From: a virus
Strand: one strand, 5' to 3'
DNA length: 46,429 bases
Virus record (IMG/VR): IMGVR_UViG_3300042890_002896
Span: 1-46,429 of that record
The translations under genes and the position numbers were made by a program. Under the pieces are notes generated by a model. The model had not been told where the DNA came from, searched no databases, and worked only from the letters and a program-made list of their open reading frames with translations. This document shows positions 1 to 46,429 of the stretch, in pieces. Positions within the stretch are counted from its first letter, which is position 1; each line of letters starts with the position of its first letter.

Positions 1-144
1 ATGATTGGTGAAGGTTTAACATTTAATATTAACGAAACTAATAATATTGTTACAGTTTATAATAGTGATTGTATATCACTTGATAATCAAAACAATTTTG
101 AATTAAATGTGGGGATAAATTTTGACATAATTTGTAATCAATAA
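1..144 (+). CDS. C-terminal end of a fibre/adhesin-like protein (partial)
   Basis: The reading frame is open from the left edge to a TAA at 142-144, so this is the end of a gene that starts outside the window. The ATG at base 1 may be internal. The 47 visible residues read like a beta-sandwich, with short strands separated by Asn/Thr-rich turns. They resemble residues about 675-735 of the next protein: both have a strand ending in VY or IY, then N, one or two residues and C (VYNSDC here, IYNKC there), followed by an [IN]-rich strand and a closing C-x-Q. This suggests the two fibre genes share a domain through duplication. The stop overlaps the next start by one base (TAATG), so the two are probably cotranslated. 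A structural role is inferred from this neighbour only. Confidence 0.6.
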   Translation: MIGEGLTFNINETNNIVTVYNSDCISLDNQNNFELNVGINFDIICNQ

Positions 145-3100
145 TGGGATCAATAAGTACATATGGTTTTTCTGTAACAGGGGATTGTACAAATGAAGGG
201 TTAGGTGCAGTAACTTTTTCTGTAACGGGTGACAGTCCAGATTGGTTGGTTATTGAAACACCTATCGCTGGTCTTAATTTACCAACATCCGGGTTAACAA
301 CAACAATAATAAATCCAGGACCACCAATAATCTATGATAATGTTTATTATTATTCAGGATTAAGTGCGGGAAGTTACTTTTTAAGTGTATATGACTCAAC
401 ATATAGTAATTATGTTGTTGTAAATTTCAGTATATCTTCAGGTACCTGCGTTTCAATTAATACAACAGATACTACTTGTGGTTTTGATAACGGAGGGATA
501 ACCGCTACAACACAAAATGTCTATAGTAATGGGGCAACCTTTACGTTGTTTGATATTGACGGGAATTTTATTTCAAGTGGTAGTTCGGTAAGTAATGAAT
601 ATGTTTTTCCACCTGTTTCTGCGGGAACTTATTATGTTGTGGCGGATGATGGTGGAGGATGTAGAGGTAGTAGTGAATCATGTATAGTTAGAGACTCTGT
701 TCCTTTTGATTATGGTTATTATGTTGTAAATGATGGAAGTTGTATAAGTAATGACGGTAGTGGTAAAATATTTTTAACGGGGTTATCCGATCCTAGTTTA
801 TATACGATTAATTGGTTAACAAGTGTTAATGGACAAACGGGAACAACAGTAACAGGTTTAACTGCAGGATTGTATAACGTACAAGTAATTAACGAAGATG
901 GATGTGTTGCGAGTAAGACAATAACTGTAACAGGCGTTGATCCATTAGGTATTGGTGGATTTATGACATACCCACCTGATTGTTTTGTAAACAATGGGGA
1001 AATAACTATAATTGTTACAGGAGGAACTGCACCCTATTATATAGGTTGTTCCAATGGAGATAGTGCAATTATTTTTGGTAGTGACTATACATTTACAGGA
1101 TTATTCTCAGGAACATATAGTTTTAATATAATTGATGCCGGCGTATGTAAAGTGTCAGGAACAACATCAATTAATACATCAAATAGTTTTCAAGTATTAA
1201 GCGTTAACACAACAAATTCAACTTGTAATGATAACTCAGGGTCAGTAACCATCACTTTAATTGGGTCAGGATATTATACATATAGTTTAACTGATTCCTT
1301 AAATAACACAACAAATTTCGGACCTACCACTAATATCGTACAACAATTTAATACATTATCTTCGGGTGTTTATGATTTGGTTGTGACTGATGGTGTATGT
1401 ACTTATGAGACAACAGTTACAATTAATAATACCGAAAAATTTACAATTTCGGCAATAACTCAAAATACTACTTGTGGTTTAAATAATGGATCAATACAAT
1501 TATTAGCAAGTTCAGGTGGTACTTTACCATATAGTTATCAGATAACAGGTTATCCACCTTCACCTGTAACAACATTTAGTAATTTAGCTCCCGGCAATTA
1601 TGTTGGGACAGTAACTGATAGTACAGGTTGTTCACAAACTTTAAATCTTTATGTAAATAATTCTAATGGGGTATTATTTGATTTGGTTGTAACTCAACCA
1701 ACAAGTGGTAATAATGGAGCAATATCTACATTAATTTATGGTGGAACACCAACATTTACATATAATTGGAGCCCAAACGTTAATGGTCAAACAGGGTCAA
1801 CTGTTACTTCATTAAGTGGTGGTACTTATAGTTTGGAAATTGTAGATTCAAGCGGATGTACATATACAAAAACGGTTACTTTATCAGGAAGTGATAAAAA
1901 ATTAAGTTACCAAACATATAATATATGTAACGATAATTTCCAAAGTACGGGTATACTTGGTAAACGAGGTATGCAACAAATGTTATCTGAAGGATTTAAG
2001 GATCTTACTTATGATGATACTGGATGTATTTTAAAAAGTGCTAATTTTATTGCAGATATAACTGTTGATGGTGTAAATACGCAACAATCGTTTTACGTTT
2101 CTTCAGGATTAACAGATTTTCCATCTGACTATGCGTGGGGTCAAGCAATTACTGAAGTTTTGGAAAGTTATGATGGGATAAGTAAAGTTGAAATTAATTA
2201 CTCAACAAATGAGATTAAAATCTACAATAAATGTGTGGAAATAGAAGGTTGTCAACCTGAAACAATTTATTATTTATCTGATGCTAATATTGTGATCAAT
2301 TTAAAATTGGAGTATAATATTTCTTGTCAACAATGTATAACCACACCTACTCCGACACCTACTTTAAGCTTAACCCCTACTTTAACGCCAACACCTACGT
2401 TAACAAGAACATTAACACCTACACCAACTAACACTCCGACGTTAACAAGAACTTCAACACCGACACCAACTGAAACTCCAACAAACACACCAACATTAAC
2501 GCCAACTAATACACCTACACCTACTAACGCATCAATACCTTTTAATTTTAATGTGAGTTATAGTTGTTCGTTACCATCAAGTATTGTTGTTAGTGCGCTT
2601 AGTACGATAGGAGGAGTACCACCTTATCAATTCGGTTCTACAACCTTTACGTCACAAGCCTCGGCATTAGCAAACACTAGTTGGGTTACCTCAAGTAGTA
2701 TAGGTTATGGGGTTTCACCATCATCAGATAATACTTATTGGTTGGTAGGTAGAGATTCTATTGGTAATATTTTGGCAAAATCAGTAACCACCGCTTGTTA
2801 TTCAACCCCTACCCCAACCCCAACTAATACATTGACACCAACACCTACTTCTCCACCTATAGGTGATTCTTTTATATCTGTATGGAGAACAACTAGTTCT
2901 TCAGAAACTATTAATTTACCTTACGATCCTTCTGGTGCATATAGTGGGATAATTGATTGGGGTGATGGTAATACGTCTGTTAATTCATATGGGAATAGGT
3001 CTCATACTTACACTACCGCAGGTGATTATACCGTAACTATAATTGGTATAACAGATAACTTTAGTTTTTATCACGACACCACTAATATATTAAACATATT

Positions 3101-4172
3101 GAGGATTGAGCAATGGGGGAATGTAATAATTGGTAATACCGGTTATCAATTTGGTTATTGTTCTAACCTTACTTTATCTACAGTTACCGACATACCAAAT
3201 CTTACATCAACAACACTTTTTGTGGCTATGTTCGGAGCTTGTTCGTCATTAACAACTATTAATAATGGTAATTCTTGGGATGTTAGTAATGTAACCGATA
3301 TGGATAGTATGTTTGCCTCAACACCATTTAACCAAGATATTAATTCTTGGGACGTAAGTAATGTAACAAATATGAGTGAAATGTTTATTGCTTCGCAATT
3401 CAATCAAGATATAAGTTCTTGGGATGTTAGTAATGTAACCGATATGGATAGTATGTTTGCCTCAACACCATTTAACCAAGATATTAGTTCTTGGAATGTA
3501 AGTGGTGTAACGGATATGGGTACAATGTTTTACCAAACACCGTTTAACCAAGATATTAGTTCTTGGGATGTTAGTAATGTAACCGATATGAATGGTATGT
3601 TCTTTGAAGGAACGTTATTTAATCAACCTATTGGTAGTTGGAACGTAAGTAATGTGATTAGTATGGGTGGTATGTTTTACCAAACACCGTTTAACCAAGA
3701 TATAAGTTCTTGGGATGTTAGTAATGTAACTAGTATGCCAGAAATGTTTTACGGTACACCATTTAATCAACCTATTGGGGGTTGGAATGTAAGTGGAGTA
3801 ACCGCTATGTGGAATATGTTTACTTCAACACCGTTTAACCAAGATATTAGTTCTTGGGATGTTAGTAATGTAACCGATATGAATGGTATGTTCGCCGCAA
3901 CACCGTTTAACCAAGATATTAGTTCTTGGAATGTAAGTGGAGTAACTAGTATGAGGGCTATGTTTAACCAAACACCATTTAATCAAGATATAAGCTCTTG
4001 GGATGTTAGTAATGTAACCGATATGGATATTATGTTCTTTGACGCAACATCATTCAATCAAGATTTATCTTCTTGGTGTGTCACATTAATACCGTCATTA
4101 CCAGGATCTTTTGATTTAAACGCAACATCTTGGGTATTACCTAGACCAATTTGGGGTACTTGTCCACCGTAA
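144..4172 (+). CDS. Giant fibre/adhesin: SprB-like repeats, Thr-Pro linkers, BspA/DUF285 module
   Basis: This 1342-residue protein is modular. Residues 1 to about 600 hold repeated Ig-like units of the SprB type, each with NG-[SA]-I, GG-x-PY and a closing L-x-x-G-x-Y-x-[LV]-x-V-x-D-x-x-GC. Residues about 600-735 form a separate domain that also ends the upstream gene. Thr-Pro linkers follow at about 733-795 and 888-908. Residues about 910-975 look like a PKD-type domain (DWGDGNT, then [11 protein letters not shown]), and about 1043-1316 contain eleven 24-residue BspA/DUF285 repeats ([17 protein letters not shown]) plus a degenerate cap. In bacteria the PKD-DUF285 combination occurs in surface-bound lipoproteins. 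There is no signal peptide, which fits a virion protein rather than a secreted one. Most likely a receptor-binding fibre; no chaperone or attachment motif is recognised. Confidence 0.82.
2340..2530 (+). repeat. Low-complexity Thr-Pro linker DNA
   Basis: Simple-sequence DNA built from variants of ACACCTACTCCGACA encodes TPTPT- and TLTPT-type linkers between fibre domains. The same kind of sequence recurs at about 2803-2860 and 7165-7300 on this strand. It recurs inverted at about 10110-10155, 10500-10640, 10680-10710, 11790-11835 and 12530-12625 inside the minus-strand adhesin. These tracts are flexible spacers at the protein level and patches of homology at the DNA level. Confidence 0.8.
3273..4079 (+). 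repeat. Eleven 72-bp BspA/DUF285 coding repeats
   Basis: A 72-bp in-frame unit encoding 24 residues is repeated eleven times, followed by a divergent twelfth. The blocks coding [10 protein letters not shown] and PFNQDIS are nearly identical in DNA from unit to unit. The bases coding the two residues between the Met of xxM and MF, and the three after MF, differ in almost every unit. The pattern matches the bacterial surface 26-residue repeat family. Near-identity in DNA makes gain, loss or shuffling of units likely. Confidence 0.9.
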
Positions 4173-4222
4173 AAACTTGAAGTAAAATTCACTTTTAGTT
4201 ATTATCTAATATCTTTTAATGT

Positions 4223-5197
4223 ATGGAAGATATTCTATTTGTAACTGCACAACCTGACGTACCCTATTTTCATTGGCAAGTAAAATTATACACACATAAT
4301 TTTATTGAGAAAGGAATTAAACCTTGTCAGATCCATGTCATTTTTGGATTACAAAAAAAACAACAACCATCACAAGGTGCGTTAGAATTATGTGATTATG
4401 GATTCAATGTTCATTTCTATGATGATGATCGTGAAAACAAATCATACATACCAAGTATAAAACCTTATTTAATTTATGAGTGGTTAAAAGAATACCCTGA
4501 AAATGGTAAGTTATTTTTCCTACATGATTCGGATATAATCTTTAATAGATTACCTGATTTTAATAAATTACTTAATGATAACATTTCTTATTTATCTGAT
4601 ACCATAGGGTATATTGGTTACAACTACATTAAAGATTGTTGTGATAGATATGAGAAACAACATCCAACATCAAACAAAGAACAGTTACTCCAAGAGATGG
4701 TTGACATCATAGGTGTTGATATTGATCTTATAAAACAAAATCAAGAAAATTCAGGTGGAGGTCAATACCTCATCAAAAATACGGATCCACTATTATGGGG
4801 TAAGATTTATGATGATTGTACACCACTATATAATCAAATGTTAGATTACCAAAGAAGGTTCCCAATTAACCCAGGTCAAATACAATTTTGGACTGCGGAA
4901 ATGTGGTCGTTATTATGGAATATGTGGAATTCGGGATATGAAACAAAAATCACAAATGAGTTAGATTTTTCTTGGGCAACTGATGATATTGATATTTATA
5001 ATAAAAAACCAATATTACATATGGCAGGTGTTACCGACCATTTAAAGACCACGAAATTTTATAAGGGAGATTTCATAAACAGGAATCCGATTGAGGATTT
5101 AAGAAAGGACATTAATTTCTTTAATTATGTGGACAAAAATAGTTCTACAATTAAATATATTGAAGTAATGAAGTCATTTTTGGAAAAAAATAAATAA
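4223..5197 (+). CDS. Probable GT-A fold glycosyltransferase
   Basis: A 324-residue protein with no membrane segment. Residues 1-40 form an alternating beta-alpha start (ILFVTAQ, then IHVIFGL). A hydrophobic strand ending in DSD at 102-104 (FFLHDSDIIF) is a good match to the metal- and nucleotide-sugar-binding DxD motif of GT-A glycosyltransferases. The later SGGGQYLIK and W-rich segments resemble the acceptor half of such enzymes, including the family related to hydroxyproline and serine glycosyltransferases. The gene lies between two fibre genes, so it may glycosylate fibre proteins or modify the host surface. The function is inferred from the fold pattern and DxD; the donor and acceptor are unknown. 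Confidence 0.6.
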   Translation: MEDILFVTAQPDVPYFHWQVKLYTHNFIEKGIKPCQIHVIFGLQKKQQPSQGALELCDYGFNVHFYDDDRENKSYIPSIKPYLIYEWLKEYPENGKLFFLHDSDIIFNRLPDFNKLLNDNISYLSDTIGYIGYNYIKDCCDRYEKQHPTSNKEQLLQEMVDIIGVDIDLIKQNQENSGGGQYLIKNTDPLLWGKIYDDCTPLYNQMLDYQRRFPINPGQIQFWTAEMWSLLWNMWNSGYETKITNELDFSWATDDIDIYNKKPILHMAGVTDHLKTTKFYKGDFINRNPIEDLRKDINFFNYVDKNSSTIKYIEVMKSFLEKNK

Positions 5198-5214
5198 CTG
5201 ATTATTTATTAGTA

Positions 5215-6558
5215 ATGGGAACTCAACCGATATCAATAAAACCTGTAAATGAATGTGCGATAGTAACGTTATTTCCAATGACTGCTATTTGTAATACAAC
5301 TAATCCAAGTTCTCCACAATCTTATGATGGGGCAATTAGTTTAATGGTTAGTGGTGGAACTCCACCATATAATATAACTTGGGAAGAAGGTGGTTCAGGC
5401 CCAACAAAAGATAATCTTGGTGTTGGAGATTACCATGCAACTGTTGTTGATTTTTACGGTGATTTTACCGCAAATACTATTTGTAGTTTAACTGCAACAA
5501 CAACTACATCAACAACATCTACTTCAACAACTACATTACCTCCATATGGTAGTCTATGTATGTATTTTATGGATACCAAAGGTTCAGATTATCAAACAAA
5601 TCAATTCTTATTTAACGGATACTTAAATGGGTATCCTACTTGGATATCTGACGATGACTTATATAACATATATTGGAGTACAGGTACCACAAATCAATGG
5701 TTAGTTGATGGATGGAGTGATGGGATTATTTACAATTCAAACACATCTACAGTCCCACTAACAGGATGGCAGTTCTTAGGTGGAAGTTACTCAGGGACTT
5801 ATACTATTACGGTATCTGAAGGGGATTGTGTTGATAATGTCATGATCAATTTATCTATAAATAGACAATCACCAACTTGTGGTCATAATGGTAGTATTAT
5901 CATAACCGCAAATGGTGGATCACCGGCATACCAATACTCAATTAATGGAGGTACAACATATCAATCAAGTCCTGTATTCACTAATTTATCGGGTGGAGTT
6001 TATTCCGTTAAGGTTAAAGATTCTAATAACGTAACAACAACACAAAGTGTTACATTATTAGCACCACCACCTAATCAAACATATCAAATTGCTTTGGTTA
6101 CAACGGGTCCTAACTCATTTAATGTAAATGTTACACCTACATTACCTGTTGGTGCATCTATCACTTTTGATTTAAAACATAATAGTATATTTAAAGTCGC
6201 ACCTTCACCAACCGTGGCGGTATACAATAATGTGGTTACTCTAATCGTTAATGGATCACCAATTGCAACACCATCACCAATGGCAAGTAATAGTGTTGCG
6301 TTTAATCCTTGTGATTCAGGGTCAATCTATACAAAAACTAATCTTACTACTTGGAACTCATTAACTTTTAATTCCACAACAACAGTTAGTGGTACGTTTA
6401 CAAACACAATAAATCCGATTACTCCTTTAGTTAATTGTTATTATGTTAATGGATTTAGTGATGTAACTATTTCAAAGGCAATCTTAAATAATTGTGAATG
6501 TTGTAATCTAACAATAAAAAACCCTGCTAAACAACAATTTAATGAAACTAGGTCTTAA
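5215..6558 (+). CDS. SprB-repeat fibre/adhesin protein
   Basis: A 447-residue protein with an SprB-like unit at the start (GGTPPYNITW, then GVGDYHATVVD), a Thr-rich linker at about 95-112, a middle domain of unknown type, a second clear SprB-like unit at about 215-285 (CGHNGSIIITANGG, then L-x-GGVYSVKVKD) and a Cys-rich C-terminus containing CECC. SprB repeats are named after the gliding adhesin of Flavobacterium johnsoniae. The gene sits 17 bp after the glycosyltransferase and 38 bp before the next fibre gene, which suggests one structural operon. Likely a fibre or fibre-tip subunit; no signal peptide is seen. Confidence 0.72.
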   Translation: MGTQPISIKPVNECAIVTLFPMTAICNTTNPSSPQSYDGAISLMVSGGTPPYNITWEEGGSGPTKDNLGVGDYHATVVDFYGDFTANTICSLTATTTTSTTSTSTTTLPPYGSLCMYFMDTKGSDYQTNQFLFNGYLNGYPTWISDDDLYNIYWSTGTTNQWLVDGWSDGIIYNSNTSTVPLTGWQFLGGSYSGTYTITVSEGDCVDNVMINLSINRQSPTCGHNGSIIITANGGSPAYQYSINGGTTYQSSPVFTNLSGGVYSVKVKDSNNVTTTQSVTLLAPPPNQTYQIALVTTGPNSFNVNVTPTLPVGASITFDLKHNSIFKVAPSPTVAVYNNVVTLIVNGSPIATPSPMASNSVAFNPCDSGSIYTKTNLTTWNSLTFNSTTTVSGTFTNTINPITPLVNCYYVNGFSDVTISKAILNNCECCNLTIKNPAKQQFNETRS

Positions 6559-6571
6559 AAGGGTAAAAAAT

Positions 6572-6579
6572 TATAAATA
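6572..6579 (+). promoter_or_regulatory. TATAAATA box, possible late promoter
   Basis: TATAAATA ends 17 bases before the ATG of the 837-residue fibre gene. It equals the late promoter core used by T4 with its gp55 sigma. The octamer is expected many times by chance in DNA this AT-rich, so the case rests on position only. Confidence 0.3.
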
Positions 6580-6596
6580 AACTATTTATTGATTAA

Positions 6597-9110
6597 ATGA
6601 GCTATATATTAAAAAATACATCAGGGTTAGTTAACACTAGAATCACTGATACAGGAAGGTTAAAGTTATCACAAGGTAATTTTAACATCTCATATTTCCA
6701 AATTGGGGATAGTGAAGTGTCATATAATGAATTACCAAACACCTACAACCAATTTAATAGTGTTGTATTAGAACCAAGTTTTAATAGTCAAAATAGTGCG
6801 GGTTCTCCTGAATCAAACAAACAAAACATTAAGTATCCATATTTTGTGGATGTTAATAATAGTAATACATATGGAATACCATTTATGGATTCTGTTATTG
6901 AACCTGTTTACAATAGAGCTCCATTAAGGGGGTTTTTTACGGGTAATACAAGTGAAAGTACAATAAATTGGAGTGCGTTTACTAGTTCTAAATATGTTGT
7001 GACATCTAACTACATAGTTGATATGTCAACGTTAAATGGATCAAATCAAATAAAAATTATTCAAGACATATGTGACCCTACTAATACTAAAAAACCTGGT
7101 GTTGGAGATTTTATTACAATTTATTATGATGGTTTAGCGAAATATGATTGTTCTTGTATTAATTTACCCACACCTACACCAACTGCAACAATAGGAACAA
7201 CACCTACACTTACTAATACGCCAACTGCTTCAAATACTAATTCTGATCCATGTGCGTCACCAACTCCGACACCTACACCGTCAGCGACACCTTGTTTAAC
7301 TCCATCAAACAAACCTGTTTGTCCTATACCTCCTGATCCGTTATGTGTTAAACCTGTTCATTCATGTTTCCCTATATTAACTTATAGGATTATTGATGTA
7401 TGTGAGGATAATGTAACATTAGATAGGCCAACACCTAATTATGTTGGATTAAGTACATATTGTTTTGGTAGAGTTTTAGTATACCCACCAAACATGACAA
7501 CAATTTATGATAGTATCACACCTCGACCACATTGGGCGGATGATGTTATTAATTTTGAATCAATTTGTGATATTGACCAATTTGATGTGAAAGTATGGAA
7601 CATGAATATTCCATGGACTGAAAGTCCTGCGGGATTAAGGTCTACTGAATATGAAGATTATACTTATTTTGGTTCTATTGATTATATTGGTAGTAAAGAA
7701 TATTTTGGGTACAATTCAACATCAGGTCAGACAGATACAAGTTACACATATTACTACAACTCATTTGATGAAATTGTTCAGGTTAAACCTGAAGAACAAA
7801 AAGCGATAGCAATTATACATTATACCAATCAGACTATAGATTTCTTCTATGGTGAGAAATTTGCGTTGGAACCGTACAATAATTCAAATCCTGAAAACAC
7901 TACAGGACAAGCGAGAAACTTTAAATTACATATGCCAACATTAATGTGGCATAAAAATCCTGAATGTTGTTATGGTCAAACATTTTGGGTTGATCCTCCG
8001 GGATTTGATGGAAAAGACTTATTCCAAGTTCAATATATTAAGTCAACTAAAAATGGTGATATGAACCAACCTGGTATTCGTTATTATCATTTGTGGGACA
8101 CCAATGCAAATGCAAATGGTTTACCAAGTAGAGTTGGTAAAGTATTCCCTGATAGTAAATTAATTATAATTGATGATGAGGAAATAATTGCGTCATTATC
8201 TTATAAATCAAATAGAAATTGGACATTAACTGCTCCTCAAGTCTCATTAATTACACCAAACACTTGTGGTTTAACAACCGCAACTACAGATGGTATTTTA
8301 ACGGGTAATGGAGAAACTATGTATGTGACATATAGGTTAAGTAATCCTAATAATTTCACTAATTCATTACATTGTAATTATTATTCAAAAATTGTTGGTA
8401 ACAATAATGATTGTAATCCTGACACATCTAAAAACGTGGCGGTAAGATTTGGGGCTGAGTTTAAATGTTTAACTCAACCTGGTTATCTTCCTGTGACGAC
8501 TACAACAACTTATTCACCATTAACAACGACAACAACTACTTATTTACCAATAACAACAACAACTACATTATGTCCGACATTCTGTGAAACACCTAATGGG
8601 TTCTTCGCAAGTGATTTCCAAGTAATTGCTCAAAAAGTGGTAACGGGACAAAGACCTGATCCATCTAAATGGAAAATTATTGATTATACTAATTCATTAT
8701 CCGGAACAACATCAAATGGTTACATTACCGAGTCAGGTTTAACAGGAACAACATTTGTTATTACACCTGATCTTTATAATAACGCACCGTACTATAATCT
8801 TAATAACTATATCCCATTAACACCACTTGGTACTACAACTTCTAATCTTAATTTTGGTGATGAATACTTTTTCTACGGATCTTTTGAAAGTGATATTCAA
8901 GCAACAATCTATGAAATGAGGTATAAGGTGAATTTAAGTTTTGCGGAATTTCAAACCACGACTAACCCAACATGGAAGTCAGGGACAAATTCTTATATAA
9001 CCGAAATTGCCTTACTTGATAGTAATAAAGATGTTATGGTTATATCTAAAATGCAATCACCTATATTAAGACAGGGGATTCAACAATTCGTAGTCAAGTT
9101 AGATTTGTAA
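6597..9110 (+). CDS. Large fibre or baseplate-associated structural protein
   Basis: An 837-residue protein. The N-terminal 45 residues (starting MSYILKNTSGL, with ITDTGR and a following YFQIGDSEV) resemble the start of phage tail proteins that attach fibres to the baseplate; this is a pattern-level judgement. A Thr-Pro linker lies at about 189-240, and poly-Thr linkers at about 635-660. The middle region is rich in aromatic residues and has no domain I can name. The C-terminus contains a beta-rich stretch ending QQFVVKLDL. It is probably part of the same adhesion apparatus as its neighbours. Confidence 0.6.
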   Translation: MSYILKNTSGLVNTRITDTGRLKLSQGNFNISYFQIGDSEVSYNELPNTYNQFNSVVLEPSFNSQNSAGSPESNKQNIKYPYFVDVNNSNTYGIPFMDSVIEPVYNRAPLRGFFTGNTSESTINWSAFTSSKYVVTSNYIVDMSTLNGSNQIKIIQDICDPTNTKKPGVGDFITIYYDGLAKYDCSCINLPTPTPTATIGTTPTLTNTPTASNTNSDPCASPTPTPTPSATPCLTPSNKPVCPIPPDPLCVKPVHSCFPILTYRIIDVCEDNVTLDRPTPNYVGLSTYCFGRVLVYPPNMTTIYDSITPRPHWADDVINFESICDIDQFDVKVWNMNIPWTESPAGLRSTEYEDYTYFGSIDYIGSKEYFGYNSTSGQTDTSYTYYYNSFDEIVQVKPEEQKAIAIIHYTNQTIDFFYGEKFALEPYNNSNPENTTGQARNFKLHMPTLMWHKNPECCYGQTFWVDPPGFDGKDLFQVQYIKSTKNGDMNQPGIRYYHLWDTNANANGLPSRVGKVFPDSKLIIIDDEEIIASLSYKSNRNWTLTAPQVSLITPNTCGLTTATTDGILTGNGETMYVTYRLSNPNNFTNSLHCNYYSKIVGNNNDCNPDTSKNVAVRFGAEFKCLTQPGYLPVTTTTTYSPLTTTTTTYLPITTTTTLCPTFCETPNGFFASDFQVIAQKVVTGQRPDPSKWKIIDYTNSLSGTTSNGYITESGLTGTTFVITPDLYNNAPYYNLNNYIPLTPLGTTTSNLNFGDEYFFYGSFESDIQATIYEMRYKVNLSFAEFQTTTNPTWKSGTNSYITEIALLDSNKDVMVISKMQSPILRQGIQQFVVKLDL

Positions 9111-9160
9111 AAAACTTTAGTTTTATCTTCTTACTATTATATTATAATAAAACAATCTTT

Positions 9161-9769
9161 ATGAGGACACCAATTAAAAATTCACCTAAAGTATTAGGGT
9201 TAGACATTTCAACTAAAACAATAGGATGGGCACTTTTTGATATTAAGACTAAAGAGTTATTAGAATTAACTCACGTATCACCAAGACCTAAAAATAAAGA
9301 TACTGAAGAAAATAAGATGTTAGAATTAATATTGAAATCTGAAGTATTCAAAACTAAATTGGAAGATTATAAAAAATTAGGTATTGTAAGTGTTATTATT
9401 GAGGAACCATTATTAAACTCTAATAATGTTTATACAATTCAAACGTTATTGAGATTTAATACTTTAATTTGTAAAACAATATATGACATATTAGGAATTG
9501 TTCCCGAATTCATCTCAACTTATAACTCAAGAAAATTTGCGTTTCCTGAGTTAGTCCAAGAAAACGATAAAAAGAAACACGTCCTATTTGGAGGACTTCC
9601 TAAGGACATTGATAAGAAAATGATCATATGGGAGTTGGTTGCAAAAAAAGAACCTCAGATCCAATGGCAATACACTAGAAATAATACTTTGAAGAAAGAG
9701 AACTTTGACCAAACAGATGCTTATACTTGTGTATTAGGTTACATGAGAAGTAAGGAAATTTGGATTTAA
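9161..9769 (+). CDS. RuvC-like Holliday junction nuclease (RNase H fold)
   Basis: A 202-residue protein with the hallmarks of a RuvC/RNase H-fold resolvase. These are GLDISTKTIGWA at 13-24 with catalytic Asp15, a hydrophobic strand ending IIEEP with Glu81/82, and a C-terminal DQTDAYTC with Asp183 and Asp186. Resolvases of this fold cut branched DNA and, in phages, clear junctions before packaging. The gene lies alone between fibre genes and a bidirectional terminator. It differs from T4 endonuclease VII, so it may be this phage's functional replacement. The nuclease fold is well supported; the substrate is inferred. Confidence 0.8.
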   Translation: MRTPIKNSPKVLGLDISTKTIGWALFDIKTKELLELTHVSPRPKNKDTEENKMLELILKSEVFKTKLEDYKKLGIVSVIIEEPLLNSNNVYTIQTLLRFNTLICKTIYDILGIVPEFISTYNSRKFAFPELVQENDKKKHVLFGGLPKDIDKKMIIWELVAKKEPQIQWQYTRNNTLKKENFDQTDAYTCVLGYMRSKEIWI

Positions 9770-9796
9770 GTGGTAAAAAAACATAGATAAATCCAA

Positions 9797-9838
9797 ATAT
9801 CGTCTTTTTAACCGATAAAATCAGATATCGTCTTTTTA
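9797..9838. repeat. 14-bp direct repeat beside terminator
   Basis: ATATCGTCTTTTTA occurs at 9797-9810 and again at 9825-9838. The second copy forms the left arm and loop of a strong terminator. The first copy is followed by ACCGAT and can form only a weak 4-bp ATCG/CGAT hairpin. The pair looks like a duplicated terminator in which one copy has decayed. Confidence 0.7.
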
Positions 9839-9854
9839 GACGATATTTTTTTTT
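9825..9854. terminator. Bidirectional intrinsic terminator
   Basis: An 8-bp perfect stem (ATATCGTC/GACGATAT, arms 9825-9832 and 9839-9846) with a 6-base loop is followed by nine T on the plus strand. It lies between the convergent RuvC-like and adhesin genes. On the minus strand the stem is followed by a less pure T-containing stretch, so termination is expected mainly for the plus strand. Confidence 0.85.
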
Positions 9855-9864
9855 GTCTTATAAT

Positions 9865-12843
9865 TTAATTACAAATACCTATATTGGTTATTGTGACGGA
9901 ACTTGATGTTGTTGTTGGGATTGTGGATGAACATATAATTACTGACCCCTGACTACTAATATTTTGCGTTGTTGGTAATCCTGTTGAACACAAGGTATAA
10001 CTGACAGATACTGATGTCACCGATGTCACCGAATTCTGTCTGGCGTATGGTATTTGAATGGAATTATTTACAACTAAATATTGGTAACAAATAGGTAGTG
10101 GGGAAGAAGCCGTTGGTGTTGGAGTACTTGTTAATGTTGGTGTTGGAGTTGGGGTATTTATTATAACACATTGTGAACAAGCACCATCTGATTTAGGTCC
10201 AAGTATTCCTGTTAATACGATAGTACTAACTCCTGAAATATCACTTACAAATCCTTCATATGTTATACAAGTTGAAATACCATTCACAAATGATTGGTAC
10301 ACATATTCTTCAGCTGGCGTTTCACCAAAAGGATCTAAAACAACATCAGTCGTATAATATAAGAAACCTGACACACAATCTTTAAAACTTTTACTACCAT
10401 TACATCTGATGTAATCGTCAAATGTATTAAATGTAACAGACCCATCAAAATTACAATTATATTGTGGAGATGCGGTTGGTGTTGGAACCATTTTACCACT
10501 TGTTGCGGTAGGTGTTGGTGTTAATACATTTACAGTTACCGATATTCCTTTACCACCACAAATCTCAGTTGCAGTAGGTGTTGGTGTTGGTGTAGGTGTT
10601 GGAGTACCTGTTACCGTTGCCGTCGGAGTTAAAGGTAATTCACAATCAAACGCCGCTTCAAATGATATTGGTTGACAGTATTGGGTTGGGGTTGGTGTTG
10701 GAATAGGACAAGATCCACCTGTAAAGAAATTGTCACATAAATCGGGACAATCACTGTTACAAGGAGATGGTCCAAATAAAAAACAATCACCGTCTAATGA
10801 ATCTGATAAACACCAACGATCATCACCTGAAGAATAATAAATGAGTAAACCATTTGTTATACCCTCCCAATATATTTGTTCATTCCATGTACCACCACTT
10901 ATATATGTATCATCATATAAAACATTACCTGTAGAAATACAATAGGTTTCAAATGGACATATAATTGGTGGTTCAGGGCAAATATCACAAAAATTATATT
11001 TAACACAGGTATTATCACAAGAATTATAAATATAACCTGATGAACAAGTATAACCTGAAGTTAAATATACGCCAGCATTAGATTGTACTAAAGTTGCTTG
11101 GGTTTTACCTGATGATGTAAATATAATATTAAGATCCGAATATAATGTTGCGGAATTTAATTCGGGTAATGTGTTATCATAAATTTCACAACCAAAACCA
11201 CCATATGAACCATCATTTCGACCATATAATTCAATAATGTGATTACCTGAGTTTAAAGTTAACGGGTAAATATTCCATCTTTTATATGTCCTACCTGCGG
11301 TGTTCCAATATGTTGATAAACTAGAGTCAACAATTGTACTACCATCAATTTTTAATTTAAAATCATTATCACCCCCAATACCTATATAATATGTTTTTGT
11401 TTCTTCTATATCAATACATTGACTGAAACCAAGCCATACATTATATGGAGGTGCGGAAGAAGGGTAATTTACGGTCCATACACCACATCTATTTAATGGG
11501 CCATCAGTGGTATTAAATAAGGGATTATCCCATAAAGTATTTGAAGGTAATAACACATAATCACCACCACTTGGATTAGTAAAACCTGAAATACTATAAC
11601 CTGGATTATAAACAAATGACCCATATACACTATATTGTGAATACCCTATATCAACAAATGATATTGGTGTTAAAGGGGCCGTTGATGATACAACATCTAA
11701 TGAATAACATTGAGTTTCACTATATGCTGAATAACTTTCTCCACATTCCGAACAACTATCCGCACAAATTGTTGTGGTTGTTGTTGTTAATGTTTCTGTT
11801 GGTGTAGGAGTTGGTGTAGGGGTTGGTGTTCCTGGTTCAATTACAATATCCGCACATTCTGGAGGTTGTGATGCCCCATAAATTTGATTTGGTGCGGTTT
11901 GTATAAATGTAAGAGTGTAAGGTGATGATAATAAAAAATTATAGATTTGACCTGCGGTATCACAAACATATAAATTACCTGATGACATAAACATACCCCA
12001 AGGGTTTGGTATTGTTGGACTAACTAATACGTCTGCTTCAATATTTCCTGTTGTGTAGTCATGTTGGGTTATATATTTATTTGCACCTGCGGTATATGAA
12101 CAAATTAATTTATTTGGTGCTGAGTAAGTATAGACCATATCACCAGCGATTGATCTTCCCAGAGGAGTTGGAAATTTAGTGGTAAATACCGCAGGAGAAG
12201 ATGTTATATCTATTTCAACTACATTACCACCAACTGTACTTACTAATGTTGTATTATCAATTACACCTAAACCCGCACCAAGGTTTGAAGGTAGAGTAAT
12301 ATCTCTATTAAACGTTGCGGAAAATGGACATAATGTTATGTCCCACTCTCTAATTTTACTAGGGTCATATAACCATAATTTTGTGGTTGTATGAGCAATG
12401 TCATTTGAGGATAAAGTTGGTCCAAAAAAAGATGTAATGTTTGTGGATATATTTGTTGAAAACACATACCCATATATAAAACCACTAAGATTAAAAATAA
12501 TGTCACAAGTATTTAAACAATATGGTACAGTTGGTGTTGGTGTTGGTGTGGGGGATAAACCTGGTGTTGGTGTTGGTGTAGAGGATAAACCTGGGGTTGG
12601 AGTTGGTGTTGGGGTTGGGCAAGGAACAATACCATCTATTTGACGACCTTTGTAACTATATGTATTTATTCCATCTGAATAATATGCTGGATCAGGAGGA
12701 TTTATGGTACCACCCGCATTTAAAAAAAGATCGGAACCAATTACAAGAGGTGGTGTTGTAGTAAACAACTCAATGGTAAAAGGACCTGAACATAAACCTG
12801 TTGATGTCGTACCTGATATAAAAAATCCTACTGAAATTGCCAT
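9865..12843 (-). CDS. Large modular adhesin with PTP linkers and a PA14-like domain
   Basis: A 992-residue protein on the opposite strand from the other fibres. Thr-Pro linkers separate its domains. Residues about 110-335 have repeating strands with polar turns that suggest a beta-propeller or similar repeat fold (FPTPLGR, then YTYSAPNKLICSYTAG, then NLYVCDTAGQIY). Residues about 435-545 resemble a PA14/GLEYA-type carbohydrate-binding domain (YYIGIGGDNDFKLKIDG, then WNIYPLTLNSGNHIIELYGRN). The rest is Cys-rich with small repeats. There is no signal peptide. A receptor-binding role is inferred. Its start overlaps the stop of the small gene upstream by one base. Confidence 0.65.
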   Translation of the reverse strand: MAISVGFFISGTTSTGLCSGPFTIELFTTTPPLVIGSDLFLNAGGTINPPDPAYYSDGINTYSYKGRQIDGIVPCPTPTPTPTPGLSSTPTPTPGLSPTPTPTPTVPYCLNTCDIIFNLSGFIYGYVFSTNISTNITSFFGPTLSSNDIAHTTTKLWLYDPSKIREWDITLCPFSATFNRDITLPSNLGAGLGVIDNTTLVSTVGGNVVEIDITSSPAVFTTKFPTPLGRSIAGDMVYTYSAPNKLICSYTAGANKYITQHDYTTGNIEADVLVSPTIPNPWGMFMSSGNLYVCDTAGQIYNFLLSSPYTLTFIQTAPNQIYGASQPPECADIVIEPGTPTPTPTPTPTETLTTTTTTICADSCSECGESYSAYSETQCYSLDVVSSTAPLTPISFVDIGYSQYSVYGSFVYNPGYSISGFTNPSGGDYVLLPSNTLWDNPLFNTTDGPLNRCGVWTVNYPSSAPPYNVWLGFSQCIDIEETKTYYIGIGGDNDFKLKIDGSTIVDSSLSTYWNTAGRTYKRWNIYPLTLNSGNHIIELYGRNDGSYGGFGCEIYDNTLPELNSATLYSDLNIIFTSSGKTQATLVQSNAGVYLTSGYTCSSGYIYNSCDNTCVKYNFCDICPEPPIICPFETYCISTGNVLYDDTYISGGTWNEQIYWEGITNGLLIYYSSGDDRWCLSDSLDGDCFLFGPSPCNSDCPDLCDNFFTGGSCPIPTPTPTQYCQPISFEAAFDCELPLTPTATVTGTPTPTPTPTPTATEICGGKGISVTVNVLTPTPTATSGKMVPTPTASPQYNCNFDGSVTFNTFDDYIRCNGSKSFKDCVSGFLYYTTDVVLDPFGETPAEEYVYQSFVNGISTCITYEGFVSDISGVSTIVLTGILGPKSDGACSQCVIINTPTPTPTLTSTPTPTASSPLPICYQYLVVNNSIQIPYARQNSVTSVTSVSVSYTLCSTGLPTTQNISSQGSVIICSSTIPTTTSSSVTITNIGICN

Positions 12844-13064
12844 TATATACTAATATTTTCTGTTATCACACAATCATTATCATCAATCACTTTAACCACA
12901 AAATCTGTAAATGAGGAAAAAATTGATGGAATCATAAAAGAATATGGTAAATCACCACTATTAATTGTTGACACATATATACAAGTTGTATACGATGTAT
13001 CACACACGTAAACATCATAAGGTGATATTCCTGTAATAGAAGTGATTGTAATGTTTGTATCCAT
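12843..13064 (-). CDS. Small SprB-unit-like protein
   Basis: A 73-residue protein translated just before the large minus-strand adhesin, with one-base stop/start overlap. The pattern (TGISPYDVYVCD, then GDLPYSFMIP, then FVVKVIDDNDC) is that of one SprB-like or prealbumin-like unit with its closing VxVxDxxxC. It may be an accessory tip or adaptor for the adhesin. The start ATG (12 bp upstream of no other candidate) gives the full unit. Homology is judged by pattern only. Confidence 0.6.
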   Translation of the reverse strand: MDTNITITSITGISPYDVYVCDTSYTTCIYVSTINSGDLPYSFMIPSIFSSFTDFVVKVIDDNDCVITENISI

Positions 13065-13150
13065 ATATTTTTATTCTATTGTATAAATATAGTGGGAATG
13101 AAAAACTTGTGAAGTTGATTAACCGAATTAATTTACCTATATTACTAAAG

Positions 13151-14050
13151 ATGGAAGAAAATGATGCAATTGTTGAATTATTAGAGGACCTTTTGGGTGA
13201 CCACGGACTGCACTACCCCAATAAGGGTCAGATATCTTTCAACTGTCCCGTTTGTGATGAGGGTAGAAATAAACATAATTTAGAAATAAATTACGTAAAT
13301 AACGTATATAAATGTTGGAGTTGTGGAGATATAGATGGTACTCACGGATCTTTGGGAAAACTTTTTGATAAGTACGGAAACAAGAAATTAAAGAAATTAT
13401 ATAATGTCTTAAAACCTGAGACGGTACAACCAAGACAAAAAAGAACAAAAAAATTAACACTTCCTGAGGGTTTCACGTTATTTACGGAATCAAGTCCGGT
13501 ATACCCTGTTAGAAGACAAGCGTATAATTATTTAAAAAGTAGGGGAATAACAGATGAAATTATTAAGAAATATAACATTGGTTTTTGTGATCGTGGTAGT
13601 CATACAGGTCGCATTGTTGTACCATCATATAATAGTGAAGGAGAATTAAATTATTATGTTGCCCGTAGTTGGGATACAAAAAGTAAGTTTAAATATAAGA
13701 ACCCTGAGGCCGAGAAAGACAAGATCATCTTCAATGAGAGACTGATTGATTGGGATAAAGACATCTATTTGGTTGAGGGTGTATTTGACGGATTCTTCTT
13801 GGATAATTCAATTCCGATGTTAGGTAAACATATGTCGGAAATTCTATTTGAAAAAATATACATGAAATCTAAGGGAGATGTAATAATTGCTCTTGATGGT
13901 GATGCTTGGGATAACGCAATAAAACTATATCGTGAACTTAATGGTGGTGAGTTGTATGAACGAATTAAGATCGTTCATTTACCTATGGACCAAGATGTGT
14001 GTGATTTAAGAGGAAATATAAACGAATACTTCGTAAAATTAAAAGATTAA
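13151..14050 (+). CDS. DnaG-type TOPRIM DNA primase
   Basis: A 299-residue protein counted from the ATG at 13151. The frame is open further upstream only through TTG codons, and the first 32 residues there do not look conserved. The zinc-binding domain has CPVC (32-35) and CWSC (55-58), where classical DnaG has CHC2-type ligands. The catalytic TOPRIM core shows YLVEGVFDG with Glu209 and IIALDGDAWDNA with Asp249 and Asp251. It makes RNA primers for lagging-strand synthesis. It is shorter than cellular DnaG and lacks the C-terminal helicase-binding domain, so the phage helicase contact must be elsewhere. The stop overlaps the next start by one base. Confidence 0.88.
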   Translation: MEENDAIVELLEDLLGDHGLHYPNKGQISFNCPVCDEGRNKHNLEINYVNNVYKCWSCGDIDGTHGSLGKLFDKYGNKKLKKLYNVLKPETVQPRQKRTKKLTLPEGFTLFTESSPVYPVRRQAYNYLKSRGITDEIIKKYNIGFCDRGSHTGRIVVPSYNSEGELNYYVARSWDTKSKFKYKNPEAEKDKIIFNERLIDWDKDIYLVEGVFDGFFLDNSIPMLGKHMSEILFEKIYMKSKGDVIIALDGDAWDNAIKLYRELNGGELYERIKIVHLPMDQDVCDLRGNINEYFVKLKD

Positions 14051-14904
14051 TGGATTTAAAAAAAATAGCAGAAGAGATTAGAGAAATCATCTCAGAAAAA
14101 CAGAAAGAGTTTCAATTAACGTTTGAGGAGGATGAACACAAATATACCATGTTAGATATAACGGGTAAGTTAAGAGATGATTTCCCTTCCGTATCAAAAG
14201 TTATGAAATTTTTCTATACTGAATTTGATTCTGAGGGAATTTCATATAGAAAGGCAAATGGTGATCCTTACGAACAACAACGATTATTAGAGGAATGGGC
14301 AAATGCTGGTACATACTCTACAAACATGGGTTCTCGTGTTCACTTTATCTTGGAGAAACATACGTTAGAAGAATTTGGAATTGATAAAGAAGTACGACAA
14401 CCAGTTTACGAATGTGATGCGGAACAAATAATTAAAGGTGATACAATGGTTATTGCCGGTAAACGATACATCGACTTAATTAAAGAACGTAATTGTATCT
14501 TACTTGATACAGAGATGGTTTTAGGTCACCCTGAATTGGGGTACACAGGACAACCCGATAAGGTATGGTTAATTATTGGTGTTAATGGTGATCTTGGTAT
14601 TTTGATTACGGATTGGAAGACAAACAAACCTAAAAACTTTGAAAAGAATAAGTTTACAAAACCAATGAAACGACCATTCGAGGATTTACCTGATAATGCT
14701 CTTGGACATTACAACACCCAATTACCATTCTACGGTAAACTATTATTAAAGATGTTAGAAGGGACAAAATATGAGAATATAAAACTGATGGGATGTATTG
14801 TTGTGTTATTAACTGAAGATAGAGAATTTGTGGAACATAGAGTTGGAAAGAAAACTATTAACACAATTCTTGAGATGGATATGAAAAAGTATTTGACAAA
14901 ATAA
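14050..14904 (+). CDS. PD-(D/E)XK nuclease (RecB/Cas4-like exonuclease fold)
   Basis: A 284-residue protein with the RecB-type motifs in order: GSRVHFILE at 94-102, Glu155 in LLDTEMV, GYTGQPDKVW with Asp170, and LITDWKTNK with the Asp188-Trp-Lys190 catalytic pair. Such proteins digest or trim DNA ends in recombination and repair. It is directly coupled to the primase gene and lies close to gp46/gp47, which suggests a role in recombination-dependent replication or host DNA breakdown. Neither a helicase domain nor an iron-sulphur cluster Cys set is present, so it is a stand-alone nuclease. Confidence 0.8.
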   Translation: MDLKKIAEEIREIISEKQKEFQLTFEEDEHKYTMLDITGKLRDDFPSVSKVMKFFYTEFDSEGISYRKANGDPYEQQRLLEEWANAGTYSTNMGSRVHFILEKHTLEEFGIDKEVRQPVYECDAEQIIKGDTMVIAGKRYIDLIKERNCILLDTEMVLGHPELGYTGQPDKVWLIIGVNGDLGILITDWKTNKPKNFEKNKFTKPMKRPFEDLPDNALGHYNTQLPFYGKLLLKMLEGTKYENIKLMGCIVVLLTEDREFVEHRVGKKTINTILEMDMKKYLTK

Positions 14905-14926
14905 ATAAAATAAACTATATTATCGT

Positions 14927-15019
14927 ATGGAAAGTTCAATTGAAATGATTTGGGTTACAACAACAAGTTGGGATCACGAATTACCTTTTAAAATAAACAT
15001 TAATTATATAATAAAATGA
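14927..15019 (+). CDS. 30-residue orphan microprotein
   Basis: A short frame of 30 codons opens 22 bp after the nuclease and ends in TGA at 15017-15019, sharing ATGA with the next gene. That four-base coupling is the spacing used by many neighbouring gene pairs and is the main support for it being real. It is not repeated elsewhere in the window. The product (MESSIEMIWV, then SWDHELPFKI) has no motif I recognise. It could instead serve only as a leader that couples translation to the zinc-ribbon gene. Confidence 0.45.
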   Translation: MESSIEMIWVTTTSWDHELPFKININYIIK

Positions 15020-15234
15020 GTGATGACAATATCATAAGACCTAAGATTGATCTTAGGCAACAACCAACCATTGTTTGTGGTGAGTGTGGATCAAAATTCT
15101 TCAAAGAAGTAACTATGTTGAAGAAAGTACCTAAATTATTAACAGGAAGTCCTGACGATACAATCGTACCGTTTCCAACATATATGTGTAATAATTGTGG
15201 GTTCGTTAATGAAGAGTTTTTAATTTTTGAATAA
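15016..15234 (+). CDS. Small zinc-ribbon protein
   Basis: A 72-residue protein with two Cys pairs, CGEC at 21-24 and CNNC at about 58-61. The spacing suits a single zinc ribbon whose two knuckles are linked by a loop with basic and proline residues. Phage proteins of this size bind nucleic acid or RNA polymerase, but no specific family is recognised. It starts in the ATGA overlap with the microprotein and ends two bases before the next start, so it belongs to the replication operon. Confidence 0.7.
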   Translation: MSDDNIIRPKIDLRQQPTIVCGECGSKFFKEVTMLKKVPKLLTGSPDDTIVPFPTYMCNNCGFVNEEFLIFE

Positions 15235-15235
15235 G

Positions 15236-15499
15236 ATGACTCACAAAGAATTTTACGTTTGGTTAGATGGTTTTATGACCAACAGAGATTGGACGACAAT
15301 TAAACAGGTTGATATTGAATCGATTCAAAATAAAATGAAAGAGGTTAAGGACGAATTTCCTCAATACGGAATAGGTAAAGATAGACCTAATCCATTTATA
15401 CCTATCCCTGTTAGTCCACTTACAAAAATTGGGGATATTCCACCACCACCTTGGGATGTAACTTGTAAAATAAATGAAAAATTAAACGATACAATATGA
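15236..15499 (+). CDS. Conserved-looking small phage protein
   Basis: An 87-residue protein counted from the ATG at 15236; an in-frame TTG three codons upstream would overlap the previous stop. The N-terminal half (EFYVWLDGFM, then DWTTIKQVDIESIQNKM) looks like a small helical domain seen in phage early proteins. The C-terminal half is Pro-rich (FIPIPVSPL, then IPPPPWD). It shares ATGA with the next gene. Function unknown; no catalytic motif is visible. Confidence 0.65.
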   Translation: MTHKEFYVWLDGFMTNRDWTTIKQVDIESIQNKMKEVKDEFPQYGIGKDRPNPFIPIPVSPLTKIGDIPPPPWDVTCKINEKLNDTI

Positions 15500-16443
15500 A
15501 ATTAAAAGAATTTTTAGAAGTTGCCTTATTAGGTAAAAAAGATAGTCCAAATCTAACCAACGGAATGTTTGTGGATGAAACTTGTCTTTATGGTAATGAA
15601 TTGGATAAATATAAAAACATAATTAAAGAATGTGATGAATTCGCAAAATGTGATTCGTTGGATATTTTAACGATGCCGTTGGTTAAGGGTAATGATGATA
15701 AAATTTACTCAGCTAACACCGTTAAATTATCTGATTTAATGGAATTTAAAGGTAAATGTTATCTATTATCATTGGCACTAACACCTGAAATGTATGATCC
15801 AAGTCGATTATTAAAACCTGTTAAGAATGGTGCGGCGATTGGTCCTGTTATGTATGACCCAATGTCTTTTGAACCTAGAAAACATATTTTATTAACTTGG
15901 TCTCCTGAAATGGCTCAAGATGTGTCAGGAGCTAATCATGAATTTACATTGAGAAATGATATTCATAAGTTATTAGATGATGTTTTGGATAACCCTGAAG
16001 AATACAAAACTAAAGGATTTAGAGGTATTATGGTTAGAGGATTATTTGAGGTGATAGACAATAATGATGGGTCTGAAGTTAATAGAAACGTTTATAACGT
16101 AGATTTAACAACAAATAAACCTGACGATGTTGGTTATGTAGTTTATTATTTTGAACAAAATGTTATTAAACCTGGTGAAATTGAAATAAGGGTAAATAAA
16201 AAAGTTATTCCATCACATTTAAAAGATAAATTTATTGATGAGATTGGTAATGACCCAAGACATATTACTTTAGAAATTATTGATGAGTTTTTGGAAAATC
16301 AGGGAATTAATCGTTATACGGGTAGACTTGCGGATATTTTGAAGAAAAATAAAGACGTTGAGGACAAAGTTAGTTCTATGGAAAAAAAAGATAGTGAAGT
16401 AAGAAAATTGATTATGGAACTTAAAAAAGTAAGTAAAAGATGA
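15496..16443 (+). CDS. Unknown 315-residue protein with C-terminal coiled coil
   Basis: I do not recognise this protein. It begins MKLKEFLEVALL, a short amphipathic helix like those on several other proteins here. The body is mixed alpha/beta (RGIMVRGLFEVID, then VGYVVYYFEQN). The last 50 residues are charged and helical (EDKVSSMEKKDSEVRK), probably a coiled coil. It is coupled by ATGA overlaps to the genes on both sides, which places it in the operon that also encodes SbcD and SbcC. There is no membrane segment. A virion or replication accessory role are both possible. Confidence 0.6.
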   Translation: MKLKEFLEVALLGKKDSPNLTNGMFVDETCLYGNELDKYKNIIKECDEFAKCDSLDILTMPLVKGNDDKIYSANTVKLSDLMEFKGKCYLLSLALTPEMYDPSRLLKPVKNGAAIGPVMYDPMSFEPRKHILLTWSPEMAQDVSGANHEFTLRNDIHKLLDDVLDNPEEYKTKGFRGIMVRGLFEVIDNNDGSEVNRNVYNVDLTTNKPDDVGYVVYYFEQNVIKPGEIEIRVNKKVIPSHLKDKFIDEIGNDPRHITLEIIDEFLENQGINRYTGRLADILKKNKDVEDKVSSMEKKDSEVRKLIMELKKVSKR

Positions 16444-16667
16444 ATAAGAAAATGATGAAATTAGTATTTAATACAACCGAAAAAACTGTAGTCCTTTATT
16501 CAGACATGGAGTCAAGTAAAGTGATTTTACAAATTAATGAAACTCCAACAGTAAAAGTTTGTCCTGAAGGTTTTTATGAAGTTTTTGTAAGGGATCCTAA
16601 AAATGGACACGGAAGACCTAAAGTTAGAATCCCAATTAATGAAGTAATAATGTTCATTGAAGATTAA
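16440..16667 (+). CDS. Small beta-rich protein of unknown function
   Basis: A 75-residue protein composed of short predicted strands (KLVFNTTEKTVVLYS, then VILQINETPTVKV, then YEVFVRD) and ending IPINEVIMFIED. No known motif. It overlaps the previous gene by four bases and ends one base before the ATG of the SbcD homologue, so it is made together with the recombination complex. Its small beta-barrel-like pattern would suit a protein- or nucleic-acid-binding adaptor, but that is only inference. Confidence 0.6.
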   Translation: MNKKMMKLVFNTTEKTVVLYSDMESSKVILQINETPTVKVCPEGFYEVFVRDPKNGHGRPKVRIPINEVIMFIED

Positions 16668-16668
16668 T

Positions 16669-17448
16669 ATGGTTAAAAAAATAATACACTTTTCTGATTT
16701 ACATATCAGATTATATAAAGATCACGATTTATACCGTTCAATTTTAGAAAAGGCAATTGAACAATGGAGAGAATTGGAACCTGATCGTATTGTATTTACG
16801 GGAGATTTGGTTCACTCTAAAAACCAAATGACACCTGAACTTATTGAGTTCGTCGCTTGGATTTTAACAGAATGTTCTTTTGTTGCTAAGACAATTATAA
16901 TTCCTGGTAACCACGACTTTTTAGTTAATAATACTGATAGGTTAGATGCGTTATCTCCAATTATCAACTCATTAAATAACAAAAATATTGTCTATTACAA
17001 AGATAGAGGTGTTTATGAAGATGATAATATCAGTTGGTGTGTGTATTCACAATACCAAGGTAATATTCCTCCTGACTTAAATGTTGCAACGGGAATTAAA
17101 ATTGGACTATTTCACGGACCAATTTCAGGGTTAAAAACTGATTTAGGATTTGAATTTGGTGAGGAGGCTTATGATATTGAAAAATTTGATGGTTTGGAAA
17201 CCGTTTTATGTGGGGATATCCATAAAAGAGCTGAGTTCCAAATTAAAGGTGGAAAAGGTTATATGATTGGATCAACCATTCAAAATAATATTGGGGAAAG
17301 TATAGGTAGACATGGGTATGGAATATACGATGTTGAAACAAAGGGATATGATTATGTTGATTTACCTAACCCAAAACCATTTTTGAAGTTTGAGATAAAA
17401 TCTTTTGAAGACATTGAAAATGGAACCGAAAAACTCAAAAATATTTAA
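16669..17448 (+). CDS. SbcD/gp47-like metallophosphoesterase nuclease subunit
   Basis: A 259-residue protein counted from the ATG at 16669 (an upstream TTG would run into the preceding gene). It carries the calcineurin-like phosphoesterase signature in order: FSDLHI (Asp10, His12), GDLVHS (Asp46), PGNHD (Asn81, His82), LFHGP (His149) and GDIH (His185). These ligands hold two metal ions in Mre11, SbcD and T4 gp47. It is the nuclease half of the SbcCD/gp46-gp47 complex that resects DNA ends in recombination-dependent replication. Its ATPase partner lies about 1.3 kb downstream rather than adjacent. It is shorter than bacterial SbcD and lacks much of the capping domain. Confidence 0.88.
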   Translation: MVKKIIHFSDLHIRLYKDHDLYRSILEKAIEQWRELEPDRIVFTGDLVHSKNQMTPELIEFVAWILTECSFVAKTIIIPGNHDFLVNNTDRLDALSPIINSLNNKNIVYYKDRGVYEDDNISWCVYSQYQGNIPPDLNVATGIKIGLFHGPISGLKTDLGFEFGEEAYDIEKFDGLETVLCGDIHKRAEFQIKGGKGYMIGSTIQNNIGESIGRHGYGIYDVETKGYDYVDLPNPKPFLKFEIKSFEDIENGTEKLKNI

Positions 17449-18076
17449 TAAAACATTAATGCAGGCAGTGTCTGCATTTTGTGATGCGAATAATATTGAG
17501 GATAAAGATGATTTCATCTACCTTTGTTTTAAACAGGGGTTTGACATTAAGAAGTTTGGTTTTTTGGGAGAAACACTTAATGAAGGTGAAAAAGACTTAA
17601 AAACAGACGGGATTGGTGAAAAACGTGTGGAAATTGAGGTAATCCGAGAAATACGTGTGGAAGTACCTGTTGAGGTTATCAAAGAAGTGGAAGTTATTAA
17701 AGAAGTTCCCGTTGAGAAAGTTGTCACAAAAATAGAATACATTAGTGACAAAACAGGTGAAAGTGAACTGTTCGGAAAAATCGAACAGTTGGAGGAAGAA
17801 ATGTCTAAAAAAAATAATGAGTTAGACGAACTTAGACGTAATTTAGACATAATTTTAGACAAACCACCTGTAGAAATTGAGAAGATTGTTGAGGTAGATA
17901 AATCGAGTGATAAATTAAAAATGATGTCAACGACTTTACAGAATTTAAGGAATGACTTATCATTGAAAAACGAAAGAATAACTGAATTAGAAAAAATAAA
18001 CCAGGAACTACAAAAAACGGCAAATTTACAGAACGCCACTTATATGAAGGGTTCCAATTTAAATAGTAGAATATGA
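17420..18076 (+). CDS. Coiled-coil protein between gp47 and gp46
   Basis: A 218-residue protein if started at ATG 17420, overlapping the SbcD homologue by 29 bases; ATG 17459 would remove the overlap and is also possible. Residues 1-60 form a small helical domain. Residues about 70-110 hold imperfect repeats of V-E-V-[IP] and E-V-[IP]-V-E-K, and the rest is a long coiled coil. Nothing catalytic is seen. Its place inside the gp47-gp46 gene set suggests a structural partner or regulator of that complex. A long antisense frame here is a by-product of the Glu/Lys/Val-rich codons. Confidence 0.65.
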   Translation: MEPKNSKIFNKTLMQAVSAFCDANNIEDKDDFIYLCFKQGFDIKKFGFLGETLNEGEKDLKTDGIGEKRVEIEVIREIRVEVPVEVIKEVEVIKEVPVEKVVTKIEYISDKTGESELFGKIEQLEEEMSKKNNELDELRRNLDIILDKPPVEIEKIVEVDKSSDKLKMMSTTLQNLRNDLSLKNERITELEKINQELQKTANLQNATYMKGSNLNSRI

Positions 18077-18426
18077 TACAATTAATAATGTTTATGATCG
18101 TGGCTTATGGAATGACCACAATCTTAGTTTACGGATCCATCTTTAATGGATTAAGAGATAAAATTAAAATTGCTGGTAGTGAAGAAGGGTATAGATTAAC
18201 TAGACCTACGTTCAAGTTCATATCAGATTTGATATCTTGTATGTTATGTACAGGTACTTGGGTTGGATTTTTATTATCATTACTTTATTTTTCACCATCA
18301 CATGAATTCATTGGACTTAATAAGTTTTTATCCGTATTCTTTGATGGTATGTTGTCCGCAGGGTCAGTATGGGCGATCAATGGTATAATTGAGTGGTTTG
18401 AAGAAAATAGACCAAGTAATAAATAA
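18073..18426 (+). CDS. DUF1360-like small membrane protein
   Basis: A 117-residue protein with an N-terminal membrane segment (about 2-22), a polar stretch, and a second hydrophobic region around the motif CMLCTGTWVGFLLSLLYF. The C-x-x-C-x-G-x-[WF]-x-G pattern is characteristic of DUF1360 proteins found in phages and bacteria. The C-terminus has another hydrophobic segment before a charged tail. ATGA overlap couples it to the coiled-coil gene. The role of the family is unknown; an inner-membrane location is likely. Confidence 0.7.
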   Translation: MIQLIMFMIVAYGMTTILVYGSIFNGLRDKIKIAGSEEGYRLTRPTFKFISDLISCMLCTGTWVGFLLSLLYFSPSHEFIGLNKFLSVFFDGMLSAGSVWAINGIIEWFEENRPSNK

Positions 18427-18442
18427 AAACAAAATATAATAA

Positions 18443-18769
18443 ATGGGAAAAAGAGCCAAAGAACACAGAGCAAAAGTAGCGAAAAGAAATAATCGTATCG
18501 CTAAAGAGAAATCAGGAATGCAAAAGGCATTTGACAGATTGATGGAGGAACAAATTCAAAAAATGAAAAATAATGATGGATTAAATATAAATTCATCTGG
18601 TAGTACAATACCATTCGAAGTTTTTGATAAAACTACGTTAGATTCTATTGCTGAGTTTAAAGAAAAACATCCTGAATTAATTATGGGTAACGATGAAGAA
18701 CTCCCACCAAATATTGAAGGTATGGATATGATCTTAGATGTTGAAAATACAGAAGACGAACAAAAATAA
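18443..18769 (+). CDS. Small charged protein of unknown function
   Basis: A 108-residue protein with a strongly basic first third (MGKRAKEHRAKVAKRNNR) and an acidic last third (DVENTEDEQK). The middle has two possible helices (FDRLMEEQIQKMK, then TLDSIAEFKEKHPEL). Such a bipolar charge pattern could bind nucleic acid with one end and protein with the other, but nothing specific is recognised. It ends three bases before the SbcC homologue starts and shares its transcript. Confidence 0.6.
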   Translation: MGKRAKEHRAKVAKRNNRIAKEKSGMQKAFDRLMEEQIQKMKNNDGLNINSSGSTIPFEVFDKTTLDSIAEFKEKHPELIMGNDEELPPNIEGMDMILDVENTEDEQK

Positions 18770-18772
18770 TGG

Positions 18773-21145
18773 ATGGATTTGTTCAACCCACCAAAATTAT
18801 TTAATTACAATATAATGATAGAAGATTTAGACTTTTCAAAGTATGAGAACCCGGCAATACAAGTTGTTTGGGAAGATCTACAAGAAAATTTCACACAAGA
18901 TAAGATTAAGAGTGTTAAACATTATTTCCAAAAGAAGTATAACACTACCAACGTGAATGTTTTAACAAAAGTTAAAAACGTTGAGACAGATACAATGCAA
19001 AGTATTGATGTGTCGGTTAACGTAACGGATGTTAATTATCAACTTGATCTATTAAAGAAATTTTTGGATTCTAAAGGGTATTCCGACTATAATGAAGATA
19101 TCTTAGGTATTAACAGGATGGTTGAGAATCGAATGAAGGAAGACGAAACTGAGACAACACAATTCAAAAAGTGGTACATTAGAAACATCGAATTCTCAAA
19201 TTTTTTATCATATGGTGAGAACCAAAGAATGGATTTTGATAAATGCAGTGGCGTTGTCGTTGTTGAATCAGATCCACCTAACTTTGGTGGGAAGACAGTT
19301 CTTTCTGTGGATTTGTTGTTGTTTTTATTCTTTAATGAGACAACAAAAACTACAAAGGCGGAAGAAATCTTTAATCGATTTACCGATAAAGACTCGGTAG
19401 TTGTTAAAGGTGAAGTTACAATTGATGGGGAAGATTATATTATCCTTAGAAAGATCGAAAGAAAACTTTCTAAAAAAGGAGAATGGAATGTGAAAACAGA
19501 ATTGGACTTCTTCAAAAAAATGTCTGACGGTAGTTTACAGAATTTCACGGGGGAACAAAGAAGGGAAACTGAAGCGTTCATTAAAAATTCCATTGGGACC
19601 AAAGAAGATTTCTTAATGACCATACTTACAACCGCAACGAATCTTGAAGAGTTATTGGAGTCAAAACCAACGGCAAGAGGGCAGGTGTTATCAAGATTTA
19701 TGGGACTTGAGTTTTTAAAACGGAAAGAGGAAGTTGGTAAAGAGATTTATTCTGAATTTAATAAATCAAAGATGTCAAACGTTTATAATTCGGAAGAGTT
19801 AAAAACTGACAACGAATCTTTAACAACAAAAATCGGTGAATTAAATGATCAAATTGATTCGATTAATTTAGAACTTGAAGATATTGGTAACAAAATCGTT
19901 CAGGGAAAAGAGTATCGTGATGATATGTTAAAGAAGAAACACGGAGACATAGATAAAGAAATTAGTTTGATGAACCCGATTAAGACTCAAGAAGAAATCG
20001 ACGGTTTTGAAAGAGAAAAAACAACGTTCCAACAAAAGTTAGATGAACTTAAAGTTGTTGAACCAAAAGAATTTTATCATGAGGATGATCATGATAAAAT
20101 TAAAGAGGAATACAATAACGTGTTCAAATCTAAAATTGAACTTGAAACGCAGATCAAAGAGATTGAGAAATTGAAGAGTTCTGTGAGTGATGGTATTAAA
20201 TGTGAACATTGTGGAATTGAGTTAATGAACGCATCAATTACCCAACAAAAGATTACCGAACTTGATGGTTATATCATGCATAAAGACCAAAAAGTGGGGT
20301 TAATGCATGATTTAAGTATCAAAGAACAGGCATTTGTACAACTTAAAAAAGACTTTGATGAGTATGAAAAAAACAAACTAATCAAAGAAAAATACGAATT
20401 GAGTATTGAAAGTTGTGATTTAAAGATCGGAGCATTAAAGGGTAAGTTGGATCGTTGGGGTGATGTCCAAGATAAGATCAAAGAGAATACTCAGATTGAC
20501 TCAATGTTGATTAAGGCGGATTTACGTTTGGATGAACTTGATCATTTAAAGAAACAAAAAAACACGAATATTACAAATAATGAATATCAAATCAAAACTT
20601 GTAATGAAAAGATTGATAACAATAAAAAACTAATTGTTAGGATCAAAGAGGAAGAAGCAAAAGAAAAGATTTACAAAATCTATATGGAAGCCTTCGGTAA
20701 AAACGGGTTGTCAAAAATTATTATGAAAACAATGATGCCTTTGATAAATTCTGAATTACAAAGATTGATGGAGGATAGTTGTTACTTCAAATTGGAGATA
20801 AGAATTAACGATAAGAACGAAGTTGAATTCTTAATGATTGATAATAGTAGTGGTATTGAAAAATTGATGGTGTCAGGATCTGGATATGAAAGAACAATTG
20901 CGTCATTAGCGTTAAGATCCGTATTGAGTAAGGTATGTTCATTACCAAAACCAAACGTGGTTGTTTTTGACGAGGTATTCGGTAAAATTAGTAATGATAA
21001 TTTAGAAATGGTTTCTGAGTTCTTCATTAAGATTAAAGATTACTTTGAAAAGATCTTCGTTATAACTCATAATCCAATGGTTAGTCAATGGGCAGATACT
21101 ATCGTTAAAATTAAAAAAGAAAATAATATCTCAAAAGTTTTGTAG
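18773..21145 (+). CDS. SbcC/Rad50/gp46-like ATPase with zinc hook
   Basis: A 790-residue SMC-type ATPase. The ATPase head begins only at about residue 134 (IRNIEFSNFLSYGENQ), after an unusual 130-residue N-terminal extension. The P-loop reads PPNFGGKT (168-175), lacking the first Gly of the GxxxxGK[ST] consensus while keeping Lys174 and Thr175. Two long coiled coils flank a zinc hook CEHC at 477-480. The C-terminal half of the head has the signature LMVSGSGYERT and a Walker B with D-loop (VVVFDEVFGK, near 725-735). It partners the SbcD homologue in processing DNA ends for recombination and replication. An alternative inner start would delete the extension but leave no good ATG context. Confidence 0.9.
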   Translation: MDLFNPPKLFNYNIMIEDLDFSKYENPAIQVVWEDLQENFTQDKIKSVKHYFQKKYNTTNVNVLTKVKNVETDTMQSIDVSVNVTDVNYQLDLLKKFLDSKGYSDYNEDILGINRMVENRMKEDETETTQFKKWYIRNIEFSNFLSYGENQRMDFDKCSGVVVVESDPPNFGGKTVLSVDLLLFLFFNETTKTTKAEEIFNRFTDKDSVVVKGEVTIDGEDYIILRKIERKLSKKGEWNVKTELDFFKKMSDGSLQNFTGEQRRETEAFIKNSIGTKEDFLMTILTTATNLEELLESKPTARGQVLSRFMGLEFLKRKEEVGKEIYSEFNKSKMSNVYNSEELKTDNESLTTKIGELNDQIDSINLELEDIGNKIVQGKEYRDDMLKKKHGDIDKEISLMNPIKTQEEIDGFEREKTTFQQKLDELKVVEPKEFYHEDDHDKIKEEYNNVFKSKIELETQIKEIEKLKSSVSDGIKCEHCGIELMNASITQQKITELDGYIMHKDQKVGLMHDLSIKEQAFVQLKKDFDEYEKNKLIKEKYELSIESCDLKIGALKGKLDRWGDVQDKIKENTQIDSMLIKADLRLDELDHLKKQKNTNITNNEYQIKTCNEKIDNNKKLIVRIKEEEAKEKIYKIYMEAFGKNGLSKIIMKTMMPLINSELQRLMEDSCYFKLEIRINDKNEVEFLMIDNSSGIEKLMVSGSGYERTIASLALRSVLSKVCSLPKPNVVVFDEVFGKISNDNLEMVSEFFIKIKDYFEKIFVITHNPMVSQWADTIVKIKKENNISKVL

Positions 21146-21170
21146 TAATTGGATTTTATACGTATATTTG
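21139..21170 (+). promoter_or_regulatory. Bacteroidota-type promoter P1
   Basis: TTTG at 21139-21142 and TATATTTG at 21163-21170 are separated by 20 bases, matching the primary-sigma promoter pattern of Bacteroidota (TTTG near -33, TAnnTTTG near -7). Transcription should begin about 21176, leaving a leader of about 16 bases before the ATG at 21192. The -33 box lies in the end of the SbcC gene. Confidence 0.75.
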
Positions 21171-21191
21171 TAGAACATTTAAAACTAAGAT

Positions 21192-21713
21192 ATGAATTAC
21201 TTACTTTTTGTATATCACAATGAAGACATGAAAACCCCTGATGTAACTACTGAAAACATTGGGGCTGAGTTATCAAAGATTATGTCATCAAACCAAGTTA
21301 AGTTTATGTTTGGTGATAAACATTCTATTTTTCATTTCGCAAGTGATTTCTCGGTTGATGAGATTGATGACTTCTTATGTTTAGTTTCTGCTGAGTTCGA
21401 AAACTTTAATTATTTCTTAACACAAAAGACTAAAAATATCAAATCTAATTTTGATGAGGACAATTTATTACATTTACTTACGTTAAGAAATACTAATAAG
21501 AGAAAACAAACTCCACCTAGATCGTTTGATTTTAAATTAGATGTTGGTGGTGAGGATTTTGATCGTATGGCAGAAAATTTTATGTCCTTACTTCCTAAAA
21601 AAGGGTGTACATTAACAATGGATGATCTTTTAGATAAGATCAACGATAAAGGGATCAATTCATTGACTGAAGAAGAAAAGTGTAAATTAGACGAATATTC
21701 AAAAAACTATTAA
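21192..21713 (+). CDS. Unknown 173-residue early-type protein
   Basis: I do not recognise this protein. Its first 80 residues look like an alpha/beta domain (YLLFVYHNED, then VKFMFGDKHSIFHF, then FLCLVSAEFENFNYFL). The rest is a charged linker and a helical tail ending EEEKCKLDEYSKNY. It is the first gene after a host-type promoter and is followed after 8 bases by the sigma factor, so it is probably expressed early and perhaps regulates transcription or host functions. No signal peptide or membrane segment. Confidence 0.6.
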   Translation: MNYLLFVYHNEDMKTPDVTTENIGAELSKIMSSNQVKFMFGDKHSIFHFASDFSVDEIDDFLCLVSAEFENFNYFLTQKTKNIKSNFDEDNLLHLLTLRNTNKRKQTPPRSFDFKLDVGGEDFDRMAENFMSLLPKKGCTLTMDDLLDKINDKGINSLTEEEKCKLDEYSKNY

Positions 21714-21721
21714 TTAAAAAT

Positions 21722-22522
21722 ATGAAAGACAAAAACCTAGGGATTCCGATTAACCAAGAAGAGATTCAACACTATCTAAAAGATATTCGTAGAATCAAAG
21801 TAATGACACCTGACAGAGAGAAAGAACTGGCAATAAAGATGAAGTCTGAGGATACTCCCGAGCGTGAGAGAAAACGAATTGAATCTGAGTTATTAGTTGG
21901 TAATTTACGTTTTGTCATTACGGTGGCTAAACAATATCAAAACCAAGGTTTAGATTTGTCTGATCTTATTGCCGAAGGTAACTTAGGGTTGATGAAGGCA
22001 ATTAAAAACTTTGATTGGCATAAAGATTTACGTTTCATATCATACGCAGTATGGTGGGTTAAACAATCGATCATCCAATCATTGAATGACAATTCAAGAA
22101 CTATTAGACTCCCAGTTAATGTAGTACAGGATCTACATAAGGCTAAGAAAGAGATTGAGGTAACAGGTAAAGAATTGGATACAAAGTTCACCTCATTACC
22201 ATCTATGATTGATTTAGATATGACAATCAATGAAGAAGGTGATACGTTGGTTGATATGATTGCAAACCCTGACGCACTTGCTCCTGATGCAGGATTCAAC
22301 ACCAAAGACATTTTGAAAGACAAATTATTATCTTTATTGAATGTGTTAGATGATAGAGAGAAAGTGATCATTGAGGATTACTTCGGGTTAAGTGGAACAC
22401 CAAGAACACTTGAAGATATTGGGGGTGACTTTGGTTTAACTAAAGAACGAGTTAGACAGATCAAGGAAAGAGCACTTAGAAGATTGAGAAATGAAAGTTC
22501 AGAACTATTTGATTACTTATAA
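21722..22522 (+). CDS. Sigma-70 family RNA polymerase sigma factor (RpoD-like)
   Basis: A 266-residue sigma factor resembling the housekeeping RpoD of Bacteroidota. Region 1.2 is at about 13-42, region 2 at 56-126 (VGNLRFVITVAKQYQNQG, DLIAEGNLGLMKA, FISYAVWWVKQSI), and region 4 at about 205-256 (TLEDIGGDFGLTKERVRQIKERA). The segment between region 2 and the acidic linker (about 129-165) is some 25 residues shorter than in typical RpoD, so most of sigma region 3 is missing. It is likely to steer host RNA polymerase to TTTG/TAnnTTTG-like promoters. It may replace the late sigma gp55 of T4, which it does not resemble. Confidence 0.9.
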   Translation: MKDKNLGIPINQEEIQHYLKDIRRIKVMTPDREKELAIKMKSEDTPERERKRIESELLVGNLRFVITVAKQYQNQGLDLSDLIAEGNLGLMKAIKNFDWHKDLRFISYAVWWVKQSIIQSLNDNSRTIRLPVNVVQDLHKAKKEIEVTGKELDTKFTSLPSMIDLDMTINEEGDTLVDMIANPDALAPDAGFNTKDILKDKLLSLLNVLDDREKVIIEDYFGLSGTPRTLEDIGGDFGLTKERVRQIKERALRRLRNESSELFDYL

Positions 22523-22534
22523 AAAATAAAAAAC

Positions 22535-22987
22535 ATGGGAAGTGTAATTGATTATATTGAATGTCCAAATTGTAAACAAGAAGCGTTTAGTGACTTCTAT
22601 TACAAAACAGGTGAGGATTATGTTAATTGTAATAATTGTGGGTACCATTATTCTCAAACATTAAAAAGAGATGAAAATGGAAAATTTGTAACCGAAGATG
22701 GTACTGATAATTATAAATTTGATAATCTTATATTTGAAGTTTCAGAACTTAAAAATCCATTTGGTTCTTACCGTTTAAAAGTTTACCAATCACCCGCAAA
22801 TCAATGTGGATCATTTGAAAATGAAGATCAATACAATGAATTCAAAAAAAATATTGAAGGGGATGTTGAAATTGAGTTCTGTTCGGTATCTAGATTTGTG
22901 GACGGTGAGATCAAAGTTGAAATGTTAATTGATAATGGACCTAAGGTTGATTCTGCTGGTTTTACACAAGAAGATAATTTTATTTAA
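22535..22987 (+). CDS. Zinc-ribbon protein of unknown function
   Basis: A 150-residue protein whose first 40 residues form a zinc ribbon: CPNC at about 10-13 and CNNC at about 33-36, with Tyr-rich strands between. The remaining 110 residues are beta-rich (YRLKVYQSP, then EIEFCSVSRFVDGEIKVEML) and not recognised. It lies 12 bases after the sigma factor, so it could be a transcription accessory factor, by analogy with phage zinc-ribbon regulators. That is inference from position only. Confidence 0.65.
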   Translation: MGSVIDYIECPNCKQEAFSDFYYKTGEDYVNCNNCGYHYSQTLKRDENGKFVTEDGTDNYKFDNLIFEVSELKNPFGSYRLKVYQSPANQCGSFENEDQYNEFKKNIEGDVEIEFCSVSRFVDGEIKVEMLIDNGPKVDSAGFTQEDNFI

Positions 22988-22993
22988 AAAAGA

Positions 22994-23025
22994 TTTGGCA
23001 GATTGAGATAAACGTCATATATTTG
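22994..23025 (+). promoter_or_regulatory. Bacteroidota-type promoter P2
   Basis: TTTG at 22994-22997 and TATATTTG at 23018-23025, with a 20-base spacer. Downstream bases (TAGAACA) are the same as after P1. The start of transcription should lie near 23031, giving a leader of about 15 bases to the ATG at 23046. Confidence 0.8.
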
Positions 23026-23045
23026 TAGAACAAAACTAAACAACT

Positions 23046-23333
23046 ATGACAAACACAGAAACAATCAAGAATGTAGGATTATCAATCTCTAAAGGAACTT
23101 GGGAAGGGGCTAAATGGACATTGACGGGAAACCCAAATAAAAACACATTTCGTAATTGGGAAAGTGCGTATGACTTTGAAGATTTTGTTAAAAACACATT
23201 AAAGATTAATGGTAATTTTGATTCAGAAAGTTGTCAGTTTTACGTTTACTTTGACACTAAACAAAAAGCAACCGCAGCTTTGAATAAGATCGAAAAACAT
23301 TTCAAAAAAGTTGGTGAAATGTTAGGTTTGTAA
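23046..23333 (+). CDS. Small protein with its own promoter
   Basis: A 95-residue protein with a basic, aromatic N-terminal half (SKGTWEGAKWTLTGNPNK) and a helix-strand-helix C-terminal half (FDSESCQFYVYFDTKQKA, then IEKHFKKVGEMLGL). The alternating pattern recalls small RRM-like or ferredoxin-like folds, but no family is recognised. It is the only gene between promoter P2 and the non-coding RNA, which suggests separate, probably strong early expression. Confidence 0.6.
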   Translation: MTNTETIKNVGLSISKGTWEGAKWTLTGNPNKNTFRNWESAYDFEDFVKNTLKINGNFDSESCQFYVYFDTKQKATAALNKIEKHFKKVGEMLGL

Positions 23334-23353
23334 GTGAAAAAGATATATATTTG
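23322..23353 (+). promoter_or_regulatory. Bacteroidota-type promoter P3 for the RNA gene
   Basis: A perfect -7 box, TATATTTG at 23346-23353, is followed by TAAGACAAAC, close to the bases after P1 and P2. At the right distance (20 bases) the -33 position holds TTAG (23322-23325), one mismatch from TTTG. An exact TTTG at 23327-23330 would leave only 15 bases. Transcription should begin near 23359. Confidence 0.65.
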
Positions 23354-23358
23354 TAAGA

Positions 23359-23500
23359 CAAACGAAAAGGGTTGAACCGAGATTACCCTTACAACTCGGC
23401 GGAATGAGACACGATGTTCTCTAGGTGAAACTCCTCAATCTTGTCCTGGCGATAAGATGAAATTACACTCCCCTCTTGGTACCAAGGGGGGTTTTATTTT
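23359..23500 (+). ncRNA. Structured non-coding RNA candidate with 5' pseudoknot
   Basis: This 142-base segment lies between promoter P3 and an intrinsic terminator and contains no credible protein frame. It begins with four interleaved arms: AAGGGT (23367-23372), CCGAG (23377-23381), ACCCTT (23385-23390) and CTCGG (23395-23399). All bases in each pair of arms match, giving a classic H-type pseudoknot with loops of 4, 3 and 4 bases. A weaker GAGA/TCTC hairpin (23406-23421) and an AGG/CCT hairpin (23423-23435) follow. An 8-bp stem ATCTTGTC/GATAAGAT with one G-U pair then spans 23438-23458, and a terminator hairpin closes the RNA. It matches no RNA family I know. It may be a phage regulatory RNA acting in trans; a riboswitch is less likely because the terminator comes before any plus-strand gene. 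Confidence 0.75.
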
Positions 23501-23501
23501 T
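23470..23501 (+). terminator. Intrinsic terminator of the RNA gene
   Basis: CCCCTCTTG (23470-23478) pairs with CAAGGGGGG (23483-23491) around a GTAC loop: nine pairs, one of them G-U. It is followed by TTTTATTTTTAT. The minus-strand gene ends at 23500, inside the T tract, so the element also separates convergent transcription. Confidence 0.9.
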
Positions 23502-23919
23502 ATACCCAAATTACAATTTGGTTCTTACCTACCCTAAAAGGATTTCCTTTAGATTCTCTAAATACGGTGAATACTTCTAAAACCCAATTCGTTCCTGAAA
23601 CGTGAACAGGGTTTAAAGGTATAGCCAATTCCCACTTTTCTGACTTAACAACAAAAGGTTCCCCATCTACTATTTCACGGTTAACTATTTTTTCTGCGAT
23701 CTGAGATTTGGCCATCATTACAACCTCTCTAATCTCCCTATTCTCAATGGGTCTTTGATTATATCCCGTACCTTCTAATTCAGGTCGTGTTGATCTGTCA
23801 AAGGCGTGTTTTTTACGATCCACTTCCAAATTAAAGGTTACCTCAATGGATGTAACTATTTGTGCAATCGTTTTTTCTTGTAATAAAACTTTACGTATTG
23901 ATTCTCTAAGTAATGACAT
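23500..23919 (-). CDS. Small protein with N-terminal capsid-targeting-like helix
   Basis: A 139-residue protein beginning MSLLRESIRKVLLQE, an amphipathic helix ending in L-x-E. Starts like this recur on other proteins of this window. The body is a compact alpha/beta domain with a basic segment (KKHAFDRSTRPE) and C-terminal strands (WELAIPLNPVHV, then WVLEVFTVFRESKG, then NQIVIWV). In structure-like pattern it recalls small nuclease-toxin or RNase-like folds, but I cannot name a family. It is transcribed alone on the minus strand and ends in the terminator of the RNA gene. A packaged internal virion protein is a reasonable inference. Confidence 0.65.
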   Translation of the reverse strand: MSLLRESIRKVLLQEKTIAQIVTSIEVTFNLEVDRKKHAFDRSTRPELEGTGYNQRPIENREIREVVMMAKSQIAEKIVNREIVDGEPFVVKSEKWELAIPLNPVHVSGTNWVLEVFTVFRESKGNPFRVGKNQIVIWV

Positions 23920-23924
23920 AATTA

Positions 23925-23955
23925 TATAAATACCTTATATTGATATTTATAAATA
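23925..23955. promoter_or_regulatory. Divergent TATAAATA cluster
   Basis: The 49-bp gap between two divergent genes contains TATAAATA at 23925-23932 (+) and the palindrome TATTTATAAATA at 23944-23955. The palindrome reads TATAAATA on both strands. These are possible T4-like late promoters firing both ways. Three matches in so small a gap are more than chance predicts, but the DNA is very AT-rich. Confidence 0.4.
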
Positions 23956-23968
23956 CATTACAATTATT

Positions 23969-24883
23969 ATGAAAGAAAAATTTTTACCTTGGTTTTTATT
24001 ATTTTGTGCTCTTGGGTTATCAGGAACTGCGGCTTATTATAGTGTGGTGGGGTTATCTATTGTGTTTGTTGGGGTTGCTTTACCTGTAATTATTATGGGA
24101 TCATTTCTTGAGATATCTAAGATTGCGATAGCGACATACTTACATGACAAGTGGAAAGAAACATACGGGGTGTTAAAAGTGTATCTTACAATTGCTCTTG
24201 TGACGTTATCGTTAATTACCTCACTTGGGATCTATGGATTGTTAAGTACTGGATTTCAGGGGAATATTGCAAAACTTGAGATTGGTCAGAAAAAGATTGC
24301 AAACATAGAAGTAAAGAAGACAAGATTTATTGAGATCAAAAACGAACAACAGAAAGAGAAAGACGCATTAGATAAGGACATTTCAAAGTTGCGTGATGGT
24401 TTATCTAATAATACGACAACACAATCTGTGGATAGAAAAACAGGGCAACTTATTACAAGGGCGAATAACGCTAACCGTAAATCATTTGAGGATCAATTAA
24501 ACCTCACCACAGAGAATAGAGATAAGGCGTCAACTCGTATTGACGCAATGAATGACAGTATAACTAAATTAGATATTGAGATACTTGATATGGAATCTGC
24601 GGAGTTGGAGGGTAGTGAATTGGGATCCATTAAATATATAAGTGAGATTTCAGGTTGGGATGTTAAGAAGGTTGCGAACCTTTTCATTTTACTTTTAATT
24701 TTTGTATTTGATCCATTGGCGATTACTTTAGTTATTGCAACTAACCAAGCGTTTAAAAAAAATAAAAAAGGAAGTGTTGCCCCCCAAGTTACCCCCCAAG
24801 TTACCCCCCAAGTTACCCCCCAAGTTACCCCCCAAGTACCGACCAAGTACCGACCAAGTACCGACCAAGTACCGACCAAGTAA
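23969..24883 (+). CDS. Four-helix membrane protein with coiled coil and tandem-repeat tail
   Basis: A 304-residue protein. Three membrane segments lie near residues 7-27, 31-52 and 70-93. A long charged coiled coil follows (about 98-215), then a fourth membrane segment near 232-255 (VANLFILLLIFVFDPLAITLVIA). The cytoplasmic tail is made of tandem repeats: TPQV units from a 12-nt DNA repeat, then a frame-rotating 11-nt repeat that reads PTKYRPSTDQVPTK before TAA. It is next to the lysis genes, so a role in lysis control or membrane remodelling is possible. It is larger than typical holins and its family is not recognised. Confidence 0.7.
   Translation: MKEKFLPWFLLFCALGLSGTAAYYSVVGLSIVFVGVALPVIIMGSFLEISKIAIATYLHDKWKETYGVLKVYLTIALVTLSLITSLGIYGLLSTGFQGNIAKLEIGQKKIANIEVKKTRFIEIKNEQQKEKDALDKDISKLRDGLSNNTTTQSVDRKTGQLITRANNANRKSFEDQLNLTTENRDKASTRIDAMNDSITKLDIEILDMESAELEGSELGSIKYISEISGWDVKKVANLFILLLIFVFDPLAITLVIATNQAFKKNKKGSVAPQVTPQVTPQVTPQVTPQVPTKYRPSTDQVPTK
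24776..24835 (+). repeat. Five 12-nt tandem repeats (TPQV)
   Basis: The unit GTTACCCCCCAA is repeated at 24788, 24800, 24812 and 24824, after one variant copy GTTGCCCCCCAA at 24776. Being 12 nt long it keeps the frame and encodes TPQV repeats. Each unit contains a C6 run, which itself is prone to slippage and to sequencing error. Confidence 0.95.
24836..24879 (+). repeat. Four 11-nt tandem repeats that rotate the frame
   Basis: The unit GTACCGACCAA is repeated exactly four times at 24836, 24847, 24858 and 24869. Because 11 is not a multiple of three, each unit is read in a different frame; none of the three frames contains a stop. Copy number therefore decides whether the upstream protein stops at the TAA at 24881 or reads on into the next frame. 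Confidence 0.95.
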
Positions 24884-24888
24884 AAAAA

Positions 24889-25206
24889 GTGTGGGAAAGG
24901 GTTAAAAAACTAAGAGAAGAAGGTAAATTGTCTCCTGAATCACATGATGATGATGAACCTTCAGCATTGGCATTTACACCATATGATATAGAAGAGGAGG
25001 AAGAAAAAATAGTTGAAGGTCCTATCGTACAAAGAGAACCTTTAATTATAAGTGTTGTAAAAAGTTGGGAACCTGTATCTGATGAAGATTTATTTGAGAA
25101 TCAAGAATACTATATGAAAAGTAATGGTACGGTTGGTGAGTCAACAACTACCACAACAACTAATGATGAAGTTAAGAGATTAGTTTATAAAAAGAATGAT
25201 GAATGA
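24889..25206 (+). CDS. Acidic protein lacking an ATG start; possible extension of the upstream gene
   Basis: A 105-residue frame counted from GTG at 24889; the first in-frame ATG comes only about 77 codons later. The frame is open backwards through both tandem repeats, one base out of step with the membrane-protein frame. Loss of one 11-nt repeat unit would join the two. The product is acidic and low in hydrophobic residues (EEEEEKIVEG, then a Thr-rich patch, then KRLVYKKNDE) and looks disordered. It is either a separate GTG-started protein or the cytoplasmic tail of the membrane protein made by repeat-length change or frameshifting. It overlaps the amidase start by 11 bases. Confidence 0.6.
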   Translation: MWERVKKLREEGKLSPESHDDDEPSALAFTPYDIEEEEEKIVEGPIVQREPLIISVVKSWEPVSDEDLFENQEYYMKSNGTVGESTTTTTTNDEVKRLVYKKNDE

Positions 25207-25801
25207 TGAAGACGTTATAAAATTTGGAGACTTCAATTATGAAGGTGAGGAGGAAGGTAAAACTCAAATAATTTTATCCCATACCTCAAGATTCGCAATA
25301 GATTATATCAATGGTCTAAAATATCGTTATGGAAAAAAGTATAATAAAATACCCAACTATCTAATCACCCGTGATGGTAAGATTATAGAACTATTAAGTC
25401 CAAAGAAATATTCCAAATACATTAAGGATGAGAACATATCTAAGAAGTCAATAACGATTTCTTTAGAAAATTTAGGTTGGTTGGAAAAAGAACCATTAAA
25501 AAATAGATACATTAACTGGATTGGTAATATTTATAATGGAAAGGCTTTTGAGCGTAAGTGGAGGGATTATTTTTTATGGCAACCTTATACTGAAGTTCAA
25601 ATTGATAGTACCATACTAATATGTAAAAAACTAATTGAAGAATTTAACATTAGTAGAAAATGTGTGGGACATAACACTAAAGTAAATGGTGTTACTCAAT
25701 TTGAAGGTATTGTAACCAGAAGCAATTACACCACAGATGTTACGGATCTAAGTCCGGCATTTGATTTTGATTATTTTAAAAAAAACATAGAAGATGAATA
25801 G
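25196..25801 (+). CDS. N-acetylmuramoyl-L-alanine amidase endolysin (Amidase_2 type)
   Basis: A 201-residue protein with the order of motifs of zinc amidases related to T7 lysozyme and PGRP: IILSHTS (His29), a strand-turn YLITRDGKIIEL, SITISLENLGWL, KCVGHN (His159) and TDLSPAFDFD (Asp184). These supply the zinc ligands. It would cut the bond between MurNAc and L-alanine in peptidoglycan at the end of infection. There is no signal peptide, so it needs a holin or other route across the membrane. Spanin-like genes follow, which supports a lysis cassette. Either of the two adjacent ATG codons at 25196 and 25199 could start it. Confidence 0.85.
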   Translation: MMNDEDVIKFGDFNYEGEEEGKTQIILSHTSRFAIDYINGLKYRYGKKYNKIPNYLITRDGKIIELLSPKKYSKYIKDENISKKSITISLENLGWLEKEPLKNRYINWIGNIYNGKAFERKWRDYFLWQPYTEVQIDSTILICKKLIEEFNISRKCVGHNTKVNGVTQFEGIVTRSNYTTDVTDLSPAFDFDYFKKNIEDE

Positions 25802-26393
25802 ACACGATGAAATAAAAAATTTAATAGAGGCATCTAAAAAATTATTAAATAAAAATTTAATTACTGAGGATATTAATCACATCAAAAAAAATCACGGATT
25901 AATAGTTGAACAAGGTGAGGAAGGACCAACCGAAGATCAGACTAAAGACTATGAGACCGCAGAAGATGGTATGGATGATGATAAAGAAAAAGATGAGGTA
26001 GTAAAAACTGATAAGTCAAAAGGTTATAGAATATCAGGTGGTATTATTGTTATTCATGGTAAGGATAAATCTGACTTACAATTAACTGGTGATGATAAGA
26101 AAGCATTCCAAGAAACTATGGACGAATTTGTTTCAGAAGTTTCTGAAATTGTAGATTTTAATAAATTAAATCTGTATACAAACAATGTTGAATGGTCGGG
26201 TAAGATAACTGAATTAGACGTTGAGTTCTTTTATTCAATTGGAGAAACAAATGGTATATACATTAACGGTACGATGACTAAGATTGACGACGATTATTTG
26301 GAGTTTTTAAATAAGTTAAAACAATATTACGAGAAATTCAAATCTAAATGGTCTAAAGTAATTTCATCAAGAAAGAAAACTCCTGAATCATGA
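25794..26393 (+). CDS. Unknown acidic protein with helical N-terminus
   Basis: A 199-residue protein. It begins with a charged helix (DEIKNLIEASKKLLN) that resembles, less strictly, the capsid-targeting-like starts of other proteins here. An acidic low-complexity linker follows (about 44-75), then a compact domain beginning ISGGIIVIHGKDKSDL with a long helix and beta strands (EFFYSIGETNGIYING). It overlaps the amidase by eight bases and the next gene by four, so it belongs to the lysis transcript. It may be a virion protein expressed late. No family recognised. Confidence 0.55.
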   Translation: MNRHDEIKNLIEASKKLLNKNLITEDINHIKKNHGLIVEQGEEGPTEDQTKDYETAEDGMDDDKEKDEVVKTDKSKGYRISGGIIVIHGKDKSDLQLTGDDKKAFQETMDEFVSEVSEIVDFNKLNLYTNNVEWSGKITELDVEFFYSIGETNGIYINGTMTKIDDDYLEFLNKLKQYYEKFKSKWSKVISSRKKTPES

Positions 26394-26743
26394 AAGAATT
26401 CTTAAAGTATAATTTTAAATACATTATAATATTTGTCGGTGTGGTATTGGTATATTTTTTACTAATGGATCTAATGACACCATCAAATGGTATGAGTAAA
26501 GAGGATCTAAAGAAAATAGAGCAAATAGATAAAGACATTAATTTGTTGATTGAAAGTCAAAAAAAATTAGATGAATCAATTAATGAGTATAAAAAAGAAA
26601 TTGAGAAAATTGATTCAACGATATCTAACATCAAAGTTAAAAAGGAAGTAGTGAATAATTACTACGAACAAAAAGGGAAAGAGATTAAAGATGCTAATGT
26701 TAAACAAGTTGATAGTTTATTAAGATCAAGATATAAATTTTAA
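26390..26743 (+). CDS. Probable inner-membrane spanin (Rz-like)
   Basis: A 117-residue protein with one N-terminal membrane segment (about 10-28) and a periplasmic coiled coil of about 75 residues (KKIEQIDKDINLLIE, then EYKKEIEKIDSTISNIK). This is the architecture of Rz-type i-spanins that help disrupt the outer membrane after the cell wall is cut. It follows the amidase and precedes a second periplasmic coiled-coil protein. The sequence itself has no diagnostic motif, so the assignment rests on topology and position. Confidence 0.6.
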   Translation: MKEFLKYNFKYIIIFVGVVLVYFLLMDLMTPSNGMSKEDLKKIEQIDKDINLLIESQKKLDESINEYKKEIEKIDSTISNIKVKKEVVNNYYEQKGKEIKDANVKQVDSLLRSRYKF

Positions 26744-26745
26744 GT

Positions 26746-27156
26746 ATGAAAAATATAATATCAATATTATTTATTTTGGTGTCATTGACATCATTCAGTC
26801 AAATTAAAAAAGTTGACACAACTGAAATATGTTTACCATATAGTGTTGGAAAACAAATTATGTTAGATCTAAATAGATTAGACTCTACAACGGCAATCCT
26901 TAAACTAACTGAAACTGAAGTTATTGAATTAAATAAAAAGGTGGATGCACAACAAGGGATTATTGGTAATTTAGAAGATAAAGTTAAGATAAGTGATACA
27001 ATAGTTCAAAAAACTAATGAGAAATTTGATATCGTTGACAAAATAAATAAAGATTTAGTTACCGATAACAAAAAATTAAAGAGAAAGAATGTAATTATAG
27101 AAATAGTCTCAGGTATTTTAATTGGGGCATTAACGTATCAAGTAGTAACACAATAA
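26746..27156 (+). CDS. Exported coiled-coil protein, possible spanin partner
   Basis: A 136-residue protein with a signal peptide (residues 1 to about 19, ending SFSQ, a cleavage pattern typical of Bacteroidota). The Cys motif ICLPYSVGKQIMLDL is followed by a coiled coil and a C-terminal membrane segment (about 114-133). The VDTTEICLP start and the tail helix recall Bacteroidota phage lysis proteins. There is no lipobox, so it is not a standard outer-membrane o-spanin; it may be an inner-membrane-anchored periplasmic partner of the preceding protein. Confidence 0.6.
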   Translation: MKNIISILFILVSLTSFSQIKKVDTTEICLPYSVGKQIMLDLNRLDSTTAILKLTETEVIELNKKVDAQQGIIGNLEDKVKISDTIVQKTNEKFDIVDKINKDLVTDNKKLKRKNVIIEIVSGILIGALTYQVVTQ

Positions 27157-27401
27157 TGGCACTAAATCAAACAGAAAAAAAAGAGATTGAAGTTTTAATT
27201 AGAAAAGAAATCAAAGATTTTTTAGGTTCTACTACTGCCAAACAATTTGAAGATAAACTAATTCAACAGGTCTCTAAAGATCTTAAACGAGGTAAACTAG
27301 AAGGTGATATTAAAGATATCGTTGTAAAATCATTTAGAGAATTTTTTACAATGATGTTCCATCAAAGAAGTTTCTGGGAATCAAAATTTAGAAGTTCATA
27401 A
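27156..27401 (+). CDS. Small helical protein of unknown function
   Basis: An 81-residue, mostly helical and charged protein (KKEIEVLIRKEIKDFLG, then FEDKLIQQVSKDLKRG) with an aromatic C-terminus (FFTMMFHQRSFWESKF). It joins its neighbours by single-base overlaps (TAATG at both ends), so its translation is tied to theirs. There is no membrane segment or zinc motif. Its pattern suggests a small phage structural or assembly component, but this cannot be shown from the sequence alone. Confidence 0.6.
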   Translation: MALNQTEKKEIEVLIRKEIKDFLGSTTAKQFEDKLIQQVSKDLKRGKLEGDIKDIVVKSFREFFTMMFHQRSFWESKFRSS

Positions 27402-28180
27402 TGGAAGATATAGGAAGCAAACTTAAAGATATGATATCTAGTCAACTATCAGGAAATTCTGATGCAAGAACTAAGGTCTTAAGAAGCCTTAAAGATGTTA
27501 AGGAAAGTAATGAAGGTGAGAGAAGAAATGCTCCGCAAGATTATTTAAAAGATCCTAATGGGTTAAAATTAGTGTTTGATTTGGCAAAACAAAAAAGAAC
27601 TAATAAGGCAACAATTAGAAAAGAAATAAAAAAATTATTAAAAAACCCTGAAGAAATTAACGATTTCTTAAATTCAATATTATCATTTGTCAAATCAAAA
27701 AAAGGTAACGATAAGGAAGAGGCAAAAGAAATGACGGGTTCAGGAAGTGCTGGTGGATATTCAGCACCATTGTTTGGCCATGAAATGAAAGAAAGTGTTT
27801 GTAAGATTTGTGGTATGAAGAACTGCAAATGTCAGGATAAAAAACATGGTAATATACCAAGAAGAACGGAAACAAAAGAGGCCACAGGATCGGCATCATC
27901 AGGTCAATATTCAGGTCCCTCGATATGGGCAAAGTCAACCAATAAAAAAGATTGGGCACCAAAACGTAAAACACAATTTCCTGGTGGTAAGTTTGTCCAA
28001 GTTAAGAAAAAATGTAAAAAGTTTCCTTACTGTAATCAAGGGGATATTAACGCACTTAGAATCTTTGAAAACGAGACTCTTTCAAAAGTAATAAACGATT
28101 TATCAGATAAATACCAAATTCACGAAGATTTCATAAGGGAAATAATCTTCAATGAAATGTCAAAAAGGAATTTAATGTGA
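27401..28180 (+). CDS. Protein with duplicated TGS-SxGxYSxP motif and Cys cluster
   Basis: A 259-residue protein. Residues 1-105 are helical and charged. A motif of about 16 residues appears twice, at 110-125 (MTGSGSAGGYSAPLFG) and 160-176 (EATGSASSGQYSGPSIW). Between the copies lies a Cys cluster, CKIC (134-137) and CKC (142-144), that could bind zinc. The C-terminus is basic then helical. The glycine-serine-tyrosine motif is of a kind I associate with structural proteins of large phages, but it has no assigned function that I know. It is probably a virion component. Confidence 0.55.
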   Translation: MEDIGSKLKDMISSQLSGNSDARTKVLRSLKDVKESNEGERRNAPQDYLKDPNGLKLVFDLAKQKRTNKATIRKEIKKLLKNPEEINDFLNSILSFVKSKKGNDKEEAKEMTGSGSAGGYSAPLFGHEMKESVCKICGMKNCKCQDKKHGNIPRRTETKEATGSASSGQYSGPSIWAKSTNKKDWAPKRKTQFPGGKFVQVKKKCKKFPYCNQGDINALRIFENETLSKVINDLSDKYQIHEDFIREIIFNEMSKRNLM

Positions 28181-28202
28181 TATTTATTAAATAAAAATAA
28201 CT

Positions 28203-29309
28203 ATGAACTATTATTTGAAAAATAAAATCCAAAAACTAATTAATGAAACTTTAGAAGATAAAGCCAATGAAGTTATGGGAAAATTAAAATTTAACAAACC
28301 TGGTAGTTCTTTTGACTACGTTGAAGAAGAAATGTGTGAATCATGTGGTGGAGAAATGACAGAAGGTGAATGTTCAGAATGTGGATATATGTCCGAAGGT
28401 AACTCACAAGAATGTAATGAATGTGGTGGAGAAATGAGAGAAGGAGAATGTTCTGAATGTGGATCTAAAGGTGGTGAAGTAATGGAAAAATTATACGGCA
28501 ACCAAAAAAGAATTGATAAGAACCGTAATGGTAAAATTGATAGGGAAGATTTCAAAATGTTGAGAAAAGAAGAAGATATGGGCATTAACGAAAATGTTTT
28601 TTATGAATTAACAATGGCCGTAAATGGTAAAAGAGAAAAACTTTTATTTACTGAAGGTCAGTTTGAAGAAATTATTGAAAATATTGTCTTAAAAGAAGAA
28701 GGTAAATTTAATAAAGGTAAAACACCTGCAGGATATGCCGAATATGAAAATTCTGTTAAAAAATCAAAGAAAGAAGAAGAAGGGTATATGAAAGATTTAT
28801 CCAAAAAAATGAAAGATTATTTGAAAGACGGATCTAAAGGTGAATATACAGAATCCCCAAAACACTTCCCTAAAGGAAATGGTGAATTGGAGAAGATGAG
28901 TAAGAAAGCGTATATTCCATCAGGAGCGGTTGAAGATTATATTGATAATTTCACCGCCGCTGGTTTGGAAAACTTAGAATACGATGAAATACACCCTAAT
29001 GAAGATTGGGTAACAGATAATGTTGTTGGTTCATCAAGAACAGGTAATAACCCTGAATGGGCAAATGCGGTTGAAACACCAACTAATGAGAAAAGAAATA
29101 AAATCAGAAAAGATAATTTATTAGGTAAAATTAAACGTAAGGCGTATAACAAAGCAGTACAACCAACTGTTAGCGATAAATCAGGTGAGGATGAGGGAGA
29201 TAAAATCATGGCGAAGTTAGAATCTATTGATGAAAAGAAAAAACAAAAGATCAATGAGGATTTTACACGTATAATGGATTTAATGTCTTACAAGAAAAAC
29301 ACTCAATAA
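28203..29309 (+). CDS. Virion-type protein with twin zinc ribbons and an EF-hand
   Basis: A 368-residue protein. It begins with the helix MNYYLKNKIQKLINE, like the other capsid-targeting-like starts. Two consecutive mini zinc ribbons follow (Cys45, 48, 57, 60 and Cys71, 74, 83, 86), each CxxC-x8-CxxC with GGEM[TR]EGE in the loop. An EF-hand-type calcium loop comes next, DKNRNGKIDRED at 105-116, with acidic or amide residues at positions 1, 3, 5, 9 and 12, Gly at 6 and Ile at 8. The C-terminal 200 residues are charged and mostly disordered or helical. No enzyme motif. Metal-stabilised internal or capsid-associated protein is the best guess. Confidence 0.65.
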   Translation: MNYYLKNKIQKLINETLEDKANEVMGKLKFNKPGSSFDYVEEEMCESCGGEMTEGECSECGYMSEGNSQECNECGGEMREGECSECGSKGGEVMEKLYGNQKRIDKNRNGKIDREDFKMLRKEEDMGINENVFYELTMAVNGKREKLLFTEGQFEEIIENIVLKEEGKFNKGKTPAGYAEYENSVKKSKKEEEGYMKDLSKKMKDYLKDGSKGEYTESPKHFPKGNGELEKMSKKAYIPSGAVEDYIDNFTAAGLENLEYDEIHPNEDWVTDNVVGSSRTGNNPEWANAVETPTNEKRNKIRKDNLLGKIKRKAYNKAVQPTVSDKSGEDEGDKIMAKLESIDEKKKQKINEDFTRIMDLMSYKKNTQ

Positions 29310-29335
29310 TTTACAATTACATAACTTACTACTAC

Positions 29336-29371
29336 ATTGTCCATAGATATTAATCTATGGACAATTTTTTT
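29336..29371 (+). terminator. Strong terminator hairpin containing the next gene's start codon
   Basis: A perfect 13-bp stem (ATTGTCCATAGAT at 29336-29348 with ATCTATGGACAAT at 29353-29365) around an ATTA loop is followed by a run of T to 29371. The ATG of the next gene (29357) lies within the 3' arm. The structure should both stop upstream transcription and hide the start codon in any read-through RNA. Confidence 0.85.
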
Positions 29372-29824
29372 AACTACATATCGAAACAATTAAAACAGGA
29401 GGATATTGAGGTTTGGTTTAACATCAATAACATCATCCCCGAAAAGATGGAATTATATTATGATTTCTCCATCTCAATTCATAAGTTAATTTTAGAAACG
29501 TATCTTGGTGATGACGATGGTTTTGATGAAACTAAAGTCTCAATGAGTGATGAGGATAAAAATAATCACTTTGATTGGTGTTGGGATAAAACTATTGATA
29601 GTTTTAATTTAGAGAACATCACATTCAATAACCAAGGGGATCACTACGAGTACTTTAAATCATTTTTTTCTGAAATATATTATAATCAATCGGATAAAAA
29701 AATTAAAGATTCTATTAATGTGTTCTTTAGGGATATCTTTGATTTAGACAAACCATTCACCCAATCCGATTTAGATATGATACTCAATATCTATCGTAGT
29801 TTAGATAAAAATTTGGTCCTATAG
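29357..29824 (+). CDS. Unknown acidic aromatic protein, start inside a terminator
   Basis: A 155-residue protein rich in Asp, Phe and Tyr (WFNINNIIPEKMELYYDF, then HFDWCWDKTIDSFNLENI). The predicted start ATG lies in the 3' arm of a 13-bp hairpin and the T tract encodes two Phe codons. A Met about 31 codons in (ATG near 29447) is a possible alternative start, but the residues before it look like a normal helix. No recognisable domain. Expression probably depends on read-through or on opening of the hairpin. Confidence 0.6.
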   Translation: MDNFFNYISKQLKQEDIEVWFNINNIIPEKMELYYDFSISIHKLILETYLGDDDGFDETKVSMSDEDKNNHFDWCWDKTIDSFNLENITFNNQGDHYEYFKSFFSEIYYNQSDKKIKDSINVFFRDIFDLDKPFTQSDLDMILNIYRSLDKNLVL

Positions 29825-29887
29825 TATTTACTAAGGTAGATTACTGAGGTATCATTATACTACATAAACAATAAAATACATTTAAAA

Positions 29888-30061
29888 ATGGAAACGTTAG
29901 AACAAATTAAAACACTAGTTGAACAATTAAGTGCTGACACAACTAAGTTTTTTGCCGGTAATAAAAGTGCTGGAACAAGAGCAAGAAAAACATCTCAAGA
30001 GTTAAAAGCTTTATTACAAACATTAAGAGGCGAGATCTTAGAATCTAAAAAAAATGACTAA
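29888..30061 (+). CDS. Histone H1-like protein (Hc1-type, short Bacteroidota form)
   Basis: A 57-residue protein (METLEQIKTLVEQL, then FFAGNKSAGTRARKTSQELK, then LQTLRGEIL). The pattern NKxAGTRARKxxQELKxLxQxLR is typical of the short histone H1-like proteins of Bacteroidota, which are otherwise chromosomal, so this may be a gene taken from a host. In such proteins the basic centre binds DNA. Here it could help condense phage DNA or alter host nucleoid structure. The gene is short and lies in an otherwise empty-looking 230-bp stretch. It overlaps the following gene by eight bases. Confidence 0.82.
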   Translation: METLEQIKTLVEQLSADTTKFFAGNKSAGTRARKTSQELKALLQTLRGEILESKKND

Positions 30062-30248
30062 TATTGAGACAATATATCTATTTATGTTCATTTTTTCAAC
30101 ACTGTCAATTTTCAGAGTTGTCGTAAAATTTATATTTTCCCTATTACAAACATCCCCTGAAAGATTGGTGATGAGTAATAGGGAAATATTACTTCAGGGT
30201 ATCGCATTGTCTTATGTTATAACTTACACAATACAAAATTTATTATGA
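30054..30248 (+). CDS. Small two-helix membrane protein
   Basis: A 64-residue protein with two hydrophobic segments (about 6-32 and 46-63) and a short polar turn containing SPERLVMSNRE. It is coupled by overlaps to the histone-like gene before it and to the next gene (ATGA). Small two-helix membrane proteins in phages are often holins, but this one is not beside the amidase, so a holin role is only one possibility. No specific motif. Confidence 0.6.
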   Translation: MTNIETIYLFMFIFSTLSIFRVVVKFIFSLLQTSPERLVMSNREILLQGIALSYVITYTIQNLL

Positions 30249-30673
30249 GTTTTTTTACAGAATTTAATACATTATCACCATACTTACAATCCGTAAGAAA
30301 GTTAAAGACTTATCTTTCGTTTGATATTCATTTTCCTAACACATGGAAAATACCTAAGAAGTTTGTTGATGAAGAAACGTTATTAGAAAATGAATCTAGC
30401 GAAACAGGAAAAAGATTCTTTTCATTTGTTAGTACCTTCAATGAAGAAGAGGTTGAGAAGATTTTTAATAATCTTAGAAACATTATTAAATATAATAAAG
30501 AAAGAGAGGAAAAGGACAAATTATTCCAATCTAAGGTTAATGAGTTGAAATCTATTTTTGAAAAACAAAATTTAGATAATTTACAAGCATTAAAATTTGA
30601 AATTTCCGAAAATCAAAAAATTGAATTAGAAGATGGAGAAGAAAATACAGACCCAGTTAGAAACACAAATTGA
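30245..30673 (+). CDS. Unknown protein with coiled-coil C-terminal half
   Basis: A 142-residue protein with an N-terminal globular-looking part containing aromatic and Pro residues (SFDIHFPNTWKIPKKF) and a C-terminal coiled coil (EEVEKIFNNLRNIIKYNKE, then NELKSIFEKQNLD). The last 40 bases overlap the start of the next small gene in another frame, so two different tails are encoded in the same DNA. No known domain. Likely part of a membrane-proximal module with its neighbours. Confidence 0.55.
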   Translation: MSFFTEFNTLSPYLQSVRKLKTYLSFDIHFPNTWKIPKKFVDEETLLENESSETGKRFFSFVSTFNEEEVEKIFNNLRNIIKYNKEREEKDKLFQSKVNELKSIFEKQNLDNLQALKFEISENQKIELEDGEENTDPVRNTN

Positions 30674-30833
30674 GTGGTTAAAAAATGAATCGGAGAAAGA
30701 TAGGATTGAAGTTGAAAGAAATAAGGCCAACTTTATTAATCAAATCAAAAAATTAAAAAAAGAAGACATTGTTAAAGTTAATGTTGAAAAAATGACACTA
30801 TGGAAGAGAATCAAGAAAGTATTGTTGGGGTAA
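30633..30833 (+). CDS. Small coiled-coil protein with amphipathic tail
   Basis: A 66-residue protein, almost entirely charged coiled coil (QTQLETQIEWLKNESEK), ending in a basic amphipathic helix LWKRIKKVLLG. The next gene also ends in a basic aromatic helix (WFKRLIKGSLK), which suggests a shared membrane- or partner-binding tail. The frame overlaps 40 bases of the previous gene and 34 of the next. Such dense overlap is common in phages and lends some support to it being expressed. Confidence 0.5.
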   Translation: MEKKIQTQLETQIEWLKNESEKDRIEVERNKANFINQIKKLKKEDIVKVNVEKMTLWKRIKKVLLG

Positions 30834-31123
30834 TGGAGAAGTTAGCGATGATTACTGATGCCGCCCAATCTTTATTTCCTGATGGAAAAACGGCAATAGT
30901 ATTTGAATTGGCTGAATTTGATTTTAGAGAAGTCCAAAAAAACTTTAGAGAAATTGATAAAGGATATAATAGATTCAAAATCGATATATCTGGTGTTGAA
31001 ATAATATTCATATTGGAAAATTCATATGAAGAAGAAAAACCTATCGAAGAACCTATTGAAGAACCTGTTGTGGTTAAAAAAGAGAGTTGGTTTAAAAGAT
31101 TAATAAAAGGTAGTTTAAAGTAA
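30800..31123 (+). CDS. Small protein with acidic Pro repeats and amphipathic tail
   Basis: A 107-residue protein. The N-terminal 75 residues look like a compact alpha/beta domain (KTAIVFELAEFDFREVQ, then YNRFKIDISGVEIIFIL). It is followed by EEKP-IEEP-IEEP spacers and the basic tail WFKRLIKGSLK, similar to the tail of the preceding protein. Its stop codon is part of an 11-bp hairpin that ends transcription. Function unknown; the tail may attach it to the membrane. Confidence 0.6.
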   Translation: MEENQESIVGVMEKLAMITDAAQSLFPDGKTAIVFELAEFDFREVQKNFREIDKGYNRFKIDISGVEIIFILENSYEEEKPIEEPIEEPVVVKKESWFKRLIKGSLK

Positions 31124-31132
31124 CTACCTTTT
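31105..31132. terminator. Bidirectional terminator across convergent gene ends
   Basis: A perfect 11-bp stem (AAAAGGTAGTT at 31105-31115 with AACTACCTTTT at 31122-31132) and a 6-base loop spans the stop codons of both convergent genes. A/T-rich ends serve as U tracts on either strand. With zero intergenic bases, the coding ends double as the terminator. Confidence 0.75.
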
Positions 31133-31759
31133 GTATGTTGTATAAGTTCTATATAACTTTGATTTGGGGATCCCTCCCCTTTCTAAAATATCATAAATGT
31201 ATTTCTTTTGAGACTTACTTGAGTCTGGGACCAAGATACAATCCATTCTATTCTTATCTCTAAGATAGTTACCCAACACGTCAAGGAATCTACCTGACTC
31301 ACTAACAGACTTCAATGAGAAACAATTAAATTTATCGTCATTTTGAACTACGATCTTATTATTAATTTTGGATACTAACTTCAACCCGTCTTTAGGTAGA
31401 TAAGTTTTAATAAACTTATCAAATGAAATTTTAGTTGAGGTTTGGATATCATAAATCAATTCCTCCATTAAAAATTCAGAGATGGATAATATCGTATAAT
31501 CACTACTATCCAATTCTACTTTTATTTGACGACCTAGTTCATCCTTTATAAAGTATGAGTCAAAGTTTTTAGAATTCTTCTCAAGTAAACCAATATTAAA
31601 TGAACAGGATTTTCCGTTTTCAAACTGTGTGTTGAATCTAATCTCTTTATTACTTATTATTTTACCATCGTAGAACTTTTTAGCATTCTCGTAAGTCTTA
31701 AACGACTTTATTATTTTTTTTCTTTCTTTATTTTTGAATAGTACGATTAAATAGTTCAT
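31124..31759 (-). CDS. Unknown 211-residue protein
   Basis: Counted from the ATG at 31759; an in-frame GTG four codons upstream is possible. It starts MNYLIVLFKNKERKK, and the middle has beta strands and helices without recognised motifs (SCSFNIGLLEKNSKNF, then YFIKDELGRQIKVELD). The C-terminal 60 residues (CILVPDSSKSQKKYIYDIL, then PKSKLYRTYTTYKR) look like a small alpha/beta element. It is a single minus-strand gene between two plus-strand blocks and ends inside the shared terminator. Confidence 0.55.
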   Translation of the reverse strand: MNYLIVLFKNKERKKIIKSFKTYENAKKFYDGKIISNKEIRFNTQFENGKSCSFNIGLLEKNSKNFDSYFIKDELGRQIKVELDSSDYTILSISEFLMEELIYDIQTSTKISFDKFIKTYLPKDGLKLVSKINNKIVVQNDDKFNCFSLKSVSESGRFLDVLGNYLRDKNRMDCILVPDSSKSQKKYIYDILERGGIPKSKLYRTYTTYKR

Positions 31760-31804
31760 AATATTGATCACTCTTTAGTTAAGTATATTAATTTTTTTTT
31801 ATAA

Positions 31805-32716
31805 ATGAATAATGACAATTATTATGAGATTCTAGGTGTTGACGAAAAGGCAACCCAAGAAGACATCAAGAAGGCGTATAGAACCTTAGCCAAAGAAAGT
31901 CACCCCGATAAAGGTGGTGATGAAGAAAAGTTTAAGAAGATTACTGAGGCGTATGATACGATTGGAGACGCAAATAAACGAAACCAATACGATAATCGGA
32001 AGAGTAATCCATTTGGTAGTAATTTTGCCGATATGTTCAGTTCATTTAATCAACAACAACGACAAAGACAAGAAAATCACACTAGTGTAATAACGGTAAA
32101 TCTGAGTGTGTTGGATTCATATTTAAGTAGGAACAAACAAATCACATATAAAAGAAAAACTAGTTGTAATGTTTGTGATGGTACAGGGGGGGAGAAGAAG
32201 GTATGTGCTACCTGTAATGGTGTTGGTAGTGTTATGAAACAAATGGGAACTGGTATGTTCGTACAAGTTGTTAATATGTCTTGTGAGACTTGTTCAGGTA
32301 CCGGTAAAATAACTATAAATGCTTGTTATTCATGTAATGGATCGGAAACTAAAGATGAGATGAAAACATTGGATGTTAAAATACCACACGGAATAGAAGA
32401 TGGTCAGTTCATAAGAATGTCAAATGTGGGGGATTTTAGAAATGGTAGATTTGGTGATTTGGTTATAAGGATTAACTTGGTGGAAGAAAATGGATTCTTT
32501 AAAAACGGACCACATTTAATATACAATTCTTACTTGAACTATGAAGATCTTACAAAGGAGGATTTAAATATACCTCATCCTGATGGGGACTTGAACATTA
32601 AACTACCTAAAGTGTTTGATACTTCAAAACCTTTAAGAGTTAAAGGTAAAGGGTTTAAAACGGGACAAATTGGGGATCTTATGATTAATCAGATTGTTAG
32701 GTTTAATAGACCTTAA
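31805..32716 (+). CDS. dnaJ: DnaJ/Hsp40 co-chaperone with four-Cys-pair zinc domain
   Basis: A 303-residue DnaJ. The J domain is at 1-65 with the HPD triad at 33-35 and stimulates DnaK. A short Phe/Gln-rich linker replaces the usual Gly/Phe region. The zinc domain has CNVCDGTG, CATCNGVG, CETCSGTG and CYSCNGSE at 121-180; the last repeat departs from CxxCxGxG. The C-terminal substrate domain is shortened compared with about 370 residues in bacteria. Phages use host chaperones for replication and assembly; this copy probably recruits host DnaK. A host origin is likely. Its stop overlaps the stop of the minus-strand gene beyond it. Confidence 0.92.
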   Translation: MNNDNYYEILGVDEKATQEDIKKAYRTLAKESHPDKGGDEEKFKKITEAYDTIGDANKRNQYDNRKSNPFGSNFADMFSSFNQQQRQRQENHTSVITVNLSVLDSYLSRNKQITYKRKTSCNVCDGTGGEKKVCATCNGVGSVMKQMGTGMFVQVVNMSCETCSGTGKITINACYSCNGSETKDEMKTLDVKIPHGIEDGQFIRMSNVGDFRNGRFGDLVIRINLVEENGFFKNGPHLIYNSYLNYEDLTKEDLNIPHPDGDLNIKLPKVFDTSKPLRVKGKGFKTGQIGDLMINQIVRFNRP

Positions 32717-32880
32717 AACAAGGACATAATGTCTTTGTATAAGGAAACCGCACCATAGATAGATAGGGCAAACATTACACCACCCGCAATAAAGACAAAT
32801 CTTTGTGTTTTTCCTGTAGTTTGGTTACACTTTCTACATCCTGTTACTTGTGTTGCTTGATCTTTCATCTCTTCTTCCAT
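32713..32880 (-). CDS. 55-residue membrane protein with CxxC
   Basis: This short minus-strand frame fills the 165-bp gap between dnaJ and the methylase. The product begins MEEEMKDQATQ, has CRKC at 15-18 followed by a polar QTTGKTQ, and then one membrane helix (about 28-47, VFIAGGVMFALSIYGAVSL). The hydrophobic-then-charged ending YKDIMSLF suggests a complete protein. Divergent promoter-like sequence lies upstream. It would be a small inner-membrane protein with a possible zinc or redox pair; no family recognised. It ends convergently within the dnaJ stop. Confidence 0.7.
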   Translation of the reverse strand: MEEEMKDQATQVTGCRKCNQTTGKTQRFVFIAGGVMFALSIYGAVSLYKDIMSLF

Positions 32881-32911
32881 AGTTTCTTTTTATTAATTAT
32901 AAATATTACTA

Positions 32912-32943
32912 ATTGACTTATAAAGATAAAACAACTACTTTTG
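32912..32943 (+). promoter_or_regulatory. Bacteroidota-type promoter P4
   Basis: ATTG at 32912-32915 and TACTTTTG at 32936-32943, separated by 20 bases, upstream of the Dam gene. Transcription would start near 32949, leaving only some 7 bases before the ATG, so the mRNA would be almost leaderless. TATAAATA also occurs at 32898-32905. Confidence 0.65.
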
Positions 32944-32955
32944 TATAAAAAAAAT

Positions 32956-33795
32956 ATGTTAAGTTATATCGGAGGTAAGAGTAAAATTGGAAAGTGGATT
33001 GTCCCATTCTATGACAAAAATATGGAAACTTACGTAGAAACATTTGGAGGAATGTTTTGGTGTTTCTTTAATATGGACCTAAGTCAGTTCCCCAATCTAA
33101 AGAAAGTTGTTTACAATGACTTTAACCCGTTAAATTATAATCTCTTCCAATGTATTCAAAACCCTGAAAGATTATTGGAATCGATTAATGAGATTCCTTG
33201 TCAACAATTTGGTGAAGAGGTAACACCATCAATTTACAAAGAACAATTTGTAAGGTTTCAGGCTGAAATATTTGCTGAGAATTTCAGCGTAGAACCTGGT
33301 AATTATGATGTTGCCGCTAAATATGCGTATGTTTTAACACAAGTGTTCTCAGGATCTAAACCTGAAAAAAGTTCTTTCATTGACTTAAAAGGTAAATACA
33401 AATCTAAATACTTAACATTCAGAGATAAGTTAATGAAACCTGATTGGGTTGAACATTTTATAAAGATAACTCACGTTGAGAATATGGATTTTGCTGAGGT
33501 TATTGAAAAATACGATTCACCAACAACTTACTTCTATGTGGATCCACCTTATTGGAAGACTGAGAACTATTATTCTAACCACGATTTTGATAGAGAAGAT
33601 CACGAAAGACTTTCAAAATCATTAATAAATATGGAAGGTAAGTTCAGTTTATCTTATTATGATTTTGATATTTTACACGAATGGTTTCCTGAGGATCAGT
33701 ACAAATGGGAGAAAAAAGAATTTGCTAAAGCGGCGGCAGCAAAGAAAGGAACAAAACAAAACATGGGTGAGGAATTATTAATAATGAATTACTAA
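32956..33795 (+). CDS. DNA adenine methyltransferase (D12 class, Dam-like)
   Basis: A 279-residue protein counted from the ATG at 32956; the frame continues upstream only through a TTG that overlaps the promoter. YIGGKSKIGKW at 4-14 is the FxGxK-type S-adenosylmethionine-binding motif and DPPY at 196-199 is the catalytic motif IV. The order fits the alpha/D12 class that methylates N6 of adenine, often at GATC. In a phage it would protect DNA from host restriction or from its own nucleases. The gene has its own host-type promoter, so expression is probably early. Target sequence is not known. Confidence 0.85.
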   Translation: MLSYIGGKSKIGKWIVPFYDKNMETYVETFGGMFWCFFNMDLSQFPNLKKVVYNDFNPLNYNLFQCIQNPERLLESINEIPCQQFGEEVTPSIYKEQFVRFQAEIFAENFSVEPGNYDVAAKYAYVLTQVFSGSKPEKSSFIDLKGKYKSKYLTFRDKLMKPDWVEHFIKITHVENMDFAEVIEKYDSPTTYFYVDPPYWKTENYYSNHDFDREDHERLSKSLINMEGKFSLSYYDFDILHEWFPEDQYKWEKKEFAKAAAAKKGTKQNMGEELLIMNY

Positions 33796-33837
33796 TTATT
33801 TTTTACACTATTGGAATATTTATAATAAAACTTTACT

Positions 33838-35727
33838 ATGGAATTACTTAAGGTATTATCAACTGTCATTAAAGAAAACACAAACGGTAAACGTCTTGTG
33901 GGTGAAGCAATGGCTGAAAAGGTTGTTAAATTTTTAATTGACAAATACAAACCTACCACTAAAGATACGGAAGAACAAATCACTGCGGTTATTAACGCAT
34001 TTGATAAATATAAAAGTGGTTTACCACAAGATCAGAGAGACATCACTAAATTAAGTTATAGTGTTGTTAAAAATATTGTTTTATCCAAAGAGATTAAAAA
34101 ACAAGAAAAAGGTATCTTCAAAAAATATATGGAGGCGAATAAAGGATCCGACAAAAATGCAGTTAAATTGGCATTACGTAAATTCTATGAGTTATTTCCT
34201 ATATTACCTCTTAACCAAAGAGATGTTCTTAAAATGCCTTATTTGAAATTAGTTGAGTTTTTACAGAGTAAGTTTAATACTATGTTGACTGCGGCGGCAC
34301 TTAAGAAATTTAAGGAAGATGGTGCTAATGTAACACCCGAACAATTAATATATTATATATCAACATACTTAGATCTATACCATAGATTACCGGCTAATTT
34401 ACCACCATTATTGTTTATGAGTTTTGATGAACTTGAGCATACGTTAGATGGTATGGGGGATTTAACAGATGATATTAAAGATAAGACCGATGATTATGGG
34501 GATATTGAAACAATATATGACGATGATAACTTATTAATCTTCAAACCAAGTGGTAAAGAACAATGTATTAAATTGGCGAATGGAAGAAGTTGGTGTATTT
34601 CTAAATCAGGTGGTGGTAATATGTATTACAACTATCGTTTGGGTCATAATTTAACGATCTATTATGTTATCGATAAAGACAAACCATTTGGAGATCTTAA
34701 CTATGCGGTTGTTATCTTAGTTGAGCCTTATGGTGGTAAGAGAATTGCCGATGGACAAAATATGTCTGGTGGATATTCAGGACACAAGAGAGAAGCTTGG
34801 TCCACGATTGTGAGTAAAGTTCCAAAACTACAAGGTAAAGAAGATTTGTTTGTTGCAGATCCATTGAGTACAGAAGAACAAAGAGAAATGAATAACTTTA
34901 AAAACACTTCTATTAACAAAGATGCGATTAAAGAACTTGGTAGTGAACAAGCGGCTGAAATGTGGCTTGAGATTGCAAGTCCTGATTTAACGTATAGAAG
35001 TAATGGTAATGATATATATAGTAATTTCACGGAAAATCTTAAACATAAATACTTAGGTTTGGGAATGGACTTGACTGCGGATATGATCAATAATTCTGAA
35101 CCTAGTGTATTGAAATATTATGCGGCAAGAAAATTACAAGGGTTAATGTCAAAAAGTTTAGGTCAATTGAATGACACTGATATTGCATTCATCAATAGTC
35201 CTATAATGAGGGAGAATAAGAAAAAATTAAGAGAAAAATTCTCAGGTCAATTAGGTGGGGTTAGTAGTAGTGGTTATGTTGGTTTAGAGTATCCAAAAGA
35301 TGACAACTCTAAGTATGTTGCATTATTTGGATTTGATGATTTCTTTGAACACATTCCAACCAACACAACTATGATCCAAATGGAAAATACGAGTAAAAGT
35401 ACAATTGCCTTGGATATACCGGCAAGTATTGGTAAATTAACCGAATTAAAAACATTGATTATTGATAATATGGTTAAATCAATCCCTGAAAGTATTGGAA
35501 ATTGTACCAAATTGAAATTTATAAACTTACCTAACAATCCACAATTAGAAAGTATTCCTGAAGCGTTTGGTGAATTATACTGTTTGAACTTCTTCTCAAC
35601 TGAAAACTCAAACCCTAGTATGAGAATACCTAAAAAATTAGAAGAATATATGACAGAAGATGAAGGATTTTGGTTTATTAATTTCCCTCCTGAATTGAAA
35701 AAACATTGTGGACCTATAAGATCTTAA
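33838..35727 (+). CDS. Large protein: tag, unknown W-C domain and C-terminal leucine-rich repeats
   Basis: A 629-residue protein. It begins MELLKVLSTVIKE, similar to the capsid-targeting-like starts of other proteins here. Residues about 15-200 are helical, with a repeated LP-x-[ND]-QRD motif (two copies). Residues about 230-330 hold a domain centred on RSWCIS (Trp252-Cys253) and an extended aromatic strand pattern (LTIYYVIDKDKPFG, then YAVVILVEP). The same arrangement appears, to my recollection, in uncharacterised proteins of other large phages. Residues about 520-600 are leucine-rich repeats (SIGKLTELKTLII, then SIGNCTKLKFINLPNN). An injected or virion-internal protein is plausible; function unknown. 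Confidence 0.6.
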   Translation: MELLKVLSTVIKENTNGKRLVGEAMAEKVVKFLIDKYKPTTKDTEEQITAVINAFDKYKSGLPQDQRDITKLSYSVVKNIVLSKEIKKQEKGIFKKYMEANKGSDKNAVKLALRKFYELFPILPLNQRDVLKMPYLKLVEFLQSKFNTMLTAAALKKFKEDGANVTPEQLIYYISTYLDLYHRLPANLPPLLFMSFDELEHTLDGMGDLTDDIKDKTDDYGDIETIYDDDNLLIFKPSGKEQCIKLANGRSWCISKSGGGNMYYNYRLGHNLTIYYVIDKDKPFGDLNYAVVILVEPYGGKRIADGQNMSGGYSGHKREAWSTIVSKVPKLQGKEDLFVADPLSTEEQREMNNFKNTSINKDAIKELGSEQAAEMWLEIASPDLTYRSNGNDIYSNFTENLKHKYLGLGMDLTADMINNSEPSVLKYYAARKLQGLMSKSLGQLNDTDIAFINSPIMRENKKKLREKFSGQLGGVSSSGYVGLEYPKDDNSKYVALFGFDDFFEHIPTNTTMIQMENTSKSTIALDIPASIGKLTELKTLIIDNMVKSIPESIGNCTKLKFINLPNNPQLESIPEAFGELYCLNFFSTENSNPSMRIPKKLEEYMTEDEGFWFINFPPELKKHCGPIRS

Positions 35728-35729
35728 TA

Positions 35730-36023
35730 ATGAACGTAGACATAGAAATTTATATAAGTCAGCTAATACTCTTCTTTGAAAAAAACCCAGGTGACTTTAT
35801 GGATCTTGTTGGTGAAGTACAAAAAGAAGAGTTCTTTCAGAAATTGAAAGAAAAATCTATTGAGAACCATAGTAAGGGTGAGGACTTTATATTAACCAAA
35901 CAACAAATTATTGATGTTGTGGTTGACCTAAAAGCGCCTGAATTGAACCAAAAGTTACTTTATGCGAATAAAGTGGAAGGGTTTATCCAAAAAACTAAAT
36001 TTGGTGACATCATATTAAATTAA
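35730..36023 (+). CDS. Small conserved-looking protein
   Basis: A 97-residue protein counted from the ATG at 35730, three bases after the large LRR gene stops. It is helical and charged (YISQLILFFEKNPGDFMDLVG, trimmed here to its first helix; then FFQKLKEKSIENHSKGED). The motif ILTKQQIIDVVVDL looks like the helix-turn of a small binding protein. No family is recognised. It is last in its transcript before promoter P5. Confidence 0.55.
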   Translation: MNVDIEIYISQLILFFEKNPGDFMDLVGEVQKEEFFQKLKEKSIENHSKGEDFILTKQQIIDVVVDLKAPELNQKLLYANKVEGFIQKTKFGDIILN

Positions 36024-36039
36024 TTTTTTTATGTAAAGG

Positions 36040-36070
36040 CTTGTGGAATTAAAAAATTTGACTACCTTTG
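36040..36070 (+). promoter_or_regulatory. Bacteroidota-type promoter P5
   Basis: CTTG at 36040-36043 and TACCTTTG at 36063-36070 with a 19-base spacer. The TTTGTA ending is common to all five promoters found. Transcription would start near 36076, about 20 bases before the DUF932 ATG at 36096. Confidence 0.75.
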
Positions 36071-36095
36071 TAATGTACTAAAAAAAACTAATTAT

Positions 36096-36851
36096 ATGAT
36101 CTATACTCCAGAATTAATCAAGTCAACGGCACCATCTATCTTCGCAACATCTCCATCGTCAAAATTGACAAACAAATATGAGTTTGTCCCTACGGACAAG
36201 ATCATGGAGTTCTTCGATAGAGAAGGGTGGGAAATTTCATCAGTAAAACAAAATGGTAGAGGGATTCACGCCCTACACGAAGTAAAGTTCCGTAATGGAC
36301 AACTTCCATCGGTTGGTGATACTTTGGTTGAAGCAATCATCAAAAACTCCCACAATGGGATGTCAGCATTTTCAATGAGTGCAGGTCTTCACAGATTGGT
36401 ATGTAGTAACGGTTTGACTGTCCCTACATCAGTAGCGGACCAATTCCGAATCCGTCACAAAGATTTCCAACTTGATGACGTTAAAATGTTAACTGAGAGT
36501 TTCGCAAAGAAACTACCAATGATCCAACACTCTGTTGGACGAATGATGGAACGTGAACTTACTATGGATGAGAAAGTGGAGTTTGTTCAAAAAGCATCTA
36601 AACTTAGATGGGCAACAGGTTCAGTACCATCAACACTTGATTTGGTTGACTTGTTAACACCTAATCGTAAGGAAGATGAAGGAGACGACCTTTGGAAAAT
36701 CTTCAACGTAGTACAAGAGAAATTTGTACGAGGTGGGGTTGAGTACAAATCACAAAGTGGTCGTAAGACAGGATTGAGAGGTTTGAAAAACATTATGGCG
36801 GTAAACGCAATAAACACAAAACTTTGGGAGACTGCTGAGTCAATGATCTAA
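36096..36851 (+). CDS. DUF932 family protein
   Basis: A 251-residue protein with the features of the DUF932 phage/plasmid-like family: an N-terminal segment with KYEFVPTDKIMEFFDREGW, a central ALHEVKFRNGQLPSVGDTLVE element, and the family's marked SFSMSAGLHRLVCSNGLTV-type stretch (here AFSMSAGLHRLVCSNGL). The family is found on phages and plasmids and has no assigned biochemical activity. It forms a single-gene unit with its own promoter (36040) and terminator (36860), so it is probably expressed strongly and early. Codon use is more GC-rich than its neighbours, with more TCC, ATC and TTC. Confidence 0.85.
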   Translation: MIYTPELIKSTAPSIFATSPSSKLTNKYEFVPTDKIMEFFDREGWEISSVKQNGRGIHALHEVKFRNGQLPSVGDTLVEAIIKNSHNGMSAFSMSAGLHRLVCSNGLTVPTSVADQFRIRHKDFQLDDVKMLTESFAKKLPMIQHSVGRMMERELTMDEKVEFVQKASKLRWATGSVPSTLDLVDLLTPNRKEDEGDDLWKIFNVVQEKFVRGGVEYKSQSGRKTGLRGLKNIMAVNAINTKLWETAESMI

Positions 36852-36859
36852 AAGAAACG

Positions 36860-36884
36860 TGGGGTGAACAACCCCACTTTTTTA
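36860..36884 (+). terminator. Intrinsic terminator after DUF932
   Basis: GTGGGGT (36860-36866) pairs perfectly with ACCCCAC (36872-36878) around GAACA and is followed by six T. It closes the single-gene DUF932 unit. Confidence 0.92.
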
Positions 36885-36897
36885 ATTTATAGTTAAT

Positions 36898-37221
36898 ATG
36901 TTTAGACGGGAAAATGATTTTTTGGATATCTTAAAAGAAAGACATGATAAGTTATATGGTATCATTAAGGTTAATAGTACCATAGGTCTAACACCTAAAA
37001 TATTAATAGAAAAGAAATTTGAAATTGAATATTTGGATAGTGTTGAGTTTGAATTTGAACTTAATCACTTAGAATCAATTCTTAAACATAAATCTGGGTT
37101 TTACTTATATTTATCTAAAATGGAGGTCACAGATATATCGTATCAGATGAAAATCTATTATGATATTGACCAATTAAACGAAGTATCATTCTTCATTAAA
37201 AACTTATCAAAAATTAAATAA
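36898..37221 (+). CDS. Unknown 107-residue protein
   Basis: A charged, mixed alpha/beta protein with no recognised motif (DFLDILKERHDKLYGIIK, then LDSVEFEFELNHLESILK). It ends two bases before the thioredoxin start, which suggests joint translation. It is preceded by the DUF932 terminator, so its promoter must be in the 13 bases between or transcription reads through; none is apparent. Possibly a small regulatory or virion protein. Confidence 0.5.
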   Translation: MFRRENDFLDILKERHDKLYGIIKVNSTIGLTPKILIEKKFEIEYLDSVEFEFELNHLESILKHKSGFYLYLSKMEVTDISYQMKIYYDIDQLNEVSFFIKNLSKIK

Positions 37222-37223
37222 AA

Positions 37224-37538
37224 ATGGAAATTACAAGTATTGAACTACAAGAAAAAATTAACTCAGGAGAAAAGGTTATCGTAGAATTTTGGGCTGAATG
37301 GTGTGGTCCGTGTAAAATGATGAAACCTGTATTTGAAAGAGTCTCAAATAATAATACATCAAATGTTGGAATGTATACAATGAATGTGGATCTAAATAGA
37401 GAAGTTGGTGCAACATTAGGTATTAGAAGTATTCCAACAATCAAAGTATTCGAAAATGGTGAGGTTGTTGATACTAGAGTTGGAATGATGAACGAGGGTC
37501 AAATAAACGGGATTCTAACAGAGTTGATCAATGGATAA
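37224..37538 (+). CDS. trxA: Thioredoxin
   Basis: A 104-residue thioredoxin with the active site WCGPCK (Cys27, Cys30), the cis-proline in RSIPTIKVF (about 71-79), and the final Gly-rich turn. It reduces disulphides, and in T7-like systems it serves as a polymerase processivity factor. In T4 relatives it supplies electrons for ribonucleotide reductase. The next gene is a glutaredoxin overlapping by eight bases, so a redox pair supporting nucleotide synthesis is the most likely role. Ribonucleotide reductase is not in the window. Confidence 0.9.
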   Translation: MEITSIELQEKINSGEKVIVEFWAEWCGPCKMMKPVFERVSNNNTSNVGMYTMNVDLNREVGATLGIRSIPTIKVFENGEVVDTRVGMMNEGQINGILTELING

Positions 37539-37818
37539 GTTAGCAATCATATTTTCAATGAAATCATGTGGTCATTGTAAAGTACTTAAGGAAATGTTAG
37601 ATAAAGAAGACATACCTTATGTTGATAGAGATATTGACGAACATAGTGATGAATACGATATGTTTGTTTCAATAACTAAGAATGAATATGTTCCGGCATT
37701 TATGTTAATTGAATCACCAGGACAAGAAAATTCTAAAACTGAATTATACGCACCTGAACGAGATTTTAATGAACTTGATGAAGGAGTAACAATCATCAAA
37801 GAGTTTTACGAAAGATAA
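37531..37818 (+). CDS. Glutaredoxin
   Basis: A 95-residue protein with the start MDKLAIIFSMKSCGHCK and the redox motif CGHC (Cys13, Cys16), followed by the usual acidic IPYVDRDIDEH strand. The cis-proline is in EYVPAFML, where the usual T/V-P is present. It probably works with the preceding thioredoxin as an electron donor for a ribonucleotide reductase. CGHC is less common than CPYC in glutaredoxins, but occurs in phage and NrdH-like forms. It is closed by a bidirectional terminator. Confidence 0.82.
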   Translation: MDKLAIIFSMKSCGHCKVLKEMLDKEDIPYVDRDIDEHSDEYDMFVSITKNEYVPAFMLIESPGQENSKTELYAPERDFNELDEGVTIIKEFYER

Positions 37819-37822
37819 TTAA

Positions 37823-37853
37823 AAACCCCACCTTATCAGTGGGGTTTCTTTTT
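37823..37853. terminator. Bidirectional intrinsic terminator
   Basis: AAACCCCAC (37823-37831) pairs perfectly with GTGGGGTTT (37839-37847) around a 7-base loop. A T-rich stretch to 37853 follows on the plus strand and TTTTTAATT on the minus strand. It separates the convergent glutaredoxin and the minus-strand gene that ends at 37852. Confidence 0.9.
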
Positions 37854-38541
37854 AGAATATAATCACATCTTCCAATCTGTCCTGAACCAAGTATGGTTTT
37901 TCTCCCTCAGGATCCAATATGTCTTGGGTAAGGTCATAAGACTCCATTCTATTAGAGAAGTCCTCTAAATCGAAGTCAAACACATCTAAAATTAATGATT
38001 TGATTGTTTTGGTATTGTACATTGAGTTAACAATAATATTAATATCTATCTCATCATCTACTTTAGGTAAGAAATGGATATACATACTATCCGATCCTAT
38101 TGTTGATGAAATTTGGTTAAGTATATAATGTGAGTAGTAAGCCATAGATCTACCTGTACGTAAACTATATCCATAAGGAAACTCAGAACTAATTGAGATT
38201 TCATTAAATGATTCATCTTCTTCTACAAATACTTTTTTGTTGGTACTAACTAAACCCTTCTCAATGGGGAATATCTCAACTCCGTATTTAATTATATTAA
38301 TGATATTAAAATGTTCTAAACCTAATGATTTAAGTATAACCTTATAGGTCTCATTGAATTCGTTTTTTAACTCATCAATGTTAAGTTCTATTTCGCTTGT
38401 GGTCTGACCATTTACGACCATGAATACATCACAATCTGTTATTTGTATTATTGATCTTTCTTTTGGGTCAATTTTAGACACAATGAAATCGGCAAATAAA
38501 TTTACTATGCCTCGTCTTGAATTTTTATTGATTAATCTCAT
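37852..38541 (-). CDS. Unknown 229-residue protein, probable two-domain alpha/beta
   Basis: The N-terminal part has alternating strands and helices (SIIQITDCDVFMVVNGQT, then ELNIDELKNEF). A middle segment SEFPYGYSLRTGRSMAYYSHY contains a distinctive GRSMAYY motif. The C-terminus is acidic (VFDFDLEDFS, then DRLEDVIIF). The pattern slightly recalls S-adenosylmethionine synthetase-like folds, but catalytic motifs are not visible, so I leave it as unknown. It is the last of a three-gene minus-strand run (37852-39891). Confidence 0.5.
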   Translation of the reverse strand: MRLINKNSRRGIVNLFADFIVSKIDPKERSIIQITDCDVFMVVNGQTTSEIELNIDELKNEFNETYKVILKSLGLEHFNIINIIKYGVEIFPIEKGLVSTNKKVFVEEDESFNEISISSEFPYGYSLRTGRSMAYYSHYILNQISSTIGSDSMYIHFLPKVDDEIDINIIVNSMYNTKTIKSLILDVFDFDLEDFSNRMESYDLTQDILDPEGEKPYLVQDRLEDVIIF

Positions 38542-38592
38542 ATCTTTTTTTGTAATGAATATGAGTTTTAAATGGATATATAAATAGTTGAC

Positions 38593-39687
38593 TTAAATAT
38601 AGTCTCCGAATATATCATTTATATCTTTGTTGACTAAAGTATAATCCGGATAGTCAGGTATTCTAAAGTCTAACCAATCATATTCACCATCATCCATTAG
38701 TTGTTTCATCATACCGGTATAACTACCTTGGTAATCTAATTTATCTTCGTTATATTCACTACCCAAACGATTGGAAAGAAATTTTTCAACATCACGTTTG
38801 AAGTCAAGTATTTTAACATATTGTAACCATTTAGTTTTTTCACCTGATTGGATTTGTTCGTCAATTACCCTACCAACAAAGTGTCTACTCAATTCTGACC
38901 AAATTAAACCATATAATTCACTTTGATATGCTCCATTATATGCATTACTATGAATACTATATAATTCACTTTTTAAGTCGGATAAATCGTCACCAAGAAG
39001 TTGATTCATGGCATCTTCATCCTTTATTAATTCATCTAAATCTTCTTCTTTGATTATGAAATAACCTTCAGTTCCTTGTTCTTCAGACAAACCCTCAAAA
39101 AAATCTGAATCATATTTATCTAATGAAAACTCAACATTTCCAATTTCTCTGAATATATAATTTCTTAATTTTATAACATTTTCAACATCTAATTCATCGA
39201 TAACATCTCTATATACATCATTAGTTGAATCGTAAAAATCTTCATAGTAATCTTCACCTAATACAAGTTTTGCAACATCTTTTGCCGTGGTATCACGACC
39301 ACTATCATTGAATAGTTCGGCAAGTTCTGTACGGTCTCTTAAGAATAGGTAATAACCATCTGATCTTCTCTCAACATCAGTTAAAAGGTTTCCGGTTAAC
39401 CACTCTAACCAAGGCTCAGGATCCGATTGTATTTTATATAAAAGAAAATCATTCTCAAGAACTTCTGGTATGGATTTATATTCAAAGTTATCCAAAAGTT
39501 TTGTTTTAACTAAAAAATCAAATGAGGGTACGTTATTGTAAGGTATGTTGGACAAGTCTAACTCATCGATTAAACCCTTTCTAAGTATAAAACTTAAAAA
39601 TACTTCAATCTTATTATTGAATATTTTGGAAATTGCTTGCCAATTACCATCGTTAAATTCTTCTATTATTTCTTCAATATCATTCAT
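38593..39687 (-). CDS. Large acidic protein of unknown function
   Basis: A 364-residue acidic protein (many Asp/Glu, few basic residues) with a predominantly helical profile. Recurrent Asp-Tyr/Phe motifs such as GEDYYEDFYDS, SDFFEGLSEE and GDDLSDLKSEL are seen. No zinc, nucleotide or membrane motif is recognised. Such acidic, aromatic proteins can mimic DNA or bind basic partners; that is inference from composition. It has a near-twin in composition downstream on the plus strand (39974-41509), also acidic, which suggests both act in the same compartment or complex. Confidence 0.5.
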   Translation of the reverse strand: MNDIEEIIEEFNDGNWQAISKIFNNKIEVFLSFILRKGLIDELDLSNIPYNNVPSFDFLVKTKLLDNFEYKSIPEVLENDFLLYKIQSDPEPWLEWLTGNLLTDVERRSDGYYLFLRDRTELAELFNDSGRDTTAKDVAKLVLGEDYYEDFYDSTNDVYRDVIDELDVENVIKLRNYIFREIGNVEFSLDKYDSDFFEGLSEEQGTEGYFIIKEEDLDELIKDEDAMNQLLGDDLSDLKSELYSIHSNAYNGAYQSELYGLIWSELSRHFVGRVIDEQIQSGEKTKWLQYVKILDFKRDVEKFLSNRLGSEYNEDKLDYQGSYTGMMKQLMDDGEYDWLDFRIPDYPDYTLVNKDINDIFGDYI

Positions 39688-39700
39688 ACCTTATAAATAT

Positions 39701-39728
39701 AAAAAAAGGTGGAAAATATTTCCCACCT
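39701..39728 (-). terminator. Intrinsic terminator (minus strand)
   Basis: Read on the minus strand, AGGTGGGAA pairs with TTTCCACCT (one G-U) over a short loop and is followed by seven T (39701-39707 on the plus strand are A). It lies between the small Cys-rich gene and the acidic gene, so most minus-strand transcripts should end here. Confidence 0.75.
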
Positions 39729-39750
39729 CAACTTTTTAACCAATCACCGA

Positions 39751-39891
39751 TTACTTTTTGTTGTAATACTTCTCAACAATTTTCTTTACCGACTCTTGAA
39801 CCGTAGATTGATTCGCCGCTGGTTGTTTAGGAGCTTGTTGAGGTGCCTGAGCAGGTTGTTGATTTGCTTTATTTTTACATCCGCATCCCAT
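39751..39891 (-). CDS. 46-residue Cys-rich, Pro/Gln-rich microprotein
   Basis: A short minus-strand frame with the start MGCGCKNKAN, a Gln/Pro/Ala linker (QQAPKQPAANQ), and a C-terminal helix (VQESVKKIVEKYYNKK). Cys-Gly-Cys near the N-terminus plus a charged helical tail is a layout I associate with very small proteins of Bacteroidota phages. It is followed by a good terminator, which supports it being a transcribed gene. Function unknown; the two Cys may bind metal or be lipid-modified. Confidence 0.7.
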   Translation of the reverse strand: MGCGCKNKANQQPAQAPQQAPKQPAANQSTVQESVKKIVEKYYNKK

Positions 39892-39973
39892 AATATTTGT
39901 TTTACTAGGTTTATTTAATTATAAATATCAGATAGGACTCATATTTTGTAAACCATTAAATATTTATTGTAAT

Positions 39974-41509
39974 ATGAAAAAAGTTGTAAGAATTAATGAG
40001 GGTGAATTAATTGGATTAATAAAGAGTATTATTCTTGAACAAGATGATAGTGTCGAATATGAAGATTTTACCCCACAAGAATATATGGATCTATTAAAGT
40101 CTGTTAATTATAAGGCACAAGCCATTCCTAAATTTCCTGATTTCAGAGGTAAAAAAATAAGAGTTAAGGGTAACTTACACTTAGCGGGTTTAAAACAAAT
40201 AACTAATTTAGGTGAGTTAATTGTGACTGGCGATTTAAATGTTCGTTCCTCAGGTATTGTAAATTTTGATGGTGTTACAGTTGGTGGTAGTTTAAATTAT
40301 TATGATACACCATATTATCAAGAACTTGAGAGAAAAAAAGAAAGAGCGTTAAGACTAGAGGCAGAAGGAAGACGAGAAGAGGGTGTATGGAATTTAGATA
40401 ATCCTGATATTGACGATGAAGGTTTAATGGCAAATGCCGTGTTTGAATATATGAGTCAACAGGGTGATATTGGGTATTTAAGTGATTCTGAACGTGAGGA
40501 CCTAAAAGAATTTGAAAGATTAATGGAGGAACTTGAGGAAAAAATAGATAATGAGGAAGATCCTGATGTTCTTGATGAATTGGATATGGAACGTAGCGAC
40601 CTTCAAGATGATATAGATAGTCTTAAGAGAAATGATAATGATGTTTATGATTTAATACCTCATGGTACCCATTATGAATTACATTCATTTAGATCTGTAC
40701 ATGATGATGTAAGTGGTAATGTTTATGCGGTTGGAACTGAAAGTGAGGCGGATGATTCTGTTGAACAGTATTATGAAGAAATGGTAAATGATTTAAGTAA
40801 TTTTGATAAAAATACTTTATCATATCATATTGATGGTGATGAGGTTGCGGAATATTATGAAGATATGATTCGTGAATGGGTTACTGATGATCCGACCAAT
40901 TATGGTATTAGTAGAGAAACTAGTAATAGTCAAGATAGAGAAATTGAAAGACTACAAAACCAAAAAAGGTCCCTTGAAATAGAAACCTATTTGATTAAAT
41001 GTGGTGCCAGATCCCCACTTACGGAAGAAGAAGTTGAGAGTGTTAAATACTTCAAATTTAACGATTATATGGATAACATTTTAATTGTTGAGTGGTCTGA
41101 AAATAAATGGCAAATTTACCAAAATGGTAAAAAAGTTGATGAAGTTTATTATGAAGATGATGATGAGGATGGTGAACATGAATCAGATAACGAATCAAGG
41201 TCAGATGAAATTGAAAGTGAAATAGAAGACATTGATGTTGAAATACAAGATATAAAAGATGATCCAGATGGTGACTTAAATGATGACGAGGTGGAAGAAG
41301 CGGTTGAAGATAAGTTACAAGAAATTAAAGATGATCCTGCAAGTTGGTTAAATGACATGGGTGATGATTTTAATAATTTTGTTGATAAAGGAAGTTTATT
41401 ACGTGATTTAGTTGACGAGGCAGATTATAGTGTAATAAATGGATATGACGGTAATTATGATACAGTTTCAGTTAATGATTCAACTTTTGTTGTTATGAGA
41501 ATTGACTAA
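39974..41509 (+). CDS. Large acidic protein with capsid-targeting-like start
   Basis: A 511-residue protein. It begins with a tag-like amphipathic helix, residues 1-22 (MKKVVRINEGELIGLI, ending in ILE). Residues about 55-105 have short repeats with GNLHLAGL, GDLNVR and VGGSLNYYDT, resembling a beta-solenoid. The remainder is strongly acidic, with coiled coil and a long Asp/Glu stretch (about 400-450), and ends in a small domain with SVNDSTFVVMRID. A TATAAATA box lies at 39920, 46 bp before the start. The tag and composition suggest a packaged internal virion protein, but no enzymatic motif can be named. Confidence 0.6.
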   Translation: MKKVVRINEGELIGLIKSIILEQDDSVEYEDFTPQEYMDLLKSVNYKAQAIPKFPDFRGKKIRVKGNLHLAGLKQITNLGELIVTGDLNVRSSGIVNFDGVTVGGSLNYYDTPYYQELERKKERALRLEAEGRREEGVWNLDNPDIDDEGLMANAVFEYMSQQGDIGYLSDSEREDLKEFERLMEELEEKIDNEEDPDVLDELDMERSDLQDDIDSLKRNDNDVYDLIPHGTHYELHSFRSVHDDVSGNVYAVGTESEADDSVEQYYEEMVNDLSNFDKNTLSYHIDGDEVAEYYEDMIREWVTDDPTNYGISRETSNSQDREIERLQNQKRSLEIETYLIKCGARSPLTEEEVESVKYFKFNDYMDNILIVEWSENKWQIYQNGKKVDEVYYEDDDEDGEHESDNESRSDEIESEIEDIDVEIQDIKDDPDGDLNDDEVEEAVEDKLQEIKDDPASWLNDMGDDFNNFVDKGSLLRDLVDEADYSVINGYDGNYDTVSVNDSTFVVMRID

Positions 41510-41550
41510 TACCTTTACAGAATACAATTATATCATTATGTTTATGTTTA

Positions 41551-42339
41551 ATGGCAAGAAAGAAAAAAATAGAATTTGTAATGGGCACCGATTGGATGTT
41601 CGAAAAGCCAATTGATAGGGAACATAAAGAATATAAGTTACTATCATATTTCCAACGTATGGGTGAAAAGTTAGATAACATGGAACTTTATCCTGGGTTT
41701 ATAGAATTATCATTACATTTAGCGAACATACAAACACTTATCAGGGATAAGAAAATTATTTACACAAATAAAAAATTTAATTCAGTTGATGACGAACTTT
41801 TAGTGAAAGATCTTAAAGTTAAAAGTGTTCCTGAGATGTCAACTGATGAGTATGAAGAATTCACAAAGATTTTACAATACACGGCACCAAGGATGTTAGA
41901 ATATTTCAACATTGCAAAATCTGTGTGGACAATAGTTTTTGATAGTATTGAAACAAAATACAGGAAGAACAAAAAAGAAATTTTATCCAACAAAGGTTTC
42001 TTCTTTCATTTAGATAAGAGAGACAACAAGTATTATGTTTGGGAGTATGAGGTATCTCCAGCAGCTAAAAGATCTCCTGAAAGTAAGACAAGTGTTAAAT
42101 TAATTTATTGTGATGATAAAACCAAATTGACAATGCCAAAGATAATAACTACATTTTCTGAAACTGAAAACAAAACAAAATTACCGGTATTAGAAATGAT
42201 TAGTAAAGGTGATTTCCCAATTGAAGAAACATTATTACCCTTATTTAAGAGAAAAACAATAATGTTAATTAATCAAGCGAGAAATTACAATATAGAACAA
42301 GAGGACAAGAAAAAAGAAAAAGAATTTTTAGAAGATTAA
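41551..42339 (+). CDS. Unknown 262-residue protein
   Basis: It begins MARKKKIEFVMGTDWMF and continues with helical segments and strands without recognised motifs (FDSIETKYRKNKKEIL, then FFFHLDKRDNKYYVWEYEVS). The C-terminal 40 residues are charged (RKTIMLINQARNYNIEQEDKKKE). It starts 41 bp after the large acidic gene and is followed by two bases and a small helical gene. Orphans of this type are common in Bacteroidota phages, though I cannot place it in a family. Confidence 0.55.
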   Translation: MARKKKIEFVMGTDWMFEKPIDREHKEYKLLSYFQRMGEKLDNMELYPGFIELSLHLANIQTLIRDKKIIYTNKKFNSVDDELLVKDLKVKSVPEMSTDEYEEFTKILQYTAPRMLEYFNIAKSVWTIVFDSIETKYRKNKKEILSNKGFFFHLDKRDNKYYVWEYEVSPAAKRSPESKTSVKLIYCDDKTKLTMPKIITTFSETENKTKLPVLEMISKGDFPIEETLLPLFKRKTIMLINQARNYNIEQEDKKKEKEFLED

Positions 42340-42341
42340 AC

Positions 42342-42524
42342 ATGGGTTTTAACAAAAGATTTTTAAAAAAAGAAAACATCCTTATTCACCTTAAAGATAT
42401 TATGACTTATTTAGATGCCGACGCAGTAATGTCTACGGATGAATTTTCACGCAATGTCTATAGGATGTTTAATGAGGGGAAAAGTGAGGAAGAAATATTA
42501 AAATACATAAATGATAATAAATAA
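42342..42524 (+). CDS. Small helical protein
   Basis: A 60-residue protein (MGFNKRFLKKENILIHLKD, then STDEFSRNVYRMF, then KSEEEILKYINDNK). The profile is three helices, the last two with the layout of a small helical domain such as an arc- or TPR-like fragment, but nothing specific. It follows the preceding gene after two bases and ends six bases before the DegT-like gene. Confidence 0.55.
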   Translation: MGFNKRFLKKENILIHLKDIMTYLDADAVMSTDEFSRNVYRMFNEGKSEEEILKYINDNK

Positions 42525-42530
42525 ATTATT

Positions 42531-43175
42531 ATGGCAAACGGAGTACATAAAATAACAGAAGATTTTGAAAGATCACTATGTGATTATACTGGATCACCAT
42601 ATGCGATTGCGTTGGATAATATGAGTAACGCATTATTTTTGGCATTATATTACGAAAAGAATATAAAGAAAAGTTTAACCACAGATAAAATAGACTGTCC
42701 TTCAAAAACATACCCATCCGTACCGTGTGAGATTATTCACTCAGGGTTAAAGGTTAACTTTACTCCTGTTGAAGGAGACATGATTAAAGGTGCATACCAA
42801 CTATCACCAAGTAATGTATGGGACTCTGCCTTGAGGTTTACTGCCGATATGTATATCCCAAAAACACATATGTGTCTTTCATTTACGGGACCATATAAAA
42901 CATTAAAATTGAGTAAAGGTGGTGCAATTTTAACCGATGATTATCAAGCAATGTTGTGGTTCAAAAGAGCTCGATTTAGTGGGAGAAGAGAATGTTCATA
43001 TCATGATGATAATTTTGATATGTTAGGGTGGAACTTTTATATGATGCCTGAGTTGGCAGCGAGAGGATTACTTATGATGAGTCAGTTTTATAATTTGGAT
43101 GGTTCTAAGAGACATAATCAAGATTTAGAGTTACCATACCCTGATCTATCTAAATATGACATTTATAAACAATGA
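42531..43175 (+). CDS. Half-length DegT/DnrJ-type sugar aminotransferase
   Basis: A 214-residue protein homologous to the N-terminal half of PLP-dependent sugar aminotransferases (normally about 370). It has an aminotransferase fold I start (GSPYAIALDNMSNALFLAL), the Asp-containing WDSA at 98 and the Lys-containing SFTGPYKTLKLSKGGAILTD, where Lys123 would hold the cofactor. The C-terminal dimerisation domain is absent. It may be a working minimal form, a subunit that dimerises with something else, or a decayed gene; the clean frame and tight coupling to the next gene favour function. It adds an amino group to a nucleotide sugar. Confidence 0.75.
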   Translation: MANGVHKITEDFERSLCDYTGSPYAIALDNMSNALFLALYYEKNIKKSLTTDKIDCPSKTYPSVPCEIIHSGLKVNFTPVEGDMIKGAYQLSPSNVWDSALRFTADMYIPKTHMCLSFTGPYKTLKLSKGGAILTDDYQAMLWFKRARFSGRRECSYHDDNFDMLGWNFYMMPELAARGLLMMSQFYNLDGSKRHNQDLELPYPDLSKYDIYKQ

Positions 43176-43747
43176 TTAAAGCACTAATTGGTAATGGTGG
43201 TCACGCAAGAGAAGTGATGGCTCAAATGGGAATCAAACTCGTTAGGTTTGTCGATGATCAATATATGAGTAATGATACATTACCATTATCTGAATTAGAT
43301 ATAGAGAAATATGAGGTAATGGTTGCTATTGCGGATCCAAGAGATAGGTACGATACAATCCAAAGACTACCTAAGGGTGTAAGATTTTTCACATTTGCAC
43401 ACCCAACCGCATTAATAATGGATGATGTTGAAATTGGTGAAGGTAGTTTTATTGGGGCAAATTCTATTTTAACAACAAATATTAAAATTGGTAAACACGC
43501 AATATTAAATAGAGGTAATCATATTGGACATGATTGTGTGATTGGAGATTTTTTTAGTGCAATGCCAGGATCGGTAGTATCAGGAAATGTTAGAATTTAT
43601 GACCTTGTATATTTAGGAAATAATTCAACAGTTAAAGAAAAGTTATCAATCCATTCTCTAACTACGATAGGTATGAATGGTGCGGTGGTTAAACATATAG
43701 AGGAATCTGGAACATACGTGGGTGTACCTGTAAAAAAAATAAAATAA
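43172..43747 (+). CDS. Sugar O/N-acyltransferase of the PglD/NeuD type
   Basis: A 191-residue protein with the layout of PglD and NeuD: an N-terminal Rossmann-like domain (MIKALIGNGGHAREVMAQM, with GNGGHA as the family's start) and a C-terminal left-handed beta helix of hexapeptide repeats (IGANSILTTNIKIGKHA, then GNHIGHDCVIGDF). The catalytic His is in GHDC. It transfers an acyl group from a CoA donor to an amino sugar. Overlap (ATGA) with the aminotransferase upstream suggests the two act one after the other on the same sugar. Confidence 0.85.
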   Translation: MIKALIGNGGHAREVMAQMGIKLVRFVDDQYMSNDTLPLSELDIEKYEVMVAIADPRDRYDTIQRLPKGVRFFTFAHPTALIMDDVEIGEGSFIGANSILTTNIKIGKHAILNRGNHIGHDCVIGDFFSAMPGSVVSGNVRIYDLVYLGNNSTVKEKLSIHSLTTIGMNGAVVKHIEESGTYVGVPVKKIK

Positions 43748-44020
43748 ATGGAAAAAGAATGTGTATGTGGAGCTAACGTACTTTGTATGTGTCCTCCACC
43801 AAAAATGGAACAAGTAAATCACCCCCAACATTACGGAGGAGAAGATAACCCTTATGAAGCAATCAAAGTAATTGACGCTTGGGAATTAGGATTCTCATTA
43901 GGAAATACGGTAAAGTATATATCAAGGGCAGGTAAGAAAGATTCGGATAAAGAATTACAGGACCTTAAAAAGGCGTTATGGTATTTAGAACATCATATTG
44001 AAACATTGGAAAAAAAATGA
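43748..44020 (+). CDS. DUF3310 protein with Cys-rich start
   Basis: A 90-residue protein. Residues about 20-88 match the DUF3310 pattern: VNHPQHYGG, then YEAIKVIDAWELGF, then LGNTVKYISRAGKKD and LQDLKKALWYLEHHIE. Members occur widely in phages and are related to nucleotide-processing proteins, but their reaction is not settled. An added N-terminus (CVCGANVLCMCPPP) has four Cys and may bind metal. It is inserted between the sugar enzyme genes and overlaps the dehydratase by four bases, so it shares their transcript. Confidence 0.8.
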   Translation: MEKECVCGANVLCMCPPPKMEQVNHPQHYGGEDNPYEAIKVIDAWELGFSLGNTVKYISRAGKKDSDKELQDLKKALWYLEHHIETLEKK

Positions 44021-44952
44021 GAATAATAGTTACAGGTGGTTTAGGATTTATAGGTTCCGCCTTTATAAATCATTTAATGGATAACTTTGACTGTGAAGTT
44101 CTTTGTGTTGATAAACTCACATATGCTGGTAAAAGAAAGAATGTTAAACATAGTGTACCTTTTTTACATAAAGATATATGTGACGTTACTGAAATGGATT
44201 TGGGTGCGTATGATTACATAGTACACTTTGCTGCCGAATCCCATGTTGATAATTCAATAACAAATGGTTTACCCTTTGTGAAAACAAATGTTGAAGGGAC
44301 ATTTAATTTATTGGAGATCTCAAGAAAAAACAAAAAACTTAAAAAGTTTATACACATCTCAACGGACGAAGTATATGGTGATATGGCAGATCATTTTACA
44401 TTAAACCATACCGCCTCAGAGGAAGAAGGAATAAAACCTAGTTCATATTATTCCGCAACAAAGGCGGCATCTGATCTCTTAGTCTTATCGGCAAATAGAA
44501 CATATGGTTTACCGTACCTAATAACAAGAACTTGCAATAATTTTGGGGAACATCAGTTTGATGAAAAATTTTTACCTAAGATTGCTAAATCAATCATGGA
44601 AAACAAAGAAATACCGGTATATGGTGATGGGGAACAAATAAGAGAATGGATGTATGTTTACGATAACGTAAAGGTGATTTGTGATTTAATGTTTGATGAT
44701 GAAATTGTAAATGAGACATTTAATATTGGTACGTCATTTAGAGTAAGTAATATGGATATTGTGAAAAAAATATCCTATATTTTGGGTAAAGATGTGAATG
44801 TTAAACACGTTGAGGATCGTTTAGGTCATGATAGAAGGTATGGTTTATACTGTGATAAAATGAAAAAATATTATATTAATAAACGAGTTGAAATACCTAA
44901 GTTCTTGAATTTATTTGATTACTTAGAGAATCAATACAAAAACAATAAGTAA
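44017..44952 (+). CDS. dTDP-glucose 4,6-dehydratase-like SDR enzyme (RfbB-like)
   Basis: A 311-residue extended short-chain dehydrogenase. GGLGFIGS at 7-14 binds NAD, FAAESHVDNSI is the family's substrate loop, and STDEVYG at 115-121 carries Thr116-Asp117-Glu118 of the dehydratase reaction. YSATK at 145-149 is the catalytic Tyr-Lys pair. RTCNNFGEHQ and GDGEQIREWMYVYD match RfbB. It converts a dTDP- or similar nucleotide-hexose to the 4-keto-6-deoxy form, the substrate of a DegT aminotransferase. With the two genes upstream it could form an acylamido-deoxysugar pathway. It is slightly shorter than bacterial RfbB. Confidence 0.88.
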   Translation: MRIIVTGGLGFIGSAFINHLMDNFDCEVLCVDKLTYAGKRKNVKHSVPFLHKDICDVTEMDLGAYDYIVHFAAESHVDNSITNGLPFVKTNVEGTFNLLEISRKNKKLKKFIHISTDEVYGDMADHFTLNHTASEEEGIKPSSYYSATKAASDLLVLSANRTYGLPYLITRTCNNFGEHQFDEKFLPKIAKSIMENKEIPVYGDGEQIREWMYVYDNVKVICDLMFDDEIVNETFNIGTSFRVSNMDIVKKISYILGKDVNVKHVEDRLGHDRRYGLYCDKMKKYYINKRVEIPKFLNLFDYLENQYKNNK

Positions 44953-44954
44953 AT

Positions 44955-45161
44955 ATGGAATTAACTTTAACACAAAAGAATCATATTCAGGATCAATATG
45001 AGGGATTAAAAAATGATGAACAAACACTTGGGGAATTACATGGAATAATTGTAGATTTTTGTGTGGACCAAGATATTGTTGACCTATCTGAAGATGAAGA
45101 TGGGGATATGTTCGAGGAGTTTTCAAACAATGTGTGGGATTATTTAGAAACAATAAATTAA
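44955..45161 (+). CDS. Small acidic protein
   Basis: A 68-residue acidic protein (DQYEGLKNDEQTLGELHGI, then DLSEDEDGDMFEEFSNNVWDYLETIN) that looks mostly helical. No motif known. It lies two bases after the dehydratase and four bases before the methylase, within one operon. The Asp/Glu-rich middle could bind a basic protein or metal, but this is not shown. Confidence 0.55.
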   Translation: MELTLTQKNHIQDQYEGLKNDEQTLGELHGIIVDFCVDQDIVDLSEDEDGDMFEEFSNNVWDYLETIN

Positions 45162-45165
45162 AGAA

Positions 45166-46014
45166 ATGATAGAAACAGGGAAAATAATAAACGGGGATTG
45201 TGTTGAGGTAATGAAAACATTACCTGAAGGATCTGTGGACTTAATTTGCACATCACCTCCATATGGTGTTGGTATTGCTTATGATGTACACGACGACGAT
45301 GTTGAATTTGATGAGTATTTGGTATTTGCAAAAAATTGGTTAACCGAAGCTTACAACGTACTAAAAGATGATGGAAGAATTGCCTTGAATATTCCGTATG
45401 AAATCAATCGTCAGAAAAAAGGTGGTCGAATCTTCTTCGTTTCTGAGATGTATCAGATAATGAAAGAAATTGGATTTGGGTTCTTTGGTATCGTTGATCT
45501 TGAAGAACAGTCACCACATAGAAGTAAAACTACTGCGTGGGGTTCTTGGATGAGTCCTAGCTCACCATATATTTATAACCCAAAGGAGTGTGTTATATTG
45601 GCATACAAAAAACACCACATCAAAAAGGTTAAAGGAGAACCTCAGTGGAAAGGTACGCCGACTGAAATTGAACAGGAGGACGGAACCATAAAAAAGAAAG
45701 TTGTATATGAGGAAACGGATAAGAAAGAGTTTATGGAGCTTGTGTTTGGTCAGTGGAATTACTTTGCAGATACTAAATCACTCACCAAGGCGACCTTCTC
45801 AATGGACATACCCACCAAAGCGATTAAAATACTATCCTACAAAAACGATGTAATATTGGACCCATTTGCGGGATCAGGAACAACATTAGTTGCGGCTCAG
45901 ATATTAGAACGTAGATGGTTAGGGATTGAGTTAAGTGAAAATTACAAACAAATTGCCGAGACAAGGATTAATTATTTCAAGGCATTAGAACAAATAAAAG
46001 AACTCCCACTATAA
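45166..46014 (+). CDS. DNA N4-cytosine/N6-adenine methyltransferase
   Basis: A 282-residue protein with the beta-class order of motifs: a start GKIINGDCVEVMKTLPEGS, catalytic motif IV TSPPYG (30-33 SPPY), and C-terminal FxGxG motif I DPFAGSGTT at 232-240. SPPY is usual for N4-cytosine methylases, although some N6-adenine enzymes share it. In a phage it would modify its own DNA against host restriction, in addition to the D12-class adenine methylase at 32956. No restriction endonuclease gene lies nearby, so it is an orphan methylase. Confidence 0.87.
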   Translation: MIETGKIINGDCVEVMKTLPEGSVDLICTSPPYGVGIAYDVHDDDVEFDEYLVFAKNWLTEAYNVLKDDGRIALNIPYEINRQKKGGRIFFVSEMYQIMKEIGFGFFGIVDLEEQSPHRSKTTAWGSWMSPSSPYIYNPKECVILAYKKHHIKKVKGEPQWKGTPTEIEQEDGTIKKKVVYEETDKKEFMELVFGQWNYFADTKSLTKATFSMDIPTKAIKILSYKNDVILDPFAGSGTTLVAAQILERRWLGIELSENYKQIAETRINYFKALEQIKELPL

Positions 46015-46037
46015 TCAGTGGGAGTTTTCCTTTTTTC
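46001..46037 (+). terminator. Intrinsic terminator after the methylase
   Basis: AACTCCCACT (46001-46010) pairs perfectly with AGTGGGAGTT (46017-46026) around ATAATC and is followed by a T-rich tract to about 46037. The left arm contains the end of the methylase coding sequence, whose stop codon is in the loop. Confidence 0.9.
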
Positions 46038-46102
46038 TTAGTATTTATTACGATGGAAGACGAATACGACAATATGGTTGGGGATCACACTATCTGTGAA
46101 TT

Positions 46103-46429
46103 TTAATTAATTGTAACCCACTTATTTTTAAAATTATAATTACTTGCACAATATCGTGCGTAATCATTAACCAATGGTCTTCCTGTGTTATAACATCCGC
46201 ACACAATAGACCAATCTTTGTATTTAGCGTACAATCTATTAAGTAACTTCATACTTGTTTCAACATTCAATCTTATATCATTGGTTAATCTTTTTTTCCC
46301 GTAATTAACTTTATTAATATAATCAGACGTTGAAGGCATAATTTGCATCGGACCAACCGCACCTGCAAAAGATTCTTGATAAGGGTTATAGTTCCAATGG
46401 AAGGGTCCCAAGTATCTTGTTTCCATGTA
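46103..46429 (-). CDS. Lytic transglycosylase (SLT domain), N-terminus cut off by window edge
   Basis: The frame runs off the right edge. The 108 visible residues begin YMETRYLGP, and the Met at 46426 is probably internal because the SLT pattern needs the segment before it. The catalytic Glu is likely the one in METR, followed by NPYQESFAGAVGPMQIMPST, the conserved loop with GA-x-G-x-MQI-x-P-x-[TS]. Later, VCGCYNTGRP matches the A-Y-N-x-G motif. It would cut the glycan chain of peptidoglycan, probably as a tail-associated enzyme for DNA entry. It is convergent with the methylase operon and lacks a visible terminator of its own. Confidence 0.8.
   Translation of the reverse strand, partial: YMETRYLGPFHWNYNPYQESFAGAVGPMQIMPSTSDYINKVNYGKKRLTNDIRLNVETSMKLLNRLYAKYKDWSIVCGCYNTGRPLVNDYARYCASNYNFKNKWVTIN

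Follow-up and report, generated by a model that had tools for sequence, protein, structure and literature searches.

An 11-nt coding tandem repeat in the tail of a phage membrane protein, read off-phase in one assembled viral genome

Coding repeats whose unit is not a multiple of three are known from the Escherichia coli K1 prophage CUS-3, where the gene neuO carries 7-nt units in 2-93 copies in nature (PMC3046976). The units are located just after the start codon, three of them encode one RLKTQDS heptad, and full-length enzyme is made only at multiples of three units; off states exist and phase variation has been measured, with slippage as its cause (PMC3046976). In the NeuO crystal the repeat peptide could not be resolved and is assumed to be unfolded (PMC3046976). 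Horizontally spread repeat-coding elements have been described as well, namely the palindromic PARCEL / DUF285 repeats (PMC2996958) and the intragenic enterobacterial repeat units (RU elements, PMC2759123), with lengths ranging from tens to well over 100 bp (PMC2996958, PMC2759123).

The DNA analysed here, hereafter the window, is an IMG/VR virus record of 46,429 bases, and its repeat arrays were read directly in the sequence. A 12-nt array on the plus strand (24776-24835) is made up of five frame-neutral GTTRCCCCCCAA units encoding (V-A/T-P-Q), in the order one GTTGCCCCCCAA and then four GTTACCCCCCAA. It adjoins an 11-nt array (24836-24879, plus strand) of four exact GTACCGACCAA units, all identical, and the 12-mer and 11-mer are closely similar in sequence (GTTACCCCCCAA / GTACCGACCAA). 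The 11-nt unit lies inside a coding region and its length is not divisible by three: three units amount to 33 nt and encode VPTKYRPSTDQ, while the fourth shifts the frame, and the off-phase frame is terminated by a TAA (24881-24883, plus strand). Computing the frame for 0-9 copies, we found that 0, 3, 6 or 9 11-mers join the membrane core to the downstream frame (V-K-K-V-W-E-R-V...), that 1, 4 or 7 give an immediate stop, and that 2, 5 or 8 append the seven residues KKSVGKG before a stop. Direct reading thus confirmed the repeat counts, the TAA at 24881 and the copy-number arithmetic of an earlier sequence-only reading of this DNA. The window's two longest period runs comprise 40 matched bases at period 11 and 46 at period 12, whereas 200 first-order Markov simulations with the dinucleotide make-up of the window reached maximum runs of only 11 and 12, respectively, which excludes a chance origin of both repeats.

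Like neuO, the locus is a phage-borne coding repeat with a unit that is not a multiple of three and with three units yielding one peptide, and the repeat region, assumed to be unfolded in NeuO, is predicted to be disordered in the tail of the window protein. Unlike in neuO, the array is located near the 3' end, relatives have three units and there is a single off-phase case; recurrent on- and off-phase copy numbers of the neuO kind were not seen among the relatives, the off-phase state being confined to the window. By analogy, neuO of CUS-3 appears to be the closest precedent, and the window repeat may be called neuO-like in its arithmetic and not a demonstrated contingency locus. The sequence-only reading regarded phase variation by tandem repeats as rare in phages, which is fair, yet a precedent exists in neuO of phage CUS-3 (PMC3046976). 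Like the PARCEL and RU elements, the 11-mer is a short stretch of repeat-coding DNA that occurs in distant lineages and in genes that are not related, but it is far shorter and encodes the same cyclic peptide in three frames. A 1342-aa protein of the window (144-4172) carries DUF285 (PARCEL-type) and SprB repeats and is strongly repetitive at 72/144 nt (PMC2996958). The 12-nt VTPQ units resemble frame-neutral coding repeats that vary protein length, as they vary without a break of the frame; unlike those, they adjoin a frame-rotating 11-nt unit. Oligomers of a length not divisible by three are said, following Ohno, to give one cyclic peptide in every frame. This is the case for the GTACCGACCAA array, which encodes one cyclic peptide whichever of the three frames is read, although Ohno's idea concerns primordial coding sequences and not a described phage element. 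'Repeats of base oligomers' are the words under which that work (Ohno, J Mol Evol 1984) is cited in PMC3654881.

In the window the membrane protein ORF (23969..24883, plus strand) comprises 304 aa, with membrane helices, a central coiled coil (about residues 97-230), a last helix at about 238-260, a basic KKNKK and the truncated tail. The displaced continuation of the tail (24880..25206, plus strand, VKKVWERVKKLREEGKL...KRLVYKKNDE) is in frame with the core at three units. Its frame is open from 24766 to 25206, ending at a TGA (25204-25206), and was described earlier as open back through the repeats and lacking an ATG of its own; this was borne out, as there is no ATG near its start and the sole ATG is located at about codon 76. 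Together with the window's own five 12-mers, a three-copy product would have about 408 residues. The TGA of the tail frame overlaps the ATG at 25196 of an Amidase_2 gene (25196..25801, plus strand, E 3e-9), an N-acetylmuramoyl-L-alanine amidase and likely endolysin. In nearly all relatives checked the tail ends within -41 to +3 nt of the amidase start, and this overlapping or abutting arrangement suggests translational coupling of the tail end to the amidase. The four-copy stop lies 312 nt upstream of the amidase start, and coupling would probably be lost in the four-copy allele.

No PHROG family matched the membrane protein, and Pfam gave a sub-threshold Tetraspanin match only. An assignment as phage holin or known lysis membrane protein found no support, as no described family matched; the next gene is the Amidase_2, but distant homologues are not always adjacent to lysis genes. 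An AlphaFold2 model (mean pLDDT 63), built from the nearest relative, L004, and 50 further relatives, shows a confident coiled coil, membrane helices of low confidence and a mostly disordered tail with pLDDT largely < 50. Comparison of the modelled protein with the PDB gave no significant match (coiled-coil look-alikes, best E 0.12). Judged from hydropathy and from the positively charged residues that follow the last helix, the tail would lie in the cytoplasm, which renders doubtful the likeness to bacterial surface genes on which the sequence-only reading had drawn.

In L004, which reads ...TPQVPTKYRPSTDQVKKVWERVKKLREEGKL..., the arrays consist of four 12-mers and three 11-mers; the fusion predicted for three copies is seen here at exactly the foreseen point. 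In the repeat stretch the window exceeds L004 by 23 nt, corresponding to one 12-mer and one 11-mer; no other coding indel breaks the frame in the approximately 12.3 kb that can be aligned with L004 (90% identical). A one-base error in the C6 runs, mentioned in the earlier reading as another source of the broken frame, is not the cause, as the 23 nt of difference are made up cleanly of complete repeat units. No substitutions are found in the aligned array while its flanks differ by about 10%, which is consistent with repeat turnover. Between window and L004 the downstream frame shows a dN of 0.054 and a dS of 0.39 (dN/dS 0.14), and its differences are distributed 4/7/20 over the codon positions. 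The displaced frame is therefore under purifying selection and was translated during most of the period that has passed since window and L004 diverged; the break is thus either young or not real. Searching for copies of the window's own array elsewhere, we found that only the contig of L004 shares the repeat start, and named phages gave no DNA match.

The membrane core was recovered at 75-96% identity from 80 loci in a scan of viral contigs, to which another scan contributed a few more. After removal of duplicates about 70 distinct loci were left, two of which run off the contig, so that 68 relatives have a visible stop. When translated from the conserved ATG the ORFs comprise about 320-500 codons, and in 67 of the 68 relatives an unbroken ORF extends from the membrane core through the repeat tail, as read in IMG/VR consensus sequences in which minority off-phase alleles would not show. 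The conserved terminus, which nearly always overlaps the amidase start, was found in 66: 61 have the K-R-L-x-Y-x-K form used in the search, and five (L008, L013, L022, L027 and L037) have a variant K-x-L-S/T-Y-x-N terminus, judged by eye. L008 and L074 were considered as frame breaks and rejected: the terminus of L008 is a divergent version of the conserved one, and in L074 the tail is unbroken but has another ending and a different gene downstream. The sole broken relative is L075 (near 6696), whose ORF is broken by the loss of the final membrane helix, next to the tail; this could be a real deletion or an assembly fault. More distant homologues, about 30% identical, are present in Flavobacterium, Microcystis, Pelagibacter, Xanthomonas and Stenotrophomonas phages. 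Given the 67 unbroken relatives and the fused ORF with three 11-mers in L004, fusion is the rule and the window would represent an off-phase allele. The fused ORF in relatives also rules out a separate downstream gene starting from GTG 24889 as the normal state.

The tail is hypervariable and forms a mosaic of short cassettes, among them TPQV, TIHD, VPTKYRPSTDQV, EKIVEVPVEVIKEV, WERVKKLREEGKL and DEPTALAFTPYE. Genomes with cores 98.5-99.7% identical differ in tail length by 12 nt (L041/L047) or 24 nt (L061/L062 and L006/L007). These are in-frame copy-number differences between otherwise near-identical genomes, of exactly 12 or 24 nt, and show that frame-neutral variation of tail length by 12-mers is real and common in nature; the repeats are mutable, as had been proposed. 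A literature search for the TPQVTPQV peptide returned nothing. A different phage membrane protein (L125:1433-2188) has a similar repeat tail and a similar terminus (KRIVYSKTV), suggesting that tails are swapped between membrane proteins.

The explanation we favour, at somewhat better than even confidence, is a coding VNTR in which selection confines the 11-mers to multiples of three, with the window caught after a real slip; the four-copy state in the membrane-protein gene is known from one assembled genome. The phage membrane protein would consist of a conserved core and a C-terminal tail, mostly disordered and probably in the cytosol, in which short coding repeats and cassettes are gained, lost and exchanged over evolution. 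For the 12-nt unit (VTPQ) copy number may vary freely because the frame is kept. The 11-nt unit would act as a 33-nt block of three, since any other copy number than a multiple of three loses the frame that leads to the conserved C-terminus and to the overlapping start of the amidase, and selection for this C-terminus and for the downstream gene would restrict the 11-mers accordingly. Replication slippage, which we infer to be the cause, or unequal recombination between identical units would have added the fourth 11-mer, so that reading now terminates at TAA 24881 and leaves the tail frame cut off. Such an off-phase allele is presumably recent and of deleterious or neutral effect.

The main rival, to which we give a clearly minor share of our confidence, is an assembly or consensus error, by which the 11-mers of the actual genome would number three or some other multiple of three, the fourth 11-mer and perhaps one 12-mer having been added in short-read assembly across the approximately 104 nt of repeats. 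The break coincides exactly with the tandem repeat, the coding sequence within the 12.3 kb aligned with L004 shows no other, the downstream frame is otherwise perfectly preserved, all relatives with a visible stop but one are intact, and the ORF of the exception, L075, is broken by an internal deletion that is possibly likewise an assembly fault. However, a 104-nt array is shorter than a typical short read and its units are cleanly repeated; moreover, 12-mer copy-number changes occur in independent assemblies, which makes real slippage plausible.

The contingency switch proposed in the sequence-only reading we consider improbable. Here, a mutable 11-mer count would mix long-tailed (3n) and short-tailed (3n+1, 3n+2) forms and possibly switch translation of the amidase via its overlapping start. 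The frame arithmetic fits, slippage is favoured by the identity of the units, the downstream frame has remained intact, the overlap with the amidase start is conserved and neuO of CUS-3 provides a phage-borne precedent (PMC3046976). A switch would nevertheless require recurrent off-phase states, and these are absent, so that it is not supported: besides the 67 of 68 unbroken frames, no off-phase 11-mer array was found in the membrane-protein gene of any relative, with the window as sole case, nor in a second gene, in contigs whose consensus would hide minorities. This second gene, Pyr_excise-like by a borderline Pfam match (L087, L088, L092-L097, L234-L313 and other loci), has the same two repeats, of 12 and 11 nt, in a single loop flanked by HH and PYKLSHKNHPC; its inserts measure 24, 30, 33, 42, 45, 54, 66 or 78 nt and are divisible by three in 79 of 79 parsed alleles. 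Arrays in coding viral relatives contain three full units, six or nine were not seen, and in several relatives the units have diverged, which would damp slippage; the units of L004, L044, L060 and L067 are perfect. A fixed 11-mer number across relatives, named in the earlier reading as evidence against switching, is thus largely what we found, with three in coding viral relatives and four only in the window. In addition, the 3' position of the repeat means that every copy-number state still yields the membrane core, four copies are a short tract, and the tail is predicted to be cytosolic and not surface-exposed. A split gene, with translation stopping at TAA 24881 and restarting at GTG (24889..24891, plus strand), core and tail as two proteins and amidase coupling persisting, is very improbable: this possible re-initiation codon of the four-copy allele follows the stop by five bases and gives access to the whole of the conserved tail frame, but no relative is split at that point and a tail made apart from its membrane anchor is without known parallel in the family.

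The 11-mer recurs in other genes. A search pattern of about two and a half 11-mer units matched 47 viral stretches and 20 stretches in a prokaryote genome collection, where < 0.01 were expected by our own estimate from base counts. Viral arrays are located in the tail of the membrane protein, the loop of the Pyr_excise-like gene, the L125 membrane protein and a large ORF of L107, and in-frame 3 x 11 arrays occur in 20 distinct tail contexts in the relatives. Most bacterial arrays lie in a linker before a Fic-like_C domain, in SLFN_AlbA_2 or HATPase_c_4 proteins (L134, L135, L137-L149 and L151-L153), with period-11 tracts of up to about seven units, and belong to Capnocytophaga, Flavobacterium, Prevotella, Muribaculaceae and a few other phyla. 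Tentatively, and with more doubt than belief, we suggest that GTACCGACCAA-type 11-mers might be a horizontally spreading, frame-indifferent coding micro-repeat that becomes established as three-unit blocks in unrelated proteins of phages and bacteria, namely in their disordered tails, loops and linkers, via off-phase intermediates (1, 2, 4 or 5 copies) like that of the window. Two stretches were recorded separately. L119 (470-518), the sole viral four-unit stretch besides the window, has four exact 11-mers, no clear gene and a direct repeat CAAAAGTTTACTATA on either side. In L136 (near 650-690, minus strand) the array is found directly 3' of the stop of an unrelated peptidase-like gene and precedes a Fic-like_C-like fragment, as if at a recombination junction.

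The locus belongs to a phage protein family that changes its tail length by whole repeat units between near-identical genomes, and the array offers a natural experiment on how a repeat that rotates the frame stays at copy numbers divisible by three. A real off-phase allele would give a rare view of the broken stage through which the repeat passes from one in-frame state to another. As the 11-mer turns up in unrelated genes of phages and bacteria, one may ask by what route a repeat of this small size is able to spread.
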